This document shows, in pieces, positions 1 to 64,000 of a stretch of 64,000 nucleotides of DNA. How positions within the stretch are numbered: the first letter of the stretch is position 1; every line of letters begins with the position of its first letter. The DNA lies in assembly GCA_002708305.1 (NCBI GenBank), contig PANE01000041.1:1-64000 (forward strand), read 5' to 3'. The DNA is from Rhodospirillaceae bacterium. GTDB lineage: Bacteria > Pseudomonadota > Alphaproteobacteria > Thalassobaculales > Thalassobaculaceae. The notes beneath the pieces are model-generated. The model saw only the letters and a list, made by a program, of their open reading frames with translations. It did no database searches and was not told where the DNA came from. The position numbers were made by a program, and so were the translations under genes.

Positions 1-67
1 TCGTGAAAACCCTCAGCGCCAATGGTACTGCGTCTTAAGGCGTGGGAGAGTAGGTCGCTGCCAGGCC
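1..67 (+). rRNA. rrf: 5S ribosomal RNA, 3' part only
   Basis: The first 67 bases match the conserved 3' half of bacterial 5S rRNA. The run GATGGTACTGCGTCTTAAGG-type core (here AATGGTACTGCGTCTTAAGG) is followed by GTGGGAGAGTAGGTCGCTGC and the closing CCAGGCC. The 5' half lies outside the window. It is followed 81 bases later by tRNA-fMet, the usual order at the end of an alphaproteobacterial rRNA operon. Confidence 0.93.
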
Positions 68-148
68 AGATGAGCGAATGGTACATACTTTAAAAAGTTG
101 TCACCTCAAACCATGGAAAACTTACGAATATAGAGCCGCAGATATTAA

Positions 149-225
<77 letters not shown>

Positions 226-238
226 ATAATAAAATACA

Positions 239-270
239 AAAAGCCGCCCGTAAAAAGGCGGCTTTAATTA
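239..270 (+). terminator. Intrinsic terminator of the rRNA/tRNA-fMet unit
   Basis: A perfect 9-bp stem, AAAGCCGCC (240-248) with GGCGGCTTT (257-265), has an 8-base loop. It starts 15 bases after the tRNA CCA end and is followed by an AT-rich tail. The T run is short but the stem is GC-rich. Confidence 0.8.
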
Positions 271-303
271 TATTAGTTGAGGAGTATAAAAAAGGAGAAA
301 ATT

Positions 304-975
304 ATGGCAATAAAGTTATGGGGGCGACCTACATCGGCGAGAACGCAAAAGGTTATGCTGGCATTGGCCGAATTAAATTTGGAATATGAATATATATTAG
401 CAAGCGCCACAATGGGACGAAAAGGGTCAGTTGCTAAAGGTGGTCAGCCATTTGGAGTTGTCGATACACCAGAGTATATTTTGATGAACCCAACCAAAAC
501 TATACCTACGATCTGTGATGATGGTTACGTTTTGTGGGAGTCAAATGCCATAGTTCAGTATTTAGGCATGCATTACAACCCACATCTATTTTATAGAAAT
601 GATATTCTTCTTTGCAATTCGGCTTTGCGCTGGATGATGTGGGAGAATAATCGTTTAATAGGACCAATGCATGATATTGTAGAGCAACGTTTCAGGGTTC
701 CGGCGGCTGATAAGAATCCACAATTAGAAAATGATGCCGTTCAAAAACTGAATCAGGAATTCGAGGTAATAGAAAATCAGTTAGAAAAAACCGAATTTAT
801 CGCCGGTAGTAGTTGGAGCATGGGGGATATCTCAATTTCTATCAGGTGTCATCGTTTCTTTCTATTGGATATTATAACGAAGCCGATGCCTCAATTGGCC
901 CGGTATTATGAAACACTAAAAGCACGCCCTTCCTTTAAAGTTATAGAAGACGAGACCCTCCACATAAGCGGCTAG
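304..975 (+). CDS. Glutathione S-transferase family protein
   Basis: A 223-residue protein with the two-domain layout of cytosolic glutathione S-transferases. The N-terminal thioredoxin-like half contains the cis-proline context KTIPTI (residues 65-70) and the glutathione-contact ESNAI (79-83). The C-terminal half is helical. Ser11 in GRPTSART is the probable thiol-activating residue, by analogy with the family. About 20 extra residues around 37-57 lengthen the first domain compared with short bacterial members. The start at 304 is chosen because AAGGAG lies just upstream; an in-frame upstream start at 277 lacks such a site. The gene follows the rRNA terminator closely. The substrate is unknown; detoxification or ring/thioether chemistry are family roles. 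Confidence 0.85.
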   Translation: MAIKLWGRPTSARTQKVMLALAELNLEYEYILASATMGRKGSVAKGGQPFGVVDTPEYILMNPTKTIPTICDDGYVLWESNAIVQYLGMHYNPHLFYRNDILLCNSALRWMMWENNRLIGPMHDIVEQRFRVPAADKNPQLENDAVQKLNQEFEVIENQLEKTEFIAGSSWSMGDISISIRCHRFFLLDIITKPMPQLARYYETLKARPSFKVIEDETLHISG

Positions 976-1289
976 AACGTGGGTATTTGATGTGTCAAAA
1001 CGAATGTGTTCTGCTAGAGCCGGTGAGAACCTTCCAAATCAGTTTGTTTCCCTTTTAGGCTATTTAAGGGGATCCAAGATGTAGCAGATAACTGATAAAC
1101 GCCAATATTATATGTAATACACTTGTGGTCTGAAATCACCCCACCTAAGGTTTAGGCACAATGTGGAGGGGCTGTTTCAATTGGATGAAAGCACAATGTT
1201 ATAGAAAGCTTTCGTTAATAATAGGTAGCTCTGGGTATTAAGCCATTAGAAGTTTGAGCCCGCTTGGCGTTTCAATGAGGAGGTTATTT
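976..1289. other. Intergenic region, 314 bases, no gene seen
   Basis: No plausible coding frame, tRNA or known riboswitch is recognised here. An imperfect inverted repeat lies at about 1139-1171 (CCCCAC against GTGGAGGGG, with CCTAA/TTAGG nested inside), with no T run after it. The last bases hold AGGAGG, the ribosome binding site of the next gene. The promoter of the transporter operon is expected here but I could not place it. Confidence 0.5.
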
Positions 1290-2894
1290 ATGAAAGTTAA
1301 GTTATTTAAAGCCCTTGCTTTTGCAATGGTTTCGGCAAGTGTTTTTGGTATTGTGTCGACATCAGCGTTGGCTGAAAAATCGGGAGGAATAATGAAGTTC
1401 TACCATAGAGGGACTCCTCCTAGTGGATCGATACATGAGGAAGCAACGAGCTCAACGGTCGTTCCATATATGAGTGTATTCAATAACCTTGTAATGTTTG
1501 ACCAAGCAAAACCAGTGAATAGTGCGGAAACTATAGTACCGGACTTAGCAAAAAGCTGGGCATGGGGTGGTGACAAAACTAAAGTAACATTTAGTCTTAG
1601 AAAAGGCGTGAAATTCCACGATGGTAAACCCTTTACAGCTAAAGACGTGGTTTGCACATGGAACCTAATTTTAGGAAAGTCCAAGGCTAAGCTGAGGAAA
1701 AACCCTAGAAAGTCATGGTATAAAAACTTAGCAAGCGTTGAGGCTAATGGCGATTATGAAGTAACCTTTAACCTCAAGAGAAGACAGCCTGCCTTCCTTA
1801 TGTTGTTGGCCAGCGGCTACTCGCCAGTTTACCCATGCCATGTTCCTCCGAAAAAGATGAGAACCAAGCCAATAGGCACGGGCCCATTTAAATTCGTTAG
1901 TTTAAAGCAAAATGAGCATGTTAAATTTACTAAGAATAAAAACTATTGGAAGAAGGGGCGACCACTTCTTGATGGGCACGAATGGACAATCATAAAAAGC
2001 CGTTCAACCCGCGTTTTAGGATTTATTGCCGGTAAATTTGATATGAGCTTTGCTGGGGATATAAGTATCCCTATTTATAAAGATTTGATCAAACAGGCTC
2101 CGCATGCGATTTGTGAAAAGCACGCTACTAATGTTTCAACAAATCTAATCGTTAACCAGTTCAAGCCACCATTCGATAATGCAAAAATAAGAAAAGCAAT
2201 GGTTTTGACTATTGACCGAGCATCCTTTAACAAAATTCTTGGTCATGGCGAATTCATAATGAGTGGTGCCATGCTTCCCCCTCCACATGGAGTTTGGGGC
2301 ATGCCTCCTGAAGTTTTGAAAACTGTTGCTGGATATAACCCAGATGTTGCAGCAAATAGAGCTGAGGCGCAAAAATTAATGAAGAGTTTGGGCTATGGTC
2401 CTGATAATCGCCTTAAAGTAAAAGTAGCGACCCGGAACATTGCTATATACCGGGACCCTGCTGTTCTATTGATTGACCATCTCAAAGAGATTTTCATAGA
2501 TGCGGAATTAGATACAGTGGAGACCAGTAATTGGCATGCCAAAGTGGCCCGAAAAGATTATCAGGTTGGTCTTAATCTTACAGGAATTGGCGTTGATGAC
2601 CCTGATGCGATGTTCTATGAAAATTATGCCTGTGGTTCCCAGCGTAATTATACAGGATATTGTAAAGAGGAAATGATGGAACTCTTTGAGAAACAATCCA
2701 TGATGGATAATGGTCCGGAGCGTATGAAGTTAGTATACGAAATAGATAAGAAGCTTCAAGAGGATGCGGCGCGACCGATTATAGCGAATAATGTTCGATA
2801 TAATTGTTTTCAACCTTACGTCAAGAATTTCAAAACTCAAACTAATAGCCTTTATAATGGCTGGAGATTTGAAGATATCTATCTTGATAAGTAA
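1290..2894 (+). CDS. ABC transporter solute-binding protein, peptide/nickel family (SBP_bac_5)
   Basis: A 534-residue periplasmic binding protein of the DppA/OppA class. It starts with a signal peptide: basic MKVKLFK, a hydrophobic stretch, and an ALA cleavage site near residue 28. The mature part has family features such as VTFSLRKGVKFHDGKPFTA and GTGPFKF. The start at 1290 is preceded by a strong AGGAGG, while the more upstream TTG at 1254 is not. Two DppB/DppC-type permease genes follow, so the three form an importer operon. The real ligand cannot be read from sequence: this family binds di- and oligopeptides, nickel chelates, opines, sugars and other compounds. No ATPase genes follow. Confidence 0.92.
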   Translation: MKVKLFKALAFAMVSASVFGIVSTSALAEKSGGIMKFYHRGTPPSGSIHEEATSSTVVPYMSVFNNLVMFDQAKPVNSAETIVPDLAKSWAWGGDKTKVTFSLRKGVKFHDGKPFTAKDVVCTWNLILGKSKAKLRKNPRKSWYKNLASVEANGDYEVTFNLKRRQPAFLMLLASGYSPVYPCHVPPKKMRTKPIGTGPFKFVSLKQNEHVKFTKNKNYWKKGRPLLDGHEWTIIKSRSTRVLGFIAGKFDMSFAGDISIPIYKDLIKQAPHAICEKHATNVSTNLIVNQFKPPFDNAKIRKAMVLTIDRASFNKILGHGEFIMSGAMLPPPHGVWGMPPEVLKTVAGYNPDVAANRAEAQKLMKSLGYGPDNRLKVKVATRNIAIYRDPAVLLIDHLKEIFIDAELDTVETSNWHAKVARKDYQVGLNLTGIGVDDPDAMFYENYACGSQRNYTGYCKEEMMELFEKQSMMDNGPERMKLVYEIDKKLQEDAARPIIANNVRYNCFQPYVKNFKTQTNSLYNGWRFEDIYLDK

Positions 2895-2906
2895 AATATA
2901 AAGACT

Positions 2907-2937
2907 GCCAAATCGGTACTATTAGTATCGATTTGGC
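2907..2937 (+). terminator. Strong hairpin between binding-protein and permease genes
   Basis: GCCAAATCGGTAC pairs with GTATCGATTTGGC over 13 bp (one G-U) around a 5-base loop, beginning 12 bases after the binding-protein stop. No long T run follows, so it may act as an attenuator or as a 3' mRNA stabiliser that leaves more binding-protein message than permease message. That role is inferred from similar transporter operons. Confidence 0.6.
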
Positions 2938-2989
2938 TCTTCAAATATTCTCAACTCGTTAACTAAATGTAACGCTTATAAGGAGGATA

Positions 2990-3940
2990 GTGTTGTATAG
3001 CTATCTTATTCAAAGATTCTTATTGATGTTTCTTACCCTACTAGGAATGTCTATTATCATCTTTGTTCTCTTGCGATTAGTCCCAGGTAATATTGTTGAT
3101 ATCATGTTTGATTCTGCAGGTTTTGTAGACCCTGCTGAGAAGGCGACGATAGAAAAAGAATTAGGCCTCGATCTGCCAATTTATCAACAGTATTATCATT
3201 GGATAGCCGGCCTAGTATCTTTTGATCTTGGTTATTCTTTTGTGTCCGAGATGCCTGCAATAGATGAAATAGGGCCACGCATTCCTATTACTGCTAAACT
3301 AGCGGGGCTTTCATTGTTCTTTTCCATTTTATTTGGATTGCCCTTGGGCGTCATTAGTGCGGTCAAGCAGAATACGGCGTTAGATTACATATTACGAGTT
3401 TTTAGTTTAAGCGGTCTATCTCTCCCATCGTTCTGGCTTGCTCTTTTAATTTTGATGGCTTGCGTTTCATATACGGGGTCTATTCCAATCTATACAGAGG
3501 CTCCGGAAACATTATGGGATGAGCTCCTGCTTTATCTTTTGCCTTCTGCGGCGGTTGGGTTCAGAGCTTCGGCACTAATAATGCGTTTAACCCGCTCATC
3601 TATGCTTGAAGTTATGAGGCAGGATTATATCAGAACGGCAATGTCAAAAGGAGCTTCGGATAATGCAATAAATTATAAACATGCCCTTCGAAATGCTGTT
3701 TTGCCAGTAACTACTATTATCGGTATTGAGGCAGCTTTTTTAATCGGTGGATTAATAATAACAGAGACAGTTTTCAACATTCCAGGGGTAGCGCATTTCC
3801 TGGTGGAAGCTATTCTAATGCGTGATTATCCGATAGTTCAAAGTTTAGTTATGTTTATCGCTATTATTGTTGTCGTAATAAATTTCCTAACTGATCTGGC
3901 CTATGCTGCATTAGATCCTCGCATCAAATATTCGGATTAG
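2990..3940 (+). CDS. ABC transporter permease, DppB/OppB family
   Basis: A 316-residue integral membrane protein with an N-terminal membrane segment followed by the BPD_transp_1 domain. The cytoplasmic EAA-like loop that docks the ATPase is seen as YIRTAMSKGAS followed by ALRNAVLPV, near residues 218-245. It forms the inner-membrane channel with the next gene. AAGGAGGA lies only about 3 bases before the GTG at 2990, so the TTG at 2993 has better spacing and may be the real start. It is separated from the binding-protein gene by a 95-base gap holding a strong hairpin, and from the second permease by 8 bases. The substrate is unknown. Confidence 0.9.
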   Translation: MLYSYLIQRFLLMFLTLLGMSIIIFVLLRLVPGNIVDIMFDSAGFVDPAEKATIEKELGLDLPIYQQYYHWIAGLVSFDLGYSFVSEMPAIDEIGPRIPITAKLAGLSLFFSILFGLPLGVISAVKQNTALDYILRVFSLSGLSLPSFWLALLILMACVSYTGSIPIYTEAPETLWDELLLYLLPSAAVGFRASALIMRLTRSSMLEVMRQDYIRTAMSKGASDNAINYKHALRNAVLPVTTIIGIEAAFLIGGLIITETVFNIPGVAHFLVEAILMRDYPIVQSLVMFIAIIVVVINFLTDLAYAALDPRIKYSD

Positions 3941-3948
3941 GATTTCAA

Positions 3949-4842
3949 ATGTCTTCTACAAAAAATAAAGCAGAAACAATCTCAAATAGAGTAATGCAAC
4001 GTTCAACTTGGTATAAATTTAAGCGTTTGTGCCGGCAATACCCTCTTGGCGCCATAGGTTCTTTTATAGTTTTTATAGTTGTATTCGCTGCGATCTTTGC
4101 TGATTTTGTGGCACCTTACGATCCGACATCCACTAGTGCAAAAATGTCTTTGTCTCCACCTGGCTCAGCCATGTTATTTGGTGGTGATATGATGGGTAGA
4201 GATGTTCTCAGTCGCATTATTCATGGGGCCAGAATTTCTTTAGCTGTTGGAATAGGGTCAACAATTTTAGGTGGTGTTCTTGGAACCATCATTGGTTTGA
4301 TGTGCGGATATTGGATGGGATTATTTGATCTTCTTATTCAACGTCTTATCGATATGATGCAGGCTTTGCCTTTGCTGGTAATGGCTTTGGTTATGGCGGC
4401 GTCACTTGGTCCATCTCTGGAGAATACTATCATAGCCATTTCGATACCTTTAGTTCCGCAAGTTGCTCGTGTGATTAGGTCAAATGTGTTATCCCTGCGA
4501 GAATTACCGTTTGTTGAAGCTGCCCGTGCCGTAGGCATGAGTGATCGGAGGATTATATTTAGACATATACTCCCCAACACGCTAGCACCTCTCATTGTGT
4601 TAGGCACGGCCCAACTTGGATCTGCCATATTGACGGAGGCATCATTATCCTTTTTAGGTTTGGGGGTTCCTGAGCCATATCCCTCATGGGGACGAATGCT
4701 CTCAGAGTCGGCAGCGGAATATGTGCGTGTAGCCCCATGGCTTGTGATCTTTCCTGGTATAGCCATTAGTGCTGCAGTTTTCGGTGCCAATTTGATGGGA
4801 GATGCAGTCAGAGACTTTTTAGACCCAAGAAATCAAGGTTAA
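3949..4842 (+). CDS. ABC transporter permease, DppC/OppC family
   Basis: A 297-residue permease with the extended N-terminal region typical of DppC (a first membrane segment near residues 30-52, then a periplasmic stretch with YDPTS). It is followed by the BPD_transp_1 domain. The ATPase-contact loop reads FVEAARAVGMSD then HILPNTLAPLIV. It lies 8 bases after the DppB-type gene, so the two are surely co-transcribed and form a heterodimeric channel. The next gene is on the opposite strand, so no DppD/DppF ATPase is encoded in this operon. The complex must borrow an ATPase from elsewhere or the operon is incomplete. Confidence 0.9.
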   Translation: MSSTKNKAETISNRVMQRSTWYKFKRLCRQYPLGAIGSFIVFIVVFAAIFADFVAPYDPTSTSAKMSLSPPGSAMLFGGDMMGRDVLSRIIHGARISLAVGIGSTILGGVLGTIIGLMCGYWMGLFDLLIQRLIDMMQALPLLVMALVMAASLGPSLENTIIAISIPLVPQVARVIRSNVLSLRELPFVEAARAVGMSDRRIIFRHILPNTLAPLIVLGTAQLGSAILTEASLSFLGLGVPEPYPSWGRMLSESAAEYVRVAPWLVIFPGIAISAAVFGANLMGDAVRDFLDPRNQG

Positions 4843-4919
4843 TGGTGTTTCATTAAGTTCTTGAGGTGAATATTCTGCTATATCTCAAAACCAGTATTAT
4901 ATGTCTCTAAGTAAAACTG

Positions 4920-6779
4920 TTATTCGTCAAAAATATATGGCTTGAGCGTTTTCTGTGCTTCTTCTCGGTGTTCGTGCCATTTTTGCGCCCCTCCATAATA
5001 GGCCAAACTGCCTGGTTCTCCCTCCCCATGACCATTATAATAAGAAATGCAATCCCGTAATGGCCTTGTTTTTATATCTGCTATTTTACAGTGTTCTGCG
5101 TATTCATTCTCGGCTTTGGTTTCGACGTCTACTTTGGTTGCGCCTCTTTCTCTTAATGTTTTTAGCATCCAAATCACATAGTCTGAATGCGACTCAATTA
5201 TCCGTGTAAAGTTGAATTGACCACCTCCGCCTTGCGGCCCTGAGATAATAAATAAGTTTGGGAAGCCTTTACTATGGAGACCAAGGAATGTTTTGGTGCC
5301 TTCAGTTGCCCATTTTTCTTTTAGAGTTTGTCCATTTTCTCCCGTAATCATATTGAAGGTTGAGGTCGCCATCCATTGAAAACCAGTAGCATAAATTAAA
5401 ACATCTACTGGATATTCCGTACTACTATGGACTACCCCATTTTCATTTATTTCTGTTACACCCAAAGGTGCTGTGTCTATGAGAGTGACATTGGGTTTGT
5501 TAAACGAAGGCAGAAACTCATCATGAAATGTGGGGCGTTTGCAACCGTAAGGGTAGTATGGTTTTAATGCCGTGGCTGTTTCTGGGTCCTCTACAATAGA
5601 ATCAACTCTTGCACGTATTTGTTCCATAATTCGAAAATTAGTATTTAGCTGTTTTTGGATGAGTTCTTGTTGTGAAAGTTCTTTAGTGTGTCGTTTCCGG
5701 TCTTTCAAATAGTCAACTTTTCCAGAGAGATATTCGTCATTACCTTTTAAGGCAGTTCGCCCAGAAGATATTTTTGCAAGACGTTCGCGCCTAGCAACAG
5801 CCCAGCCAGGTTCGTTTTTCCATTGTTCTATTTCTTCAGGAGTTGTTTCGCGTTGATCACGAACATCGATCGATGAGGGTGTTCTCTGAAAAACAAAAAG
5901 ATTGTTAACAATTTTGGCTATTTCTGGAATAACTTGGACTGCTGTTGCCCCAGTTCCAATAATACCGACTCGCTTTTTTGTTAAGTCTATATTGTAGTCC
6001 CATCGAGAGGTGTGAAATGCCTGTCCAGAAAACTTTTCCATCCCTTTAATTCGTGCTAGTTTAGGGGTAGTCAAAATCCCATTCGCCAATATAACATACC
6101 GTGCACGCATATTGTCTCCACGGTTTGTTCTTACTACCCAGCGCTGATCAGTTTGATCCCAATTGGTTGATTCAACTGTTGTATGAAATAAGCATTGCTC
6201 GTAAAAACCGAACTTTTCTGCTAGTTTTTGACAATATTCCATGATTTCAAAACCAGCGGCAAATTTCATTGTTGGAATGTAGTTCATTTCCTCCAATAAA
6301 GGCAGATAACTGTATGATTCAACATCGCAGGCTATACCGGGATAACGATTCCAGTACCATGTGCCCCCGACATCGCCGCCTTTTTCGCAAAACCGGACGT
6401 CGGTAAAGCCTTCTTTTTGGAGTTTTTGCCATAAAAGAAGGCCGGCAAAACCTGCGCCGACGACCAGTATTTCACACTCATCACTAAGTGTCTCTCTTTC
6501 TATTGGAGGGGCGGAGTATACATCTTCTAAATACTTGCTAAACGCTCCTTCCAATGCCATGTAATCTGCAGCTCCCCTGCGGTCTTCTTTAAATGCTCTA
6601 TATTTTTCTTGTTCAACTGCACTGAAAACAGTCCCTAAGGGAACAGGCGGTAATGATGTCAGTTTCTCATCTCTTATCGTTGAATAACCCTTGCCTGTGA
6701 TTTTATCATTAGCTTTTGCCGCTCTAGTGTTGAACGATTTTTTCCCAGTTTTCGGGTTTATTTGAATAGCTGAACTCAT
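4920..6779 (-). CDS. Flavin-containing Baeyer-Villiger-type monooxygenase
   Basis: A 619-residue FAD/NADPH monooxygenase. The FAD Rossmann motif GAGFAG is at 108-113, followed by GGTWYWNRYPG (138-148). The class B Baeyer-Villiger fingerprint FxGxxxHxxxW(D) is complete as F250 to W260, and the NADPH motif GTGATA follows at 275-280. Enzymes with this fingerprint insert oxygen next to a carbonyl to give esters or lactones; some oxidise heteroatoms instead. The roughly 100-residue N-terminal extension before the FAD motif resembles that of longer members such as hydroxyacetophenone monooxygenases. GAGG precedes the start. It is transcribed alone, convergent with the transporter and divergent from the parvulin gene. 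The substrate is unknown. Confidence 0.9.
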   Translation of the reverse strand: MSSAIQINPKTGKKSFNTRAAKANDKITGKGYSTIRDEKLTSLPPVPLGTVFSAVEQEKYRAFKEDRRGAADYMALEGAFSKYLEDVYSAPPIERETLSDECEILVVGAGFAGLLLWQKLQKEGFTDVRFCEKGGDVGGTWYWNRYPGIACDVESYSYLPLLEEMNYIPTMKFAAGFEIMEYCQKLAEKFGFYEQCLFHTTVESTNWDQTDQRWVVRTNRGDNMRARYVILANGILTTPKLARIKGMEKFSGQAFHTSRWDYNIDLTKKRVGIIGTGATAVQVIPEIAKIVNNLFVFQRTPSSIDVRDQRETTPEEIEQWKNEPGWAVARRERLAKISSGRTALKGNDEYLSGKVDYLKDRKRHTKELSQQELIQKQLNTNFRIMEQIRARVDSIVEDPETATALKPYYPYGCKRPTFHDEFLPSFNKPNVTLIDTAPLGVTEINENGVVHSSTEYPVDVLIYATGFQWMATSTFNMITGENGQTLKEKWATEGTKTFLGLHSKGFPNLFIISGPQGGGGQFNFTRIIESHSDYVIWMLKTLRERGATKVDVETKAENEYAEHCKIADIKTRPLRDCISYYNGHGEGEPGSLAYYGGAQKWHEHREEAQKTLKPYIFDE

Positions 6780-7019
6780 TTAATGCGAACCTCAATAGGA
6801 GAATATATAAAATATAGTAACATGATTAAAATTATACCAAACTAAGTATCTCTCATTTTTAATAAAAAGATTTTCTTATATTCAAAGGTCTATTAAAAGA
6901 AGTATCACAACATAAATATGACAAAGCCGAAAAATATTGTCAGAAATCTAAGTTGAAAATAAATGTAATATTTTAAGAAATCCGTTTAGACTCATTAGGA
7001 ATGAAAGACGAGAAACAAA

Positions 7020-7340
7020 ATGACAAATCAGGTAAATGCCTCACATATTTTATTAATGCACTCTGAATCAGAAAGATCATCCGCTACTCGAACGAAAACT
7101 GAAGCTGCAGATTTGATAAACAATATTAAAATGAAAATAGATGCGGGAGAGGAGTTTGGTGATTTAGCCGGAGAATACTCAGATTGTCCGTCATCTAATG
7201 ACGGTGGCTCATTGGGTTCTTTTGGAAGAGGGGCTATGGTGCCAGAGTTCGAAACCGCAGCATTTGCACTTGATGTTAATGGGATAAGCGATGTGGTCGA
7301 AACGTCATTTGGGTTTCACCTGATCAAGCGAACGGGATAA
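7020..7340 (+). CDS. Small parvulin-type peptidyl-prolyl isomerase (PpiC/rotamase)
   Basis: A 106-residue protein that is a bare rotamase domain. ASHILLMHSE at the N-terminus holds the conserved His, FGDLAGEYSDCPSS and GGSLGSFGRGAMVPEFE follow in the middle, and FGFHLIK near the C-terminus holds the second active-site His. There is no signal peptide or membrane anchor, so it resembles cytoplasmic E. coli PpiC rather than periplasmic SurA or PpiD. It would speed cis-trans isomerisation before proline. It stands alone, divergent from the monooxygenase across a 240-base AT-rich gap in which no other gene is seen. Confidence 0.92.
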   Translation: MTNQVNASHILLMHSESERSSATRTKTEAADLINNIKMKIDAGEEFGDLAGEYSDCPSSNDGGSLGSFGRGAMVPEFETAAFALDVNGISDVVETSFGFHLIKRTG

Positions 7341-7446
7341 TTTTAGTTAGAGCATTAGGCTAGGAAAAACAATTTGGTCTAATAAAAATTAAACTAGGCG
7401 TCATTGGGGCTTAGCTCTAGTAGAGAAATATATGAGGTAGTCTCAT

Positions 7447-8163
7447 TTGGTTGTATTTAGCGTGTTATTGAACTTAGTCATTATCTGTGTGGTGATGTTA
7501 TCAAATCCAATCGCTATTAACGCTGGCCAAAATAATAATCTATCATCTGCTTTAGTCAGTCTAGGTTGGCAAGAATTCACTTTTGAGAATAAAAGCCCTA
7601 ATAAGTATTCTACCTGTGGGTTGGGGTGTATCGAGGTCATTTCACAGTCTAGTGTTTCTATGCTTGGTCGTTCTATCCAAAAAAAATTAACTGCAAAGTC
7701 AGTTTTATCGTGGGAATGGAAAATCTTGCAGCCAGTTTTTTTATCAGACATCACTTTGAAAGGAAGTGACGACCGTAGTTTGGCTTTATACATAACATTT
7801 CCATTCGACCCTGAAACTGCCTCTTTCAGAGAAAAACTTTTGAGGCCTATGGTCGAATTAATTGAAGGGAAAAATGCTCCAGGCCGCATGTTATCATATA
7901 TTTGGACTGGATATGGAAAGGCTGATGAATTGTATAAAAGTCCTTTTTACGGTGGTGTAAATGTTATGATCGTAAAACGTAATTCGTCTGACCCACTAAA
8001 TAAATGGCAGAACGAGAGCGTGAATTTGGTCACTGATTACCAAAGGGCATTTGGCTCAAAGCCACACAAAATTTCAGAAATATTGATCGGGGCAGACACC
8101 GACGATCTATTGGGCTCAAGTATTGGGAGATTAAGAAATATAAATCTCTCTCAAAATAGGTAA
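7447..8163 (+). CDS. DUF3047-family exported protein
   Basis: A 238-residue protein with a hydrophobic N-terminus (residues 2-26) that fits a signal peptide or anchor. The mature part has the pattern I associate with DUF3047: LSWEWKI, then GSDDRSLALYITF and YIWTGYG. The function of this family is not known; it is generally exported. The start used is a TTG with GAGGTAG about 8 bases upstream; no ATG lies close enough to keep the hydrophobic leader. It lies about 100 bases after the parvulin gene on the same strand, and the next gene is convergent. Confidence 0.65.
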   Translation: MVVFSVLLNLVIICVVMLSNPIAINAGQNNNLSSALVSLGWQEFTFENKSPNKYSTCGLGCIEVISQSSVSMLGRSIQKKLTAKSVLSWEWKILQPVFLSDITLKGSDDRSLALYITFPFDPETASFREKLLRPMVELIEGKNAPGRMLSYIWTGYGKADELYKSPFYGGVNVMIVKRNSSDPLNKWQNESVNLVTDYQRAFGSKPHKISEILIGADTDDLLGSSIGRLRNINLSQNR

Positions 8164-8219
8164 AAATTATTATCTCAGTTCTAAGCTCTAATAACTAATG
8201 GTATTCGTTCTAGCAGTCT

Positions 8220-9446
8220 TTATTTTTTCTTTTTTGACGCAGTTTTTTCAGGATCCATATCCATGGCGCCTAATGTTCGATCTCTATATGCATCGGGCAC
8301 TTCTCTGCCAGTATCGGTGAAGGCTCGTCGAACAGCTTCCACGTTACGTCCGACGACTTCTACTCTGTTTTCTTTAGTGAATTTATTAGAGGCATAGAGT
8401 GTATCTAATGAGCCCTGAAAATGTGGCATCACATATCTTGCAAATAGCTCGTAACTTCTCATTGTCTGCTCTCGGTTGGCCCATTCATGGGCCCTGAACA
8501 TTATGCCTCCAAAACCTCCACCACTGAGTTCTAGGAGGTGTTTAATGCCTTTGATCGCTACGTCCGGGTCACCCACTAGTGTTGTCCCCATTTTTACACC
8601 TTCTCTCAGCGGGTCATCTGACCTCCCCGGGGGTCTTCCGAGGGTATCGGCAAAATATGACAATGTTTCCCTACGTTCTCCTGCTTGTACTTCTTTTAAT
8701 GCCTGTTCTGTATCTTCAGCAATATGGGCTACAACAATCACCCGCCAGTCTTTGCGGTTCATCTGTGTTCCATTTTCACTTGCAGTCTCCTCGGCAATTT
8801 TCCATTGACCAGCAAGAGCTTCCGGGCCACCAGGCAACCCAGCGCCGATGGATAATACACCTAGGCCGTGCCGGCCAGCTGCCATCATTCCAAAAGGAGT
8901 TATTGTACTCGCTACAGCAATAGGAAAACATGGGTCGCTGTAGGGAGCTAAATGTAATCGAGCATTTTTTAATTCGTACCAGTCTGTCTTTCTTGTTACT
9001 GGCTCTTCGCACTTTAATAATGCGACAATCGTTTCTAGAGATTCGACCATCCTATTTCTCTGAGTAACAGGATCGATCGCTAACATATATGCATCGGAAG
9101 TTAATGCTCCTGGCCCACAGCCGAGCATGGTACGGCCGCGTGTCATATGATCAAGTTGAACAAATCGCTGAGCCACCATAAAGGGGTTATGGTACGGCAA
9201 GCTGGTAACGCCTGATCCTAATCGGATATGTCGTGTTCTTTCTGCTGCTGCAGCGATAAATATCTCTGGGGCGGCAATCGTTTCCCAACCAGCCGAATGA
9301 TGTTCGCCCACCCAAGCTTCATCATAACCAAGGTGATCGAGCCAGTCGATAAGTTCCAAATCTCGTGACATTGCTAGAGTCGGGTTTTCCCCAAGCCTGT
9401 GAAAAGGGGCTAAAAATACGCCAAAATTTAATCCACTCCTAGACAT
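8220..9446 (-). CDS. Luciferase-like (LLM) flavin-dependent monooxygenase
   Basis: A 408-residue member of the bacterial luciferase/F420-FMN oxidoreductase superfamily. It has the N-terminal FGVFLAPFHRLGENP, then YDEAWVGEHHSAGWE, RLGSGVTSLPYHNPF and GRTMLGCGPGAL, which build the flavin-binding TIM barrel. Enzymes of this group use FMNH2 and oxygen to oxidise alkanes, amines, sulfonates or terpenoid ketones. The start at 9446 is preferred because AAGGAA lies 8 bases upstream and the protein then begins directly with the domain; an upstream start at 9518 would add 24 unlikely residues. It is divergent from the PanB-like gene. A flavin reductase partner is not adjacent. Confidence 0.88.
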   Translation of the reverse strand: MSRSGLNFGVFLAPFHRLGENPTLAMSRDLELIDWLDHLGYDEAWVGEHHSAGWETIAAPEIFIAAAAERTRHIRLGSGVTSLPYHNPFMVAQRFVQLDHMTRGRTMLGCGPGALTSDAYMLAIDPVTQRNRMVESLETIVALLKCEEPVTRKTDWYELKNARLHLAPYSDPCFPIAVASTITPFGMMAAGRHGLGVLSIGAGLPGGPEALAGQWKIAEETASENGTQMNRKDWRVIVVAHIAEDTEQALKEVQAGERRETLSYFADTLGRPPGRSDDPLREGVKMGTTLVGDPDVAIKGIKHLLELSGGGFGGIMFRAHEWANREQTMRSYELFARYVMPHFQGSLDTLYASNKFTKENRVEVVGRNVEAVRRAFTDTGREVPDAYRDRTLGAMDMDPEKTASKKKK

Positions 9447-9558
9447 GCGATATTTTCCTTCGTGATAAAAAAAACCAACGACATAATAGACTCGATAAAT
9501 AATACTAGTTTTAATCAACCATAATAATCTAGAGGCAAATAATAGAAAGAAGAGATAG

Positions 9559-10449
9559 ATGGCAAGTCATTCAACTGGTGATGGGGGAATACCTAAAAGA
9601 GGTGTTGGTAAGAACGGGTTAAAACGAGTTATGTCGCTTGGCGGTGCATATGGAACTCGTAACTATACCATAAAGGACCTTCGTGACTGTAAAGGAAAAC
9701 GCACCCTTGTAGAGACTTTACCATTTTCCACTGAGGAGGCAGCGGCAGCTGAGGAAGCAGGGATCGATACAATGAAAGTGCGGTTTGACCCAAATCAACC
9801 TGAACTGGCAGCTAATATCAGACAGGCTGCGCCTAATACCTTTATGGCATTCTCTGTGCCTTTGGTGGCGGCTGCTAGCGAAGTTGAGGCTGTGCGTCTT
9901 GGATATCAGGCCATGTCAATTGGAGCAGATGCGATAATGTGCCAATGGAGTCCAAAATTTATCAGTGCTGCTGCCGATGCAGGGATTCCTATTCAGGGGC
10001 ATGCCGGTTTGGTTCCCAGAAAGAGCACTTGGACTGGCGGTTTGCGGGCAGTAGGCAAGGTCTTGGATGAAGCTGTTTGGATATACAATGAAATAAAAAC
10101 TCTCGAAGAAGCGGGAGCCTATGCTGTAGAGGTCGAGGTGATTCCAGAACAATTACTCTCAGAAATAAGCAAAAGAACTACGTTAATCACGTCATCTATT
10201 GGTGGCGGTAGTGGCGGTGACATTCAATTTTTATTCGCTGACGATATCCTTGGGAACAACGCGCCTCCGTATCCGCGTCATTCTAAACAATACCGTAATT
10301 TATTTAAAATGAGACAAGATATGCAGCTGGAGCGGGTTGAAGGGTTTAAAGAATTTATCGCTGAAGTTCAAAACGGGAAATTTCCAGAGAAAAAGCATAT
10401 TATAGAAGCACCAAGTGGATTGATTGAGGATTTTCTTGCTAAGATTTAA
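9559..10449 (+). CDS. PanB-fold protein, divergent ketopantoate hydroxymethyltransferase family
   Basis: A 296-residue protein recognisable as PanB-like (PEP mutase/PanB TIM-barrel superfamily). GHAGLVPR stands where PanB has GHVGLTPQ, AYAVEVEVIPE matches the PanB segment carrying the catalytic Glu, and LFADDILG matches the end of the barrel. However, the usual magnesium Asp positions (in GDS and VADLPF) are replaced here by RFD and FSVPLV, and the Lys/Glu of VKLEGG by IMCQWSP. It is therefore unlikely to be ordinary pantoate synthesis. It lies 111 bases before an enolase-superfamily gene on the same strand, suggesting a shared catabolic pathway. The exact reaction is unknown. Confidence 0.75.
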   Translation: MASHSTGDGGIPKRGVGKNGLKRVMSLGGAYGTRNYTIKDLRDCKGKRTLVETLPFSTEEAAAAEEAGIDTMKVRFDPNQPELAANIRQAAPNTFMAFSVPLVAAASEVEAVRLGYQAMSIGADAIMCQWSPKFISAAADAGIPIQGHAGLVPRKSTWTGGLRAVGKVLDEAVWIYNEIKTLEEAGAYAVEVEVIPEQLLSEISKRTTLITSSIGGGSGGDIQFLFADDILGNNAPPYPRHSKQYRNLFKMRQDMQLERVEGFKEFIAEVQNGKFPEKKHIIEAPSGLIEDFLAKI

Positions 10450-10560
10450 GACTGACTGGTGAAAAGATTTTTACTGACACCGGCACGTTAATAATAACGA
10501 TTTTAATCTATTGTATTAACAATCATTACGCACTGGGCAAATTATAGGATTGGATAGGGT

Positions 10561-11754
10561 ATGAAAATTACTGGATGCAAAATACTCCATTGTAATGCAG
10601 GTTGGCGCGATTTTAGTTTTTTGAAAGTGACTACTGATGAAAATATTACAGGTATCGCGGAGTTTAACGAATGTTATGGTAGTCCAGGGTTATCAGGCGT
10701 TATCAGGCGTTTAGTTGAGCGGGTTAAGAATATGGACGCCATGGGGCATGAGCGTATCCATCAATACCTTTATGCGGCAACACGACAGGCACCAGGAGGT
10801 GTTAATCAGCAGGCAATAGCTGCAATTGAAAATGCGTTACTTGATATAAAAGGAAAAGCGCTCAATGTCCCTGTTTACGATTTACTAGGAGGAGCTATAA
10901 GGCATGAAATCCCAGTATATTGGAGTCATTGTGGAACATACCTTATGCGTCCTGAGATTGCTGAGTTGTGTGGTGTTGAGCCGTTGCAAGGTATTGACGA
11001 TTTGGTCAATCTTGGACGACGTGTAAGCGCTGCCGGATTCACTGGTCTGAAAACCAATATGATCACATTTGATAAAGAAGGGAGGATAGGCAGGCATGCA
11101 CCAGGTTTTGGTGCGGCTCCAGGCTGGCCTGAACTTAACACGCCCTCTGATCTTGTAGAGCAATTAAGGAACCAACTCATGGCAATGGGAGAGGGGGCCG
11201 GGCCCGAGGTTGGATTGAGGTTAGATTTGAACTTTAATTGTAAGCCCGAAGGCTACAGGCAGATTACGAGCGGCCTAGATGATCTTGAATTATCCTGGAT
11301 CGAAATAGATCTTTATGATCCTCTCGCGTTAGCCTCTATTAGAGAGCGAATAGCAACACCCATCGCCTCCTGCGAATCCCTATTTGGAATTAGGGAGTTT
11401 AGACCATTCTTTGAAAACGCTTCTATGGATGTTGCAATTATAGATATACCCTGGAACGGTGCATGGTTAGGCTTGAAAATAGCAGCAATGGCGGAGGCCT
11501 ATGAAGTGAATTGTGCACCACATAATTTCTATGGGCATTTATCCAGCTTAATGAGTGCGCACTTTTGCGCTGCGCTTCCAAATTTCCGTGTCATGGAAAT
11601 AGATGTTGATGATGTTCCTTGGAAGGATGAGTTAATAACTTGGAAACCAGAAATTAAAGCTGGATGTGTTCAAATTCCTCCAGGCCCTGGATGGGGAGCA
11701 GAACTTAATGAAGATGTGATCGCTGCGCACCCACCAAAATTTGTAGTTGATTAG
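10561..11754 (+). CDS. Mandelate racemase/muconate lactonizing-type enolase superfamily enzyme
   Basis: A 397-residue protein with an N-terminal capping domain and a C-terminal barrel. Probable metal ligands are D222 (in DLN), E248 (in WIEID) and E272 (in CESL). A possible base is K164, although the usual KxK is KTN here, and H321 lies in APHN. Family members remove a proton next to a carboxylate and then racemise, dehydrate or cycloisomerise the substrate. An insertion around 170-200, rich in Gly and Pro, lengthens the barrel. It follows the PanB-like gene and is convergent with the desaturase. It is most likely a sugar-acid or hydroxy-acid dehydratase, but this is not provable from the sequence. 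Confidence 0.85.
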   Translation: MKITGCKILHCNAGWRDFSFLKVTTDENITGIAEFNECYGSPGLSGVIRRLVERVKNMDAMGHERIHQYLYAATRQAPGGVNQQAIAAIENALLDIKGKALNVPVYDLLGGAIRHEIPVYWSHCGTYLMRPEIAELCGVEPLQGIDDLVNLGRRVSAAGFTGLKTNMITFDKEGRIGRHAPGFGAAPGWPELNTPSDLVEQLRNQLMAMGEGAGPEVGLRLDLNFNCKPEGYRQITSGLDDLELSWIEIDLYDPLALASIRERIATPIASCESLFGIREFRPFFENASMDVAIIDIPWNGAWLGLKIAAMAEAYEVNCAPHNFYGHLSSLMSAHFCAALPNFRVMEIDVDDVPWKDELITWKPEIKAGCVQIPPGPGWGAELNEDVIAAHPPKFVVD

Positions 11755-11781
11755 AGTTTTTAGACTGCGCTGAGGCATTAT

Positions 11782-12918
11782 CTACTTGAGGCTCGTAGGA
11801 GCGAGATCACCTATCGATTCTGTAAGGGCAGCGTTTTTGCCATTGATAACCTTACTTGCGCTGGGAACGGGTGTGTCAAATTCATAATTTGGGTCCAGTT
11901 GCTGTTGTTGTTTGATTTCTAACATTTCTTTCCATGCACCAAAAAAAGTCCGTAATTTGGGCATATCATGCGCAACTGCGTTATGTAGTTTTTTAAGATT
12001 ATAACAGGGGACACCGGCAAACATATGATGTTCTAAATGCCAATTCATCCTCCAATATAAAAACTCGGAAATTGGATCTAAAGTAATAGAACGCACACAT
12101 TTTCGAAAATCGGCAACATCGCTGCGCAGTCCACAATGCATGGGTAACCCTACGAAGTGCTTCAACCAGTTCGCTGTGAATTGTTGTGTTGATAACACTA
12201 GTGGAAGAGCCCATAACCCAGAATAGATAGCCAATAATAAAACACACGTGTGAAAAAGGATTATCAAGCGCGCCCATTTTATCGCATGAGGGCGCTCCTT
12301 TTCATGGGTAGTATACAGCGCATTGCTCCATTCTTCACTTATTACAGACGCACCCTTCCCCCCAAATGCAGTCTTAAAAGTACCTTTCATAATTGGAATT
12401 ATACCGCTGGTAACTGGTCCGCCGGTAATGTTAAATGTAAAGATTTGAAGCAAGTAAAATGGCCTACCCATTAATATTTCAAGTGGAAGAACAACCTCTC
12501 TGTCTCCTTCGGGATGCAACGTATATCTATGATGATATGTATGGCTCATTGCATATTCATGATGATTATGCCAACTGATGATACTGTAAAAGCGTAAGAA
12601 TAGCCTATTCAGTGCTTTGGTTTTGAAAACTGTTCCATGTCCCAATTCATGCGCAGCGATACCTTTGAAAAATGAAGCCGAGGTCCCATGAATAAATAAG
12701 GACACTAGAAATTCTGGCCACAATCTTTCTGTGGCAAAATAGAGAGTTAATCCACCTGTTATAAGGAAAATGAACAGATGTCCGCCTGCCTGTATAAAAC
12801 CTTGAAAGTCATTTGGTTGCATTAGTGCTCTAAATGTTTTGGGATCTATCGGGCATCGATACCAATTTACTCGAAGATTTTTTCGGACTTCTGTCAGTGG
12901 AGAATGGATATTGTTCAA
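11782..12918 (-). CDS. Membrane fatty acid desaturase family protein
   Basis: A 378-residue membrane di-iron enzyme. The three histidine clusters of the family are present: HELGH at 90-94, HNHHEYAMSHTYHH at 117-130, and HLEHH at 294-298, with extra His at 254 and 261. Hydrophobic segments lie around 45-80 and 215-245. Such proteins desaturate or hydroxylate acyl chains or related lipids at the inner membrane using electrons from a ferredoxin or cytochrome b5-like donor, which is not encoded nearby. AGGAGA lies about 4 bases before the ATG. It is divergent from the PhyH dioxygenase gene. The exact substrate (fatty acid, sphingolipid, carotenoid or other) is unknown. Confidence 0.88.
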   Translation of the reverse strand: MNNIHSPLTEVRKNLRVNWYRCPIDPKTFRALMQPNDFQGFIQAGGHLFIFLITGGLTLYFATERLWPEFLVSLFIHGTSASFFKGIAAHELGHGTVFKTKALNRLFLRFYSIISWHNHHEYAMSHTYHHRYTLHPEGDREVVLPLEILMGRPFYLLQIFTFNITGGPVTSGIIPIMKGTFKTAFGGKGASVISEEWSNALYTTHEKERPHAIKWARLIILFHTCVLLLAIYSGLWALPLVLSTQQFTANWLKHFVGLPMHCGLRSDVADFRKCVRSITLDPISEFLYWRMNWHLEHHMFAGVPCYNLKKLHNAVAHDMPKLRTFFGAWKEMLEIKQQQQLDPNYEFDTPVPSASKVINGKNAALTESIGDLAPTSLK

Positions 12919-13072
12919 AGTATCTCCTCACATTCATCATCGCATTGTTTATATTTATTTCTTTACTAACTTGATTTTAATCATTCTTTAATAATAATCT
13001 GCTTATAAATGCGATACTACCTCAATTGATACAGAGACGAGAGTGAAAAAATCGGTGTTAGGAGATGGTGTG

Positions 13073-13924
13073 ATGTCAGTAAGTATAGAGACGATAGAAG
13101 ATATTTATTCTAGGGACGGTTTTGTTTTTCCGATAAATGCGATCACTGAGACAGAAGCAAAGAAAATAAGGGAAGACCTTGAAAAGGCTGAGGATCAAAC
13201 CGCAAACGATCCCGCAAAGCTTGCTCTAATACGATCCTATCCCGATAGACTTATTCCATCTTTCGATCAACTGATACGCAATGAAAACCTTATTAAGGCT
13301 GTAGAACAAATATTAGGGCCCGATTTGTTGGTTTGGAGTGGGGGCTTATTTATTAAGGAGGCAAATACCCCTCATGTCGTAAGTTGGCATCAGGACCTTA
13401 CATATTGGGGGCTCGATGATGCTGAAGAAGTAACTGCCTGGGTTGCTCTTTGTCCCTCTAATTTACAAAGCGGTTGCATGAGGTTTGTCCCTGGAAGTCA
13501 TAAAGATCAACTGGTCCCCCATAAAGATACATTTAATGAGAATAATCTTTTGACCCGCGGACAGGAGATTGTTGTGGACGTAGATGATAGCGATGGCGTT
13601 GATGTGATATTAGAGACAGGACAAGCATCACTGCATCACGGCCATTTATTTCACGCATCAGGACCGAACACCACGTCAGATAGACGTATAGGGGTAGCAA
13701 TTAGGTACATCAAACCATCCATGAAGCAGAGAAATGGCTCAGATACTCTTGTTTCCTTAGTGGCAGGAAGAGATGATTATAAGCATTTTACATCGGTGGG
13801 ATCGCCCGAGGGCTGGTTAACCGGCGCAGATTTTGAACGTTGTGCTGCCGACTCAGATCTAAAGCGCTCCATCTTATTCGAGGGTGCTGACAGTAACACA
13901 GGACAAAGATACAGAAAATCATAG
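13073..13924 (+). CDS. Phytanoyl-CoA dioxygenase (PhyH) family Fe(II)/2-oxoglutarate enzyme
   Basis: A 283-residue dioxygenase. The iron ligands are H106 and D108 in SWHQD and a distal His (H194, in LFHASGPN). An Arg for 2-oxoglutarate lies in the following RRIGVAIRY (204-212). PhyH-type enzymes hydroxylate acyl-CoAs, ectoine, halogenated compounds and many small molecules. The ATG at 13073 is chosen because AGGAGA lies 7 bases upstream and the domain starts at once; the GTG at 13043 would add ten residues. The gene ends 9 bases before a convergent gene of unknown function. The substrate is unknown. Confidence 0.88.
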   Translation: MSVSIETIEDIYSRDGFVFPINAITETEAKKIREDLEKAEDQTANDPAKLALIRSYPDRLIPSFDQLIRNENLIKAVEQILGPDLLVWSGGLFIKEANTPHVVSWHQDLTYWGLDDAEEVTAWVALCPSNLQSGCMRFVPGSHKDQLVPHKDTFNENNLLTRGQEIVVDVDDSDGVDVILETGQASLHHGHLFHASGPNTTSDRRIGVAIRYIKPSMKQRNGSDTLVSLVAGRDDYKHFTSVGSPEGWLTGADFERCAADSDLKRSILFEGADSNTGQRYRKS

Positions 13925-13933
13925 TCGAATTAT

Positions 13934-14560
13934 TTAATGTCTTTCGCAAAGGAGATCATAAACATTAATCGTCATATCACGAAATTGCCTCTGAAATTTT
14001 TCGGCGATGCTCACAGCATGCTCTTTCCTTAAAGTTTCAATAAATAGACAAGAAGAAATTTTCTTGTCTGGCCCTCGAATACCCTCCTCTGTCATAACAT
14101 TCGTGTCGAATGAGGTATTGGCTGTCCAGTTTTCTATTCGCGCAACCCCGGATGGATTTTTGTCATTTTCTATAATATTTAACATTGCTTCCTTGGGCCG
14201 AGTTTCAGGTATTTGTATGGTCAATGCAGTTGAGCCAAATACCTGCCCCGATATGATGTGTCTGTCACAAACGGTTCTACTTGCATTGAGAAATACATTG
14301 GCCATTATTTCTTGTGTCCAGGGAGTGGGGTCTGAGAGCCGCGCCATATAGCTTTCAGAAGTTAAAGTGCTTGGAGATGCGACCTCATACCAGGTGAAAA
14401 ACCTTGGTGAGCCAACTATGCTCTCATAGCGGCGCCCTCTAATAAAACCAGGAATTTCTAGACGCTCCGGTAAATGTTCGTTCTGATACCAGTTTTCGTA
14501 ATTGTTTTCTTCACTTTGCGCACAGTCATTCCAGATGGCGAGGACGCCTTTACCACTCAT
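13934..14560 (-). CDS. Uncharacterised protein, possible EthD-like alpha+beta barrel
   Basis: A 208-residue soluble protein. The segment NWYQNEHLPERLEIPGF followed by RGRRYE (about residues 23-45) resembles the W-x-x-EH-R-PGF-Y pattern of EthD-like and related dimeric ferredoxin-fold proteins. The C-terminal half may repeat the fold with weaker similarity. No membrane segment or signal peptide is seen. The start at 14560 has GGAG about 6 bases upstream; an earlier in-frame start at 14602 does not. It is convergent with the PhyH gene and divergent from the TauD pair, so a link to that oxidative chemistry is possible but unproven. Confidence 0.55.
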   Translation of the reverse strand: MSGKGVLAIWNDCAQSEENNYENWYQNEHLPERLEIPGFIRGRRYESIVGSPRFFTWYEVASPSTLTSESYMARLSDPTPWTQEIMANVFLNASRTVCDRHIISGQVFGSTALTIQIPETRPKEAMLNIIENDKNPSGVARIENWTANTSFDTNVMTEEGIRGPDKKISSCLFIETLRKEHAVSIAEKFQRQFRDMTINVYDLLCERH

Positions 14561-14766
14561 ATCCAACTCCAAGATTTCAAAATAGATTATTGAGTTTCTC
14601 AACTTTGATTTGCCAGTGAAAGTGAGTATCTATGATCCGCATAATTCATCAGCCTTATGTTTAGTAAGCTGTCGGGTTGCCCAAATTGAAAACCTGTCAG
14701 ACAATTATATCCACAAGGGAATTATCAGCTGTGAAATCAAATTAATCTGCGTTGGGAGTGCCTATA

Positions 14767-15651
14767 ATGCCAGTTCATATAGAACAACTCGGGCCTGGTT
14801 TTGCCGGTAGCATTAATGGATTAGATCTTCGTAATCCTTTATCGGAACAAGAAATTATAGCTGTTCATGAGGGTATGGATAAATATGCGGTTCTGGTATT
14901 TAAGAGACAGACTATAACCGATGCAGAGCAACTTCAATTTTCTCAACAATTAGGGACGATAGAACATGCCATCGGTACCAGTCTCCGTGAACCCAAAGAT
15001 TTGCGGTTGCCCAGTACTTTCGCCGATGTTTCTAATTTAGATAAGGATGGTAAACCCTTTGAGAGTGATGATAGAAGGCGTCTATTTGCGATTGGCAATC
15101 GTCTATGGCATTCAGATAGTTCTTTTAAGGTAGTACCAGCGAAGTATTCGATTTTGCATGCGATTTCAGTCCCATCTAAAGGAGGGAATACCGAGTTTGC
15201 ACATATGCCAAACGCTTATGACGAACTTGAAAATGATATAAAATTAGAGATCAATAATTATATCTGTCAGCATTCTCAAATGTTTTCGCGACAATTAGTT
15301 GGTTTTACAGATTTTACCGAAGAGGAACGAACTCGGTTCGCCCCTGTACGTCAGTGCTTAGTGCGACAACACCCAAAGACTTGCCGAAAATCGTTGTACC
15401 TTTCTTCTCATGCAGGCTTAATAGATGGTCTCTCTGTTCCAGAAGCACGACTTTTGTTGAGAGATTTGATGGACCATGCAACTCAAAAAAAATTTGTATA
15501 TGTCCATAAATGGTCTGAAGGTGATCTGGTTATATGGGTCAATCGTCAAACAATGCATAGGGCGAGGCCATTTCCTCATGATGAACCTCGTGACATGAGA
15601 CGAACAACTATTGTGGGTGATGGGCCTACAGTGGAACAAGTTGCTACTTAG
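14767..15651 (+). CDS. TauD/TfdA family Fe(II)/2-oxoglutarate dioxygenase (TfdA-like)
   Basis: A 294-residue dioxygenase. Iron ligands are H115 and D117 in LWHSDSSF, and distal H264 in TMHRARPF; R278/R279 is the 2-oxoglutarate anchor. The WHSDSSF context and the following NTEFAHMPNAYDEL are close to the subgroup containing TfdA, which cleaves aryloxyacetate ethers. Related enzymes also act on taurine, sulfonates and carnitine-like compounds. The start at 14767 has GGGAG upstream. It is the first gene of a two-gene unit, 33 bases before another TauD-type gene. Its substrate may be an ether, sulfonate or betaine. Confidence 0.9.
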   Translation: MPVHIEQLGPGFAGSINGLDLRNPLSEQEIIAVHEGMDKYAVLVFKRQTITDAEQLQFSQQLGTIEHAIGTSLREPKDLRLPSTFADVSNLDKDGKPFESDDRRRLFAIGNRLWHSDSSFKVVPAKYSILHAISVPSKGGNTEFAHMPNAYDELENDIKLEINNYICQHSQMFSRQLVGFTDFTEEERTRFAPVRQCLVRQHPKTCRKSLYLSSHAGLIDGLSVPEARLLLRDLMDHATQKKFVYVHKWSEGDLVIWVNRQTMHRARPFPHDEPRDMRRTTIVGDGPTVEQVAT

Positions 15652-15684
15652 AATTAAATAGAGTTGGAGCGGCGAGGTTTTCAT

Positions 15685-16527
15685 ATGAAAATAACGAAGA
15701 TAAACGAATATATTGGCGCTGAGGTAACTGGAGTAAATCTCAATAAACCAATTTCTGAAGCAATAAAAATAGAGATTTATAATGCTCTTCTAGACAATGT
15801 GGCGTTAATTATTCGAGATCAGAATTTTTCAGCTGAGGAATTCATGCAAGCCGTTAGTCTTTTTGGAGAATTGATGGAAGATCAGAACCGTCGTTATCTT
15901 GCTGATGGCGTACCTATGGTCAGCGTTTTATCAAATAGACATGTAGACAGCACTGGAAAACCAGCAAAAATAGCACATAATGCCACGTGGCATACAGACC
16001 ACACAAATCAGGAATATCCGCCAAAATTTACGATACTTTATCCTGTGGCGTTGCCTGATTCTGGAGGGGGAACCGCCCTCTGCAATATGAGGGCAGCTTA
16101 TGCCGCACTTTCAGATGAATGGAAGGTAAAAATTGATCATATGAAAACTGCTAATACACTCATAAGCAGTGCCCGTTCATCAACTGGAAATCTAGATATC
16201 GTCAAGGAACAAGAAGTAGCCGGAATTCCACCAATGATACATCCTCTCGTTAGAACGCATCCTGAACATGGAACGCGTTCAATATGGTTCCATAAGGCAA
16301 AAACAGAAAATATAATAGGAATGGAACCGCAAGAGACGCAAGATTTTCTTGCTGAATTACTTGCAGAGGCCATTCGGCCTGAGTTTACATATACGCATGA
16401 ATATAAATTGGGTGACATGTTAGTTATTGATAACAGGTCTTCGATGCACAAGGCGGGTTTTGATTATGATCATAGTCAGCACCGGATGCTATATAGAGCT
16501 CTCGTCCGAGGCGATAGACCCTTTTAA
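15685..16527 (+). CDS. Second TauD/TfdA family dioxygenase of the tandem pair
   Basis: A 280-residue Fe(II)/2-oxoglutarate dioxygenase with H103 and D105 in TWHTDHTN, distal H255 in SSMHKAGF, and Arg267/Arg271 near the C-terminus. It differs clearly from the upstream gene: there is no WHSDSSF, and the middle region is different. It is therefore not a recent tandem copy. The ATG at 15685 follows GAGG; a TTG at 15664 would add seven residues. The pair is probably co-transcribed and may act on successive intermediates or on two related substrates. It is convergent with the sulfatase. Confidence 0.9.
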   Translation: MKITKINEYIGAEVTGVNLNKPISEAIKIEIYNALLDNVALIIRDQNFSAEEFMQAVSLFGELMEDQNRRYLADGVPMVSVLSNRHVDSTGKPAKIAHNATWHTDHTNQEYPPKFTILYPVALPDSGGGTALCNMRAAYAALSDEWKVKIDHMKTANTLISSARSSTGNLDIVKEQEVAGIPPMIHPLVRTHPEHGTRSIWFHKAKTENIIGMEPQETQDFLAELLAEAIRPEFTYTHEYKLGDMLVIDNRSSMHKAGFDYDHSQHRMLYRALVRGDRPF

Positions 16528-16605
16528 TTCGCTTGTTTTTCTTCTTCTAGGAATAGCTATTAGTATTTGACTAGAATAAGTATTCTTCTTCTCTTGAAGA
16601 GTAAT

Positions 16606-18063
16606 TTAGCCATAGATAGCCTGTTCACCAGGAGCGGGAGTTCCATTGAAACTACCTTTTTTTAATACAGCATCTCTTCCTCCATGCTTCTTGACTAGTG
16701 CCGCCTGATCTTTTTTTGCATTCTGATCTACTAATTCAGGGTCACAAATATTTCGCAATTCTATTTCAAGTTCTTTGACTGAGGCAAAGTATGAAGGATC
16801 ATTTATGAGGTTTTTTTTCTCTAAGGGATCGGCATCAAGGTCAAATAATTGTGCTGGATAATCGACGTAATATACGTATTTCAAGTTTCGTATGCGTATC
16901 ATGAAACAACCAGTTGCTGCTCCAACAGCATGGTATTCACTAAAGACTACCTTTTTGCTGTCGTTATCTTCATTGGCAGTATTCCATAACGATTTTCCAG
17001 GGCGTGCTTGGTCATCTTGATTAGGCGTTATCCCAACGGTATGCAATATAGTTGGATAAAAATCCAACAATGAAACGGGAGTTTTCACTTTTTTTGACTT
17101 TGGAATGTTAGGGCCTAATGCGATTAAGGGTATGCCGACTGACTCCTCATACATATTTGATTTACCCCAAAGACCGCGCGCGCCAAGATTATCGCCATGG
17201 TCGCTTGTGTATATAACTCGGGTTTTTGAAGATTCCCCCGATCTTTCTAAAGCATTCAGAATTTTGCCTACATTATGATCTAGGAATGTACATAAACCAA
17301 AATAGGAGGCTATAGCTATTCGGCGTGTTTCGTCAGTAAAAAATTGATCATATAGTTGGCATTTAGCTTGTTCATTAATCCAGGGATGCCGTTTGACTCC
17401 ATTATCAGGATGGTCCCTTGGTAGTGGGATCGACTCGGGTGGATAGAGGTCAAAGAACTCTGGTGGTGAGATTAGAGGAAAATGCGGACACACTAATGAC
17501 ACAAAAAGTACCCAAGATTTTTTTTGTTTCGCTGCGTGCTCTGTGAGCCATGTTTCCGCTTCTTTGGTTATCTGTTTGTCATAATCTATGTAGGAAGAGT
17601 TTCCAGGACCAATCTTTTCCGCCAGCGATTTGGTTTTTGGTCGAGGAGGAAGTTTATCTCTTACTGCACCCATAATATCACCGACCCCATCCACCACATG
17701 CATAGGCACAATTTGAGTATCAAAACCGGTTGGGGTGATTTCGTCTCTATAGTGTAGTTTTCCTATTGAAAGAACAGAGATTTCATTTTCTTGAAGCCGG
17801 TGCGCCCAGCCCTTTACTCTGCCATCGTAAGGATGGGCATTACACCAATAACCTGTTTGATGTGTGCAGTAACCCGTAGCAAAAGCTGCCCTAGCGGGCA
17901 CACATATAGGTGAAGGAGTGTATGCATTTGTAAAACGGGTTCCGCCTTGTGCTAATGAATCAAGATAAGGGGTTTTAACTATTGGGTGACCGGCGCACCC
18001 CATGGCTCCAGCCTGATGTTCATCGGCCATAATAATTAGAAGGTTGGTGTTATCCGCAGTCAT
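16606..18063 (-). CDS. Cytoplasmic Cys-type sulfatase (choline-sulfatase-like)
   Basis: A 485-residue alkaline-phosphatase-superfamily hydrolase. The sulfatase signature CxPxR is present as C54-V-P-A-R58; the Cys must be oxidised to formylglycine to work. Metal-site residues appear as D14/E15 (MADEHQ) and in SDHGDNLGARGLWGK. GKLHYRDE is comparable with GKMHF in choline sulfatases. No signal peptide is seen, so it should act in the cytoplasm on an imported sulfate ester such as an alkyl or choline sulfate. A phosphonate monoester hydrolase role is possible. No formylglycine-generating enzyme is in the window. It is divergent from the CoA-transferase gene. Confidence 0.87.
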   Translation of the reverse strand: MTADNTNLLIIMADEHQAGAMGCAGHPIVKTPYLDSLAQGGTRFTNAYTPSPICVPARAAFATGYCTHQTGYWCNAHPYDGRVKGWAHRLQENEISVLSIGKLHYRDEITPTGFDTQIVPMHVVDGVGDIMGAVRDKLPPRPKTKSLAEKIGPGNSSYIDYDKQITKEAETWLTEHAAKQKKSWVLFVSLVCPHFPLISPPEFFDLYPPESIPLPRDHPDNGVKRHPWINEQAKCQLYDQFFTDETRRIAIASYFGLCTFLDHNVGKILNALERSGESSKTRVIYTSDHGDNLGARGLWGKSNMYEESVGIPLIALGPNIPKSKKVKTPVSLLDFYPTILHTVGITPNQDDQARPGKSLWNTANEDNDSKKVVFSEYHAVGAATGCFMIRIRNLKYVYYVDYPAQLFDLDADPLEKKNLINDPSYFASVKELEIELRNICDPELVDQNAKKDQAALVKKHGGRDAVLKKGSFNGTPAPGEQAIYG

Positions 18064-18295
18064 CTTTACCGCCTCTCCAATCTTTGCAATATTATATATT
18101 TTGTTGAAAAGAGTATTTATCGGTGGGTATGTAGTACAGAAATTATTGCTATGACGATCTTCTTGATCGGACAGGCGATGCCTTGGGTGCTATTTTTAGG
18201 ATAATTTACGGAATCGAATCACAAAAACTCCTGCCCTTTAATAAACAGTCTATGTAGCAGGAAAAATTAAATATGTTTTTGATTGGAGTATTTAA

Positions 18296-19480
18296 ATGGC
18301 TGGTGTTTTGGATGGTATCCGCGTCCTGGATTTTGGGCGCTATATTGCAGGACCTTTTTGTGGAATGCTTTTGGGTGATATGGGGGCGGAGGTCATCAGA
18401 ATAGATAAGCTTTCGGGAAGTGAAGATAGGTATCTTGTGCCAGTTGCTGAGAGTGGTGAGGGTCCGTTATTTTTAGCTTTAAATAGAAATAAATTATCGC
18501 TAACCCTTAACCCTATGAAACCTGAAGGTCGAGAAGTTGTTCGAAAGCTAGTTGAAACAGCAGACGTGGTTATCGCAAATTTACCACAACCTACGCTAGA
18601 GGCGATGGGTATTGATTACGATAGTCTTAAGGCGATTAAGCCTGATATTATCCTTACAACTGTAACTGCATATGGAAATGGGGGGCCTTATAGCGAACGC
18701 GTTGGGTTTGACGGTGTGGCACAAGCATTAGCTGGAGCTACTTACATGGGAGGGCATCCCGGAGACCCTATGAAATCTTTCGTTCCGTTCGCGGACTTTG
18801 GCACTGCAACAATGGCTGCCTTCGGTACTATGTCTGCGCTATTAGACAGAGAAAAGACAGGGAAAGGCCAACTTGTAGAAGGAGCATTAACACGGACCGT
18901 AATGGCTTTCAATATATCGTTAATAGCTGAAGAAGCGCTAAGATCAATCGATCGTCCTGCTTATGGTAATCGTGGCTACAGCGCAGGACCGAGTGATGTT
19001 TTTAAGACAACTGATGGTGCAGTGATGGTGCAGGTGGTTGGTCAACCTCTTTTTGAGAGATGGGCAAAACTGATGAAAGAAGATAGTTGGCTCAATGATC
19101 CGCGCTTTGCAACAGATATGGACCGTGGTGAAAATGGAGCGCTTTTGAGTGCACGCATGCAAATGTGGTGCAAAGATATGACAACTAAAGAGGTGCTTGA
19201 TAAACTCGATGAGGCTCGGATTCCTTGTGGCCCTGTGCTCAGTGCTAAACAGGTGTTAGAGGACCCACATATAAAAGCTATGGATTTCCTAGAGGATATG
19301 AAATTTCCGGGGCTCAATAAGCCAATCCCAATTACAACCACTCCAGTTAAATTATCCAGAACACCAGGTACAATCAGAAGGCCGACTGCTATGCTGGGAG
19401 AGCACACGAACGCCATTCTCAAGGAGTTAAATTATACAGAGGACCAAATCACTGAGATGAGAAAAGCTAGAGCTGTTTAA
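18296..19480 (+). CDS. Class III CoA-transferase (CaiB/BaiF family)
   Basis: A 394-residue CoA-transferase. The N-terminal LDGIRVLDFGRYIAGPFCGMLLGDMGAEVIRID is the family opening, and D167 in FADFGT is the catalytic Asp that forms the acyl-CoA anhydride. TGKGQLVEGAL follows as usual. Enzymes of this family move CoA between carboxylic acids such as oxalate/formate, carnitine, bile acids or succinate/others. The start sits 7-8 bases after GGAG. It is divergent from the sulfatase across a 230-base gap and is transcribed alone. It would activate a carboxylate product of the local oxidative enzymes, which is inference. Confidence 0.92.
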   Translation: MAGVLDGIRVLDFGRYIAGPFCGMLLGDMGAEVIRIDKLSGSEDRYLVPVAESGEGPLFLALNRNKLSLTLNPMKPEGREVVRKLVETADVVIANLPQPTLEAMGIDYDSLKAIKPDIILTTVTAYGNGGPYSERVGFDGVAQALAGATYMGGHPGDPMKSFVPFADFGTATMAAFGTMSALLDREKTGKGQLVEGALTRTVMAFNISLIAEEALRSIDRPAYGNRGYSAGPSDVFKTTDGAVMVQVVGQPLFERWAKLMKEDSWLNDPRFATDMDRGENGALLSARMQMWCKDMTTKEVLDKLDEARIPCGPVLSAKQVLEDPHIKAMDFLEDMKFPGLNKPIPITTTPVKLSRTPGTIRRPTAMLGEHTNAILKELNYTEDQITEMRKARAV

Positions 19481-19488
19481 CCAAGGAT

Positions 19489-20304
19489 TTAAAATGTTTG
19501 ATCCATCGACATAGAAGGTTGGTCGCATACTGATTCGCCAATTTCCGTTGCTGGAATACCTGCTACGGAAGTATTATCGGGAACATCTTTCACAACAACG
19601 CTTCCCGCCCCGATTCGACAGCAGGTGCCAATGGTGATGTTCCCTAGCACTGCTGCTCCAGCGCCAATCATCGTCCCAGATCCTATTGTGGGATGCCGAT
19701 TGCCTCTATCTTTACCCGTGCCCCCCAAAGTAACACCGTGTAACAATGAAACGCTGTCCCCTAAAATGGCTGTTTCTCCTATGACGACCCCGGTAGCATG
19801 ATCCAGCATAATACCTTTACCAATCTTCGCCGCAGGATGAATATCGACTTGAAAAGTTTGTGAAACTCTATTTTGGATATATTGTGCAAGTGTTTTTCTT
19901 CCCTGTTTCCATAGCCAATGTGCTATTCTATAAGCTTGTATCGATTGATACCCTTTATAAAAAATGAAGGGTTCTAGATAGCTGTTGCAGGCAGGGTCTC
20001 TTTCATATGTAGCTGATAAATCTGCACGCGCCGACGCTATGATATCTAAATCCTGGCTGATTGGTTCATATAATATTTGATAGAGCGATAGTGGACTTAT
20101 TTCCGAAGCTCCTAGTTTTGAAGATAAAAGAAAGGCAAGGGCGGTTTGAAATGAATTCTGTTCCAAAACTGCTGTTTGGAGCCAACTTGCCAACGCTGTT
20201 TCCTCGATGAGCCAACGTTCTGCATCTTGTCGCATAGCTTGCCAAATTGGATCGACTGTAGTTGTTGCCGCTGTTTCTATAGAGGTCATATTGTTACCAA
20301 TCAT
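19489..20304 (-). CDS. cysE: Serine O-acetyltransferase
   Basis: A 271-residue enzyme that makes O-acetylserine from serine and acetyl-CoA, the first step of cysteine synthesis. The N-terminal helical domain contains DPIWQAMRQDAERW. The left-handed beta helix shows hexapeptide repeats, including DHATGVVIGETA and GVTLGGTGKDRGNRHPTIG, with catalytic His residues in the DHAT and GNRHP contexts. The C-terminus ends in MDQTF, not the Ile end typical of cysteine synthase binding. The first ATG at 20304 is used; a second in-frame ATG at 20289 is equally possible. It is convergent with the CoA-transferase gene, with only 8 bases between them. Confidence 0.95.
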   Translation of the reverse strand: MIGNNMTSIETAATTTVDPIWQAMRQDAERWLIEETALASWLQTAVLEQNSFQTALAFLLSSKLGASEISPLSLYQILYEPISQDLDIIASARADLSATYERDPACNSYLEPFIFYKGYQSIQAYRIAHWLWKQGRKTLAQYIQNRVSQTFQVDIHPAAKIGKGIMLDHATGVVIGETAILGDSVSLLHGVTLGGTGKDRGNRHPTIGSGTMIGAGAAVLGNITIGTCCRIGAGSVVVKDVPDNTSVAGIPATEIGESVCDQPSMSMDQTF

Positions 20305-20387
20305 TTGCTCATTTAACTCAGTTTGTTTTTAAGGTTTGCGATCCTAAGGGTAGTAATAAAATCTATTGGTTCGAAGCAGTGCATATT

Positions 20388-20402
20388 CTTGCCGATGGCA
20401 AG
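20388..20402. other. Short perfect hairpin in a 242-base gap
   Basis: CTTGCC and GGCAAG form a perfect 6-bp stem around GAT. On the + strand it is followed by CACGG and five T. It lies between cysE and the aldo/keto reductase gene, both on the minus strand, where it would be upstream of cysE. It could be a weak terminator or an operator. Nothing else is recognised between 20305 and 20546. Confidence 0.3.
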
Positions 20403-20546
20403 CACGGTTTTTAGACGTTCACAAACCTAAACCTGGTTACCTTCTAATTAGTAGTTTCATTTGCCACTTCAAGCTTTTGGATCTATTGCGTGAGGTTCTT
20501 CAACCAAATGATCTAAGTTATGATGTCATATTCGTTAGAGACTTGA

Positions 20547-21488
20547 TTATTTTTGCGAAATATTGTCCACCATGGACACCTGCTCCGGCGTCATTTCCCA
20601 GCCGATCGCATTAACGTTAGCATCAATTTGTTCGGGCTTGGTTGCTCCCGCGATTATGCTTGCTACAGTTGGCCGAGTTGCCATCCAGCTGAAAGCTAAT
20701 TCGAGAAGTGTGTGTCCATGTTCCTTTGCAAAAGAGTTTAATTTTTCTACGATCGAAAAATTTTGATTTGTTACATAAATCCGATTGGCAAACTTCGGCA
20801 TATCGGTAAGCCTAGCTCCCTCAGGCATTTTATTCGATTGGTACTTGCCGGTTAATAAGCCACTTGCTAGAGGAAAATAAGGTAAAAGTCCGCATCCATA
20901 TTTCTGCATTGCGGGTATTAATTCTTTCTCAATGGCCCGGTTTAAAATATTATATTCATCTTGGCACGAAACAAAGCGACTCAGATGCGACGATTTTGAG
21001 GTCCATTGAGATTCGACAACCTGCCAAGATGTGAGGTTAGAGCACCCGATGTAACGAACCTTCCCTTGTGTAACCAAATCTTCTAAAGCCCTAAGGGTTT
21101 CTTCAATAGGTGTTAGAGGGTCCTGTTGGTGGAGTTGGTAAAGATCAAGCCAATCTGTTTTCAATCGGGTTAAACTATCCTCTACGGCAGACATTATATA
21201 GCGTCGCGACGCCCCGATTTTAACTCCATCGTCGCTCATGGCCATCCCAAATTTAGATGCTAAAACGATATCTTTACGTTTTTGGCCTAATATTTTACCT
21301 AATTGCTCTTCCGATCCACCTCGCGCGCCATACATATCGGCTGTGTCAAATAAAGTTATACCTTTATCTATCGCTCGATCTACTACAGCGCGTGTACCTT
21401 CCAGATCTAAGCGCATACCAAAATTATTGCACCCTAGCCCTACTGTTGAAACTCGTAGCCCCGACGTCCCTAAATTTCGATATTCCAT
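20547..21488 (-). CDS. Aldo/keto reductase
   Basis: A 313-residue NADPH-dependent reductase of the YajO/Tas/Kv-beta-like group. The catalytic tetrad is complete: D48, Y53 (DTADMYG), K79 (ASKFG) and H120 (LYQLH). A nucleotide-binding segment near the end contains IIAGATKPEQI. Such enzymes reduce aldehydes and ketones, often in stress response or sugar metabolism. It is a single gene, divergent from the marR gene across 143 bases, so it could be under that regulator. This is inference; the TTGCC/GGCAA arms there are too short to call an operator. Confidence 0.92.
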   Translation of the reverse strand: MEYRNLGTSGLRVSTVGLGCNNFGMRLDLEGTRAVVDRAIDKGITLFDTADMYGARGGSEEQLGKILGQKRKDIVLASKFGMAMSDDGVKIGASRRYIMSAVEDSLTRLKTDWLDLYQLHQQDPLTPIEETLRALEDLVTQGKVRYIGCSNLTSWQVVESQWTSKSSHLSRFVSCQDEYNILNRAIEKELIPAMQKYGCGLLPYFPLASGLLTGKYQSNKMPEGARLTDMPKFANRIYVTNQNFSIVEKLNSFAKEHGHTLLELAFSWMATRPTVASIIAGATKPEQIDANVNAIGWEMTPEQVSMVDNISQK

Positions 21489-21631
21489 TTATACCCTCCC
21501 TCAAGGTTTCAAAAATATCTTAAGTGAGAGTTAAAGCCAATATTTTTATGACTATACTAAACGCCCAATAAATTAATTGCCCTAACAATAATGTTCTTGG
21601 CAAATATAAGGTAGGCAACTATATAAGGTAT

Positions 21632-22072
21632 ATGGAACGTGAAAACCTTGATCGGAACTTTGGTTTCCTTCTCCACGACGTCTCTCGTTTGATGAAAACG
21701 ATGTTCGATCGCCGTGGGCGTGACTTGGGGTTAACACGATCGCAATGGTGGGTGCTAACTATGTTATATGCTAAAGAGGGCGTCACACAATCGGAATTGG
21801 CAGATTTCATGGACCTGGAAAAGCCAACGCTGGGTCGGCTCCTTGACCGGATGCAGGAAAAATATTGGATTGAAAGAAGACCGGACAGTTTAGATAGGCG
21901 TGTTAACAGACTATATCTGACTGACAAGGTTCAAGAAATAATGCGCGCTTTGAGAAAGACTGCGGCAGATGTTCGTAAAGATGCACTAGGTGATTTGGAT
22001 GAGGTGGATCGTGAGAATTTTATCGATACGTTAATTAAAATAAAAAATAATCTTTCTAGCTTAGGCAGTTGA
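21632..22072 (+). CDS. MarR family transcriptional regulator
   Basis: A 146-residue winged-helix regulator. The core contains LTRSQWWVLTMLYAKEGVTQSELADFMDLEKPTLGRLLDRM, then the wing WIERRPDSLDRRVNRLYLT. MarR proteins bind palindromic operators as dimers and are usually released by phenolic ligands. It precedes an EmrA-like membrane fusion gene by 110 bases on the same strand and is divergent from the aldo/keto reductase. A role in controlling these neighbours is likely from context. Confidence 0.93.
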   Translation: MERENLDRNFGFLLHDVSRLMKTMFDRRGRDLGLTRSQWWVLTMLYAKEGVTQSELADFMDLEKPTLGRLLDRMQEKYWIERRPDSLDRRVNRLYLTDKVQEIMRALRKTAADVRKDALGDLDEVDRENFIDTLIKIKNNLSSLGS

Positions 22073-22182
22073 GGTTCTGAGTTGTTTGAGTTTAAAACTC
22101 CCTTAGTTTGTTTGTTCAGTAATTAAAAAATAAAGTTAAGCATAGATCTTGTATTAAAATAGAATAAATAAGGCAAATCGTC

Positions 22183-23328
22183 ATGACAGAAGATCAAGAT
22201 ATCGAAACCTCTTCCGAAAAAGGGGCTATCCCTGTTCGATCAGAACGGAGGTGGGGCAGAACAATTTTAAGAACATTTTTGCTGGTTGTGATTCCTCTCG
22301 GTGCGTTAGCTGTAGGTGGCTACTGGTACGAGGCTACGGGAAGATATATCGAAACAGAGAATGCCTATGTTAAGACTAATGTAATCGCCATTAGCGCAGA
22401 TATAGACGGCCGAGTGACGAAGGTATTTGTTGATGAGAACCAGAGAGTCTCTAAAGGTGACCTTTTGTTCCAAATGGACCCGAATTCATATAATATGGCC
22501 GTTCGCATGGCTGAATCTCAGAGAGAAGCGGTGCGCCAAAACATATCCGCCACGCGCGCGGAATATTACCAAATAGTAGCAGAGATAGAGGAGAAAAAAG
22601 CCAACGTTATTTATTATCAGCGAGAAGCTAAACGACAAAGAAAACTGATAAAAAAATCAATCACAACCCGAGCTAGGTTAGACGAAGCGGAATTCAATTT
22701 GACAGCAGCCAAACAAGAAGTTGCGACACGACGACAGAAAATTCGGACAGTATTGGCTATGTTAGGAGGTGATCCTGCCCGACGTTTTGAAGAACATCCC
22801 GACTTCATGATGGCTGAAACTGAACTCTCTATGGCAGAAATGAACCTTGGTTACACAGAAATTCGGGCACCAATCGATGGGATTGTTACACGACTTAAAT
22901 TGGAGCCAGGTGAATGGGTCGAATCAGGCGAACCGGCTTTTGGACTGATCTCGGTAAACCGTGTATGGATCGAAGCAAACCTCAAGGAAACTCAGCTTAC
23001 GCATGTTAGAGACAATCAAGATGTGACGGTAGAATTGGACGCCTACCCGAATCAAATCTGGAAAGCGAAAGTAGCAAGTATTAGTCCTGCAACTGGAGCT
23101 GAATTCTCGGTTTTACCGCCGCAGAACGCATCTGGTAATTGGGTTAAGGTAGTACAACGTTTGCCTGTAAGGATAGCATTAGACCAAAAGAACGACCAAC
23201 CGCCGCTCCGAGCAGGAATGACAGCAACAGTCTCAATTGATACGCATCACAAGAGAGAGTTATGGGCGTCTATGCGGGCTACTTTATTGGAAGTTATTTC
23301 TCATAGAAAAAGCAAAGAGAGTGAATAA
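22183..23328 (+). CDS. HlyD/EmrA-type membrane fusion protein
   Basis: A 381-residue periplasmic adaptor of tripartite efflux systems. It has a cytoplasmic N-tail, one membrane segment near residues 28-48, and then TENAYVKTNVIAISADIDGRV, the typical start of the EmrA lipoyl-like domain. A long coiled-coil hairpin runs from about 105 to 195, followed by GYTEIRAPIDGIVTRL and a beta-barrel. It normally links an inner-membrane pump (EmrB, MFS) to an outer-membrane channel. Here no pump gene follows: the next genes are 4.5S RNA and dnaX. The marR gene just upstream fits drug- or phenol-responsive control. Confidence 0.92.
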   Translation: MTEDQDIETSSEKGAIPVRSERRWGRTILRTFLLVVIPLGALAVGGYWYEATGRYIETENAYVKTNVIAISADIDGRVTKVFVDENQRVSKGDLLFQMDPNSYNMAVRMAESQREAVRQNISATRAEYYQIVAEIEEKKANVIYYQREAKRQRKLIKKSITTRARLDEAEFNLTAAKQEVATRRQKIRTVLAMLGGDPARRFEEHPDFMMAETELSMAEMNLGYTEIRAPIDGIVTRLKLEPGEWVESGEPAFGLISVNRVWIEANLKETQLTHVRDNQDVTVELDAYPNQIWKAKVASISPATGAEFSVLPPQNASGNWVKVVQRLPVRIALDQKNDQPPLRAGMTATVSIDTHHKRELWASMRATLLEVISHRKSKESE

Positions 23329-23365
23329 ATGGAGGGCATGGCATAATTTTAATGGCAACATCTAC

Positions 23366-23395
23366 TTGCATATTACTCCTTAATACCGATATAAA
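23366..23395 (+). promoter_or_regulatory. Probable sigma70-type promoter of the 4.5S RNA gene
   Basis: TTGCAT (23366-23371) and TATAAA (23390-23395) are separated by 18 bases. The predicted RNA start at about 23402-23403 coincides with the first base of the 4.5S RNA terminal stem, which supports the call. Confidence 0.6.
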
Positions 23396-23402
23396 GTCCA
23401 GA

Positions 23403-23496
23403 GGAAGGTTGTGGTGGACAGGTTCCTCGCCAATTCGGTCAGGTCCGGAAGGAAGCAGCCGCAACGAGTTTTTCCTGGGTCACTTTTCAACCTTCC
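23403..23496 (+). ncRNA. ffs: Signal recognition particle 4.5S RNA
   Basis: The conserved apical hairpin of SRP RNA is present as GGTCAGGTCCGGAAGGAAGC (23438-23457), with its GGAA tetraloop. The outer stem closes as GGAAGGTTG (23403-23411) with CAACCTTCC (23488-23496), giving a short bacterial RNA of about 94 nt without an Alu domain. It binds Ffh and directs membrane-protein targeting. Its position just before dnaX is common in alphaproteobacteria. Confidence 0.95.
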
Positions 23497-23518
23497 GCTT
23501 ACACTCTATATATGACGT

Positions 23519-25204
23519 ATGAATAATAGTATCAATGATCAGAAGTCGATAGAATACCGAGTGCTCGCTCGCAAGTATCGTCCGCAAACCTTTAGTGATT
23601 TAATTGGTCAAGATACATTAGTCAAAACTTTGGAGAATGCGCTTAAGCAGGGGAGACTGGCGCATGCGTTTATCCTTACTGGAGTTAGAGGGGTTGGAAA
23701 AACCACAACTGCAAGGATAATAGCTAAGGGTTTAAACTGCATAGGGACCGATGGTTTGAGCGGTCCCACAACTAATCCGTGTGGGGTGTGTAGTAATTGT
23801 TTTTCAATAACTGACGATCGGCATGTGGATGTTATTGAAATGGATGCTGCCAGCCGCACTGGTATAGACGATATTCGTGAAATTATTGATGGCGTGCGGT
23901 ACAAACCAGTCAGCGGTAGATACAAAATTTATATAATCGATGAAGTGCACATGCTTTCGCGGAATGCCTTTAACGCTCTCCTTAAGACACTCGAGGAGCC
24001 ACCAGAAAATGTGAAATTTATTTTTGCGACGACGGAAATTCGTAAAGTACCGGTTACGGTGCTGTCACGTTGTCAACGTTTTGATCTCCGGAGGATCACT
24101 CAGGAGGATTTGATCGCGTTATTTTCGTCGATTTGTAAGAAAGAAGAAATAACAGCCGAGAATGAACCGCTGCAGTTAATTGCCCGAGCTGCTGATGGAT
24201 CAGCACGAGATGGGCTATCGCTTTTAGACCAAGCAATGGCTCTTGTTGGAGGCCATATAACTACTGAATCAGTGCAAAAAATGCTTGGCCTTAGTAGTCA
24301 ATTCGAGTTGTTTGCGGTTTTTGAGGAACTGATGGGGGGGCAGCTACCTGAAGCTCTCTTGCGTGTTGCCAAGTTAAATGAGCTAGGTGCTGATCCTCTG
24401 CAGATAGCCCAAGATCTATTAGCTATTACTCATTTAGTTACCAAATTTAAGGTTGCTCCAGAGATTGTGGGACGCTCTGTGACAGATTTAGAAAGCGAAA
24501 AGGGTAATGATCTAGCCTCTCGATTACCTATGGTTCAGCTCGGACGATGCTGGCAGATGCTCATTAAAGGTATAAGTGAAATACAAAATGCATCTTCGGC
24601 TTTACCCGCACTAGAAATGGTTTTAATCAGACTTGCTTATCTCTCAGACTCTGCGGTAGGTGAGGCAAGTGCAGAAGAAAAAAAAACTGACGTAAAAAAA
24701 AAAATTAATGAGCCTGAATCTTTAGAGGCCAAGAAACTGCAAGTTTTGCCCCCAACCATTGGAAGTTTTTCTGAAGACATAGACACATCTGTAATAAGGA
24801 GTTTTGAGGAAATAGTGAACTTATTTGAAAGAAAAAAAGAGGGATTAATCTATGCTAAATTGGTTACGAATGTGCGACCAGTTCGCATGACCACTGGTCG
24901 ATTGGAAATAATGCAAACTGCTGAGATAGATGAAAAGTTTGTTGGTCAAATGGGTAAATTACTGAGTAAGTGGAGCGGGCAAGACTGGATGATTTCTATA
25001 GTCCAGGAGGAAGGACAAAAAACTATCCAAGAGCAGATGATATCAAGAGACAAAGATGTTAAATTAGCAGCATTGCGGGATCCACTGGTTGCCTGTGTTA
25101 TTGAAGCGTTTCCAGGTGCACAAGTTACTGCAGTTCGTCCACTATTGAGTAACAGTTCAGATGCCAAAAGTAACGAAATTGATATCGCAACAGATAATAC
25201 TTAA
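23519..25204 (+). CDS. dnaX: DNA polymerase III subunit gamma/tau
   Basis: A 561-residue clamp-loader ATPase. Walker A GVRGVGKT lies at 55-62, a zinc module uses C74, C88, C91 and C94, Walker B IIDEVHM is near 139-145, and sensor 1 FIFATTE follows. The core ends near residue 380 and is followed by a polar linker with AEEKKTDVKKK and a C-terminal tau region that contacts the polymerase and helicase. The linker DNA carries A9 and A11 tracts that look made for slippage (see separate entry). The gene follows ffs by 22 bases and precedes ybaB-recR, a classic order. Confidence 0.97.
   Translation: MNNSINDQKSIEYRVLARKYRPQTFSDLIGQDTLVKTLENALKQGRLAHAFILTGVRGVGKTTTARIIAKGLNCIGTDGLSGPTTNPCGVCSNCFSITDDRHVDVIEMDAASRTGIDDIREIIDGVRYKPVSGRYKIYIIDEVHMLSRNAFNALLKTLEEPPENVKFIFATTEIRKVPVTVLSRCQRFDLRRITQEDLIALFSSICKKEEITAENEPLQLIARAADGSARDGLSLLDQAMALVGGHITTESVQKMLGLSSQFELFAVFEELMGGQLPEALLRVAKLNELGADPLQIAQDLLAITHLVTKFKVAPEIVGRSVTDLESEKGNDLASRLPMVQLGRCWQMLIKGISEIQNASSALPALEMVLIRLAYLSDSAVGEASAEEKKTDVKKKINEPESLEAKKLQVLPPTIGSFSEDIDTSVIRSFEEIVNLFERKKEGLIYAKLVTNVRPVRMTTGRLEIMQTAEIDEKFVGQMGKLLSKWSGQDWMISIVQEEGQKTIQEQMISRDKDVKLAALRDPLVACVIEAFPGAQVTAVRPLLSNSSDAKSNEIDIATDNT
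24678..24704 (+). promoter_or_regulatory. Probable slippage/frameshift site in dnaX (A9 and A11 tracts)
   Basis: Nine A (24678-24686) and eleven A (24694-24704) are separated by CTGACGT. Reading the frame, gain of one A or a -1 ribosomal shift gives AAC-TGA after the first tract (protein of 390 residues) or AAT-TAA after the second (396 residues). Loss of one A also stops within a few codons. A Shine-Dalgarno-like GGTGAGG lies about 13 bases upstream. Known dnaX genes make gamma by -1 frameshifting (E. coli) or transcriptional slippage on an A run (Thermus). Confidence 0.7.
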
Positions 25205-25218
25205 CTGGGAAAATTGAT

Positions 25219-25542
25219 ATGAAAAACTTGGGCCAAATGATGAAACAAGTTCAAGAAATGCAAGAAAAAATGCAAAGTATGCAAGAACAAATGGAAAATT
25301 TATTAGTCGATGGAGCAAGTGGTGCAGGAATGGTCTCCGTTACTCTAAATGGGAAAGGGATTGTAAGAAAAATCACAATAGATCCTAGTATTGTCGACCC
25401 TAAGGATGTCGGCCTCTTGGAGGATTTGATCGTTGCGGCGGTAAATGATGCTCGTACAAAGGTCGATGCAAAAGTTGCAGAAAAAATGCAAGAAGTGAGT
25501 GGTGGTGTTGCCTTGCCTCCTGGTTTTAACCTGCCATTTTAA
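25219..25542 (+). CDS. ybaB: YbaB/EbfC family nucleoid-associated protein
   Basis: A 107-residue small DNA-binding protein. The N-terminus is a Met/Gln-rich helix (MKQVQEMQEKMQSMQEQM), typical of the alpha arms that form the tweezer-like dimer. It is followed by the beta region with SGAGMVSVTLNGKG and a last helix. The gene lies 14 bases after dnaX and 14 bases before recR, as in most bacteria, so it belongs to the same operon. The protein binds DNA and affects nucleoid structure; its link to recombination with RecR is only contextual. Confidence 0.96.
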   Translation: MKNLGQMMKQVQEMQEKMQSMQEQMENLLVDGASGAGMVSVTLNGKGIVRKITIDPSIVDPKDVGLLEDLIVAAVNDARTKVDAKVAEKMQEVSGGVALPPGFNLPF

Positions 25543-25556
25543 GTGGGAGCGATGTT

Positions 25557-26162
25557 GTGGCCAAAACACTTGGAACTGAAGAATTAGATCGACTAACCCA
25601 TTTATTAGCAAAACTGCCTGGCCTTGGACCAAGATCGTCTGGCAGAGTAGCTTTGCATCTCCTTAAACAAAGGCAATCTTTAATGCTCCCCTTATCAGTA
25701 GCTCTAGCTGAGGCAGCTAATAAGGTTGAGTCGTGTGAAGTTTGTGGTAATTTTGACTCAAGCAATCCTTGTCGAATTTGCACGGATAGCGATAGAGATG
25801 GATCTATCTGTTGTGTAGTTAAAGAAGTTGGCGATTTATGGGCCTTAGAAAGATCTGGGGTTTTTAAGGGATGTTATCACGTGATGGGTGGGCTCTTGTC
25901 GGCATTGGATGGAATCGGTCCTGACGAATTGAGGTTTCAAGAACTGCTTAAAAGGACTTCAACCAATGCAATCAAAGAAGTTATATTGGCAATGGATGCT
26001 ACAGTGGATGGACAAACAACTGCTCACTATCTCGCTGAATTACTATCAGACAGTGGAGTTGCAGTAACGTGGTTAGCTAGGGGCGTGCCTGTTGGAGGAG
26101 AGTTGGGTTATTTGGACGACGGTACCATCGCTCAAGCTTTAAATGCCAGAAGGGCTTTGTGA
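25557..26162 (+). CDS. recR: Recombination protein RecR
   Basis: A 201-residue recombination mediator that acts with RecO/RecF to load RecA at gaps. It has the N-terminal helix-hairpin-helix KLPGLGPRSSGRVALHLL, a four-Cys zinc motif (CEVCGNFDSSNPCRIC), and a Toprim domain starting ICCVVKEVGDLWALE. The C-terminal RGVPVGGELGYLDDGTIAQAL is a Walker-B-like family signature. The start is GTG, with GGGAG about 7 bases upstream. It is the last gene of the dnaX operon and is convergent with gloB. Confidence 0.97.
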   Translation: MAKTLGTEELDRLTHLLAKLPGLGPRSSGRVALHLLKQRQSLMLPLSVALAEAANKVESCEVCGNFDSSNPCRICTDSDRDGSICCVVKEVGDLWALERSGVFKGCYHVMGGLLSALDGIGPDELRFQELLKRTSTNAIKEVILAMDATVDGQTTAHYLAELLSDSGVAVTWLARGVPVGGELGYLDDGTIAQALNARRAL

Positions 26163-26215
26163 ACCACATTGAAAATGCGTAATTTTAACATGCTTATTTT
26201 TTTCAGGTTGCCGTG

Positions 26216-26986
26216 TTAAAAATTATCTTTCTGACGTCTTATTTCGGAGAAAACACTAATCGGGTCGGCTCCTGCCATTCCCATCGTGGTTGCTAAAATA
26301 GGATCATCAGCGCGAAGAAATGGATTTGTTTCGAGTTCGTCTACTAAGACGGATGGGATAGTCGGCATCCCTTCAGAACGCATTGTTTCAAAATCTTTCA
26401 CTCTATTTTGTAGTTTGCTATTTTCACTGTCAATACTGAGTGCGAACTTTGCATTTGATAAGGTATACTCATGTCCGCAATAAATCCTTGCTGTTGGGCT
26501 AAGCGAACGAAGTTTTACCAACGACGTCCACATTTCCTCCATAGTTCCCTCAAACACTCTGCCACAGCCCAAAGCGAAAAGTGTATCGCCACAAAAAAGC
26601 GCATCTGATTCTGCAAACCAAACGGAAATATGCCCCCGCGTATGGCCGGGAGTTTCTAATACAAGCCCTTTGTGTCCCCCTATATCTATTAAGTCACCAT
26701 CTACGACTGTTTGATCCATTTGAGGAATACGATCATTCTCTGATGCGGGACCAATCAATGTAGCGTTATATTTTGCGATAAGTTTTTCATTTCCACCAAT
26801 ATGGTCGCCGTGATGGTGGGTATTTAGAATGTGGGTCAAAGACCAACCATGGTTATCCAGTGCTTTGAGAACAGGATCCGCTTCACCCGGATCCACCACC
26901 ACCGTTGTGTCACTCTCAGTATCTCTTGCTATGTATACGTAGTTATCAGATAAGGCTGGAATAACAATAATTTCAAACGGGCTCAT
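26216..26986 (-). CDS. gloB: Hydroxyacylglutathione hydrolase (glyoxalase II)
   Basis: A 256-residue metallo-beta-lactamase-fold enzyme. The metal motif THHHGDH is at 56-62, with later ligands in GHTRGH, FCGDTLF and YCGHEYT. The C-terminal helical part contains TNPFLR, which binds glutathione thioesters. It hydrolyses S-lactoylglutathione to lactate and glutathione, the second step of methylglyoxal removal. In many alphaproteobacteria it sits beside a class I methyltransferase; here an enolase-superfamily gene separates them. Confidence 0.96.
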   Translation of the reverse strand: MSPFEIIVIPALSDNYVYIARDTESDTTVVVDPGEADPVLKALDNHGWSLTHILNTHHHGDHIGGNEKLIAKYNATLIGPASENDRIPQMDQTVVDGDLIDIGGHKGLVLETPGHTRGHISVWFAESDALFCGDTLFALGCGRVFEGTMEEMWTSLVKLRSLSPTARIYCGHEYTLSNAKFALSIDSENSKLQNRVKDFETMRSEGMPTIPSVLVDELETNPFLRADDPILATTMGMAGADPISVFSEIRRQKDNF

Positions 26987-27095
26987 AAAAATCTCTCTGG
27001 TAAATAATCAATATTTATTACTATTATTAAGATATAGCATCTTGTTAGGCTTTCGACTAGGAGTAAGCCAAAGTTATGGAGGGTTACTGGGATCC

Positions 27096-28193
27096 ATGAA
27101 GATAAGAAATATAGAAGTAATAGAATTAGAAATGCCGTTCAGTCGAGGAGTTGATAATAAGGGCGATGTTGGGTTCCTGAATTGGGGAAAACTTGATTTT
27201 TGCTTGATTAAGGTGGAGACAGATAATGGCCTGGTTGGTTGGGGTGATGCGTTTAGCTTTCAATGTCGAAGGCCGGTGGCAGAAGCCATAAAATACATGA
27301 TTGCTCCGAGAGTTATTGGTCTGGATGCACGCGACCCTGTAAAAATTAATCACGAGTTACAGCAAGGGCTCCATTTATTTGGCCGGTATGGGATTACTTT
27401 ATTTGCAATCTCAGGTCTTGATATAGCTCTCTGGGATATTGCTGGAAAAATTGCAGAACTTCCTTTGCATGCGCTGATGGGTAGTGCTTCAATCACCCCT
27501 GTCCCAGCCTATGCAAGTCTGTTCAGGTATGAAGATAGTGAACTAGTCACAGACCGTGTTAAACATGCAATTAGTTTGGGATATGAAAGCATTAAATTAC
27601 ACGAAATTACTGTATCTGAGGTTAAAGCAGCCCGCGAAATAGCTGGTCCCAGTATTCCTCTAATGGTGGATGTAAATTGTCCGTGGACACCAGAAAAAGC
27701 CAAATTGATGGCGCTAGCGTTTAAAGAATATGATATTCATTGGCTAGAAGAACCAATTAATCCGCCAGAAAATTTTGCCGCGTTAGCAAAATTGCGTGCT
27801 GAAACCGGACTGTCGATTGCAGCAGGGGAGAATGCTTGTACAGTTTTTGAATTTAAAAAAATGATGGAAATAGGCGCTGTAGACTATGCCCAACCTAGTG
27901 TTACAAAGGTTGGTGGGATTACCGAATTTAGAAAAATTGCAGCACTTTGTGAGGTTTATGGAATTCAAATTATGCCACATTCACCATATTTTGGACCTGG
28001 GTTTCTTGCAACTCTGCACCTCGCACAGGTAATTCCAAATAGTGGCATGATAGAACGTATTTTTATCGAACCAGAAGCAGATCTATTTGCCAATTCAATC
28101 TATGATCCGAAGAATGGAGCATTTGGAGTTCCTGGCGGGCATGGTTTGGGATTAGAACCGAATCCAGATGTTATAAAAACATATAGAGTTTAA
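27096..28193 (+). CDS. Mandelate racemase-type enolase superfamily enzyme
   Basis: A 365-residue enzyme with the complete active-site layout of the mandelate racemase group. K167-x-H169 (SIKLHE), metal ligands D192 (DVN), E218/E219 (LEEP) and E245 (GEN), and H295 (MPHSP) are all present. The pattern suggests a racemase or acid-sugar dehydratase with bases on both faces. The ATG at 27096 is chosen because the protein then begins with MKIRNIEVIE, the usual family start; a TTG at 27042 would add 18 residues. It is unlike the enolase-superfamily gene at 10561, which lacks KxH. It lies between gloB and the methyltransferase gene and is probably an insertion. Confidence 0.88.
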   Translation: MKIRNIEVIELEMPFSRGVDNKGDVGFLNWGKLDFCLIKVETDNGLVGWGDAFSFQCRRPVAEAIKYMIAPRVIGLDARDPVKINHELQQGLHLFGRYGITLFAISGLDIALWDIAGKIAELPLHALMGSASITPVPAYASLFRYEDSELVTDRVKHAISLGYESIKLHEITVSEVKAAREIAGPSIPLMVDVNCPWTPEKAKLMALAFKEYDIHWLEEPINPPENFAALAKLRAETGLSIAAGENACTVFEFKKMMEIGAVDYAQPSVTKVGGITEFRKIAALCEVYGIQIMPHSPYFGPGFLATLHLAQVIPNSGMIERIFIEPEADLFANSIYDPKNGAFGVPGGHGLGLEPNPDVIKTYRV

Positions 28194-28231
28194 TAAATTT
28201 TTAAATTTCGTCATGTGTAGCGTATTGAAAT

Positions 28232-28984
28232 ATGTATAACGACATTGTTGATTTAAAGAATTTTTATGACTCGAATTTAGGGCATATTGCTAGGCGCTTA
28301 ATACGACGAAAAATTAGGGCTATTTGGCCAAATATCAATGGTATGAGTTTGATGGGTTTAGGTTATACGGTACCATATTTGAGGCCCTTTTTAGGCGAGG
28401 CAGAACGTGTCTTTTCTGTTATGCCTGCACAGCAAGGAGCGACGCCTTGGCCGGACGATTATTCTAATCTGACAATTCTGAGTGACGATGCAGAGCTACC
28501 TCTGCAGGACTCCTCAATAGACCGTATTTTAATGGTTCACAGTGTTGAATGTAGTGAACAACTCAGAGCTATGTTGCATGAATCATGGAGAGTGCTGAAA
28601 GGAAATGGCCGTCTGTTAGTGATTGTTCCAAATCGCCGTGGTTTGTGGTCTAGAGTTGAAAGAACTCCATTTGGCCATGGGCAACCGTATTCCGTATCAC
28701 AACTATCTCGAGTGCTCAGAAATAATATGTTCATAGCGGGTCATGTGAACCGCGCACTCTTTGTTCCGCCTTACCGTTGGAGGGTGATATTACGTTCGGG
28801 GTACAGCCTAGAGGACCTAGGTGCGAGATGGCTCAATCATCTGGGGGGAGTTCTGGTAATCGAGGCTATAAAACAGATTTATGCACCGAGTAGATTTAAA
28901 CCATCGATTAGCAGAGAGAGGCAGCTAGTACTTAATGCGGTAACGCGCGTGTCAACTTTCCAAAAGAGCGATATTAAAGAGTAA
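28232..28984 (+). CDS. SAM-dependent class I methyltransferase
   Basis: A 250-residue protein with a divergent Rossmann methyltransferase core. GLGYTVPYLRPFLGEAERVFSVMPAQQG stands at motif I, DDAELPLQDSSIDRILMVHSVE forms the central acidic and DRILMVH segments, and WRVLKGNGRLLVIVPNRRGLWSR is the next strand-helix unit. The alphaproteobacterial group usually found next to gloB has exactly this MP-x-x-GA-x-WP stretch. The methyl acceptor is not known. It follows the enolase-superfamily gene by 38 bases and may be co-transcribed with it. Confidence 0.85.
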   Translation: MYNDIVDLKNFYDSNLGHIARRLIRRKIRAIWPNINGMSLMGLGYTVPYLRPFLGEAERVFSVMPAQQGATPWPDDYSNLTILSDDAELPLQDSSIDRILMVHSVECSEQLRAMLHESWRVLKGNGRLLVIVPNRRGLWSRVERTPFGHGQPYSVSQLSRVLRNNMFIAGHVNRALFVPPYRWRVILRSGYSLEDLGARWLNHLGGVLVIEAIKQIYAPSRFKPSISRERQLVLNAVTRVSTFQKSDIKE

Positions 28985-28996
28985 GCTTGTCAATTC

Positions 28997-29013
28997 AGTT
29001 AATTTGATTAACT
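28997..29013. other. Small AT-rich inverted repeat before the aromatic operon
   Basis: AGTTAAT and ATTAACT are perfect 7-base arms around TTG. It lies 12 bases after the methyltransferase stop and about 75 bases before the chorismate mutase gene. It could be an operator for the downstream operon. The AT-rich context makes chance occurrence possible. Confidence 0.25.
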
Positions 29014-29086
29014 TGCATTAGTATAGTTCTGGGATTAATCCTATCTCCCGCGAAAGAAAAAATAAACATATTGTGCTTTTTGGAGA

Positions 29087-29851
29087 ATGACCTTGGCCTC
29101 GTTGCATATTTTACGGAATGAGATAGATGAGATTGATAAAAAGCTCCATGATCTCCTTATGCGTCGAATAGCAATAGGGCGTGAAGTCGCTCAAGCGAAA
29201 GGCAAGAATACGGGATCGAATTTGCGACCAGGCCGAGAGGCCCAAATACTGCAAGGTCTCGCTGCTCGTAATGAGGCACCGTTATCTCTGCAATCTGTTG
29301 TTAGAATATGGCGCGAGATTCTGAGCGCAAATCTCAACCAACAAGTTCAAATAAGGGCGGCTGTTTTTGCGCCAGACACCGACTTTTATGCCATGGCAAA
29401 TGAGTATGTTGGTACTGCTTCGCAACTGCTACCTCATCCTAACCCATTAGATGTTCTGAAGGATGTCGCTGGTGGGGTTGCTGAAATCGGTATTCTTCCT
29501 GGTTTCTCTGATAAAACGAAGTCAAGTTGGTGGTTTGACTTGATAGATTTCAATAAAACTCAAAAATTAAATATAATTTCAAAGATGCCAGTTATAACCA
29601 GTGGCAATAACAATAGTGAGGGGTTTGTTATTGCAGCGCAGGATCCTGAGCAATCTGGAAATGATACAACAGTTTTTGTTGTTAACGGCGATTTACGTCC
29701 AGGAGTTGGGCGCATAATTGATGGCGCTGGTAGTTGGAAACTCATATTTGTTGATGGATATCAGGGCCGGCTGGATATTCCAGTTGATTTGGAATGTGTT
29801 CGAATTGGCGTGTTTTCTAATCCGATTAGTGAGATAGATCTAAATGGCTGA
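29087..29851 (+). CDS. Chorismate mutase with prephenate dehydratase-like C-terminal region
   Basis: A 254-residue protein. Residues 1-90 form the AroQ chorismate mutase helical domain (LRNEIDEIDKKLHDLLMRR, then GREVAQAKG and RPGREAQIL). The rest resembles a worn prephenate dehydratase fold: GGVAEIGILP and NDTTVFVVNGD, the latter where active enzymes have NxTRFxVI. The catalytic Arg is thus missing. It makes prephenate for phenylalanine and tyrosine. The ATG at 29087 is one base after TGGAGA; the TTG at 29093 has better spacing and may be the real start. It is followed by hisC and tyrA in one operon. Confidence 0.85.
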   Translation: MTLASLHILRNEIDEIDKKLHDLLMRRIAIGREVAQAKGKNTGSNLRPGREAQILQGLAARNEAPLSLQSVVRIWREILSANLNQQVQIRAAVFAPDTDFYAMANEYVGTASQLLPHPNPLDVLKDVAGGVAEIGILPGFSDKTKSSWWFDLIDFNKTQKLNIISKMPVITSGNNNSEGFVIAAQDPEQSGNDTTVFVVNGDLRPGVGRIIDGAGSWKLIFVDGYQGRLDIPVDLECVRIGVFSNPISEIDLNG

Positions 29852-29869
29852 CTTATATAAGAGGTACTT

Positions 29870-30964
29870 ATGAATTATCCAACTCCACGGCAGTCTATTG
29901 CTGAAATGGTACGTTATCAACCTAATCTAAGTGTTAAGAAGTCCGGAAGAATCATTCGTTTGTCCGCTAATGAGGGAGCGTTTGGGCCAAGTCCCAAGGC
30001 TAAAAAGATTCTATCATCCGTTGCTGATGAAATGCATCGGTATCCAGAGGAAGACCCGGCAACCCTAGCCGAAGCTATAGGAATGAAATATAATCTTGAC
30101 CCGTCCAAGATGGTCTTTGGCTGCGGTTCAGATGAGCTTATAATGGCAACTTGTCTTGCCTATTTAGGCCCTGAGGACGAAGCGATCCATAGTCAGTATG
30201 GGTTTATAATGTACCCAATGTCCGTAAAAGTAGCAGGAGGAATACCAGTTGCTGCGCCAGACTCAAATTTTAAAGTTAATGTTGATGCCATTTTAGAGCG
30301 CATAACAGAACGGACTCGGATTGTTTTTTTAGCTAATCCGAATAACCCCACAGGATCTTATCTCTCAAGGACGGAGGTGGCGAGATTACATCGCGAGATG
30401 CCAGAGAATATTTTGCTGGTGATAGATTCTGCTTATGCTGAATTTGTGGTTAGGAATGATTATTCAGATGGTTCCGATTTGGTTGATAAATCAGATAACG
30501 TGGTGATGTTAAGAACGTTTTCCAAACTTTATGCGATGGCTGGACTGAGACTAGGGTGGGCTTATGCGCCGTCTCATGTCATCAACGCTCTCCAAGTTGT
30601 CAAGCAGCCTTTTGGTGCCAACAGGGTGGCGGTGGAGGCTGCTATAGCAGCTTTGGATGACCATGATTTTATTGCTAAATCAGTTGAACACAATACGTTT
30701 TGGCAGCCATGGACGGCGACAGAACTTGAAAAACTTGGATTGACTTGTTTACCAAGCGTGACCAATTTTTTAATGGTAAGGTTTCCGGACGCAGTTGGCT
30801 TCACAGCTCAAGATGCAGGCGAGTACTTATCAAATCGTGGGATCCTTACGCGAGGTATGAGTGGATATGGAGCTCCTGAATACCTCCGTTTGTCGATTGG
30901 TACTGAAGAAGAAATGCGAATCGTTGTGAATACAATCTCTAGTTTTTTCAACCATGCTAGGTGA
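29870..30964 (+). CDS. hisC: Histidinol-phosphate aminotransferase (HisC-type, probably also aromatic)
   Basis: A 364-residue class I PLP aminotransferase. It has LSANEGAFGPSP near the start, NPNNPTG at 156-162, DSAYAEF near 186-192, the PLP lysine K219 in TFSKLYAMAGLRLGW, and a C-terminal LRLSIG with the carboxylate-binding Arg. It lies between chorismate mutase and tyrA, so in this operon it probably transaminates prephenate or hydroxyphenylpyruvate as well as, or instead of, imidazole-acetol phosphate. It overlaps tyrA by 4 bases, which suggests translational coupling. Confidence 0.93.
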   Translation: MNYPTPRQSIAEMVRYQPNLSVKKSGRIIRLSANEGAFGPSPKAKKILSSVADEMHRYPEEDPATLAEAIGMKYNLDPSKMVFGCGSDELIMATCLAYLGPEDEAIHSQYGFIMYPMSVKVAGGIPVAAPDSNFKVNVDAILERITERTRIVFLANPNNPTGSYLSRTEVARLHREMPENILLVIDSAYAEFVVRNDYSDGSDLVDKSDNVVMLRTFSKLYAMAGLRLGWAYAPSHVINALQVVKQPFGANRVAVEAAIAALDDHDFIAKSVEHNTFWQPWTATELEKLGLTCLPSVTNFLMVRFPDAVGFTAQDAGEYLSNRGILTRGMSGYGAPEYLRLSIGTEEEMRIVVNTISSFFNHAR

Positions 30965-31902
30965 AAATAATGGAAACTAAGAGCAGTAATCCAGATTTTT
31001 TATTCCAATCTGTTACTTTAATTGGAATTGGATTAATCGGTTCCTCTATAGCAAGAGCAATCAAAAAAACAGAATATATCGTTGAAAATCTAGTTCTTAC
31101 GGACGTGGATAAATTAGTAAGAGCGAAAGCAAAAAAATTAGGGTTTGCTGACTCAGTAGAGGATAATTTATGCGCGGCTGTTGTGGGAGCAGATTGTGTA
31201 ATTCTTTGCACACCCATTGGAAACTATGCTGAAATTATAGAAAGTATATCAGGTCATCTGAAGCCGGGGTGTATCGTTAGTGATGTTGGGTCTGTAAAGC
31301 GCGCTCCTATCACAGATATGTCCCCGTACATCCCAGAGAATGTTCATTTTGTTCCTGGTCACCCTATCGCAGGTACCGAGAAGTCTGGTCCTGAATCAGG
31401 TTTTGCAGAGCTTTTTGATGGAAGGTATTGGTTATTAACCCCTCCTGTTGGAACTAATCGGAAAGCCGTTAAGAAAATGAGGTGTCTTTTTGAGGCTATT
31501 GGAGCGATGGTTGAAGAAATGGACCCAGATTACCACGATAAAGTATTGGCCCTCACTTCTCACTTACCCCATTTAATTGCATATACTATTGTAGGGACCG
31601 CTGATGATTTGGAGGACCAGACTCAGGCGGACGTCATTAGGTTTTCTGCAAGTGGCTTTAGAGATTTCACTCGCTTAGCGGGATCGAACCCAATAATGTG
31701 GAGAGACATTTTTCTAAATAATCGAGAGGCTGTCCTTGAAATGCTGCAGAGGTTTTCAGAGGACCTAACAGCGTTACAACGTGCCATTCGATGGGGTGAA
31801 GCCGATACTTTAGAGGAGCTTTTCACCAGAACGAGGAAAATTAGGCTAGGGGTGATCGATGCTAAGCAGGAGGTCCCACCGTCAGCGAATAAATCCAGGT
31901 AG
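30961..31902 (+). CDS. tyrA: Prephenate/arogenate dehydrogenase
   Basis: A 313-residue NAD(P)-dependent enzyme for tyrosine synthesis. The Rossmann motif GIGLIG is near residues 22-27. The family-specific GHPIAGTEKSGPESGF and a later SHLPHLIAY hold catalytic and substrate-binding residues. It has no N-terminal chorismate mutase domain, since that activity is supplied by the first gene of the operon. The GTG start overlaps the hisC stop; an in-frame ATG at 30970 is also possible. Its 3' end overlaps the convergent DUF2125 gene by 21 bases. Confidence 0.95.
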   Translation: MKIMETKSSNPDFLFQSVTLIGIGLIGSSIARAIKKTEYIVENLVLTDVDKLVRAKAKKLGFADSVEDNLCAAVVGADCVILCTPIGNYAEIIESISGHLKPGCIVSDVGSVKRAPITDMSPYIPENVHFVPGHPIAGTEKSGPESGFAELFDGRYWLLTPPVGTNRKAVKKMRCLFEAIGAMVEEMDPDYHDKVLALTSHLPHLIAYTIVGTADDLEDQTQADVIRFSASGFRDFTRLAGSNPIMWRDIFLNNREAVLEMLQRFSEDLTALQRAIRWGEADTLEELFTRTRKIRLGVIDAKQEVPPSANKSR

Positions 31903-32922
31903 ATCAAACAAGCGAAAGGAGCCTACCCTTAGTTCTCCATTTTGCGCGGTGATTGGCACTCTAGTCTTTTTTATGCCATTTTCACTGCTGGGTTTTGATA
32001 TTAGAAGGATGGCTAATTTTGCCAGTTTAACCTGAGATTTAGTCAGTTTTCCAGCCTGCTCCTGTTTGGCAAGAAAAAAATCTAGACCGGTAAAAGTAAT
32101 CGTGCCTGCGCCCATTGGCTTTAATGTAGCGTCTAAAGCTAAGGTCCCTTGAAATTTCAAATTGTATGGTCCTTTATCTAATTGGATCTCTTCTATATCT
32201 AAAACTCCTCCGCTATCACGCCAAGTTATTAGATCAGTTAGTGACAATTTCCCTGGTTTTCCTTGCAAACTTAAGGTTCCAAATAATCGATCTAATCTTG
32301 TTACCCGCAATATGTTGTTGGCGGGTAGTGAAACATCAGCCATGAGAAATGAGAAATGATGTTCGGCATGATGTTGAATAATTTTTTTATTGCTAGGAAT
32401 TCGTATATCTCCAGAGAAGTTTTGTGTCTTCAAAACTTCTCGCCATTCCTCGTCTGTCTTGCCGGTAACAGCTTTATGGAGACTAAAGTTCTCTGTAGTG
32501 AAGTGAGTGTGGAGTACATTTTTTAGATCTAAGGAAAACTGAAATTGGCTAATATTGAATTTGGTTTTTAATTTTAACTTCCTTTTCTTATTTACTAAAA
32601 ATACAGTAGAGTTTTGACTTTTGGCAAAGATTGATTGAGTGCCAAATGGCTGAATGGATAAAGTAATTTGTCTGGCTAAAGCCACTGCATTAAAATCATG
32701 AAAGTCCATTTCTATTTTTGGGTTTTTAATGTGCCAATCTAACGCGAAAGGAAAACCACTCCGCTCCAAGCTTTCAAAATTCAACTTAATATCGCCATTT
32801 GTCATTCCGGCGTGATCTGCGAACACTTTTATTTCCGCTCTTACCCATTCGCTTGCCATGAACCACGCGGAAGAATACATGAAGGCAAAAAAAATTAAAC
32901 CTATCAAAAATTTTAATCGCAC
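31882..32922 (-). CDS. DUF2125 domain protein
   Basis: A 346-residue protein that begins with a single hydrophobic segment (residues 4-24), so it is anchored or exported, with the bulk in the periplasm. The long beta-rich body is typical of DUF2125, a family found in alphaproteobacteria; the repeated short strands (LDATLKPMGAGTITFTGLDFF) recall the AsmA-like domains that bind lipids. The function is unknown. Its position tail to tail with tyrA is a common alphaproteobacterial arrangement, and the two coding ends overlap by 21 bases. Confidence 0.8.
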   Translation of the reverse strand: MRLKFLIGLIFFAFMYSSAWFMASEWVRAEIKVFADHAGMTNGDIKLNFESLERSGFPFALDWHIKNPKIEMDFHDFNAVALARQITLSIQPFGTQSIFAKSQNSTVFLVNKKRKLKLKTKFNISQFQFSLDLKNVLHTHFTTENFSLHKAVTGKTDEEWREVLKTQNFSGDIRIPSNKKIIQHHAEHHFSFLMADVSLPANNILRVTRLDRLFGTLSLQGKPGKLSLTDLITWRDSGGVLDIEEIQLDKGPYNLKFQGTLALDATLKPMGAGTITFTGLDFFLAKQEQAGKLTKSQVKLAKLAILLISKPSSENGIKKTRVPITAQNGELRVGSFRLFDLPGFIR

Positions 32923-33122
32923 TATGAAACCCCATGATATATCAATTTGTCTGCTCTAGTCGCCACGATCTCTCGGCCTTGGTGGAAATAAGAACTTCGA
33001 TCTGAAAAGAAATCAAGGATACAAATCGCAACGAACCAGGGGCAAAGGTCCCTGAATTACTAGCGTAATTATATTTATTTAACTATCCTTAGATATTATA
33101 ATTTAATAATGGGAGCCGCATA

Positions 33123-33812
33123 ATGCTTGAAGACCCGCCTATTCTCACTGTTAAAAGAGTGAAGCGTCGTCCAACGACGGTGCAAATTGAGGCGTTTAGA
33201 GGTGCAATGACTGGCAATGTGGCCGATTGTATGGGTGGAAGAGGAGCTATGTCTTCTTTTATAAAACCTCTAAACGATGAAGGCGCCACAATTTGTGGAC
33301 CTGCTCTCCCCTGTTTCGCGTACCCGGCTGACAACTTAGGTGTGATGGGAGCACTCCATTTAGCTTCAGTTGGAGATATTATTGTTTGTGCTACAGACGC
33401 TTATAATAGTACCGCGGTTGTAGGTGACTTAGTTTGCGGTATGATGAAAAATAAGGGTGTTGTAGCTTTTGTAACGGATGGTATGGTGCGTGATCAGGTT
33501 GGTATTGCCCCATGGGAGTTTCCTGTTTTCTGCCAAGGGGTCAATCCTAATTCACCAGCGCGTACTGGACCTGGAAGTGTTGGTTTAAGAATTAATTTAG
33601 CCGGGGTCAGTGTTGAGGCAGGCGACATGGTTATCTGTGATCGCGATGGTGTTGTTATTGTGCCTTTTCATCAGATTGATGAGGTGCTGACTAAACTTAG
33701 TGCGTTGAAAACTGCTGAAACAGAAATGGAGACTAAGATTAAAAACGGTGCTACAGAGCCAGGTTATTTGTCGGAATTGATGAGATCGGCGAAAACCGTG
33801 TATTTGGATTAA
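33123..33812 (+). CDS. RraA-like aldolase (HMG/CHA aldolase family)
   Basis: A 229-residue RraA-fold protein. NVADCMGGRGAM near residue 36-47, GPALPCFAYPADNLG, and GDLVCGMMKNKGVVAFVTDGMVRD carry the G-D-x-R-like substrate and metal motif; CDRDGVVIVP follows. Enzymes with this fold include 4-hydroxy-4-methyl-2-oxoglutarate and 4-carboxy-4-hydroxy-2-oxoadipate aldolases, which release pyruvate or oxaloacetate in protocatechuate and gallate breakdown. A regulator of ribonuclease E activity is another possible role, less likely here. It lies 37 bases before a TauD-type dioxygenase on the same strand, which suggests a catabolic role. Confidence 0.85.
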   Translation: MLEDPPILTVKRVKRRPTTVQIEAFRGAMTGNVADCMGGRGAMSSFIKPLNDEGATICGPALPCFAYPADNLGVMGALHLASVGDIIVCATDAYNSTAVVGDLVCGMMKNKGVVAFVTDGMVRDQVGIAPWEFPVFCQGVNPNSPARTGPGSVGLRINLAGVSVEAGDMVICDRDGVVIVPFHQIDEVLTKLSALKTAETEMETKIKNGATEPGYLSELMRSAKTVYLD

Positions 33813-33849
33813 GTGTCAATAATAAATTGAGCTAACGGGAGATAGACAC

Positions 33850-34698
33850 ATGGTTAACTGTGAACGTTTAAGTTACGCGTTGGGTGCCGCTATAACTGAT
33901 ATTGATATCAGAGGACTAATCAACGGAGACGACGTCAAATCTGTTCAAGAGATTTGGCATGAAAATCATGTTGTTATTATACGAGGGCAGTCTGCGAAAC
34001 CTCAGGATATAATCAATTTTGCGGAAAATTTTGGCGTTCTGGATAATCATGAAGCAACCCCATTTTATAGAATGGAGGGTTATCCTCAGCTACTCGAAAT
34101 CACTACCAAGCCCTTTAACGGAAGACCCTCTGAGACAAGGAATGTGGGAAGAAATTGGCATTCAGATTATTCCTATACCGATAGACCCGCTGCCGCCTCA
34201 ATGCTGTTTTGCGTGAACCCGGCACCGCTTGGTGGTGATACGATGTTCTGTAATATGGTGAAAGCTTATGAAACGTTGTCTGATCACATGCAGAAAATAG
34301 TTAACGACTTATATTCAGTTTACGATATATCGCTGACTGAGGGGTTTTACGAAAGAGACCCATCGGAAGTTGCCACAACGAAGCAGTTAAATCCACCCAT
34401 CGCTCATCCTGCGGTAAGAGTGCATCCTAGTAGTGGAAAAAGAGCCCTCTATGTAAGTGAGCGAGTATCTCATTTTCATGGAATGAGCCAAGAGGAAAGT
34501 CGCCCAATAATAGATTTCCTTTGCTTGCATGCTACAAAACACGAAAACATCTATCGACATGTTTGGAAGGCTGGTGACCTAGTGTGCTGGGATAATCGTA
34601 CTACAATGCATGTGGCACTTAAGGACTTTGACCAAACAAAGGCTCGCCATATGCTGCGTGCAACTTTAATTGGTGAAAAATCAGGATTTTTAGTTTGA
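33850..34698 (+). CDS. TauD/TfdA family Fe(II)/2-oxoglutarate dioxygenase
   Basis: A 282-residue dioxygenase. H104 and D106 in NWHSDYSYTDRPAAASML, distal H254 in TTMHVALKDFD, and R270 in HMLRATLIG complete the metal and 2-oxoglutarate sites. It is the third TauD-type enzyme in the window and is clearly different in sequence from the pair at 14767-16527. It forms a two-gene unit with the RraA-like aldolase upstream. One possibility is that hydroxylation by this enzyme produces a hydroxy-oxo acid that the aldolase splits; that is inference. It is convergent with the NUDIX gene. Confidence 0.9.
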   Translation: MVNCERLSYALGAAITDIDIRGLINGDDVKSVQEIWHENHVVIIRGQSAKPQDIINFAENFGVLDNHEATPFYRMEGYPQLLEITTKPFNGRPSETRNVGRNWHSDYSYTDRPAAASMLFCVNPAPLGGDTMFCNMVKAYETLSDHMQKIVNDLYSVYDISLTEGFYERDPSEVATTKQLNPPIAHPAVRVHPSSGKRALYVSERVSHFHGMSQEESRPIIDFLCLHATKHENIYRHVWKAGDLVCWDNRTTMHVALKDFDQTKARHMLRATLIGEKSGFLV

Positions 34699-34705
34699 GC
34701 GATTA

Positions 34706-35620
34706 TCAGTCTAATGGAGAACGGAGACCATTAACTATTTCAAAATAAATTGGGTTTTCAGATTGAATTAATCCGTGGCGAATAAAAAAATCTATGACAA
34801 CTAAATTGCAATTGAACTTGAATGCATCCGGCAACTTTTGAAGTATTTCTTTAATATCCTCTATTTTTACTAGGGAAAATTTTTCAACTTCGCCATCATT
34901 TGGTTCAGGAATAAAATCAACAGGCATTATTAGATCATAAGTATACATCACATGCCGACGTAGCCCCCCGGAAGATCTCATTCGGTAACTGATCAGGCCG
35001 GTTGATCGGGCTTTAACCGCAAGCCATGTGGGGATAGAAGCTTCCTCGTCGCACTCTTTGATTACGTTTTCAACAATTGTTAGATTGGATGGCTGCCCTC
35101 CTGCCACCATATTATCAAGTTGGCCGGGAAACGTAACTCTATCTGCAGACCGTGTTGCAACCCACATTTTTATTTGATTTCCCTGGGTGAGAAAGCCGTT
35201 CAAATGAAATCCAATACTAATTATACCAAAATAAGTGGAGGCACCTCTATCAATACTCATTAAAGAAGGTTGGCCTATACTCTCTCTCACAGCATAATTT
35301 TCGTATAGTTTTTTGCCGCCCAAGTTCTCAGCTCTTAGGGCGTCTAGCAGTTTTGCAACAGCTTTAGTACGCAGGTTTGGGGTGTTTAACGTCTCTGATA
35401 AGTGCAAAGATTTATTACGTTCATAGAATATTTGATTAAAAGTTAGAAGCTTTGAGGCTGTGTCTTTACTGACGTAACCGACTACCTTATCCGAGATGCT
35501 CCAGGGAACGAAGTCTGATAAGTCGGCATTATTACAACGCTTAATATATTGAAGATAATTATTGTTGTGGTGCATCTTACTATATCGCTCTCTATTAAGC
35601 ACTGCGCTCTTATAAACCAT
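34706..35620 (-). CDS. NUDIX hydrolase with DUF4743-like N-terminal domain (Tnr3-like)
   Basis: A 304-residue protein. The N-terminal third (CNNADLSDFVPWSISDKVVGYV) is the extension seen in the DUF4743/thiamin-pyrophosphokinase-associated NUDIX group. The NUDIX box starts at GGQPS and includes ENVIKECDEEAS, with the metal Glu residues. Members dephosphorylate oxidised or damaged thiamin diphosphate analogues to protect thiamin enzymes. The ATG at 35620 lacks a clear ribosome site; another in-frame ATG at 35575 gives a 289-residue protein. It is divergent from the HIG1 gene. Confidence 0.88.
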   Translation of the reverse strand: MVYKSAVLNRERYSKMHHNNNYLQYIKRCNNADLSDFVPWSISDKVVGYVSKDTASKLLTFNQIFYERNKSLHLSETLNTPNLRTKAVAKLLDALRAENLGGKKLYENYAVRESIGQPSLMSIDRGASTYFGIISIGFHLNGFLTQGNQIKMWVATRSADRVTFPGQLDNMVAGGQPSNLTIVENVIKECDEEASIPTWLAVKARSTGLISYRMRSSGGLRRHVMYTYDLIMPVDFIPEPNDGEVEKFSLVKIEDIKEILQKLPDAFKFNCNLVVIDFFIRHGLIQSENPIYFEIVNGLRSPLD

Positions 35621-35752
35621 TAATAGTGTTTAATTATACTGTTAGTGTTCCTTTCTTCAGTTATTCAAACGTTGAACTTATAGTTGAGATGGAAAAATTA
35701 TGTAGTTTGAGACGATTGCCGAAGTAGTAGGGCCACGCTATATGTTAAGGTT

Positions 35753-35950
35753 ATGAACACACTAATCATTATTTTGCTTGTTGTAGCTCTGTTTCTGGTT
35801 CTGGCAACTCTCGCTGGGGGTTTAATCACTATGGCCCGAGGGGGAGAGCTTGGGCCTAAAAGATCAAATCTATTCATGCGCTATAGAGTTTTGTTTCAGG
35901 GTATAGCTGTCTTGTTGGTCGTAATTTTGCTTGCTATTGCTAAAGATTAA
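35753..35950 (+). CDS. Small HIG1-domain membrane protein
   Basis: A 65-residue protein with two membrane segments (residues 2-25 and 45-62) and a short basic loop, MARGGELGPKRSNLFMRYRV, characteristic of the hypoxia-induced HIG1 N family. In mitochondria, relatives help assemble or stabilise respiratory supercomplexes; bacterial members are thought to do something similar with cytochrome oxidase. It is 19 bases before the cobalamin adenosyltransferase gene, a pairing common in alphaproteobacteria. Confidence 0.9.
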   Translation: MNTLIIILLVVALFLVLATLAGGLITMARGGELGPKRSNLFMRYRVLFQGIAVLLVVILLAIAKD

Positions 35951-35969
35951 TTCTGAGGGTGAAACTCTA

Positions 35970-36533
35970 ATGGTTAAGTTAACCAAAATCTATACTCGTG
36001 GCGGCGATGAGGGGTATACCTCACTTGGGAATGGTGAGCGTGTCCCAAAATACTCCCATAGGCCGGTTGCATATGGTGCTGTTGATGAAGCAAATTCGGC
36101 GATCGGTTTGTCGCGTATGGAATCAATAGGATCTGTCGATTGTATGTTGTCGCGGATCCAAAACGATCTTTTTGATGTTGGAGCAGATTTGTGCACACCT
36201 CATCAAGAAAAGCCAAAGTACCCACCATTGAGAATTGCGCAAAACCAGGTTGATAGATTAGAAAATGAGATAGACGCGATGAATGAAAAATTGGCGTCAT
36301 TGTCTTCTTTTATTTTGCCGGGTGGAACGAAATTAGCGGCTTTACTGCACAATGCTCGTACTATCACTCGAAGAGCTGAGCGGGAAATAGTTTTACTAGC
36401 CGCACACGAGAATATAAATCCACTCGCAGTTAAATACGTTAATCGGCTTTCGGACCATCTTTTTGTTTTGTCTCGTCATGTAAATGATGATGGTAACATA
36501 GACGTGTTGTGGGTTCCTGGAAGTAATAGATGA
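35970..36533 (+). CDS. PduO-type ATP:cob(I)alamin adenosyltransferase
   Basis: A 187-residue trimeric enzyme that makes adenosylcobalamin from ATP and reduced cobalamin. The ATP-binding IYTRGGDEGYTSLGNGERVPK opens the protein, and RTITRRAEREIVLL and VKYVNRLSDHLFVLSR are the other conserved blocks (Arg and Asp/Asn residues at the active site). The ATG at 35970 is preferred to a TTG at 35931, since the domain starts there and GAGGGTGA precedes it. It is followed by etfBA. Adenosylcobalamin would serve the class II ribonucleotide reductase encoded at 46411. Confidence 0.95.
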   Translation: MVKLTKIYTRGGDEGYTSLGNGERVPKYSHRPVAYGAVDEANSAIGLSRMESIGSVDCMLSRIQNDLFDVGADLCTPHQEKPKYPPLRIAQNQVDRLENEIDAMNEKLASLSSFILPGGTKLAALLHNARTITRRAEREIVLLAAHENINPLAVKYVNRLSDHLFVLSRHVNDDGNIDVLWVPGSNR

Positions 36534-36631
36534 AGTTGTATTCATTCAGGCTATGCTTGACATAATGATACAGCTCTCCTAGGTAAATAGTCTAATTGAA
36601 GAAATAAACTTAAAACAGCTAAGGGGTCGTC

Positions 36632-37381
36632 ATGAAGGTTCTTGTGCCCGTGAAAAGGGTTATCGACTATAACGTGAAAGTGCGAGTTAAAGCAGATCAG
36701 ACAGGGGTAGAGCTAGCCAATGTCAAAATGTCAATGAACCCGTTTGATGAAATCTCTATCGAGGAAGCTATTCGGCTAAAGGAGGCTGGTCATGCTGAAG
36801 AGGTGATTGCCGTATCAGTTGGCGTTCAACAATGTCAAGAAACAATACGGACTGCGCTGGCTATGGGTGCAGACAGGGGGATCCATGTTGTGCATGATGG
36901 CGACATAGAACCACTTGTGGTGGCAAAAATCCTGAAAGAACTTGTAGATAAAGAGGGACCATCAATAGTCATTGTTGGCAAACAAGCAATAGACGATGAC
37001 TCAAACCAAACAGGACAAATGCTAGCTGCGCTTTTGGGTTGGGGGCAAGCGACGTTTGTTTCCAAGGTGGAAATCGAGGGTGATAGTATTAAGGCCACAC
37101 GGGAGGTGGATGGCGGACTGGAAACTATTTCGGTCATGTTGCCTGCAGTTTTGACAACGGATCTTCGTCTTAATGAACCTAGGTACGCATCATTACCGAA
37201 TATCATGAAGGCTAAGAAAAAACCTATTGAGCAATTTACACCCGTTGAGTTGGGCGTAGATCCTAGTTGCAGAATTGAAATTCTGAAGGTAGCGGAACCG
37301 CCTACTCGAGAGGCTGGTGTGAAAGTAAGTGATGTTGGAGAGCTTGTTGACAAGCTTCGAAATACGGCAAAGGTGATTTAA
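36632..37381 (+). CDS. etfB: Electron transfer flavoprotein beta subunit
   Basis: A 249-residue subunit that binds AMP and joins with the alpha subunit to carry electrons from acyl-CoA and amine dehydrogenases to ETF-ubiquinone oxidoreductase. It has the family start [20 protein letters not shown], then [20 protein letters not shown] and [22 protein letters not shown]. Together with the gene one base downstream it forms the ETF heterodimer. The order adenosyltransferase-etfB-etfA-hydroxyacyl-CoA dehydrogenase is common in alphaproteobacteria. Confidence 0.97.
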
Positions 37382-37382
37382 A

Positions 37383-38333
37383 ATGGCGATACTAATCATA
37401 GCAGAACACGATAATTTGAAAATAAACGTAGCAACCTTGAACGCTGTAACCGCTGCGCAGGCAATTGGTGGGGATATAGAGATACTTGTGGCTGGTAAAA
37501 ATTGCACGGCCGTCGGTGAGATGGCGACGAAGATTGCGGGTGTGACCAAAGTTAGGTTGGCGGATTCGTCGGAGTATGAGAATGCGTTAGCAGAAAATGT
37601 GGCAGGACTAATCGTGAATATGGCAACTGAATATAGTCACATACTTGCTACAGCAACGGCTTCTGCAAAAAATATTATGCCTAGGGTTGCAGCTCTTCTT
37701 GATAAGCAACAAATTTCAGAAATAACAGACGTTATAGACGACGCAACGTTTGTTAGACCAATATATGCGGGTAACGCTATGGCGACTATTAAATCATCCG
37801 ATCTAATTAAAATCATTACTGTTCGTGGGACAGCTTTTGAAGCTGCGCAGGAAACAGGGGGAAATGCGACTATCCAGGCTGTTGATCCATCTGGAGATAC
37901 TGGGTTATCGTCATATATTGGGTCGGAACTAAGTGCGTCCGAGCGACCCGATCTAACATCAGCAAGGATCGTAGTCTCAGGTGGTAGAGGCATGCAGTCA
38001 GGGGATAATTTTCCAATTATAGAATCGGTGGCGGATAAACTTGGTGCGGCGGTTGGAGCTTCCCGTGCAGCAGTTGATGCTGGCTACGTGCCCAATGACT
38101 ATCAGGTTGGACAGACCGGGAAAGTCGTTGCTCCTGATCTTTATATAGCGGTTGGGATCTCTGGAGCAATTCAACACCTTGCAGGGATGAAGGATAGTAA
38201 GGTTATTGTAGCTATCAACAAAGATGAAGAAGCTCCAATTTTTCAGGTTGCTGATTTTGGTTTGGTTGCTGACTTATTCACAGCTGTCCCTGAGTTAGAC
38301 CAAGAGTTGATTAAGAATGGTTTTGACAGTTAA
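37383..38333 (+). CDS. etfA: Electron transfer flavoprotein alpha subunit
   Basis: A 316-residue FAD-binding subunit of the ETF heterodimer. The C-terminal FAD domain shows [52 protein letters not shown] and [22 protein letters not shown], all standard. It receives electrons from several dehydrogenases in beta-oxidation and methylated amine breakdown. Only one base separates it from etfB. The following dehydrogenase gene, 28 bases on, is likely in the same operon. Confidence 0.97.
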
Positions 38334-38361
38334 TTTATAAAATAACTGAGTATTTGGAGTA

Positions 38362-39237
38362 ATGATGATTCAAAATATTGGTATCATTGGTGCTGGACAG
38401 ATGGGGGCGGGGATCGCTCATGTAACCGCTCTGTCGGATCGAAAGGTAGTGTTACTCGACGTCGATGAAAACGTTCTGGATAAGGCGATAGGAGGTATTG
38501 ATCGTAATCTCAAGCGTCAGGTAACCCGTGGGAAGATAACGGAGGAGTCAGCAGAGCGAGCTTTGAGCTCTATAGTTGTAACTACTAACTATAATGACTT
38601 TGGTTCAACAGACCTCGTTATAGAGGCTGCAACTGAGCACGAACTGGTCAAATGTAAGATATTTGAAACGCTGGTACCTCATTTACCAAAAGAAGCCTTG
38701 ATTGCTACAAACACATCATCAATTTCAATTACACGGCTTGCTGCTACTACTGACCGACCTAATAAATTCATAGGAATGCATTTCTTTAACCCAGTTCCAA
38801 TTATGCAGTTAGTAGAATTGATAAGAGGAATTGCGACCGATGAGAAGACATTTTACGATATAAAAGAATTATCTGAACAATTAGGTAAGGTTGTAGCGGA
38901 GGCTCAAGATTACCCGGGTTTTATTGTCAACAGAGTTCTTGTTCCAATGTTAAATGAAGCGGTGTACGCTTTGTACGAAGGTGTAGGGTCTGTAGCGTCG
39001 ATCGATAATGGCCTTAAGTTGGGTGCCAACCACCCTATGGGGCCGCTAGAACTTGCAGATTTTATAGGTCTAGATACTTGTTTATCAGTGATGCAGGTTT
39101 TGCAAACTGGTCTGGGTGATTCTAAGTACAGGCCTTGTCCTTTATTGATAAAGTATGTTGAGGCTGGATGGTTAGGTCGGAAGACAGGCCGCGGGTTTTA
39201 TGATTATTCGGGCGATGAACCCATTCCAACACGCTAA
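38362..39237 (+). CDS. 3-hydroxybutyryl-CoA dehydrogenase
   Basis: A 291-residue NAD-dependent enzyme. [14 protein letters not shown] is the nucleotide-binding motif, [11 protein letters not shown] and [16 protein letters not shown] hold active-site Ser and His, and [17 protein letters not shown] starts the C-terminal dimer domain. It oxidises 3-hydroxyacyl-CoA (short chain) to the 3-oxo form in butyrate or polyhydroxybutyrate metabolism. The ATG pair at 38362/38365 follows GGAG. It closes the etf operon. Confidence 0.95.
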
Positions 39238-39331
39238 AAAAATAATATAAATTTATTATTGCATTTATATAAAATACAATATATATTGTTTGTATACATA
39301 TTTTAATCCTTTAGAAGGAAGGATAATAACC

Positions 39332-39559
39332 ATGACCAGAACGGTTAGGGAAAAGGCTATACGGTTGCTAGCTACGGCAGTCTCCGATTATAGTGGAAAC
39401 GACAAGAAAATAGCTGACGCATTGTTAGAAGAATTAAAAGTGAGTAATTTGGTTTTCGACCATAGATCAAGCGGTTTGATAGAAAAACAGTCTATATCTG
39501 GGTCGCATGCCGACTTTGGGTGGATTGTTCCAAATGTGACCGATCAAATGTTGCATTGA
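39332..39559 (+). CDS. Small uncharacterised protein
   Basis: A 75-residue protein with no family that I recognise. It begins MTRTVREKAIRLLATAVSDYSGNDKKIADALLEEL, a basic helical part followed by an acidic helix, and ends in a short polar tail. There is no membrane segment or signal. The ATG at 39332 has a very good GAAGGAAGG upstream, which is the main support for it being real. An earlier start at 39290 would be in a poor AT-rich context. It lies between the hydroxyacyl-CoA dehydrogenase gene and the convergent tlpA-like gene. Confidence 0.6.
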   Translation: MTRTVREKAIRLLATAVSDYSGNDKKIADALLEELKVSNLVFDHRSSGLIEKQSISGSHADFGWIVPNVTDQMLH

Positions 39560-39607
39560 ACATATTTGGGTTACAAGTTCTACTCAGCTGAAATAACAAA
39601 TGAGATT

Positions 39608-40174
39608 CTAATCTTTATTAATGTAGCGGTTTAGTAGAGCTATGGCTTGTGGTGAATCCCATTTAGCGTCGCCAGTAAGGCTGCCGGCAATCAGCCCATT
39701 TGGATCAATCAGCAAACTAGTAGGAACCCCGGATAATTGTAATGAACGCATTAATGCGGCTTTAGGGTCACTTGCAGACTTAAGATCTTTGAGTTTTAAT
39801 TTATCCAAAACTGGTTGAAACATACTAGAACCTGATCTATCGATAGATATTAGTAATATTTTAATCTTTGAGGTACTCATCTCTTGTTTTAAGTTATAAA
39901 TATACGGTAGCTCCCTTATGCATGGGGCGCACCAAGTAGCCCAAAAATTTACTAATAACCAGTTTCCTTTGAGTGTATGTAGATTTGTTTTTTTACCATC
40001 TTCATTTATAAAAGGTGTTTTCGGAATTGGTATACGAGGAATTTGCTCTTTGAACTTGCTCATATCACCTGTTTTAGATGTCTCATTAGAAGCTTTTGTG
40101 AATGAGCCTCCGGACCAAAGTATACAAGTGAATGTAACTATTACTGCGATTAAGAATACTTTTCTAAAACACAC
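39608..40174 (-). CDS. TlpA/ResA-type periplasmic thioredoxin-like protein
   Basis: A 188-residue membrane-anchored or secreted redox protein. A hydrophobic segment (residues 6-22) is followed by a linker and a TlpA domain with WCAPC at 81-85, then LLISIDRSG and GVPTSLLIDPNGLI (cis-Pro). Such proteins reduce disulfides in cytochrome c maturation or in cytochrome oxidase assembly. The start is GTG with AAGGGA upstream. It is divergent from argH, with only 16 bases between the two starts, an arrangement common in alphaproteobacteria. Confidence 0.92.
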   Translation of the reverse strand: MCFRKVFLIAVIVTFTCILWSGGSFTKASNETSKTGDMSKFKEQIPRIPIPKTPFINEDGKKTNLHTLKGNWLLVNFWATWCAPCIRELPYIYNLKQEMSTSKIKILLISIDRSGSSMFQPVLDKLKLKDLKSASDPKAALMRSLQLSGVPTSLLIDPNGLIAGSLTGDAKWDSPQAIALLNRYINKD

Positions 40175-40190
40175 CTGAAAGATCCCTTAA

Positions 40191-41630
40191 ATGAAATTAA
40201 AATTTAATCAGACTAATAAACTACTAAAGCAAAAAAATAAATCTAAGGCGAGCTCAATCTGGGGGGGGCGGTTCGAAGGTAAACCCTCTGAGGTGATGGA
40301 TCAAATTAATCCATCAATTGATTTTGATAAGAGATTTTATAAGCAAGATATACGAGGATCAAAAGCTCATGCCGAAATGTTGTCTGCTCAAAAAATTATA
40401 ACACAAGAGGATAGAGATAAAATCATAACCGGTCTAAATCAAGTAGAGAAAGAAATTGACCAGGAAACCTTTGATTTCTCTCGTGAGTTAGAGGATATCC
40501 ACATGAATATTGAGGCCAGGCTCGCTGTGCTTATTGGTGATACCGCCGGTCGATTACATACGGCTAGGTCAAGGAATGATCAGGTGGCAACAGATTTTAA
40601 ATTATGGATAAGGGACGTTATTGACGCACTTGATGAACAGCTAATGTTTTTACAAACCGCTTTAATTGATCAGGCAGAAGCAGCTGCTTCGACTGTAATG
40701 CCTGGGTTCACCCATCTGCAGGTGGCACAACCTGTCACTTTTGGCCATCATTTACTCGCATATGTCGAAATGTTTGGTCGTGATAGGGAGCGCTTGAAGG
40801 ATGGGCGAGTGCGATTAAATGAATGTCCGTTGGGGGCTGCAGCGCTAGCCGGCACTTCCTTTCCAATAGATCGAGTTATGACTGCTGGAATACTAGACTT
40901 TGATCGGCCAACGGCAAATTCACTTGATAGTGTCTCTGATAGGGACTTTGCCCTAGAATTTTTATCAACAGCATCTATCTGTTCCATTCATCTATCTAGG
41001 TTTGCGGAGGAAGTAGTAAATTGGACAAGTTCGCAATTTAATTTTATTAGTCTGTCGGACGCATTTACTACGGGTAGCTCAATTATGCCTCAAAAGCGTA
41101 ACCCTGATGCAGCAGAATTAGTTCGTGGTAAAACAGGCAGAGTTATAGGAGCCTTGAACTCACTCCTTGTGATGATGAAGGGGCTTCCGCTTGCATTCTG
41201 TAAAGATATGCAAGAAGACAAGGAACCTCTATTTGATGCAGCGGAAACATTGCAAGTTTGTATTGCGGCCTGCACAGGGATGGTTTTGGATATGAAGGCT
41301 AATGTATCAGCAATGGAACGTGCCTCTGAGCTAGGGTTTTCGACAGCCACTGATTTAGCTGATTGGTTAGTGAGAGTATTAAATATACCCTTTCGGAAGG
41401 CTCATCATGTCACCGGCGCAATAGTTAAATTGGCTGAACAACAGAATTGCCTTTTGAAGGAACTGAGTATTGGTGACCTGCAAAGTGTCGAACCGAAAAT
41501 AACAACCGAGATATATGCTATACTTGAACCGGCTAAATCAATTGATAGTAGAAAAAGTTTTGGCGGAACTGCCCCTTGTAATGTTAAAGAGGCAGTTTTA
41601 GCCGCTCGCCAACGTTTTTTAAAGAGCTGA
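40191..41630 (+). CDS. argH: Argininosuccinate lyase
   Basis: A 479-residue enzyme for the last step of arginine synthesis, releasing fumarate. It has IWGGRF near the start, then [46 protein letters not shown], and the lyase signature [16 protein letters not shown]. The 20-residue basic extension before SSIWGGRF is unusual, but no other start codon exists between. A run of eight G (40261-40268) lies in codons 24-26. It is followed by the small lipoprotein gene and lysA. Confidence 0.96.
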
Positions 41631-41641
41631 GATTAATACAG

Positions 41642-41791
41642 ATGAGAATAATAAACAGCTATTTTATCTTTATCTATATTATTGGTATATTGATGCTTTC
41701 TGTATCTATAAACGGTTGTGGGAAACGCGGGGACCCAAAACCAGAAGGGGATGAAAAGCCTTACCATCCTAAGAAATACCCTACTAACTAA
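41642..41791 (+). CDS. Small LptM-like lipoprotein between argH and lysA
   Basis: A 49-residue coding frame: MRIINSYFIFIYIIGILML, then SVSINGC with Cys26 as the lipidation site, and then GKRGDPKPEGDEKPYHPKKYP. A hydrophobic signal with a lipobox-like ING-C, followed by a short Gly/Pro-rich basic tail, matches the LptM (YifL) lipoprotein type. In E. coli it assists maturation of the LPS translocon LptD. The gene lies 11 bases after argH and 20 before lysA; in alphaproteobacteria a tiny lipoprotein in exactly this position is usual. Confidence 0.8.
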   Translation: MRIINSYFIFIYIIGILMLSVSINGCGKRGDPKPEGDEKPYHPKKYPTN

Positions 41792-41811
41792 TTTCACTTA
41801 AAAGAAAGCGT

Positions 41812-43080
41812 TTGTGCGTGATTGATTATAAAAAAGAAACCTTATTCGTTGAAGGGGTCTCAATGAAGACGGTTAACAATACCGTTGATACACCTTTTTA
41901 TTGTTACTCTATGGAAATTATGGTTAAGAGGTATAGGGCTTTAAGAGAAGCCTTGAAATCGCAAAGAGCAACTATTTACTATGCGGTAAAAGCTAATCCA
42001 AATTTAGCAGTTATAAAAACTTTTGCAAATGAGGGTTCGGGAGCTGACGTCGTCTCTATAGGCGAATTACATAGATGTTTGGCGGCTGGCATACCAACAA
42101 ATAAAATAGTTTTTGCCGGTGTTGGAAAGACAAGAGCAGAGATAGCTGAAGCTTTGAGTGTGGGTATTTATCAATTAAATGTTGAATCAGAACCTGAGCT
42201 CCAAGTAATAAACGAGATTGCTATGTCTCTTGGAGTCAAGGCTAATATTGGTTTGCGAGTAAACCCAGATGTCGATGCAAAAACACATGCTAAGATAACC
42301 ACAGGCTTGAAGGAAAATAAATTTGGTGTCGATTTGATTCGAGCGCCAAGTATATTTAAAATCGCAAAATCGCTAGAGAATATATCACTCAAGAGTTTAT
42401 CAGTGCATATAGGATCGCAATTACTTGATTTGGAGCCATACAGGGCGGCATATACTAAAGTAGCAGAAATGACGCTGCACCTGAGATCCCTTGGGTTTCA
42501 GATTGATCATTTAGATTTAGGAGGTGGGATAGGCATTCCATATCAGGGAGAGATATCGCCAGATTTAAATAGTTTTAGTGATATAATTCAGGGAACTGTA
42601 GGAGACCTGGAGTGTGAGCTAAGTTTTGAACCGGGAAGATACCTTGTTGGTGAATCGGGGATACTTGTTACGAGGGTCATCTATGTAAAAAAGGGGAGAG
42701 GTAAAAAATTTATCATCGTCGATGGCGCAATGAATGATTTGATCCGTCCAACACTCTATGATGGTCACCATGATATCGTACCAGTGCAACAATTTGATCA
42801 AGATACTAAACCTTATCTATGTGATGTGGTAGGGCCCATTTGTGAGAGTGGCGATTATTTAGCACAAAATCGAATGTTACCAAAGTTAGAAGAGAATGAT
42901 CTATTAGCCGTGAAATCGGTTGGTGCCTACGGTGCAGCGATGTCTTCCACTTATAATAGTCGTCCGTTAATTCCGGAGATCCTCATCAACGGAGATAGTT
43001 TCAGCGTAATAAGAAGACGGCAAACTGTTCAAGAAAATATGGGACTGGAGACAATCCCAAAGTGGTTAATAGATGAATAA
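41812..43080 (+). CDS. lysA: Diaminopimelate decarboxylase
   Basis: A 422-residue PLP enzyme converting meso-diaminopimelate to lysine. The N-terminal TPFYCYS and YYAVKANPN hold the PLP lysine, HIGSQLLDL, LDLGGGIGIPY and FEPGRYLVG are standard, and CESGDYLAQNRMLPKLEENDLLAV closes with the active-site Cys. The start is uncertain: TTG at 41812 and GTG at 41818 both lie near AAGAAAG, and the family start FxYRxGxLxxE needs one of them. It follows the small lipoprotein gene. Confidence 0.96.
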   Translation: MCVIDYKKETLFVEGVSMKTVNNTVDTPFYCYSMEIMVKRYRALREALKSQRATIYYAVKANPNLAVIKTFANEGSGADVVSIGELHRCLAAGIPTNKIVFAGVGKTRAEIAEALSVGIYQLNVESEPELQVINEIAMSLGVKANIGLRVNPDVDAKTHAKITTGLKENKFGVDLIRAPSIFKIAKSLENISLKSLSVHIGSQLLDLEPYRAAYTKVAEMTLHLRSLGFQIDHLDLGGGIGIPYQGEISPDLNSFSDIIQGTVGDLECELSFEPGRYLVGESGILVTRVIYVKKGRGKKFIIVDGAMNDLIRPTLYDGHHDIVPVQQFDQDTKPYLCDVVGPICESGDYLAQNRMLPKLEENDLLAVKSVGAYGAAMSSTYNSRPLIPEILINGDSFSVIRRRQTVQENMGLETIPKWLIDE

Positions 43081-43157
43081 AACCGTAGAGATACGGATCG
43101 ATTAAATGCACATGAGGACGGTCGAATGAAATTAAATCTTTTAAAATCGACCGCTAT

Positions 43158-43883
43158 TTAATAACCAAGCTGGCTGCTTCTTCTTTCGCTAGAAAAAGTA
43201 ATTATTACGCTTACCGTCTTTTCATCAGGAAAAGGTGTTTGGTATTCAAATTTAATTGTCTCATTAGGAAGCAGTGTTGTCGCTTCTGGTGTAAAAGACT
43301 CGGTGGCTAATACTCTGCCTGTGACATCAACTTCTGATCCTTTTATTATTGGCACTTCTTGTATTGTTTCTTCAGGATTATATAGCTCTCCTTTGACCGC
43401 CAACACTTCCATACCACCCCTGTTTTCTCTCCATACGCCGACGTTCTTGATAATGAGGTATTCGCCAGGTACCGGTATGTGGAGCCCCAGTTTATCAAAT
43501 AAAAGGGATGTTGCTGGAGCGTATTTGACTATCTGGGATCGCCCATAAATAGCTCCAAGGATAGTCGTGGTTAGTAATATTGCTACCAGCGCTGCACTGA
43601 TTGGGAAAGTTGATTTTTTCTTGCTTTTTTTTTGCGCTAGATCGTGTTTCTCCGGTATTGGGGGCGCATGAAAAGCATTATTTTTACCTTGATTATCTAG
43701 TTTTGGGTCTTTTTTTTCTGTCGATGCAACTATATTTTCTGTTGGGGCTTCAATGGAAATAGGAATTGGAAGCTGATGCCATTGATGTTTACACTGCCCA
43801 CACCGCAACTTACGGCCAGTATCCTTTATAGCGCCGTCTGGCACATCAAATTGTGCTAAACAATCTGGGCAGGTTATGCGCAT
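43158..43883 (-). CDS. MJ0042 zinc-ribbon membrane protein (DUF3426-like)
   Basis: A 241-residue protein. The N-terminus has a four-Cys zinc ribbon (CPDC near residue 5, CGQC near residue 29, in RKLRCGQCKHQWHQ), then a Lys/Pro/Asp-rich linker, one membrane segment near 92-112, and a C-terminal domain (VLAVKGELYNPEETIQEVPIIKG) of the DUF3426 kind. The function is not known. This gene commonly lies next to ftsEX in alphaproteobacteria, divergent as here. The ATG at 43883 is used; a TTG three codons upstream is possible. Confidence 0.83.
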   Translation of the reverse strand: MRITCPDCLAQFDVPDGAIKDTGRKLRCGQCKHQWHQLPIPISIEAPTENIVASTEKKDPKLDNQGKNNAFHAPPIPEKHDLAQKKSKKKSTFPISAALVAILLTTTILGAIYGRSQIVKYAPATSLLFDKLGLHIPVPGEYLIIKNVGVWRENRGGMEVLAVKGELYNPEETIQEVPIIKGSEVDVTGRVLATESFTPEATTLLPNETIKFEYQTPFPDEKTVSVIITFSSERRSSQLGY

Positions 43884-44063
43884 AATGTCCAATCTATAAT
43901 AGGTGTTTTCGGATAGTAGAATAATATTTATTAAATAAGACGCAAAAAATATAAATTAATGTAAAAAGAGTATATAGAAAATAGAAAACAGTCTATTTGT
44001 CGTATTTGGTGCTATATTTTTTGTAAATTAGTATTCGGTGATCAAAACGTTAGGGTTAACAGA

Positions 44064-44723
44064 ATGGTTCGTTTTCAAGATGTAGAGGTATGCTATATCG
44101 ACCAGAAGCCCATTCTTAGCAATATCAATTTTGAGATAAAGCCTAACAGTTTCCACTTCTTAGCTGGAAAAAGTGGTGCAGGGAAGTCTTCTTTATTAAA
44201 AATGATGTATCTAGCTTTAGCTCCAACAAAAGGCCGTGTAGACTTGTTTGGCCGTGATATAAAAGGTTTGAAGCGCTTTGAAGTTTCTAATATGCGAAAA
44301 CGAATAGGGATAGTTTTTCAAGATTTTCGTTTAATTGAAAATATAAGTATTAGGGAAAATGTGGCCCTGCCATTGAGAATATTTGGTGCGCAAGAGAAGG
44401 TGATACGGCGACATGTGCCTGAACTTTTAGATTGGGTTGGATTGGGAGATCATTTAGAGACTTTTCCCGCGGCATTGTCTGGAGGAGAGCAACAGCGTGT
44501 TGCTATTGCTAGAGCTGTTATAGCTCGGCCAAGCTTATTATTAGCTGACGAGCCTACTGGTAATGTAGATGATAAGCTCGCCGAACGATTAATGTATTTA
44601 TTTGAAGAGCTCCATCGTGCCGGAACAAACGTAGTAGTCGCAACGCATAATGAAAACTTAATTAATGATTTTAACTATCCTGTCCTGCATATTGTAGATG
44701 GTAGTTTGATATCAAAACTATAA
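44064..44723 (+). CDS. ftsE: Cell division ABC transporter ATP-binding protein FtsE
   Basis: A 219-residue ATPase. Walker [10 protein letters not shown] is at 35-43, the signature LSGGEQQ is at 138-144, Walker B LLLADEP is at 158-164, and the switch His is in VATHNE. With FtsX it links the Z ring to cell-wall hydrolase activation rather than transporting a solute. The FtsE-like opening [25 protein letters not shown] is clear. It is followed 67 bases later by an FtsX-type gene and is divergent from the zinc-ribbon gene. Confidence 0.95.
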
Positions 44724-44790
44724 TAATGAACCAATGCGCGGGTTCTGTGTCTTAAGAAATAATTATTGGGATCTATGTTTACTGAAATGA

Positions 44791-45672
44791 GTGACACCAA
44801 TGCTGAGAAATAGAGGTGCAAGTATATTCTTAGCGTGGATTATTGTTTGTATGATTTTTTTGGCAGTGATAACTTTGGTTACTGTACTGTTAACGAACTC
44901 ACTCTCAAAACAATGGATTCATGTTGTTGATAACGTGATTACCGTACAAGTCCCTGAAGCGGATTTGAAGTCACAAATTAATGACAACATTACTAGACTA
45001 GGGTCGACTCTGAAAATATTAAGGGGAATCCCTGGTATCAGTAAAATAAAGATATTTGATAAGCAAGAAACCTTGAAATTACTCAGTGGTTGGCTTAGTG
45101 AAAGTGCTTTGAAAGATCTCAATCTTCCTCGTTTATTGGAAATAAAATTACATAAAGCTGTCAATGTTCCCCGATTAGAAAAACAAATTAAAGCAGTAGT
45201 TCCTGGTGTTTCGTTAGATGATCATAGCCGCTGGAAGACGAATCTGGCGTTATTAATAACAATGATGGGAGATGTGGGTTGGGTGTTCCTTGGCTTAATT
45301 TTAATAGTATGTCTTACATCTATCATTTTTACAGTTGTTATGACTATTTCCAGTAATAAAGAGATTATAAGCTTAATTCATTTAATTGGAGGTGGAAGTG
45401 AGTTCGTTGGTCGTATTTGTCAGGTATATATTCTAAAAGTAACTGCTCCTGCCGCATTGCTGGGCACCTGTATAGCAATTTTAACTATTTTCGTTTTCCA
45501 TCAACATTTACACAACCTTTTTCCATCGCTTGTAACAGAAAAATTATTTAATGGTGGCACAACTCTAATATTATGGGATTGGTGTTTGATAGCCTCCACT
45601 CCTTTAATTTTTACCATTTTTTCTTTAGTGACAGTTAGGGCTTCTGTGCTAATTTTAATTAGAAAAAATTAA
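44791..45672 (+). CDS. ftsX: FtsX-type cell division permease
   Basis: A 293-residue membrane protein with one N-terminal membrane segment (about 13-35), a periplasmic domain (VVDNVITVQVP..., LRGIPGISKIKI) and three further segments near 160-190, 205-235 and 255-285. This is the FtsX layout. The sequence is poorly conserved, as is normal in alphaproteobacteria, and the assignment rests on its position after ftsE. The GTG at 44791 or the ATG at 44800 could be the start. It transmits ATPase motion to periplasmic peptidoglycan hydrolases. Confidence 0.88.
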   Translation: MTPMLRNRGASIFLAWIIVCMIFLAVITLVTVLLTNSLSKQWIHVVDNVITVQVPEADLKSQINDNITRLGSTLKILRGIPGISKIKIFDKQETLKLLSGWLSESALKDLNLPRLLEIKLHKAVNVPRLEKQIKAVVPGVSLDDHSRWKTNLALLITMMGDVGWVFLGLILIVCLTSIIFTVVMTISSNKEIISLIHLIGGGSEFVGRICQVYILKVTAPAALLGTCIAILTIFVFHQHLHNLFPSLVTEKLFNGGTTLILWDWCLIASTPLIFTIFSLVTVRASVLILIRKN

Positions 45673-45695
45673 AAGAAAGTAATTGGTCGATTGCA

Positions 45696-46325
45696 ATGAA
45701 TAGTTTTGCAGGATCTTTCTCAATTTTGCGGCGCGTTTCGGTGTCTTTTGTGGCACTTTTATTTCTTCTGTGGCTGATTTGTTTTTTACATTTTTTCTCG
45801 TCAGTTCCTCTTATCAATAAAGAGAGAAACTCAAAAGCGGATGCTATTATTGTTTTAACTGGTGGGGTGAAAAGGTTAGCTGCTGGATTTGAGTTATTAG
45901 ATAAAGGAAGTTCGAAGCTACTATTCGTTTCTGGTGTCAATGCTTCTGTAACACTTTCAGATATGCAGAAGCTTTCTGAAAATCAGGCTATTGGCTTAGA
46001 TTATAAATATATCAAATGTTGCGTAAAACTGGGCTATTTTGCCGTTGATACTCAAGGTAATGCGGTTGAAAGTGTCAAATGGATAGAAGAAAATAATATA
46101 AAATCAATTTTTTTAGTCACTAGCAACTATCATATGAAACGTAGTCACCTAGAGTTCAGTTTAAAAGCACCAAAGTTAAAAATTCTCGAATATCCAATCG
46201 TTGTAAATAATGTCATATTAACCGAGTGGTGGTGGCATCCAGGTTCAATGCTTTTATTACTAACCGAATACCATAAATTTATGCTCACTTGGACAAGAGC
46301 TTTTTTTATTAAACTTATTTCGTAA
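45696..46325 (+). CDS. YdcF/SanA family membrane protein (DUF218)
   Basis: A 209-residue protein with one N-terminal membrane segment (about 12-38) followed by a DUF218 domain. KADAIIVLTGGVKRLAAGFELL, KLLFVSGVN, DTQGNAVESVKWIEENNIKSIFLVTSNYHMKRS are family blocks; the acid and His pattern suggests a nucleotide- or SAM-binding fold. SanA/YdcF roles are poorly known and are linked to envelope integrity. It lies 23 bases after ftsX. In many relatives an acyltransferase (plsC) follows; here the ribonucleotide reductase gene follows instead. Confidence 0.88.
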   Translation: MNSFAGSFSILRRVSVSFVALLFLLWLICFLHFFSSVPLINKERNSKADAIIVLTGGVKRLAAGFELLDKGSSKLLFVSGVNASVTLSDMQKLSENQAIGLDYKYIKCCVKLGYFAVDTQGNAVESVKWIEENNIKSIFLVTSNYHMKRSHLEFSLKAPKLKILEYPIVVNNVILTEWWWHPGSMLLLLTEYHKFMLTWTRAFFIKLIS

Positions 46326-46410
46326 GTAATAATGATTGTTTAACTTGCCAGAAGATATTTATGACATTATTCTCTTGAGAACAAAATGAGAACATATAAT
46401 TGGCTGTTGC

Positions 46411-48696
46411 ATGGAAACTAGTACTGATATTTCAAAAAAAATATGGCAGGAAAAATACCAATTTAAAAATGCTGATGGTAGCCCTATTGATCGAACACTG
46501 GAAGACACCTGGAAACGGGTTGCTAAAGCTCTTGCTGCGGTAGAGAAAGACTCAGTTTTTTGGGAACGAAAGTTTTATCACGCATTACAAGACTCACGGT
46601 TTTTACCAGCAGGAAGAATACTTTCTGGTGCGGGAACGAAACGGTCAGTAACACTCTTTAACTGTTTTGTGATGGGGGAAATAGCAGATGATATGTCTGG
46701 TATATTCTTGGGGTTGCGTGAAGCTGCTTTGACAATGCAGCAAGGTGGTGGAATTGGCTATGACTTCTCCACACTTCGCCCTAAAGGTGCTCCTGTTCAT
46801 GGGGTTGGCGCGGATGCCTCCGGACCCCTATCTTTCATGAATGTCTGGGATTCAATGTGTCGAACAATTATGAGTGCAGGGTCTCGGCGGGGAGCTATGA
46901 TGGCTACCCTTCGTTGTGATCATCCTGACATAGAAGAATTTATAGAGATTAAAAGAGATCCTGTACTTCTTCGGATGTTTAATCTTTCGGTTCTAATAAC
47001 GGATGAGTTTATGGAAGCAGTTCGTAACAATAAAGCTTGGGATTTACTGTTTAAGGGGAAAATATTTAAAACAATTTCAGCTCGGGAACTTTGGGATAAA
47101 ATTATGCGATCAACATACGAGTTCGCAGAGCCCGGGGTAATATTTATCGACCGAATAAATGCTCTAAATAATCTATCATATTGTGAAAAAATATCAGCTA
47201 CCAACCCTTGTGGAGAACAACCGCTACCTCCGTATGGAGCGTGCCTATTGGGATCTATAAATTTAACTAAATTAGTAAAATACCCCTTTGAGACTAGTGC
47301 CAACATTGATCTAAAAGAGCTGTGCGAATTAGTAAGAATCTCAGTTCGTATGTTAGATAATGTGATCGATGTTTCGCGTTTTCCTTTACCCGAACAAGAA
47401 GAGGAAGCTCATAAGAAAAGACGCATAGGTCTTGGTGTGACAGGGTTAGCTGATGCGCTCATAATGTGTGGTGTGCGGTACGGTTCAAATGAGGCTGTAA
47501 TACTTACTGATTCTTGGATGAAAAATATAAGAGATTCTGCTTATAAGGAATCTTCAAAATTAGCTAAAGAAAAAGGTGCTTTCCCACTATTGGATATAGA
47601 CGCCTATTTAAAGACCCCGAATTTACAAACGCTACCCAAGGAAATCCAAGAGGATATAAAGGAATGTGGAATAAGAAATGCGCTACTTACGTCGATAGCG
47701 CCCACGGGTACTATTTCACTCCTTGCGGATAATATTTCTTCGGGAGTAGAACCCGTCTTTGCTTTTGATTATGACAGAACTGTCTTGATGCCGGACGGCT
47801 CCAAGAGTATTCAACCGGTCTATGATTATGCCTATCAAATTTATCTAAATCTCAAGGGAAAAAAGGATTTGTTACCTGATGCATTCGTGAGTACTCAGTC
47901 TCTTCGACCCGAAGATCACCTTGTAATGCAGAGTACGGTTCAAAAATATATAGATAGCTCAATCTCAAAAACGATCAATTGTCCGGAGGATATTTCGTTT
48001 CAGGCGTTCGAAAATATATATCAAAAAGCTTATGATCTAGGTTGTAAGGGATGTACGACCTATCGTCCTAACAAAATCACAGGGTCCGTCCTATCAACTA
48101 AAACCAATGAAATAAAAAAAGAAACCCCCAGTATTGATCATGAAAGTTTCAAGAAAGATTATAATATAATACCTATGTCCGCGCCGCTTGATAGGCCTGG
48201 CGGGTTGGACGGCAAAACATACAAAATAAAATGGCCCGAAAGTAACCATGCTATATATATTACGCTAAATGATATAGTCCAACTGGGGAGAAGAAGGCCA
48301 TTTGAAATATTTATAAATTCAAAAAATATGGAACATTTCGCGTGGACTGTAGCATTGACGCGAATGATTAGCGCAGTATTTCGTCGAGGCGGTGATGTGT
48401 CTTTTGTGGTCGAGGAATTAAAAGCAGTATTTGATCCGAGAGGTGGGGCCTGGGTGGATAAGCGCTATGTGCCCTCCCTATTGGCTGCGATAGGTGGCGT
48501 TATCGAAAAACATATGATCGATATTGGCTTTCTGAGAGATACTGACAATTTGGAGCTAGAATTCAATAAGAAAAGACAATTGACTAGCGCCAACGAAAGT
48601 GATTTTAGTCAGTGTTCTCAATGTGGAGCGGCTGGTCTCATCCGACAGGAGGGTTGCGATCTATGTTCTTCGTGCGGCTACTCAAAATGTGGGTGA
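46411..48696 (+). CDS. nrdJ: Adenosylcobalamin-dependent (class II) ribonucleotide reductase
   Basis: A 761-residue enzyme making deoxyribonucleotides without oxygen or an iron radical centre. C85 in FNCFVMG is the first redox Cys; N265-P-C267-G-E269 is the active-site loop with the thiyl Cys and Glu. The following PLPPYGACLLGSINL and SIAPTGTISLLADNISSGVEP are standard. The C-terminus is a short zinc ribbon (CSQCGAAG...CDLCSSCGYSKCG) that may serve as the redox tail. No NrdR box or cobalamin riboswitch was recognised upstream. It needs the adenosyltransferase encoded at 35970. Confidence 0.95.
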   Translation: METSTDISKKIWQEKYQFKNADGSPIDRTLEDTWKRVAKALAAVEKDSVFWERKFYHALQDSRFLPAGRILSGAGTKRSVTLFNCFVMGEIADDMSGIFLGLREAALTMQQGGGIGYDFSTLRPKGAPVHGVGADASGPLSFMNVWDSMCRTIMSAGSRRGAMMATLRCDHPDIEEFIEIKRDPVLLRMFNLSVLITDEFMEAVRNNKAWDLLFKGKIFKTISARELWDKIMRSTYEFAEPGVIFIDRINALNNLSYCEKISATNPCGEQPLPPYGACLLGSINLTKLVKYPFETSANIDLKELCELVRISVRMLDNVIDVSRFPLPEQEEEAHKKRRIGLGVTGLADALIMCGVRYGSNEAVILTDSWMKNIRDSAYKESSKLAKEKGAFPLLDIDAYLKTPNLQTLPKEIQEDIKECGIRNALLTSIAPTGTISLLADNISSGVEPVFAFDYDRTVLMPDGSKSIQPVYDYAYQIYLNLKGKKDLLPDAFVSTQSLRPEDHLVMQSTVQKYIDSSISKTINCPEDISFQAFENIYQKAYDLGCKGCTTYRPNKITGSVLSTKTNEIKKETPSIDHESFKKDYNIIPMSAPLDRPGGLDGKTYKIKWPESNHAIYITLNDIVQLGRRRPFEIFINSKNMEHFAWTVALTRMISAVFRRGGDVSFVVEELKAVFDPRGGAWVDKRYVPSLLAAIGGVIEKHMIDIGFLRDTDNLELEFNKKRQLTSANESDFSQCSQCGAAGLIRQEGCDLCSSCGYSKCG

Positions 48697-48756
48697 TTGA
48701 ATGTCCATATGTTTGAGTTATCTGAGAAAAAAGGACCTATAGTAAAATTGATTATA

Positions 48757-50109
48757 CTAGAGAGAAGCTGGAACGCTGGCAGCATCTAATGCTTCTTTTT
48801 GACGTTTGCTTACTTGTGACACATCAAAATCGTCAATAAGCTCTTGAAAAATATTGTACCAATTAACTTCTGCGTTCAAATGTAGAAAGACAGACCCTAA
48901 TCCAATAGCAGCCCTATCCATCAATACAAATTCTCTTGGTGGTTTCACCCCATTCAATCGACGTAGTTCTTTGTGTACTTTTTCCACGACCTCTTTGCCA
49001 TAAACACCGCTATTTGTCTCTTGTATTCGACGGACTTTATTTTCCATTAAAGGAGAGTATACGAACTTGGCCCAATAATTCAGAACTTCGATTGTCTCAC
49101 GATCTAAATTTTCAAATCCCCATGTTTTATATGCTTCTACAGCAAGCTCTTCATTGCCATCCCTCAAAGCCATGTACAAATCTATCACGGCTTTGACAAA
49201 AGTAGGTGGAAAAACTCTAATACAACCAAAGTCTAAGAGATTGATATCTCCATTTGGCCGTATGGAGTAGTTGCCAAGATGCGGATCTCCATGGATTATT
49301 CCAAAAAGGTAAAAGGGTACATACCAAGCACGAAACATGTTCTGTGCTATCGTATTTCTCATCTCTAGTTCAGGGTTCTGCTTTATAAAATCCAGAATGG
49401 GGGCCCCTTCCAACCAGGTCATTGTCAACAAACGATCAGTAGATGCGTCATGGATCAAATCTGGAATATGAACAGTGGTTTCCTCCTGCAACATTAGTCG
49501 ATATAATGCCATATTACAGCCTTCACGGACATAATCTAGTTCCTCGCGAATACGGGCCGATAATTCTTTGTAAATCTCAGAGGCATTAATAGCATTGTCA
49601 TATCTTTGGTATATGGACATAGCAAAGCGTAGCTGTTTTAGATCGGCTTCCACCGCCGAGTTCATATCAGGGTATTGTAATTTACATGCAACAGTTTGAC
49701 CGTCTAGTACCTCAGCCTTATGCACCTGCCCTAATGAAGCAGCAGCAACTGCTTCTTTATTGAAAGATTTAAATTTCTTTTGCCATACCGGCCCTAATTC
49801 GGAGGACATTCTCCTTTTCACAAAAAGTCGGCCCATACTAGGAGCATTCGATTGAAGCTGCCTCAGTTCTTTAACATATTCGTCGGGTAAGGCATCTGGT
49901 ATCGTGGCAAGTATTTGCGCGACCTTCATCACTGGACCTTTAAGACCCCCTAATGCCGCTTTTAGGTCGGCTGGCATTTCCTGTTTCCCAAGGTCCAAAC
50001 CTAGATATCGTTGCCCTGCTGCACGAGCAGCTAAGCCACCCACCGCCCCAGTGACTTTTGCATATCTTTTCAGACGGCCAGTTAACGAGTCATTTTCAGT
50101 TTCATCCAT
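48757..50109 (-). CDS. ABC1/AarF-type atypical kinase family protein
   Basis: A 450-residue UbiB/COQ8-like protein. PVMKVAQILATIPDALP stands at the KxGQ motif (here K-V-A-Q), followed by the A-rich loop AVAAASLGQVHKAEVLDG, the kinase-type Lys in VACKLQYP, and HGDPHLGNY and NLLDFGCIR as catalytic and metal loops. KVAQ instead of KxGQ is, as I recall, usual in this alphaproteobacterial subgroup. COQ8/UbiB proteins support ubiquinone synthesis; the precise role of this subgroup is uncertain. There is no C-terminal membrane segment. Confidence 0.9.
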   Translation of the reverse strand: MDETENDSLTGRLKRYAKVTGAVGGLAARAAGQRYLGLDLGKQEMPADLKAALGGLKGPVMKVAQILATIPDALPDEYVKELRQLQSNAPSMGRLFVKRRMSSELGPVWQKKFKSFNKEAVAAASLGQVHKAEVLDGQTVACKLQYPDMNSAVEADLKQLRFAMSIYQRYDNAINASEIYKELSARIREELDYVREGCNMALYRLMLQEETTVHIPDLIHDASTDRLLTMTWLEGAPILDFIKQNPELEMRNTIAQNMFRAWYVPFYLFGIIHGDPHLGNYSIRPNGDINLLDFGCIRVFPPTFVKAVIDLYMALRDGNEELAVEAYKTWGFENLDRETIEVLNYWAKFVYSPLMENKVRRIQETNSGVYGKEVVEKVHKELRRLNGVKPPREFVLMDRAAIGLGSVFLHLNAEVNWYNIFQELIDDFDVSQVSKRQKEALDAASVPASL

Positions 50110-50170
50110 AAAAAGTAAAATAGGCTAAAATCGTCATAGAGAAAGTTAAAACTCAAAAAATAATTGAATT

Positions 50171-50488
50171 TCATACATAAGGTGAGCTTGAAAGATCATA
50201 GTCTCTGGTGACACTAGCTACTCTGATACGATAGTTCTCAAACAAAAAAGCACGACCTTCTCGCTGGGCTGATTTATGCGTTAATTGATTTCGCCAAAGT
50301 GTTATAGCGGCCTCACTTTCCCAAGTTGATAACGATAATAGTTTTTTTGGTTCATTTAAGCTTTGGAATCTTTCTATCGAAATAAAGCCTTCAATTTTTT
50401 CAAGTTCCTCTTTAAGCTGGGCAGCGATTCTAAGATAGTCGTTCATCCCGGAGGTTTTTGGTTCAACCTCAAATATTACAACGTACAT
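50171..50488 (-). CDS. Antibiotic biosynthesis monooxygenase (ABM) domain protein
   Basis: A 105-residue protein with a single dimeric ferredoxin-like ABM fold. MYVVIFEVEP opens the first strand, LEKIEGFISIERFQSLNEPKKLLSLSTWESEAAITLWR holds the W-x-x-E and helix block. Proteins of this fold include quinone-forming oxygenases and haem degraders, but most bacterial members have no known role. The ATG at 50488 has GGGGATC just upstream; a TTG five codons earlier is less likely. It lies between the ABC1 kinase and the DMT transporter genes on the same strand. Confidence 0.85.
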   Translation of the reverse strand: MYVVIFEVEPKTSGMNDYLRIAAQLKEELEKIEGFISIERFQSLNEPKKLLSLSTWESEAAITLWRNQLTHKSAQREGRAFLFENYRIRVASVTRDYDLSSSPYV

Positions 50489-50566
50489 TTGATCCCCGCT
50501 CAAGCAAAGCTGTTGTTTTATCTATAGATATTGTGCCTGAAATTCAGTGTATCCCAGTGAGTAATT

Positions 50567-51445
50567 TTATAAAGTGCCTTTTTGTTTTAATTTGAACACA
50601 TAAACCCCTGAAAAAATTATTATTCCAGAGCCAATAAAAGTTGTTATTTCTGGAATAGTATCAAAGAACAGCCATCCAAATAAAACTGCCCAGACCATAT
50701 TTACGTAGGAAAATGGTTGTAAAAGGCTTGCCGGTGCGATGGTGAGTGCTTTAATCAATGTTGAATGGCCTGCTACTCCAAGGATCGCTAAAACGGAGAA
50801 TTTCCCTAACCAATTGATATCGATGGGTAACCAGTAGAGAGGAAGAACAGAACACAAAATCACGAAACCTACCGTGCCTGTATATAAGGTGGTGCGGTCA
50901 GCTCCGTCATATTGAGATACTAGACGAGTCAGAACCTGATAGAGCCCCCATAGTAATGTTCCAAACAAAGGAATTAACATCCAAGGGTTAAATGATGAGA
51001 ACCCTGGCTTGACAATAATAAAGATACCGATGAAACCGAAAGCCACAATGAGCCATTGTCGTGGGCTGATGACTTCCCTTAGAATAAGGGTGGACATAGC
51101 CATAGTCACTATTGGACCGGCTCCCGAAATAGCTGATATTTCTGCCAATGGTAAATGTCTGAATGCAAAAACATAAACTCCGATCTCAGCTAAAAGTAGC
51201 AAGGCGCGAGTAATCTGAAGAATTGGCACTAATGAGCTAAATGCCCGCTTTCTGTGAGTTTTTAAGCCAATTGCTAAGCCATAACCTCCAAAAAATAAAT
51301 AGCGAAACCAAAGTATCATTACCATTGGGTAAACTTGAGATACGTGCTTGGTCATCGAATTAAGAAAAGCAAACAGAAGTGTCGCCAGAATAGCGAGCGC
51401 AATTCCTTTTATCGGTTGGTCTGATGGAGGGAGTTTTCCATTCAT
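50567..51445 (-). CDS. EamA/DMT family transporter
   Basis: A 292-residue membrane protein with about ten hydrophobic segments in two EamA repeats, starting KGIALAILATLLFAFLNSMTKHVSQVYPMVMILWFRYLF. The second repeat includes LLWGLYQVLTRLVS and GHSTLIKALTIAPASLLQPFSYV. Members export amino acids, metabolites or nucleotide sugars, with inward or outward direction not readable from sequence. It is 39 bases after the desulfhydrase-type gene and may share its operon, which could mean export of an amino acid-like compound. Confidence 0.92.
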   Translation of the reverse strand: MNGKLPPSDQPIKGIALAILATLLFAFLNSMTKHVSQVYPMVMILWFRYLFFGGYGLAIGLKTHRKRAFSSLVPILQITRALLLLAEIGVYVFAFRHLPLAEISAISGAGPIVTMAMSTLILREVISPRQWLIVAFGFIGIFIIVKPGFSSFNPWMLIPLFGTLLWGLYQVLTRLVSQYDGADRTTLYTGTVGFVILCSVLPLYWLPIDINWLGKFSVLAILGVAGHSTLIKALTIAPASLLQPFSYVNMVWAVLFGWLFFDTIPEITTFIGSGIIIFSGVYVFKLKQKGTL

Positions 51446-51484
51446 AAGCTAAGATCCAAAAAAAATATTTCAGCTTATTGAGCA

Positions 51485-52540
51485 TCAGCCAAAGTAGGTT
51501 GTTATTTCATTCTCATAGGCAAATAATGCTGGCATTCCGCCAGTATGCAGATAAAGGATTCTTTGGCCTTTATGTAATAACCCCTGTCTGTATAGACCGA
51601 TAGCGCCAGCTAAAGACTTAGCAGTATAAACTGGGTCTACAACTATACCTTCTAGGCTTCCCGCTAATGCCATGGCTTCGTAAACACTTTGATTTGTTTT
51701 CCCATAGCCGGGGGTTAGCCAATCGTCATGACATCTTATATCATCATCTTCCACTAGCTTTCCACAACCGATGAGGTCTTCAGCTAGACGTGTAATTCCT
51801 TCCACTCTTGCAATTTGCTGATGCGTATCACGGCGAACACAAATACCGTGCACAGATATTTTGGAGCCTAATAAGCGTAAACCTAATAAAAGACCAACAT
51901 GTGTGGCAGCGCTTCCACTGGCTACAACTATTGCATCTATTGGTTGTTCAAGGTCGTTGATTTGATCCAAAATCTCTCCTGCACATCGCATATATCCTAG
52001 AGAACCCAATGGCTTGGTATCGGCGGATAGAGTTAAAAGATATGGCTTTTCACCTTTTTTGATAAAACCCTTGGCAATACCGGCGATATTGGTATCAGCC
52101 GCAGCCTCGTCTTCGCCAATAGGAAAAGTTGATGAGCTAGCACCAAAAATTTTATTTAAGAGGACATTCCCGGACGAGTGATAAATGCCTGGCATCCCTC
52201 CAACTCGATTTTCTAATTGGACATGACAGGCTAAACCGAGTTTAGCGGCGGCGGCGGCGGCGCTTCTGACATAATTTGATTGAACCGCCCCGGTGATTAA
52301 TATCATAGTGGCACCGTTTTTTATGGCATCGCCAAACGAGTATTCTAATTGTCTAGCTTTATTACCTCCTCCAGCAAAACCAGTTAAATCATCTCGTTTA
52401 ACGAAATACACAGGGCCATTAATATTTTCTGACAGGCGGGGCATTTTTTCTAGAGGAGTTGGAGTATTAGCTAATTGGGTACGTGGAAAATTAATTAAAT
52501 AAGAATTAAGTCGATCCATATTCGTTGACGTCGACATCAT
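51485..52540 (-). CDS. PLP-dependent D-cysteine desulfhydrase / ACC deaminase family enzyme
   Basis: A 351-residue PLP enzyme of the DcyD/AcdS group. The PLP lysine is in GGGNKARQLEY, with ITGAVQSNYVRSAAAAAAKLGL as the substrate-binding block, VASGSAATHVGLLLGL as the phosphate loop, and LYLHTGGMPALFAYE at the end. DcyD-type enzymes release pyruvate, ammonia and sulfide from D-cysteine; AcdS-type open aminocyclopropane carboxylate. The residues that would settle which are not clear to me. A run of GCN Ala codons (SAAAAAA) is a striking GC-rich repeat. It overlaps the pepF stop by 4 bases. Confidence 0.88.
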   Translation of the reverse strand: MMSTSTNMDRLNSYLINFPRTQLANTPTPLEKMPRLSENINGPVYFVKRDDLTGFAGGGNKARQLEYSFGDAIKNGATMILITGAVQSNYVRSAAAAAAKLGLACHVQLENRVGGMPGIYHSSGNVLLNKIFGASSSTFPIGEDEAAADTNIAGIAKGFIKKGEKPYLLTLSADTKPLGSLGYMRCAGEILDQINDLEQPIDAIVVASGSAATHVGLLLGLRLLGSKISVHGICVRRDTHQQIARVEGITRLAEDLIGCGKLVEDDDIRCHDDWLTPGYGKTNQSVYEAMALAGSLEGIVVDPVYTAKSLAGAIGLYRQGLLHKGQRILYLHTGGMPALFAYENEITTYFG

Positions 52541-54339
52541 TTACCGTCATCCAGTTGGTCAATAAAATTTTCAACCAAAGAAAGTCCTTTAGCCCAAAAG
52601 GTACTATCGCTTGCATCTAGATTGAAAGGTTGCAGCAACTCCTTGTGCCTAAGGGTTCCTCCGGCTCGAAGCATCTCAATATAATTTTCAGCAAAACCTT
52701 CATTAGATTCTTCGTACACAGCATATAAGGAGTTTACTAAGCAATCTCCAAATGCGTAAGCATAGACATAGAATGGGGAATGGATGAAATGGGGAATATA
52801 GGACCAGAATGAAGCGTAGTTGCGTTCGAGTTTAATTGCAGGACCAAGGCTTCGTTCTTGCACCGACATCCATACATCCCCTATGGCTTCAGGGGTCAAT
52901 TCTCCGTGGCGGCGTTGGTCATGAACAATTGTTTCAAATTCATGAAATGCTATCTGTCGCACCACTGTGTTAAGCATATCTTCTACCTTTGATGCGAGCA
53001 TTATATTGCGTTCTTGGGGACTGGATTTACTTTTAAGTAATGTTTGAAACGTTAACATTTCCCCAAACACTGACGCTGTTTCTGCCAATGTTAATGGGGT
53101 GTCAGCCATTAAATGTCCTTGTTGACTTGCAAGGACTTGATGAACTCCATGACCAAGTTCATGAGCTAGGGTCATAACGTCACGAGATTTCCCTTGGTAG
53201 TTTAATAAGAGATATGGGTGTGCACTTGGAACAGTGGGGTGGGCGAAGGCACCTGAGGCTTTGCCGGCGCGAGGTGGAGCATCTATCCAATTTTTATCAA
53301 AAAACTCTGCACCTATACTTGCTAGCGTTGGAGAAAAAGAGTTATACGAATCCAACACTATTCTCTTTGCATCTTTCCACTCTATTATTGTGTCACTATC
53401 GTTCGGTAAAGGGGCATTCCTATCCCAATAATTCAATTGTTCTACGCCGAACCATTCAGCTTTGAGTTTGTAATATCTATGGGAAAGCTTTTCATAACTC
53501 TTTGTAACAGTTGTAACAAGGGCCTCCACAACATCGTCTTCTACTTGATTGACTCGGTTCCGTGATGAGACAGGTTTTGCATAACATCGCCACTTATCCT
53601 CAATTTCTTTATCTTTTGCTAAGCTATTAGTAATCAGAGAGTATAATTTAATATTGTTATTTAATTCTGTTCCTAAGATTTCAGCTGCATCTTTTCTTTT
53701 GTCACTATTTTTGTGGGATAGTCGGTCAAGCGTTTCTGCTATCGTTAGTTCTTGGTCATCTATTTTGAATCTTAGATTTGCCATTGTTTCATCAAAAAGG
53801 CGCACCCAGGCCGACCGCCCTGTAACACTTTTTTCTAAAAGCATTTCTTCTAACTCGTCACTCAATTGGTGAGGGCGAAAAATGCGAATATCGCGGATCC
53901 ATGGCTTAAAATGCGATAGCTCTGGGGACTCTAATTTTTTATCTAATTCAGCATCTTCAATTCGATTAATTTCCAGAGTGAAGAATAGAAGTTTACTACT
54001 TATTTTTGTGACAGCTTCTTGCATCGATTGATAGAACTGTCCATTGTTAGAGTCCGACATATCTGTCGCGTAGACCAACTGAGCGTATGACATTATGCGA
54101 CTAATATTCTCTTCAATTTTTTCAAACTCAATAATGCAGTGGGCGAGTTTAGTTCCGGATATTTCTGCTATGTTGGTTTGGTATTTTTTTTTGAATTTTT
54201 CAGCATTAAGCATCAATCTTTCAAGATCTTCTTTTAACACTTGCGACTTTACTCCTGGGTAAAGGTCGGACAAATCCCACTCTGGTAGGTTGGCTGGTTT
54301 GTTATTTGAATAAAGGTTTACGGGTTCGATTTTTTTCAT
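52537..54339 (-). CDS. pepF: M3 family oligoendopeptidase F
   Basis: A 600-residue zinc metallopeptidase. The metal motif HELGH is at 393-397 in MTLAHELGHGVHQ, with the third ligand Glu about 28 residues further on in LAETASVFGEM. The upstream SGAFAHPTVPSAHPYLLLNYQGKSRD and the N-terminal helical domain are typical of the bacterial PepF group. It cuts oligopeptides in the cytoplasm, recycling imported or degraded peptides. It would fit with the peptide-type transporter at the left of the window. It overlaps the desulfhydrase gene and is divergent from the acyl-CoA synthetase. Confidence 0.95.
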   Translation of the reverse strand: MKKIEPVNLYSNNKPANLPEWDLSDLYPGVKSQVLKEDLERLMLNAEKFKKKYQTNIAEISGTKLAHCIIEFEKIEENISRIMSYAQLVYATDMSDSNNGQFYQSMQEAVTKISSKLLFFTLEINRIEDAELDKKLESPELSHFKPWIRDIRIFRPHQLSDELEEMLLEKSVTGRSAWVRLFDETMANLRFKIDDQELTIAETLDRLSHKNSDKRKDAAEILGTELNNNIKLYSLITNSLAKDKEIEDKWRCYAKPVSSRNRVNQVEDDVVEALVTTVTKSYEKLSHRYYKLKAEWFGVEQLNYWDRNAPLPNDSDTIIEWKDAKRIVLDSYNSFSPTLASIGAEFFDKNWIDAPPRAGKASGAFAHPTVPSAHPYLLLNYQGKSRDVMTLAHELGHGVHQVLASQQGHLMADTPLTLAETASVFGEMLTFQTLLKSKSSPQERNIMLASKVEDMLNTVVRQIAFHEFETIVHDQRRHGELTPEAIGDVWMSVQERSLGPAIKLERNYASFWSYIPHFIHSPFYVYAYAFGDCLVNSLYAVYEESNEGFAENYIEMLRAGGTLRHKELLQPFNLDASDSTFWAKGLSLVENFIDQLDDGK

Positions 54340-54428
54340 GGGAGTAAAAGCCTTTTGATATTATAGTTTCATTTTTATTTAGCTGCTGTTCTGGTTGTGC
54401 GGCGATATTAGGGTGCTGGGAGTAGATA

Positions 54429-56228
54429 ATGGATTATAAGGCGTTAAGCAATCTAGCAACCATGTTTTTCGATCAAGCAGATTTGTGGGGATCAAAGCCG
54501 TTTCTTTGGTCAAAAACAGATAGTTTATATAATCCGAAGTCGTATAAGGAAGTCGCTGACGAAGTATGTAAGGTCGCAAATGGTCTTATAGCTATTGGTA
54601 TTTGCAAGGGGGATCGTGTCATAATTGTCTCTGAGAACCGTCCAGAATGGGTGATTGCAGATTTGGCAATCACGGCGATCGGAGCAATTGTCGTCCCTGC
54701 TTATACAACTAACACTGAAGATGACCATTTCTATGTTGTGGAGCATTCAGAGGCTAAGGCAGCCTTTATATCGACTAAGGGACTAATGCAAATATTTGGT
54801 GGTGCGGCTAGGAAGAGCGCATTGTGTAAAACGGTAATAACGATTGATAACTTTCTAGAGGAGGAAGGTAGTGGGTTAAAAAGTTTAGCTTGGGACAGTA
54901 TGCTCACATCTGGAACCGAAAACACTAATGATATTCGTGCAAAATGTAGATCAATTCAAAGAACTGATCTTGCTTGTTTTATTTATACTTCAGGGACAGG
55001 AGGTAACCCTAAAGGTGTAATGCTTACGCATGGGTCCATTTTGGCAAATTGTTTTTCGGCCTTTGACTTATTGACTGATTTTGGTCTCGGAGATGAGAAA
55101 TTTTTATCACTTCTGCCCCTATCACATTCTTATGAACACACGTGTGGCCTATACTTTCCCATTTCAATTGGGGCTCAAATTTATTATGCAGAGGGACCTG
55201 ATAAGGTTGCACAAAACCTTTTAGAGGCTCAACCAACTATAATGACAGCTGTGCCTAGATTATATGAGTCACTGTATGACCGAATAAAAAAAGGTGTAGA
55301 GCGAACAGGAGGAGTGAGGGCTAGACTTTTTTTTAAGGCAGTAGAGTTAGGAAAAAAATCCCAGAGCCTAAACTCCAAGATGAGTTGGGTTGAGGACCTA
55401 CAAAATAGATTACTTAATCATTTAGTGCGTAAAAAAGTCAAAGATAAGTTTGGAGGGCAACTTAAAACGTTTGTCTCAGGAGGTGCTGCTCTTAATCCAG
55501 AAATTGGCGACTTTTTCTTGTCACTTGGAATAAACATACTTCAAGGCTACGGCCAGACAGAAGCTTCCCCAGTTATAAGCTGTAATAGGCCAGGTAATAT
55601 CCGAATTGAAACAGTAGGGCCGGCTCTAGCGGGAGTTGAAATTAAAATAGCCGAAGATGGAGAGATACTTGTTCGGGGGGAACTTGTGATGAATGGTTAC
55701 TGGCGTGATAAAAAAGCGACCAATGAAGCGATAGTAGATGGCTGGTTACACACTGGAGATATAGGTGTGATCCAGAACGATGGATTTTTGCAGATCACAG
55801 ATAGAAAGAAAGATATTATAGTGAATTCTGGGGGGGATAATATTGCACCAGCGCGTGTTGAAGCCACTATCACACTCAGGTCCGAATTTAGTCAAGCGAT
55901 GGTATATGGGGATAAAAAACCATATCTAGTAGCTCTCATTGTACCTTCAGAGGAATTTATTGGCGAATGGTGTAAGGACCATAACGAGAATAAGAGCTTA
56001 TTGGAACTTTCAAAAGATGAAACATTTCGAGCAAAAGTCCAATCTATCATTTCTGAGATCAATACTGGATTATCCCAATTAGAAAAGGTCCGGCATATGA
56101 TTGTTGCTCGTGAAGCTTTTCAAACGGGTAATGGATTGATGACCCCAACACTCAAAATAAGACGACATAAAATCTCCGAGTTATATGCCGATCAACTTGA
56201 GGGACTTTACAAGCGTAAACGTGCGTAA
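54429..56228 (+). CDS. Long-chain fatty acid--CoA ligase (AMP-binding)
   Basis: A 599-residue adenylate-forming enzyme. The P-loop-like YTSGTGGNPKGVMLTHGS (about residues 187-205), the LQGYGQTEASPVIS block, the GWLHTGDIGVIQNDGFLQITDRKKDIIVNSGGDN hinge, and a C-terminal Lys region are clear. The length and the SLLPLSHSYEHTCGLYFPI region fit the FadD15/bacterial long-chain group with a LC_FACS-like core. It activates fatty acids as CoA esters for beta-oxidation or lipid synthesis. It is a single gene followed by a hairpin and then the corrinoid cassette. Confidence 0.94.
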   Translation: MDYKALSNLATMFFDQADLWGSKPFLWSKTDSLYNPKSYKEVADEVCKVANGLIAIGICKGDRVIIVSENRPEWVIADLAITAIGAIVVPAYTTNTEDDHFYVVEHSEAKAAFISTKGLMQIFGGAARKSALCKTVITIDNFLEEEGSGLKSLAWDSMLTSGTENTNDIRAKCRSIQRTDLACFIYTSGTGGNPKGVMLTHGSILANCFSAFDLLTDFGLGDEKFLSLLPLSHSYEHTCGLYFPISIGAQIYYAEGPDKVAQNLLEAQPTIMTAVPRLYESLYDRIKKGVERTGGVRARLFFKAVELGKKSQSLNSKMSWVEDLQNRLLNHLVRKKVKDKFGGQLKTFVSGGAALNPEIGDFFLSLGINILQGYGQTEASPVISCNRPGNIRIETVGPALAGVEIKIAEDGEILVRGELVMNGYWRDKKATNEAIVDGWLHTGDIGVIQNDGFLQITDRKKDIIVNSGGDNIAPARVEATITLRSEFSQAMVYGDKKPYLVALIVPSEEFIGEWCKDHNENKSLLELSKDETFRAKVQSIISEINTGLSQLEKVRHMIVAREAFQTGNGLMTPTLKIRRHKISELYADQLEGLYKRKRA

Positions 56229-56280
56229 AAAAAAATTTTAGAATTAAAAAAATAACCTAAACCTTAAATTTGTTCGGGAC

Positions 56281-56297
56281 GCGACACAAAGTGTCGC
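56281..56297. promoter_or_regulatory. Perfect GC-rich hairpin before the corrinoid cassette
   Basis: GCGACAC and GTGTCGC are perfect 7-base arms around AAA, in an AT-rich gap. A run of six T begins 13 bases later, too far for a classical terminator. It lies 63 bases before the corrinoid protein start. It could be a terminator of the acyl-CoA ligase gene or an operator/RNA element of the cassette. Confidence 0.5.
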
Positions 56298-56359
56298 AGT
56301 ATTGCTAGTTTTTTAAAGAAAATTGAGGGATCGTTGTTTTTTAGCCAGGGATAATTCTG

Positions 56360-57073
56360 ATGGCCGATGATGAAGAGATAATCCTTTCAGAACTGAGTGA
56401 TGAAGAACTCGTTGAGCAAATTCATGATGATTTGTATGATGGCCTTAAGGAAGAAATAGAAGAAGGGGTTAATATTCTACTAGAGCGTGGGTGGGTTCCC
56501 TACGATGTATTGACGAAGGCTTTAGTAGAAGGAATGCGCATCGTAGGAATAGACTTTAGAGACGGGATTTTGTTCGTGCCTGAAGTTTTAATGTCTGCGG
56601 GAGCTATGAAGGGTGGTATGGCTATCCTACGACCACTTCTAATTGAGACAGGAGCTCCTCAATTAGGCAAGATGGTTATTGGAACAGTAAAAGGTGATAT
56701 CCACGATATTGGTAAAAACTTAGTCTCTATGATGATGGAGGGCGCTGGTTTTGATGTTATTGATTTAGGTATTAATAATCCCGTAGAAACTTATTTGGAA
56801 GCCTTAGAAGAACATAAGCCAGACATATTAGGTATGTCAGCATTGCTGACCACGACTATGCCTTACATGAAGATAGTAATCGAAACTATGAAGGAAAAAG
56901 GAATTAGAAATGATTATATCGTTTTGGTTGGAGGGGCTCCTTTAAACGAAGATTTTGCAGAAAGCATAGGAGCTGATGCTTATTGCAGAGATGCTGCGGT
57001 TACGGTCGAAATAGCGAAGGCACTTATCGAAAAAAGAAGAGGATCTAACTCGATTAGAATGAATGCAAAGTAA
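56360..57073 (+). CDS. Corrinoid (B12-binding) protein of a methyltransferase system
   Basis: A 237-residue two-domain protein. The N-terminal helical cap (residues 1-95) has the WVPYDVLTKALVEGMRIVGIDF block. The C-terminal B12-binding domain has D113-x-H115-x-x-G118 in KGDIHDIGKN, MSALLTTTMPYMK and VLVGGAPLN. It carries a methyl group between a substrate-specific methyltransferase (MttB or MtgB type) and tetrahydrofolate. In related systems it is encoded with those enzymes; here only DUF1638 and a virulence-factor-family protein follow. The ATG is 8-9 bases after AGGGAT. Confidence 0.93.
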   Translation: MADDEEIILSELSDEELVEQIHDDLYDGLKEEIEEGVNILLERGWVPYDVLTKALVEGMRIVGIDFRDGILFVPEVLMSAGAMKGGMAILRPLLIETGAPQLGKMVIGTVKGDIHDIGKNLVSMMMEGAGFDVIDLGINNPVETYLEALEEHKPDILGMSALLTTTMPYMKIVIETMKEKGIRNDYIVLVGGAPLNEDFAESIGADAYCRDAAVTVEIAKALIEKRRGSNSIRMNAK

Positions 57074-57151
57074 TTGAAGCTCAATTATATAAAGACAATG
57101 GGTTTAAGTTGATCCAGAAAGTGGTGCTTGTTTTTCATTGGTGATGGCGAG

Positions 57152-57778
57152 ATGCAAACAAATTTAGTAAAAAATATGAATACATCAAAAACCTTATTTA
57201 TAACCTGTGGAGCGCTAGCGCGGGAGGTAATAGCGATAAAAAATTTGAATAAATTTTCGAATATGGAAATTAGTTGCTTACCTGCAAGTTGGCATAATTC
57301 TCCAGAGAAAATTACTCCTGCTATCAGGGCTAAAATTCAGACGGCTAAGGAACGTTTCGACTGTATATTTGTTATTTATGGTGACTGTGGTACCGGCGGT
57401 GAATTGGATGAGTTATTAAAAAAAGAAGGGGTCTCAAGAATCCCTGGACCTCATTGTTATGAATTTTTTATGGGTAAAGAGGAATTTGATGAGACGCATG
57501 CTGATGAACCAGGATGCTTTTATTTAACCGACTACCTGGCCCGTCACTTTGATAGGATAATTTTTCAGGGATTGGGATTAGACCGGTTTCCTGAGTTGTT
57601 ATCAGAATATTTCCAGCATTATAAAAAGTTAATTTATATAGCCCAGACGAATGATAGTAGATTGGAGTCCAAGGCTATAAAAGCCGCTCATCTTCTTGGC
57701 CTCAAGTATGAACGTCGTATGCGAGGTTACAGTGAACTTGGCAAGTTTGTTGCCTTGGGAATGCAGTCTAGGTATTAA
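57152..57778 (+). CDS. DUF1638 domain protein
   Basis: A 208-residue protein. It contains KTLFITCGALAREVIAI, CLPASWHNSPEKI, IYGDCGTGGELDELL, RIPGPHCYEFFMG and GCFYLTDYLARHFDR, all blocks of DUF1638. Function is not proven; the family is repeatedly found with corrinoid proteins and methyltransferases, and several conserved Cys/His suggest cofactor or metal handling. The start at 57152 (ATG) is the most likely; a TTG at 57128 and an ATG at 57176 are in frame. It follows the corrinoid gene by 78 bases and precedes the next gene by 13. Confidence 0.85.
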   Translation: MQTNLVKNMNTSKTLFITCGALAREVIAIKNLNKFSNMEISCLPASWHNSPEKITPAIRAKIQTAKERFDCIFVIYGDCGTGGELDELLKKEGVSRIPGPHCYEFFMGKEEFDETHADEPGCFYLTDYLARHFDRIIFQGLGLDRFPELLSEYFQHYKKLIYIAQTNDSRLESKAIKAAHLLGLKYERRMRGYSELGKFVALGMQSRY

Positions 57779-57791
57779 TTGGACAGGTCCA

Positions 57792-58103
57792 ATGGCTAAT
57801 TTAATTATTGTGTATTGGCGTGACATACCCGCCCAGGTCATAGCAGAACATGGTAAGGGTCGAAAAAGAGAAACCGCGAAGGTAGAATTGAATAAACGGT
57901 TTGCTCTTGCAATAGATTCTGCCGCAATGAAGTCAAGCTTATCTGATAGCACCGATTACCTGTCCTTTTGGAGAAAGTCCCAACCTGAGTATTGTAGCGG
58001 GAATTTGCATTCCGAGGCAGCTAATTTAGCTGTAAAAATAGAGAATGACTATGACGCTTTGAAATTAGCGACTTTGGTTAAAAATGGGGGGGTAGAGGAT
58101 TAA
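57792..58103 (+). CDS. Virulence-factor-family small protein of the corrinoid cassette
   Basis: A 103-residue protein beginning MANLIIVYWRDIPAQVIAEHGKGRKRETAKVELNKRFALAIDSAAM, the pattern of a small protein family named virulence factor in databases and usual in alphaproteobacteria next to DUF1638 and corrinoid genes. The start at 57792 gives this typical N-terminus; a longer frame from 57696 would overlap DUF1638. The real function is unknown, and the family name is not evidence of virulence. A role in methyl transfer or in corrinoid reactivation is a guess from context. Confidence 0.75.
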   Translation: MANLIIVYWRDIPAQVIAEHGKGRKRETAKVELNKRFALAIDSAAMKSSLSDSTDYLSFWRKSQPEYCSGNLHSEAANLAVKIENDYDALKLATLVKNGGVED

Positions 58104-58137
58104 GATCGATTGTATTTGTTAGTAATTATGACAACTT

Positions 58138-59127
58138 TTAAGAATGATAAGACAAGTACCAATCAACAAACTTGGGTATCCCTACATCTATTGAAGTAGT
58201 AGGGGCATACCCCAAAGCTTGCTCACTTTCCCTGGTATTTGCATATGTTTTTATCACGTCACCAGGCTGCATCGGTTGCAAATCTATAATAGCCTTTTTT
58301 TTGCAAGCCTTCTCTATGACATTTATATACTCCATGAGTGATACAGGTTTGTTGTTACCAAGATTATAAATTCTATGAGGTGGTGTTTCATTCAAAGTTT
58401 TTGGTGGAGTATCTAATGCACCTATGATTCCTGAGACTATATCCTCAATAAAAGTAAAATCTCGCATCATCTGGCCTTCATTGAATACTCTTATAGGTAG
58501 GTCGTTTAATATACTTTTTGTAAAAATATAGGGTGACATATCTGGACGTCCCCAGGGACCATAGACAGTAAAAAATCGCAAACCAATCGAAGGAATTTGA
58601 TAGAGGTGAGAATAGGATTGGGCCATTATCTCCCCCGCTTTTTTTGTGGCGCCATAGAATGAAACTGGTCGATCAGTATTATCGTTTTCAGAGAATGGAA
58701 TTTTCGTGTTTGACCCATACACGGAGGAAGAACTAGCATAAATAAAGTTTTTTAAGGTATGAGGGGTTATCATTTTAGATCTACAGAATTCAAGTATATT
58801 TAGTTGGCCGCATAGATTGGATTGCACATATTGATTTGGATGATCTATTGAGTATCTGACCCCAGCCTGCGCACCTAAATGAATGATTCTATCAATTTCC
58901 GGGTGCTTTTTATTTAGAAAATTGAGTGATGTCTGTTTGGAGAAATCGACTTTCTCGAAATAAAAATTCGTATCGTTGTTAATCTGTGCTAGGCGTGCAT
59001 ATTTTAGCGCTGGGTCGTAATAGTCATTTATGTTGTCTATACCGATGACTTGCTCATCTCTTTCAAGCAAAGCCTTGATAGTATGCATTCCAATAAAACC
59101 AGCAGCGCCCGTGACTAAGACCGACAT
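58138..59127 (-). CDS. UDP-glucuronate 4-epimerase-type NAD-dependent epimerase
   Basis: A 329-residue short-chain-dehydrogenase-fold epimerase. The NAD motif GAAGFIG is at 7-13. HLGAQAGVRYSIDHPNQYVQSNL, ASSSSVYGSN and the catalytic Tyr/Lys pair in FYGATKKAGE follow, then RFFTVYGPWGRPDM. The close match to the CapI/WbpP-like group suggests conversion of UDP-glucuronate to UDP-galacturonate for surface polysaccharide. The ATG at 59127 has GGAG about 9 bases before it. It is a single gene, not within a visible glycosyltransferase cluster. Confidence 0.93.
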   Translation of the reverse strand: MSVLVTGAAGFIGMHTIKALLERDEQVIGIDNINDYYDPALKYARLAQINNDTNFYFEKVDFSKQTSLNFLNKKHPEIDRIIHLGAQAGVRYSIDHPNQYVQSNLCGQLNILEFCRSKMITPHTLKNFIYASSSSVYGSNTKIPFSENDNTDRPVSFYGATKKAGEIMAQSYSHLYQIPSIGLRFFTVYGPWGRPDMSPYIFTKSILNDLPIRVFNEGQMMRDFTFIEDIVSGIIGALDTPPKTLNETPPHRIYNLGNNKPVSLMEYINVIEKACKKKAIIDLQPMQPGDVIKTYANTRESEQALGYAPTTSIDVGIPKFVDWYLSYHS

Positions 59128-59431
59128 CAACTCACTCCAGTATTAAATACCCTATGTATGCCCTATTAGTGAGTATAAAGCGAGTAGGATTGAAATAAAT
59201 TAGGGTGTTACATTCTGGGCAAAGACCACTAGAAATAGATTTAAAGAGGATTTTTTTGCTTTTATTGATAAAATAAATAGTAGTACTATTTCATGGTGGG
59301 ACGCTTTGTTAGAATATATGCGTGCTGAAGCGTATCTGATTAAATAAACACATTATCTTATGTGTATATTCGTAAACCATCAGTAATGGGTTTGGGTATT
59401 AACGGGCAAGTTATTAGTAGAGGAAAAGTCC
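59128..59431. other. Intergenic region, 304 bases, no gene seen
   Basis: Divergent promoter region of the epimerase and the ferredoxin oxidoreductase genes. No coding frame is convincing. A small inverted repeat, AAATAGT/ACTATTT around AGT, lies at 59275-59291, and an ACACAT/ATGTGT pair lies near 59346-59364. Either could be an operator. Ribosome site AGAGGAAAAG is near the end. Confidence 0.5.
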
Positions 59432-62400
59432 ATGGCTGAAGCTGCCGTTACGTTAGATGATAAATATACCCTTGATAAGGGACGCGTCTTTATCACTGGT
59501 GTTCAAGCGTTGGCACGTCTGCCAATGGTTCAACGTCAGCGTGATGTTCTTAATGGATTAAACACAGCGGGGTTTATCTCGGGGTACCGGGGTTCACCAG
59601 TCGGCGGTTATGATCAGCAGCTCTGGAATGCCAGAAAATTTTTAGAAAATAATCATATAAAATTTCAACCAGGTTTGAATGAAGACCTAGCTGCGTCAGC
59701 AATATGGGGAAGCCAGCAAACTAATTTGTTTGAGGGCGGGAAGTACGATGGCGTATTTGGTATTTGGTATGGTAAAGGACCAGGAGTAGATCGCTGCGGG
59801 GATGTTTTTAAACATGGCAATATGTCGGGACCATCGAAGCATGGCGGTGTTTTATTAATCGCTGGTGATGATCATGCCGCAAAATCATCAACGGTTCCTC
59901 ATCAAAGTGAGTTCGCATTTGTAGATGCAAGTATTCCAGTCCTAAATCCTGCGGGTGTGCAGGAGATTTTAGACTATGGGGTTTTGGGCTTTGAAATGTC
60001 GCGATTTTCTGGATGTTGGGTGGCTTTTAAGACAACAGCAGAGAATATGGATAGCTCGTCATCGATAGATGTCTCCCCAAATCGTATAAATATTGAATTG
60101 CCTGATTTTGATATGCCCGCGGATGGTCTTCATATCCGATGGCCTGATGATTGGATTGAACAAGAACATCGACTTCATAATTATAAATTAAATGCGGTCC
60201 GAGCTTTCGCGCGAGCTAACGGTATAGATAAAGTAGTTATGGATAGTAGCACGGCTAAGTTGGGAATAGTGACAACTGGCAAGTCATACCTTGATGTTAG
60301 ACAAGCACTTGAGGACCTAGGGATCACAGAAGAAAAAGCGGATGCTATTGGGATTCGTCTCTATAAAATTGGGATGCCATGGCCTCTAGAGCCAATGGGT
60401 GTTCATGAATTTGCAGAAGGCTTAGAGGAAATTTTAGTCATCGAGGAAAAACGCCCATTGATAGAAAATCAACTGAAAGAGGAATTATATAATTACCCTT
60501 CAAATAAACGTCCGCGCATCGTCGGTAAGTTAGACGAGAAACAACAACCTCTTCAATCTGCTGCAGGTGTACTAACGGCTAACCAAATAGCCAGTGTTAT
60601 CGCCTCACGCATAGCATTATTTGATCAAGGCAGTGAAATACAAAGACAGCTTCGGATCATGGAGGCTAGGGAAGCTCAGTTAGTTCAAAGTAAAACTGAT
60701 TTTGCCAGGACACCGTACTTTTGTTCTGGGTGTCCTCATAATACATCCACTAAAGTTCCCGAAGGGAGTCGTGCCACTGCAGGCATAGGATGCCATTTTA
60801 TGTCGGTTTGGATGGATCGCGATACATCTACCTTTACCCATATGGGGGCCGAAGGTACCCCCTGGATAGGTCAGGCTGCTTTTACGGAGACCAAACATAT
60901 TTTTGCTAATATAGGTGACGGTACTTATACGCATTCAGGTGCTTTAGCAATTCGTGCGGCTGCGGCTTCTGGCGTTAACATAACCTATAAAATCTTATAT
61001 AATGATGCTGTGGCTATGACTGGTGGGCAGCCAGCTGATGGTGGTTTTACGGTCCCTCAGATAGCGGCGCAAGTTGCTGCTGAAGGTGCGAAGCAAGTGC
61101 GAGTGTGTGCAGATGACCCTGATAAGTATCCTATTGGAACAAAATGGCCTGAAAACGCCAGTATTCATCATAGGGACGAGCTGGACAACGTGCAGAAAGA
61201 TTTGCGCGAAATAGAGGGTCTTTCGATCCTTATCTATGATCAAACTTGTGCTGCTGAGAAGCGCCGCCGTCGTAAGCGTGGTACTATGATAGATCCCCCA
61301 AAACGAATTTTTGTTAATGAGCTAGTTTGTGAAGGTTGTGGTGATTGTGGGGTTGCTTCCAACTGCGTTTCTGTAACACCAGTAGAAACAGAATATGGCC
61401 GAAAGCGATTAATAGATCAGTCCGCATGTAACAAAGACTATTCCTGTACAAAAGGCTTTTGTCCCAGCTTTGTGAATGTGATCGGCGGAAAAGTGAAAAA
61501 AAATAAGGCTACGGAAACATCTGGTGCCGATTTGTTTGAGGCACTGCCGACACCAGAACAACCTAAGCTAGAGCAACCCTATGGCGTCATTGTCACAGGA
61601 ATTGGTGGAACTGGGGTTGTAACCATTGGAGCCTTAATAGGTATGGCCGCGCATATTGAAGGAAAAGGCGTATCGGTACTTGATATGGCTGGCCTGGCAC
61701 AAAAGGGCGGTGCAGTGATAAGCCATATAAGAATAGCAAAAAGACCGGAAGATATACATGCGGTTAGAATAGCATCGGGCAGTGCTAAATTAATGTTAGC
61801 CTGCGATATGGTGACCGCGGCCAGCGTGGAAGGCTTATCTAAGGTTTCCAAAGAGGAAACTACTGCTATTGTAAATACACAGGAAACAATGACTGGTGCA
61901 TTCACAAGTAATCCAGATTTACCTTTTCCTAGTGCTGTCTTCAAAGATGCGCTTAGAACAGCAGCTGGAGAGAACTCGACGCATTTCATAGATGCATCAA
62001 GAATAGCCACTAATCTACTTGGTGACAGCATAGCCTCTAACTTATTTATGCTTGGTTACGCTATCCAGAAGGGGCAGCTGCCATTGTCGCTGGAGGCTAT
62101 TGAGCAGGCTATAGAATTAAATGCAGTAGCGGTAGATTTCAATAAACAGGCACTTTTATGGGGGCGGCGGGCTGCGCATGATTTAACTTCAGTAGAGAAG
62201 TTAGCGACGCCAAAATTAGCTAAACCTGTTCATAGGGAAATAGCATCGTCGTTGAAAGAGATAAAAGAGAAGCGAATAGAATTTCTTACACAGTATCAAA
62301 ATGCCATATATGCTAAGCGTTATGAAGACCTGGTGCGCAAAGCTGAAGATGCGGAGCAAAACCTTACCCCTGGTTTCGAGGGTCTTGCGCTAGCTACGGC

Positions 62401-62908
62401 ACGTTATGCTTTTAAATTAATGTCATATAAAGATGAGTATGAAGTTGCTAGGCTCTATACCGACGGTACGTTTTTAGGGCAACTAAATGAGCAATTCGAG
62501 GGTGACTTCAAGATTGAATTTAATTTAGCACCACCTCTTATCTCTAAACGTGATTTTTCTACTGGCCATTTGAAAAAGCAAATCTATGGCCCCTGGTTAA
62601 TTCACTGCTTTCGAATTTTAGCAAAATTAAAGGGGTTGAGGGGGACAATATGGGATATTTTTGGTAAGACAGCTGAACGCAGGCAAGAAAGATTGTTAAT
62701 AGAAGATTATTTTTCTCTGATGGAAACAGTCCTATCAAAACTAACTAGGGATAACCACGGAGCCGCGGTAGAGTTAGCGAGTATACCCGAAAAAATCAGG
62801 GGGTATGGTCATATTAAGGAAAAAGCAATCATCGAGGCAAAATCGCAAGAAAAACAGTTGCGTGCTATATTCGATAATCCGGAATTAGCAAAAACTGCGG
62901 CTGAGTAG
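59432..62908 (+). CDS. Fused indolepyruvate ferredoxin oxidoreductase
   Basis: A 1158-residue single-chain 2-oxoacid:acceptor oxidoreductase. The N-terminal part has the pyrimidine-binding domain, the thiamin diphosphate motif GDG at 495-497 (ANIGDGTYTHSGALAI) with a later N, and a single 4Fe-4S motif C633-x2-C-x2-C-x5-C (CEGCGDCGVASNC). The C-terminal third is the IorB/gamma domain (GVIVTGIGGTGVVTIG, GLAQKGGAVISH). It decarboxylates aryl pyruvates or branched 2-oxo acids to acyl-CoA and reduces ferredoxin, in aromatic amino acid or branched-chain breakdown. Alphaproteobacteria commonly have this fused form. No Lrp regulator is adjacent. Confidence 0.94.
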   Translation: MAEAAVTLDDKYTLDKGRVFITGVQALARLPMVQRQRDVLNGLNTAGFISGYRGSPVGGYDQQLWNARKFLENNHIKFQPGLNEDLAASAIWGSQQTNLFEGGKYDGVFGIWYGKGPGVDRCGDVFKHGNMSGPSKHGGVLLIAGDDHAAKSSTVPHQSEFAFVDASIPVLNPAGVQEILDYGVLGFEMSRFSGCWVAFKTTAENMDSSSSIDVSPNRINIELPDFDMPADGLHIRWPDDWIEQEHRLHNYKLNAVRAFARANGIDKVVMDSSTAKLGIVTTGKSYLDVRQALEDLGITEEKADAIGIRLYKIGMPWPLEPMGVHEFAEGLEEILVIEEKRPLIENQLKEELYNYPSNKRPRIVGKLDEKQQPLQSAAGVLTANQIASVIASRIALFDQGSEIQRQLRIMEAREAQLVQSKTDFARTPYFCSGCPHNTSTKVPEGSRATAGIGCHFMSVWMDRDTSTFTHMGAEGTPWIGQAAFTETKHIFANIGDGTYTHSGALAIRAAAASGVNITYKILYNDAVAMTGGQPADGGFTVPQIAAQVAAEGAKQVRVCADDPDKYPIGTKWPENASIHHRDELDNVQKDLREIEGLSILIYDQTCAAEKRRRRKRGTMIDPPKRIFVNELVCEGCGDCGVASNCVSVTPVETEYGRKRLIDQSACNKDYSCTKGFCPSFVNVIGGKVKKNKATETSGADLFEALPTPEQPKLEQPYGVIVTGIGGTGVVTIGALIGMAAHIEGKGVSVLDMAGLAQKGGAVISHIRIAKRPEDIHAVRIASGSAKLMLACDMVTAASVEGLSKVSKEETTAIVNTQETMTGAFTSNPDLPFPSAVFKDALRTAAGENSTHFIDASRIATNLLGDSIASNLFMLGYAIQKGQLPLSLEAIEQAIELNAVAVDFNKQALLWGRRAAHDLTSVEKLATPKLAKPVHREIASSLKEIKEKRIEFLTQYQNAIYAKRYEDLVRKAEDAEQNLTPGFEGLALATARYAFKLMSYKDEYEVARLYTDGTFLGQLNEQFEGDFKIEFNLAPPLISKRDFSTGHLKKQIYGPWLIHCFRILAKLKGLRGTIWDIFGKTAERRQERLLIEDYFSLMETVLSKLTRDNHGAAVELASIPEKIRGYGHIKEKAIIEAKSQEKQLRAIFDNPELAKTAAE

Positions 62909-62935
62909 CAAACTTAAGTGAAAAGTGGGGTTTAG

Positions 62936-63346
62936 TTAAACACCCTTCAGTTCAATTCCGTTTCCCTCAGGATCTCGAATATAAATTGATGGGCCATTTC
63001 CCTCTGCGCCGAACCGGATCACAGCCTCTTCTGCTTCGATCCGATGGCTTAACAAATAACTTTTTATTTTTTCTTCGTCAAAGGGTGATACTTTTATCGC
63101 AATATGGTCGACATTATGGCCCTCTTTTCCAGGAGAGGCTCCCCCCTTTAACCCGAGTGCCCCATCTACTGGAATTAAATCTATCATCGAATTTCCAATG
63201 GATACATGGTAAAGCCCAATTTCTGGGTTTTTCTTCACCAAGCTTGCACCGAGAATATCACAGTAAAAGGCTAACATTGGAGCTAATTGGTGTACGCGAA
63301 TTACAACATGGTCAATACCTTTTAATTCGCAATTTGGCAGGGCCAT
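62936..63346 (-). CDS. VOC (glyoxalase/dioxygenase-fold) protein
   Basis: A 136-residue vicinal oxygen chelate protein. GIDHVVIRVHQLAPMLAFYCDILGASL opens the first beta-alpha-beta-beta-beta unit with its metal His, HNVDHIAIKV opens the second, and IYIRDPEGNGIELKG closes with the Glu ligand. The fold serves glyoxalase I, extradiol dioxygenases, epimerases and antibiotic resistance proteins. Substrate unknown. The ATG at 63346 is preferred since the fold starts there; a TTG at 63376 adds ten residues. It is convergent with the oxidoreductase and divergent from the DehI-like gene. Confidence 0.9.
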   Translation of the reverse strand: MALPNCELKGIDHVVIRVHQLAPMLAFYCDILGASLVKKNPEIGLYHVSIGNSMIDLIPVDGALGLKGGASPGKEGHNVDHIAIKVSPFDEEKIKSYLLSHRIEAEEAVIRFGAEGNGPSIYIRDPEGNGIELKGV

Positions 63347-63442
63347 AATTAAATTAACCTCTGTATCTAAACTCACTTTACGGTTTAGTATTGAGCCTAA
63401 CTTATTACATTTTCAAGAGCAATTTTTTTGGATGAAAGCACT

Positions 63443-64000
63443 ATGGATAGAATGCGAGAGCTATCTGAAGCAGATGCTCGAGGCTCTGTAGCTAAAATAT
63501 ATGAAGAAATAAGAAAATATTACGCGGCACCGTATGTCTCGTCACTGTTCAGGCATCTAGCAACATATCCAGGGCTTTTAGAGTGGATTTGGAATATTAC
63601 TCTACCTGCTTTTGAAACTGGGTTAATGCAAAATACTGGATGGAAGCATGTCGATGTCTCCGGTTTAAAGCCACTTACGCCTTTATCTAAAGAAGACCTG
63701 GCTGCAATGAAAATAGATTGTGTAGAAAAGAATATAATCATTGAGACATGTCTTACTTTTACCAGGGTTAGTCCGATAAACCTTGTGTTTGCGGGCTGTT
63801 TGGAGCATCTTTTATTAGGAAAAAAGATAAACATATCGGCTAAAAAACAGGATGAGTTTCCGTTACCATCTGAACTATTGCTCTTACCAAAAATGGTTTC
63901 TTGGGAAGATATGACTGAAAGAGAGTTGACCGTTTTAAATATATTCTCGACGACATTAGCTGGTGAAACATTCATTCCCGGTATTTATCGAATTCTTGCT
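63443..64000 (+). CDS. DehI-family haloacid dehalogenase-like protein, 3' end missing
   Basis: An open frame of 186 codons without a stop runs off the right edge. The start MDRMRELSEADARGSVAKIYEEI followed by YVSSLFRHLATYPGLLEWIWN fits the DehI (halocarboxylic acid dehydrogenase) family, whose members are long pseudo-dimers of about 250-300 residues. Known DehI enzymes remove halogen from D- and L-2-haloacids; many family members are untested. The active-site Asp known from DehI would lie just beyond the visible part. Ribosome site GGATGAAAG precedes the ATG. It is divergent from the VOC gene. Confidence 0.65.
   Translation, partial: MDRMRELSEADARGSVAKIYEEIRKYYAAPYVSSLFRHLATYPGLLEWIWNITLPAFETGLMQNTGWKHVDVSGLKPLTPLSKEDLAAMKIDCVEKNIIIETCLTFTRVSPINLVFAGCLEHLLLGKKINISAKKQDEFPLPSELLLLPKMVSWEDMTERELTVLNIFSTTLAGETFIPGIYRILA

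Follow-up and report, generated by a model that had tools for sequence, protein, structure and literature searches.

Whether bacteria need a short gamma form of DnaX beside full-length tau has long been disputed, and three routes to gamma are known: ribosomal frameshifting in Escherichia coli, slippage in Thermus, and proteolysis in Caulobacter. The dnaX gene of Thermus thermophilus has been assigned to transcriptional slippage (Larsen et al. 2000, as related in PMC1088944 and PMC5009743), and long A runs are needed for the RNA polymerase of E. coli to slip (PMC6260861). On the side of translation, the heptamer A_AAA_AAA is much less shift-prone in E. coli than A_AAA_AAG (PMC5009743). The two-ORF dnaX genes of Chlorobi and others carry a poly-A tract of 7-10, and their tau needs recoding to be made (PMC3711429). 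As for slippage cassettes in the dnaX genes of alphaproteobacteria, we found no report in the literature, in a search that was incomplete, and we claim no priority.

Here we analyzed the dnaX gene in a 64,000-nucleotide stretch of DNA (hereafter the window) from a Rhodospirillaceae bacterium. Profile matches identify the protein as an alphaproteobacterial DnaX with AAA+ domains, domain III and a C-terminal DUF3646, and its residues 12-372 align with the E. coli gamma/tau structures. The ORFs 3' of dnaX are presumably ybaB and recR. The gene, its parts and its 5' neighbour are as follows.

23403-23499: bacterial small SRP RNA, directly 5' of dnaX (RF00169, 63.6 bits)
23519..25204, + strand: dnaX, DNA polymerase III tau, 561 aa (ORF; NCBIfam PRK09111, 722 bits against a cut-off of 604)
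24257..24658, + strand: clamp-loader domain III, residues 247-380 (PF12169, E 5e-35)
24659..24796, + strand: linker from domain III to DUF3646, residues 381-426 (from the domain borders)
24797..25135, + strand: DUF3646, the tau-specific C-terminal domain lost in gamma, residues 427-539 (PF12362, E 1e-28)

The linker contains two A-tracts seven bases apart, the first read as GAA AAA AAA ACT and the second as GTA AAA AAA AAA ATT. Their positions agree with those given by an earlier sequence-only reading of this DNA, which had also placed them past the clamp-loader core, as the end of domain III at residue 380 and the start of DUF3646 at 427 bear out. The tracts and the signals around them are listed here.

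24659..24665, + strand: GGTGAGG, Shine-Dalgarno-like, probably incidental (anti-SD duplex -11.6 kcal/mol; 12 nt 5' of A9)
24678..24686, + strand: A9 tract, species-specific, probably a minor slip site (sequence, with relatives compared)
24688..24690, + strand: TGA, -1 stop after A9 (AAC-TGA, 390 aa; frame reading)
24693..24695, + strand: TAA, +1 stop after A9 (391 aa; frame reading)
24694..24704, + strand: A11 tract, kept as A10/A11 across the clade, the proposed main slip site (sequence, with relatives compared)
24706..24708, + strand: TAA, -1 stop after A11 (AAT-TAA, 396 aa; frame reading)
24723..24725, + strand: TAG, +1 stop after A11 (401 aa; frame reading)

The -1 products of 390 and 396 residues, set against 561 for tau in that reading, proved exact, and a +1 slip does meet an early stop as it had claimed: the -1 stop lies 1 nt past the end of both tracts, and the +1 stop 6 nt past A9 and 18 nt past A11. 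We regard this anatomy as established.

The best explanation would be that RNA polymerase slips on A11 and thereby produces dnaX mRNAs with extra or missing A's. Tau would come from mRNAs whose tract has the templated length or differs from it by three A's or a multiple of three. On all others the ribosome would run into a stop no more than 18 nt on, whichever way the frame had shifted, and the product would be a gamma of some 396 or 401 aa that keeps domains I-III and loses DUF3646. Slippage on the upstream A9 would contribute less gamma, of 390 or 391 aa. The sequence features of the Thermus type, namely an in-frame run of at least nine A's, tau in one ORF and nearby stops in both frames, are all present here. 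We consider it probable that gamma is made by Thermus-type transcriptional slippage at A11, with A9 as a recent and minor addition. Phase variation at the DNA level was also considered and rejected: no assembly of the clade described below has the tract out of frame, and a locked shift would abolish tau.

Taken by itself, the A9 and A11 pair is weak evidence. When the protein was kept and the codons of the linker were redrawn from the usage of the same genome, 62% of the redraws gave some run of at least nine A's, 10% gave one of at least eleven, and 3.4% gave two tracts with one of at least eleven. The pair alone is thus only mildly surprising, because such tracts come out of the redraws fairly often, and therefore we built the case on comparison with relatives. 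The -1 stops of the window follow from the residues T-D and I-N, making them untestable by codon redraw. The frequency of runs of at least nine A's among the redraws speaks for a neutral origin, in which lysine codons happen to run together in a low-GC, lysine-rich linker and no slippage is used. A9 runs are also common in the genes of this genome, where they are depleted mildly at most, so that A9 may hardly slip.

The neutral account fits the longer tract less well. By pattern searches, supplemented with 437 kb of sequence that was largely picked for its A9 runs, the 3.23 Mb genome has about 146 A/T runs of at least 9, ten of at least 10 and four of at least 11. Of these four, one falls between genes and a second either does the same or faces a doubtful short ORF. 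A third sits at a gene start, and the last is A11 of dnaX, the only one of the four to lie within a gene body. A codon model predicts roughly 55 sense runs of at least ten A's over all genes, whereas no more than 4 are present. Runs of nine A's are tolerated in this genome and longer ones avoided, with dnaX as an exception; the rarity of A11 is established. Replication slippage, and not transcription alone, could lie behind such run-avoidance counts (PMC1088944), and it may account for part of the avoidance here. The same genome has an A11 at codons 2-5 of an ORF with a TTG start (L174:1501-1511; contig C23:63570-63580), a slippery run at the start of what looks like a DegT-type aminotransferase gene.

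Comparison with relatives separated the two tracts. In a tree of 195 dnaX cores, six tract bearers, three of them close relatives, form one low-GC clade (support 99) nested in high-GC relatives without a tract. Three species of the same genus carry a single A10 and two of the sister genus a single A11. In a gapless alignment starting from the end of domain III, the A10 or A11 of all five sampled relatives falls in the column of the window A11, and it is coded NNA AAA AAA AAA in each of them as in the window. Linker sequences are otherwise unconserved, with 5-13 identities per ~40 positions, and the -1 and +1 frames are both closed within 20 nt in all six clade members. At the position of A9 the relatives read KPN, KAN, KSN, PLE or STE, showing that A9 is confined to the window species. 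The conservation of A11 is thus established in this sample of six, and the expectation that relatives would keep the tracts holds for A11 (as A10/A11 at one column) and fails for A9, which is found in the window only. The idea of two equivalent, redundant tracts is unsupported in this lineage, since A9 has no counterpart in the relatives. Judged from these alignments, A11 is the conserved and probably working tract, and A9 is probably a recent species-specific neighbour and a minor slip site. Low GC is insufficient by itself to produce a tract, because in L116 and L117, which are low-GC members of the family too (GC3 about 0.3), linker runs reach only A6-A7.

We also surveyed 179 single-ORF dnaX genes of the class, taking the expectation from the protein and codon usage of each gene and counting kin separately, so that the counts below are not of independent events. 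Linker runs of at least nine A's were seen 27 times against 11.3 expected (sd 2.4), runs of at least ten 14 times against 4.6, and two or more tracts in four genes against 0.32. Outside the linker, runs of at least nine were at expectation (core, 2 versus 1.9; C-terminal domain, 3 versus 4.0). This class-wide excess in the linker is established. The tracts occur in more than one codon phase, and the tract state has changed at least 14 times across the tree. Stop distances in this mixed survey were no shorter than in codon redraws (mean p 0.49 and 0.50 per frame, 0.30 jointly), so they were not used as class-wide evidence.

A neutral origin has to face the strong avoidance of runs of at least ten A's in genes while A10/A11 is held at one column in six genomes, the short runs of the other low-GC family members, and an excess limited to the linker across the class. 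A coincidence of lysine codons was rejected for A11. Neutrality is likely true of A9 and unlikely of A11, and as an account of the whole locus it seems to us quite improbable.

Some dnaX genes differ in layout. Two Pelagibacteraceae DnaX proteins (L099 and L106) are ~425 aa long, have no detected DUF3646 and end soon after domain III. In two further genes (L218, with the core end at 1173 on the minus strand, and L227:1151-1312), the core is likewise followed by a tau domain in the -1 frame, with no long A-run at the split, the junction in L218 being AAAAAGGGGG; other kinds of shift site, or faults of assembly, may explain them.

In place of slippage, ribosomes might shift by -1 as in E. coli, on the A_AAA_AAA heptamers that the tracts contain and with GGTGAGG as stimulator. 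The immediate -1 stops after A9 and A11, the slippery lysine codons and the good pairing of the motif with the anti-SD are all in accord with this possibility. We looked for a downstream stem and found none: folding was no better than in shuffled sequences (z -0.1 to -1.2 for 50-80-nt segments and +0.8 for a 150-nt segment), in agreement with the earlier reading, which had seen no strong stem. The Rfam dnaX frameshift element gave no match either, even at a lax threshold. The in-frame heptamer A_AAA_AAG is absent from the window tracts, and what they offer is the less shift-prone A_AAA_AAA (PMC5009743). The GGTGAGG motif reported by that reading is present; it has no match in the same-genus siblings, where the duplex at the corresponding place reaches only -3 to -4 kcal/mol, and it looks incidental. 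Finally, six or seven A's suffice for a heptamer, and tracts of 9-11, their occurrence in several codon phases and the closure of both frames favour slippage. Ribosomal frameshifting thus appears unlikely as the source of gamma. The reading's preference for a transcriptional event, for which it had cited the lack of a strong stem, is strengthened by the long tracts and the two closed frames, and transcriptional slippage stands well ahead of ribosomal shifting. It is an inference that slippage takes place at all, and so are its transcriptional nature and a gamma that builds up in the cell and has a use.

A related cassette is fixed in another family, f46, for which we compared 47 genomes and the related L033 (48 genes, related to one another). 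All 48 have an A9 or A10 ten or eleven codons past domain III, where any linker tract would be expected in 17.1. The codon before the tract is GTA for all 38 valines (18% of Val codons there), ATA for all three isoleucines and TTA for all six leucines. In every gene the -1 frame is stopped within 14 nt and the +1 frame within 17 nt. In those genes whose +1 stop is formed by a leucine codon, that codon is almost without exception TTA or CTA (26% of Leu codons there). Such a kept +1 stop would be needless for a -1 ribosomal shift and is needed for two-way slippage; thus, f46 favours slippage, and its cassette weighs against ribosomal shifting at the window as well. A second tract of at least nine A's was found in 15 of the 48 genes against 1.2 expected, and L033 and L149, which are 65% identical, share both tracts in place. 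The serial arrangement, which had been thought unusual, is indeed absent from the relatives of the window but recurs in f46 well above chance, so that the window design is not unique. Four f46 genes (L239, L240, L241 and L243) have three serial linker tracts, A9, A9 and A8, conserved between species.

Family f6 shows the reversed layout. In 15 of 15 genomes (L267-L281, e.g. L220:1190-1282), gamma is encoded in the zero frame, which stops one or a few codons past an A9 or A10, and the tau domain follows in the -1 frame. On this reading of the frames, tau needs a frame shift at the tract. With A_AAA_AAG in frame at the f6 site as well, the shift there may be ribosomal. The layout, which resembles that of the two-ORF dnaX genes of Chlorobi and others in having tau behind a poly-A tract in another frame (PMC3711429), supports the use of such tracts in this class.

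Gamma might instead come from partial proteolysis of tau by ClpXP, the tracts merely encoding a lysine-rich linker. Caulobacter, also an alphaproteobacterium, makes gamma1 and gamma2 in this way (PMC5422525), and most high-GC relatives of the window have no tract. Proteolysis leaves unexplained why the tract is conserved at the DNA level, with AAA codons only and a preceding codon ending in A, and we think it highly improbable as the whole explanation. Slippage and ClpXP processing could coexist.

Returning to slippage, we see about an even chance that poly-A cassettes form a recurring device of alphaproteobacterial dnaX genes, gained or lost many times and occurring as single, serial or reversed forms, the last with a slippage-dependent tau. 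Serial tracts may raise the share of gamma, and the A9 and A11 of the window would be a young serial design. That a tract has been kept immediately after a domain border, in a class whose known route to gamma is proteolysis, suggests selection for having both tau and gamma, reached here by a different route. The natural contrasts between single, serial, reversed and absent tracts offer material for asking why gamma is kept.

Among the known systems, Caulobacter (PMC5422525) is of the same class and has gamma beside tau, as is predicted for the window, but its route is post-translational and needs no slippery tract. In the window, as in the E. coli -1 frameshift, an SD-like motif precedes a lysine-codon site in the linker and a -1 stop follows at once; the window differs in having neither a stem nor A_AAA_AAG, in the lack of conservation of the motif, and in the closure of the +1 frame too. 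Unlike the two-ORF dnaX genes (PMC3711429), the window has tau in a single ORF, and gamma would be the recoded product. As far as the secondary accounts of Larsen et al. describe it, dnaX of Thermus thermophilus is similar in its one-ORF tau, its long in-frame A-run, its stops in both frames and its shorter gamma. By the same accounts, the Thermus run is of 9 and lies seven-eighths along the gene, whereas that of the window is of 11 and lies right after domain III, in an alphaproteobacterial DnaX that has a DUF3646 and a second tract, A9, seven bases upstream, and for which slippage is predicted from sequence.
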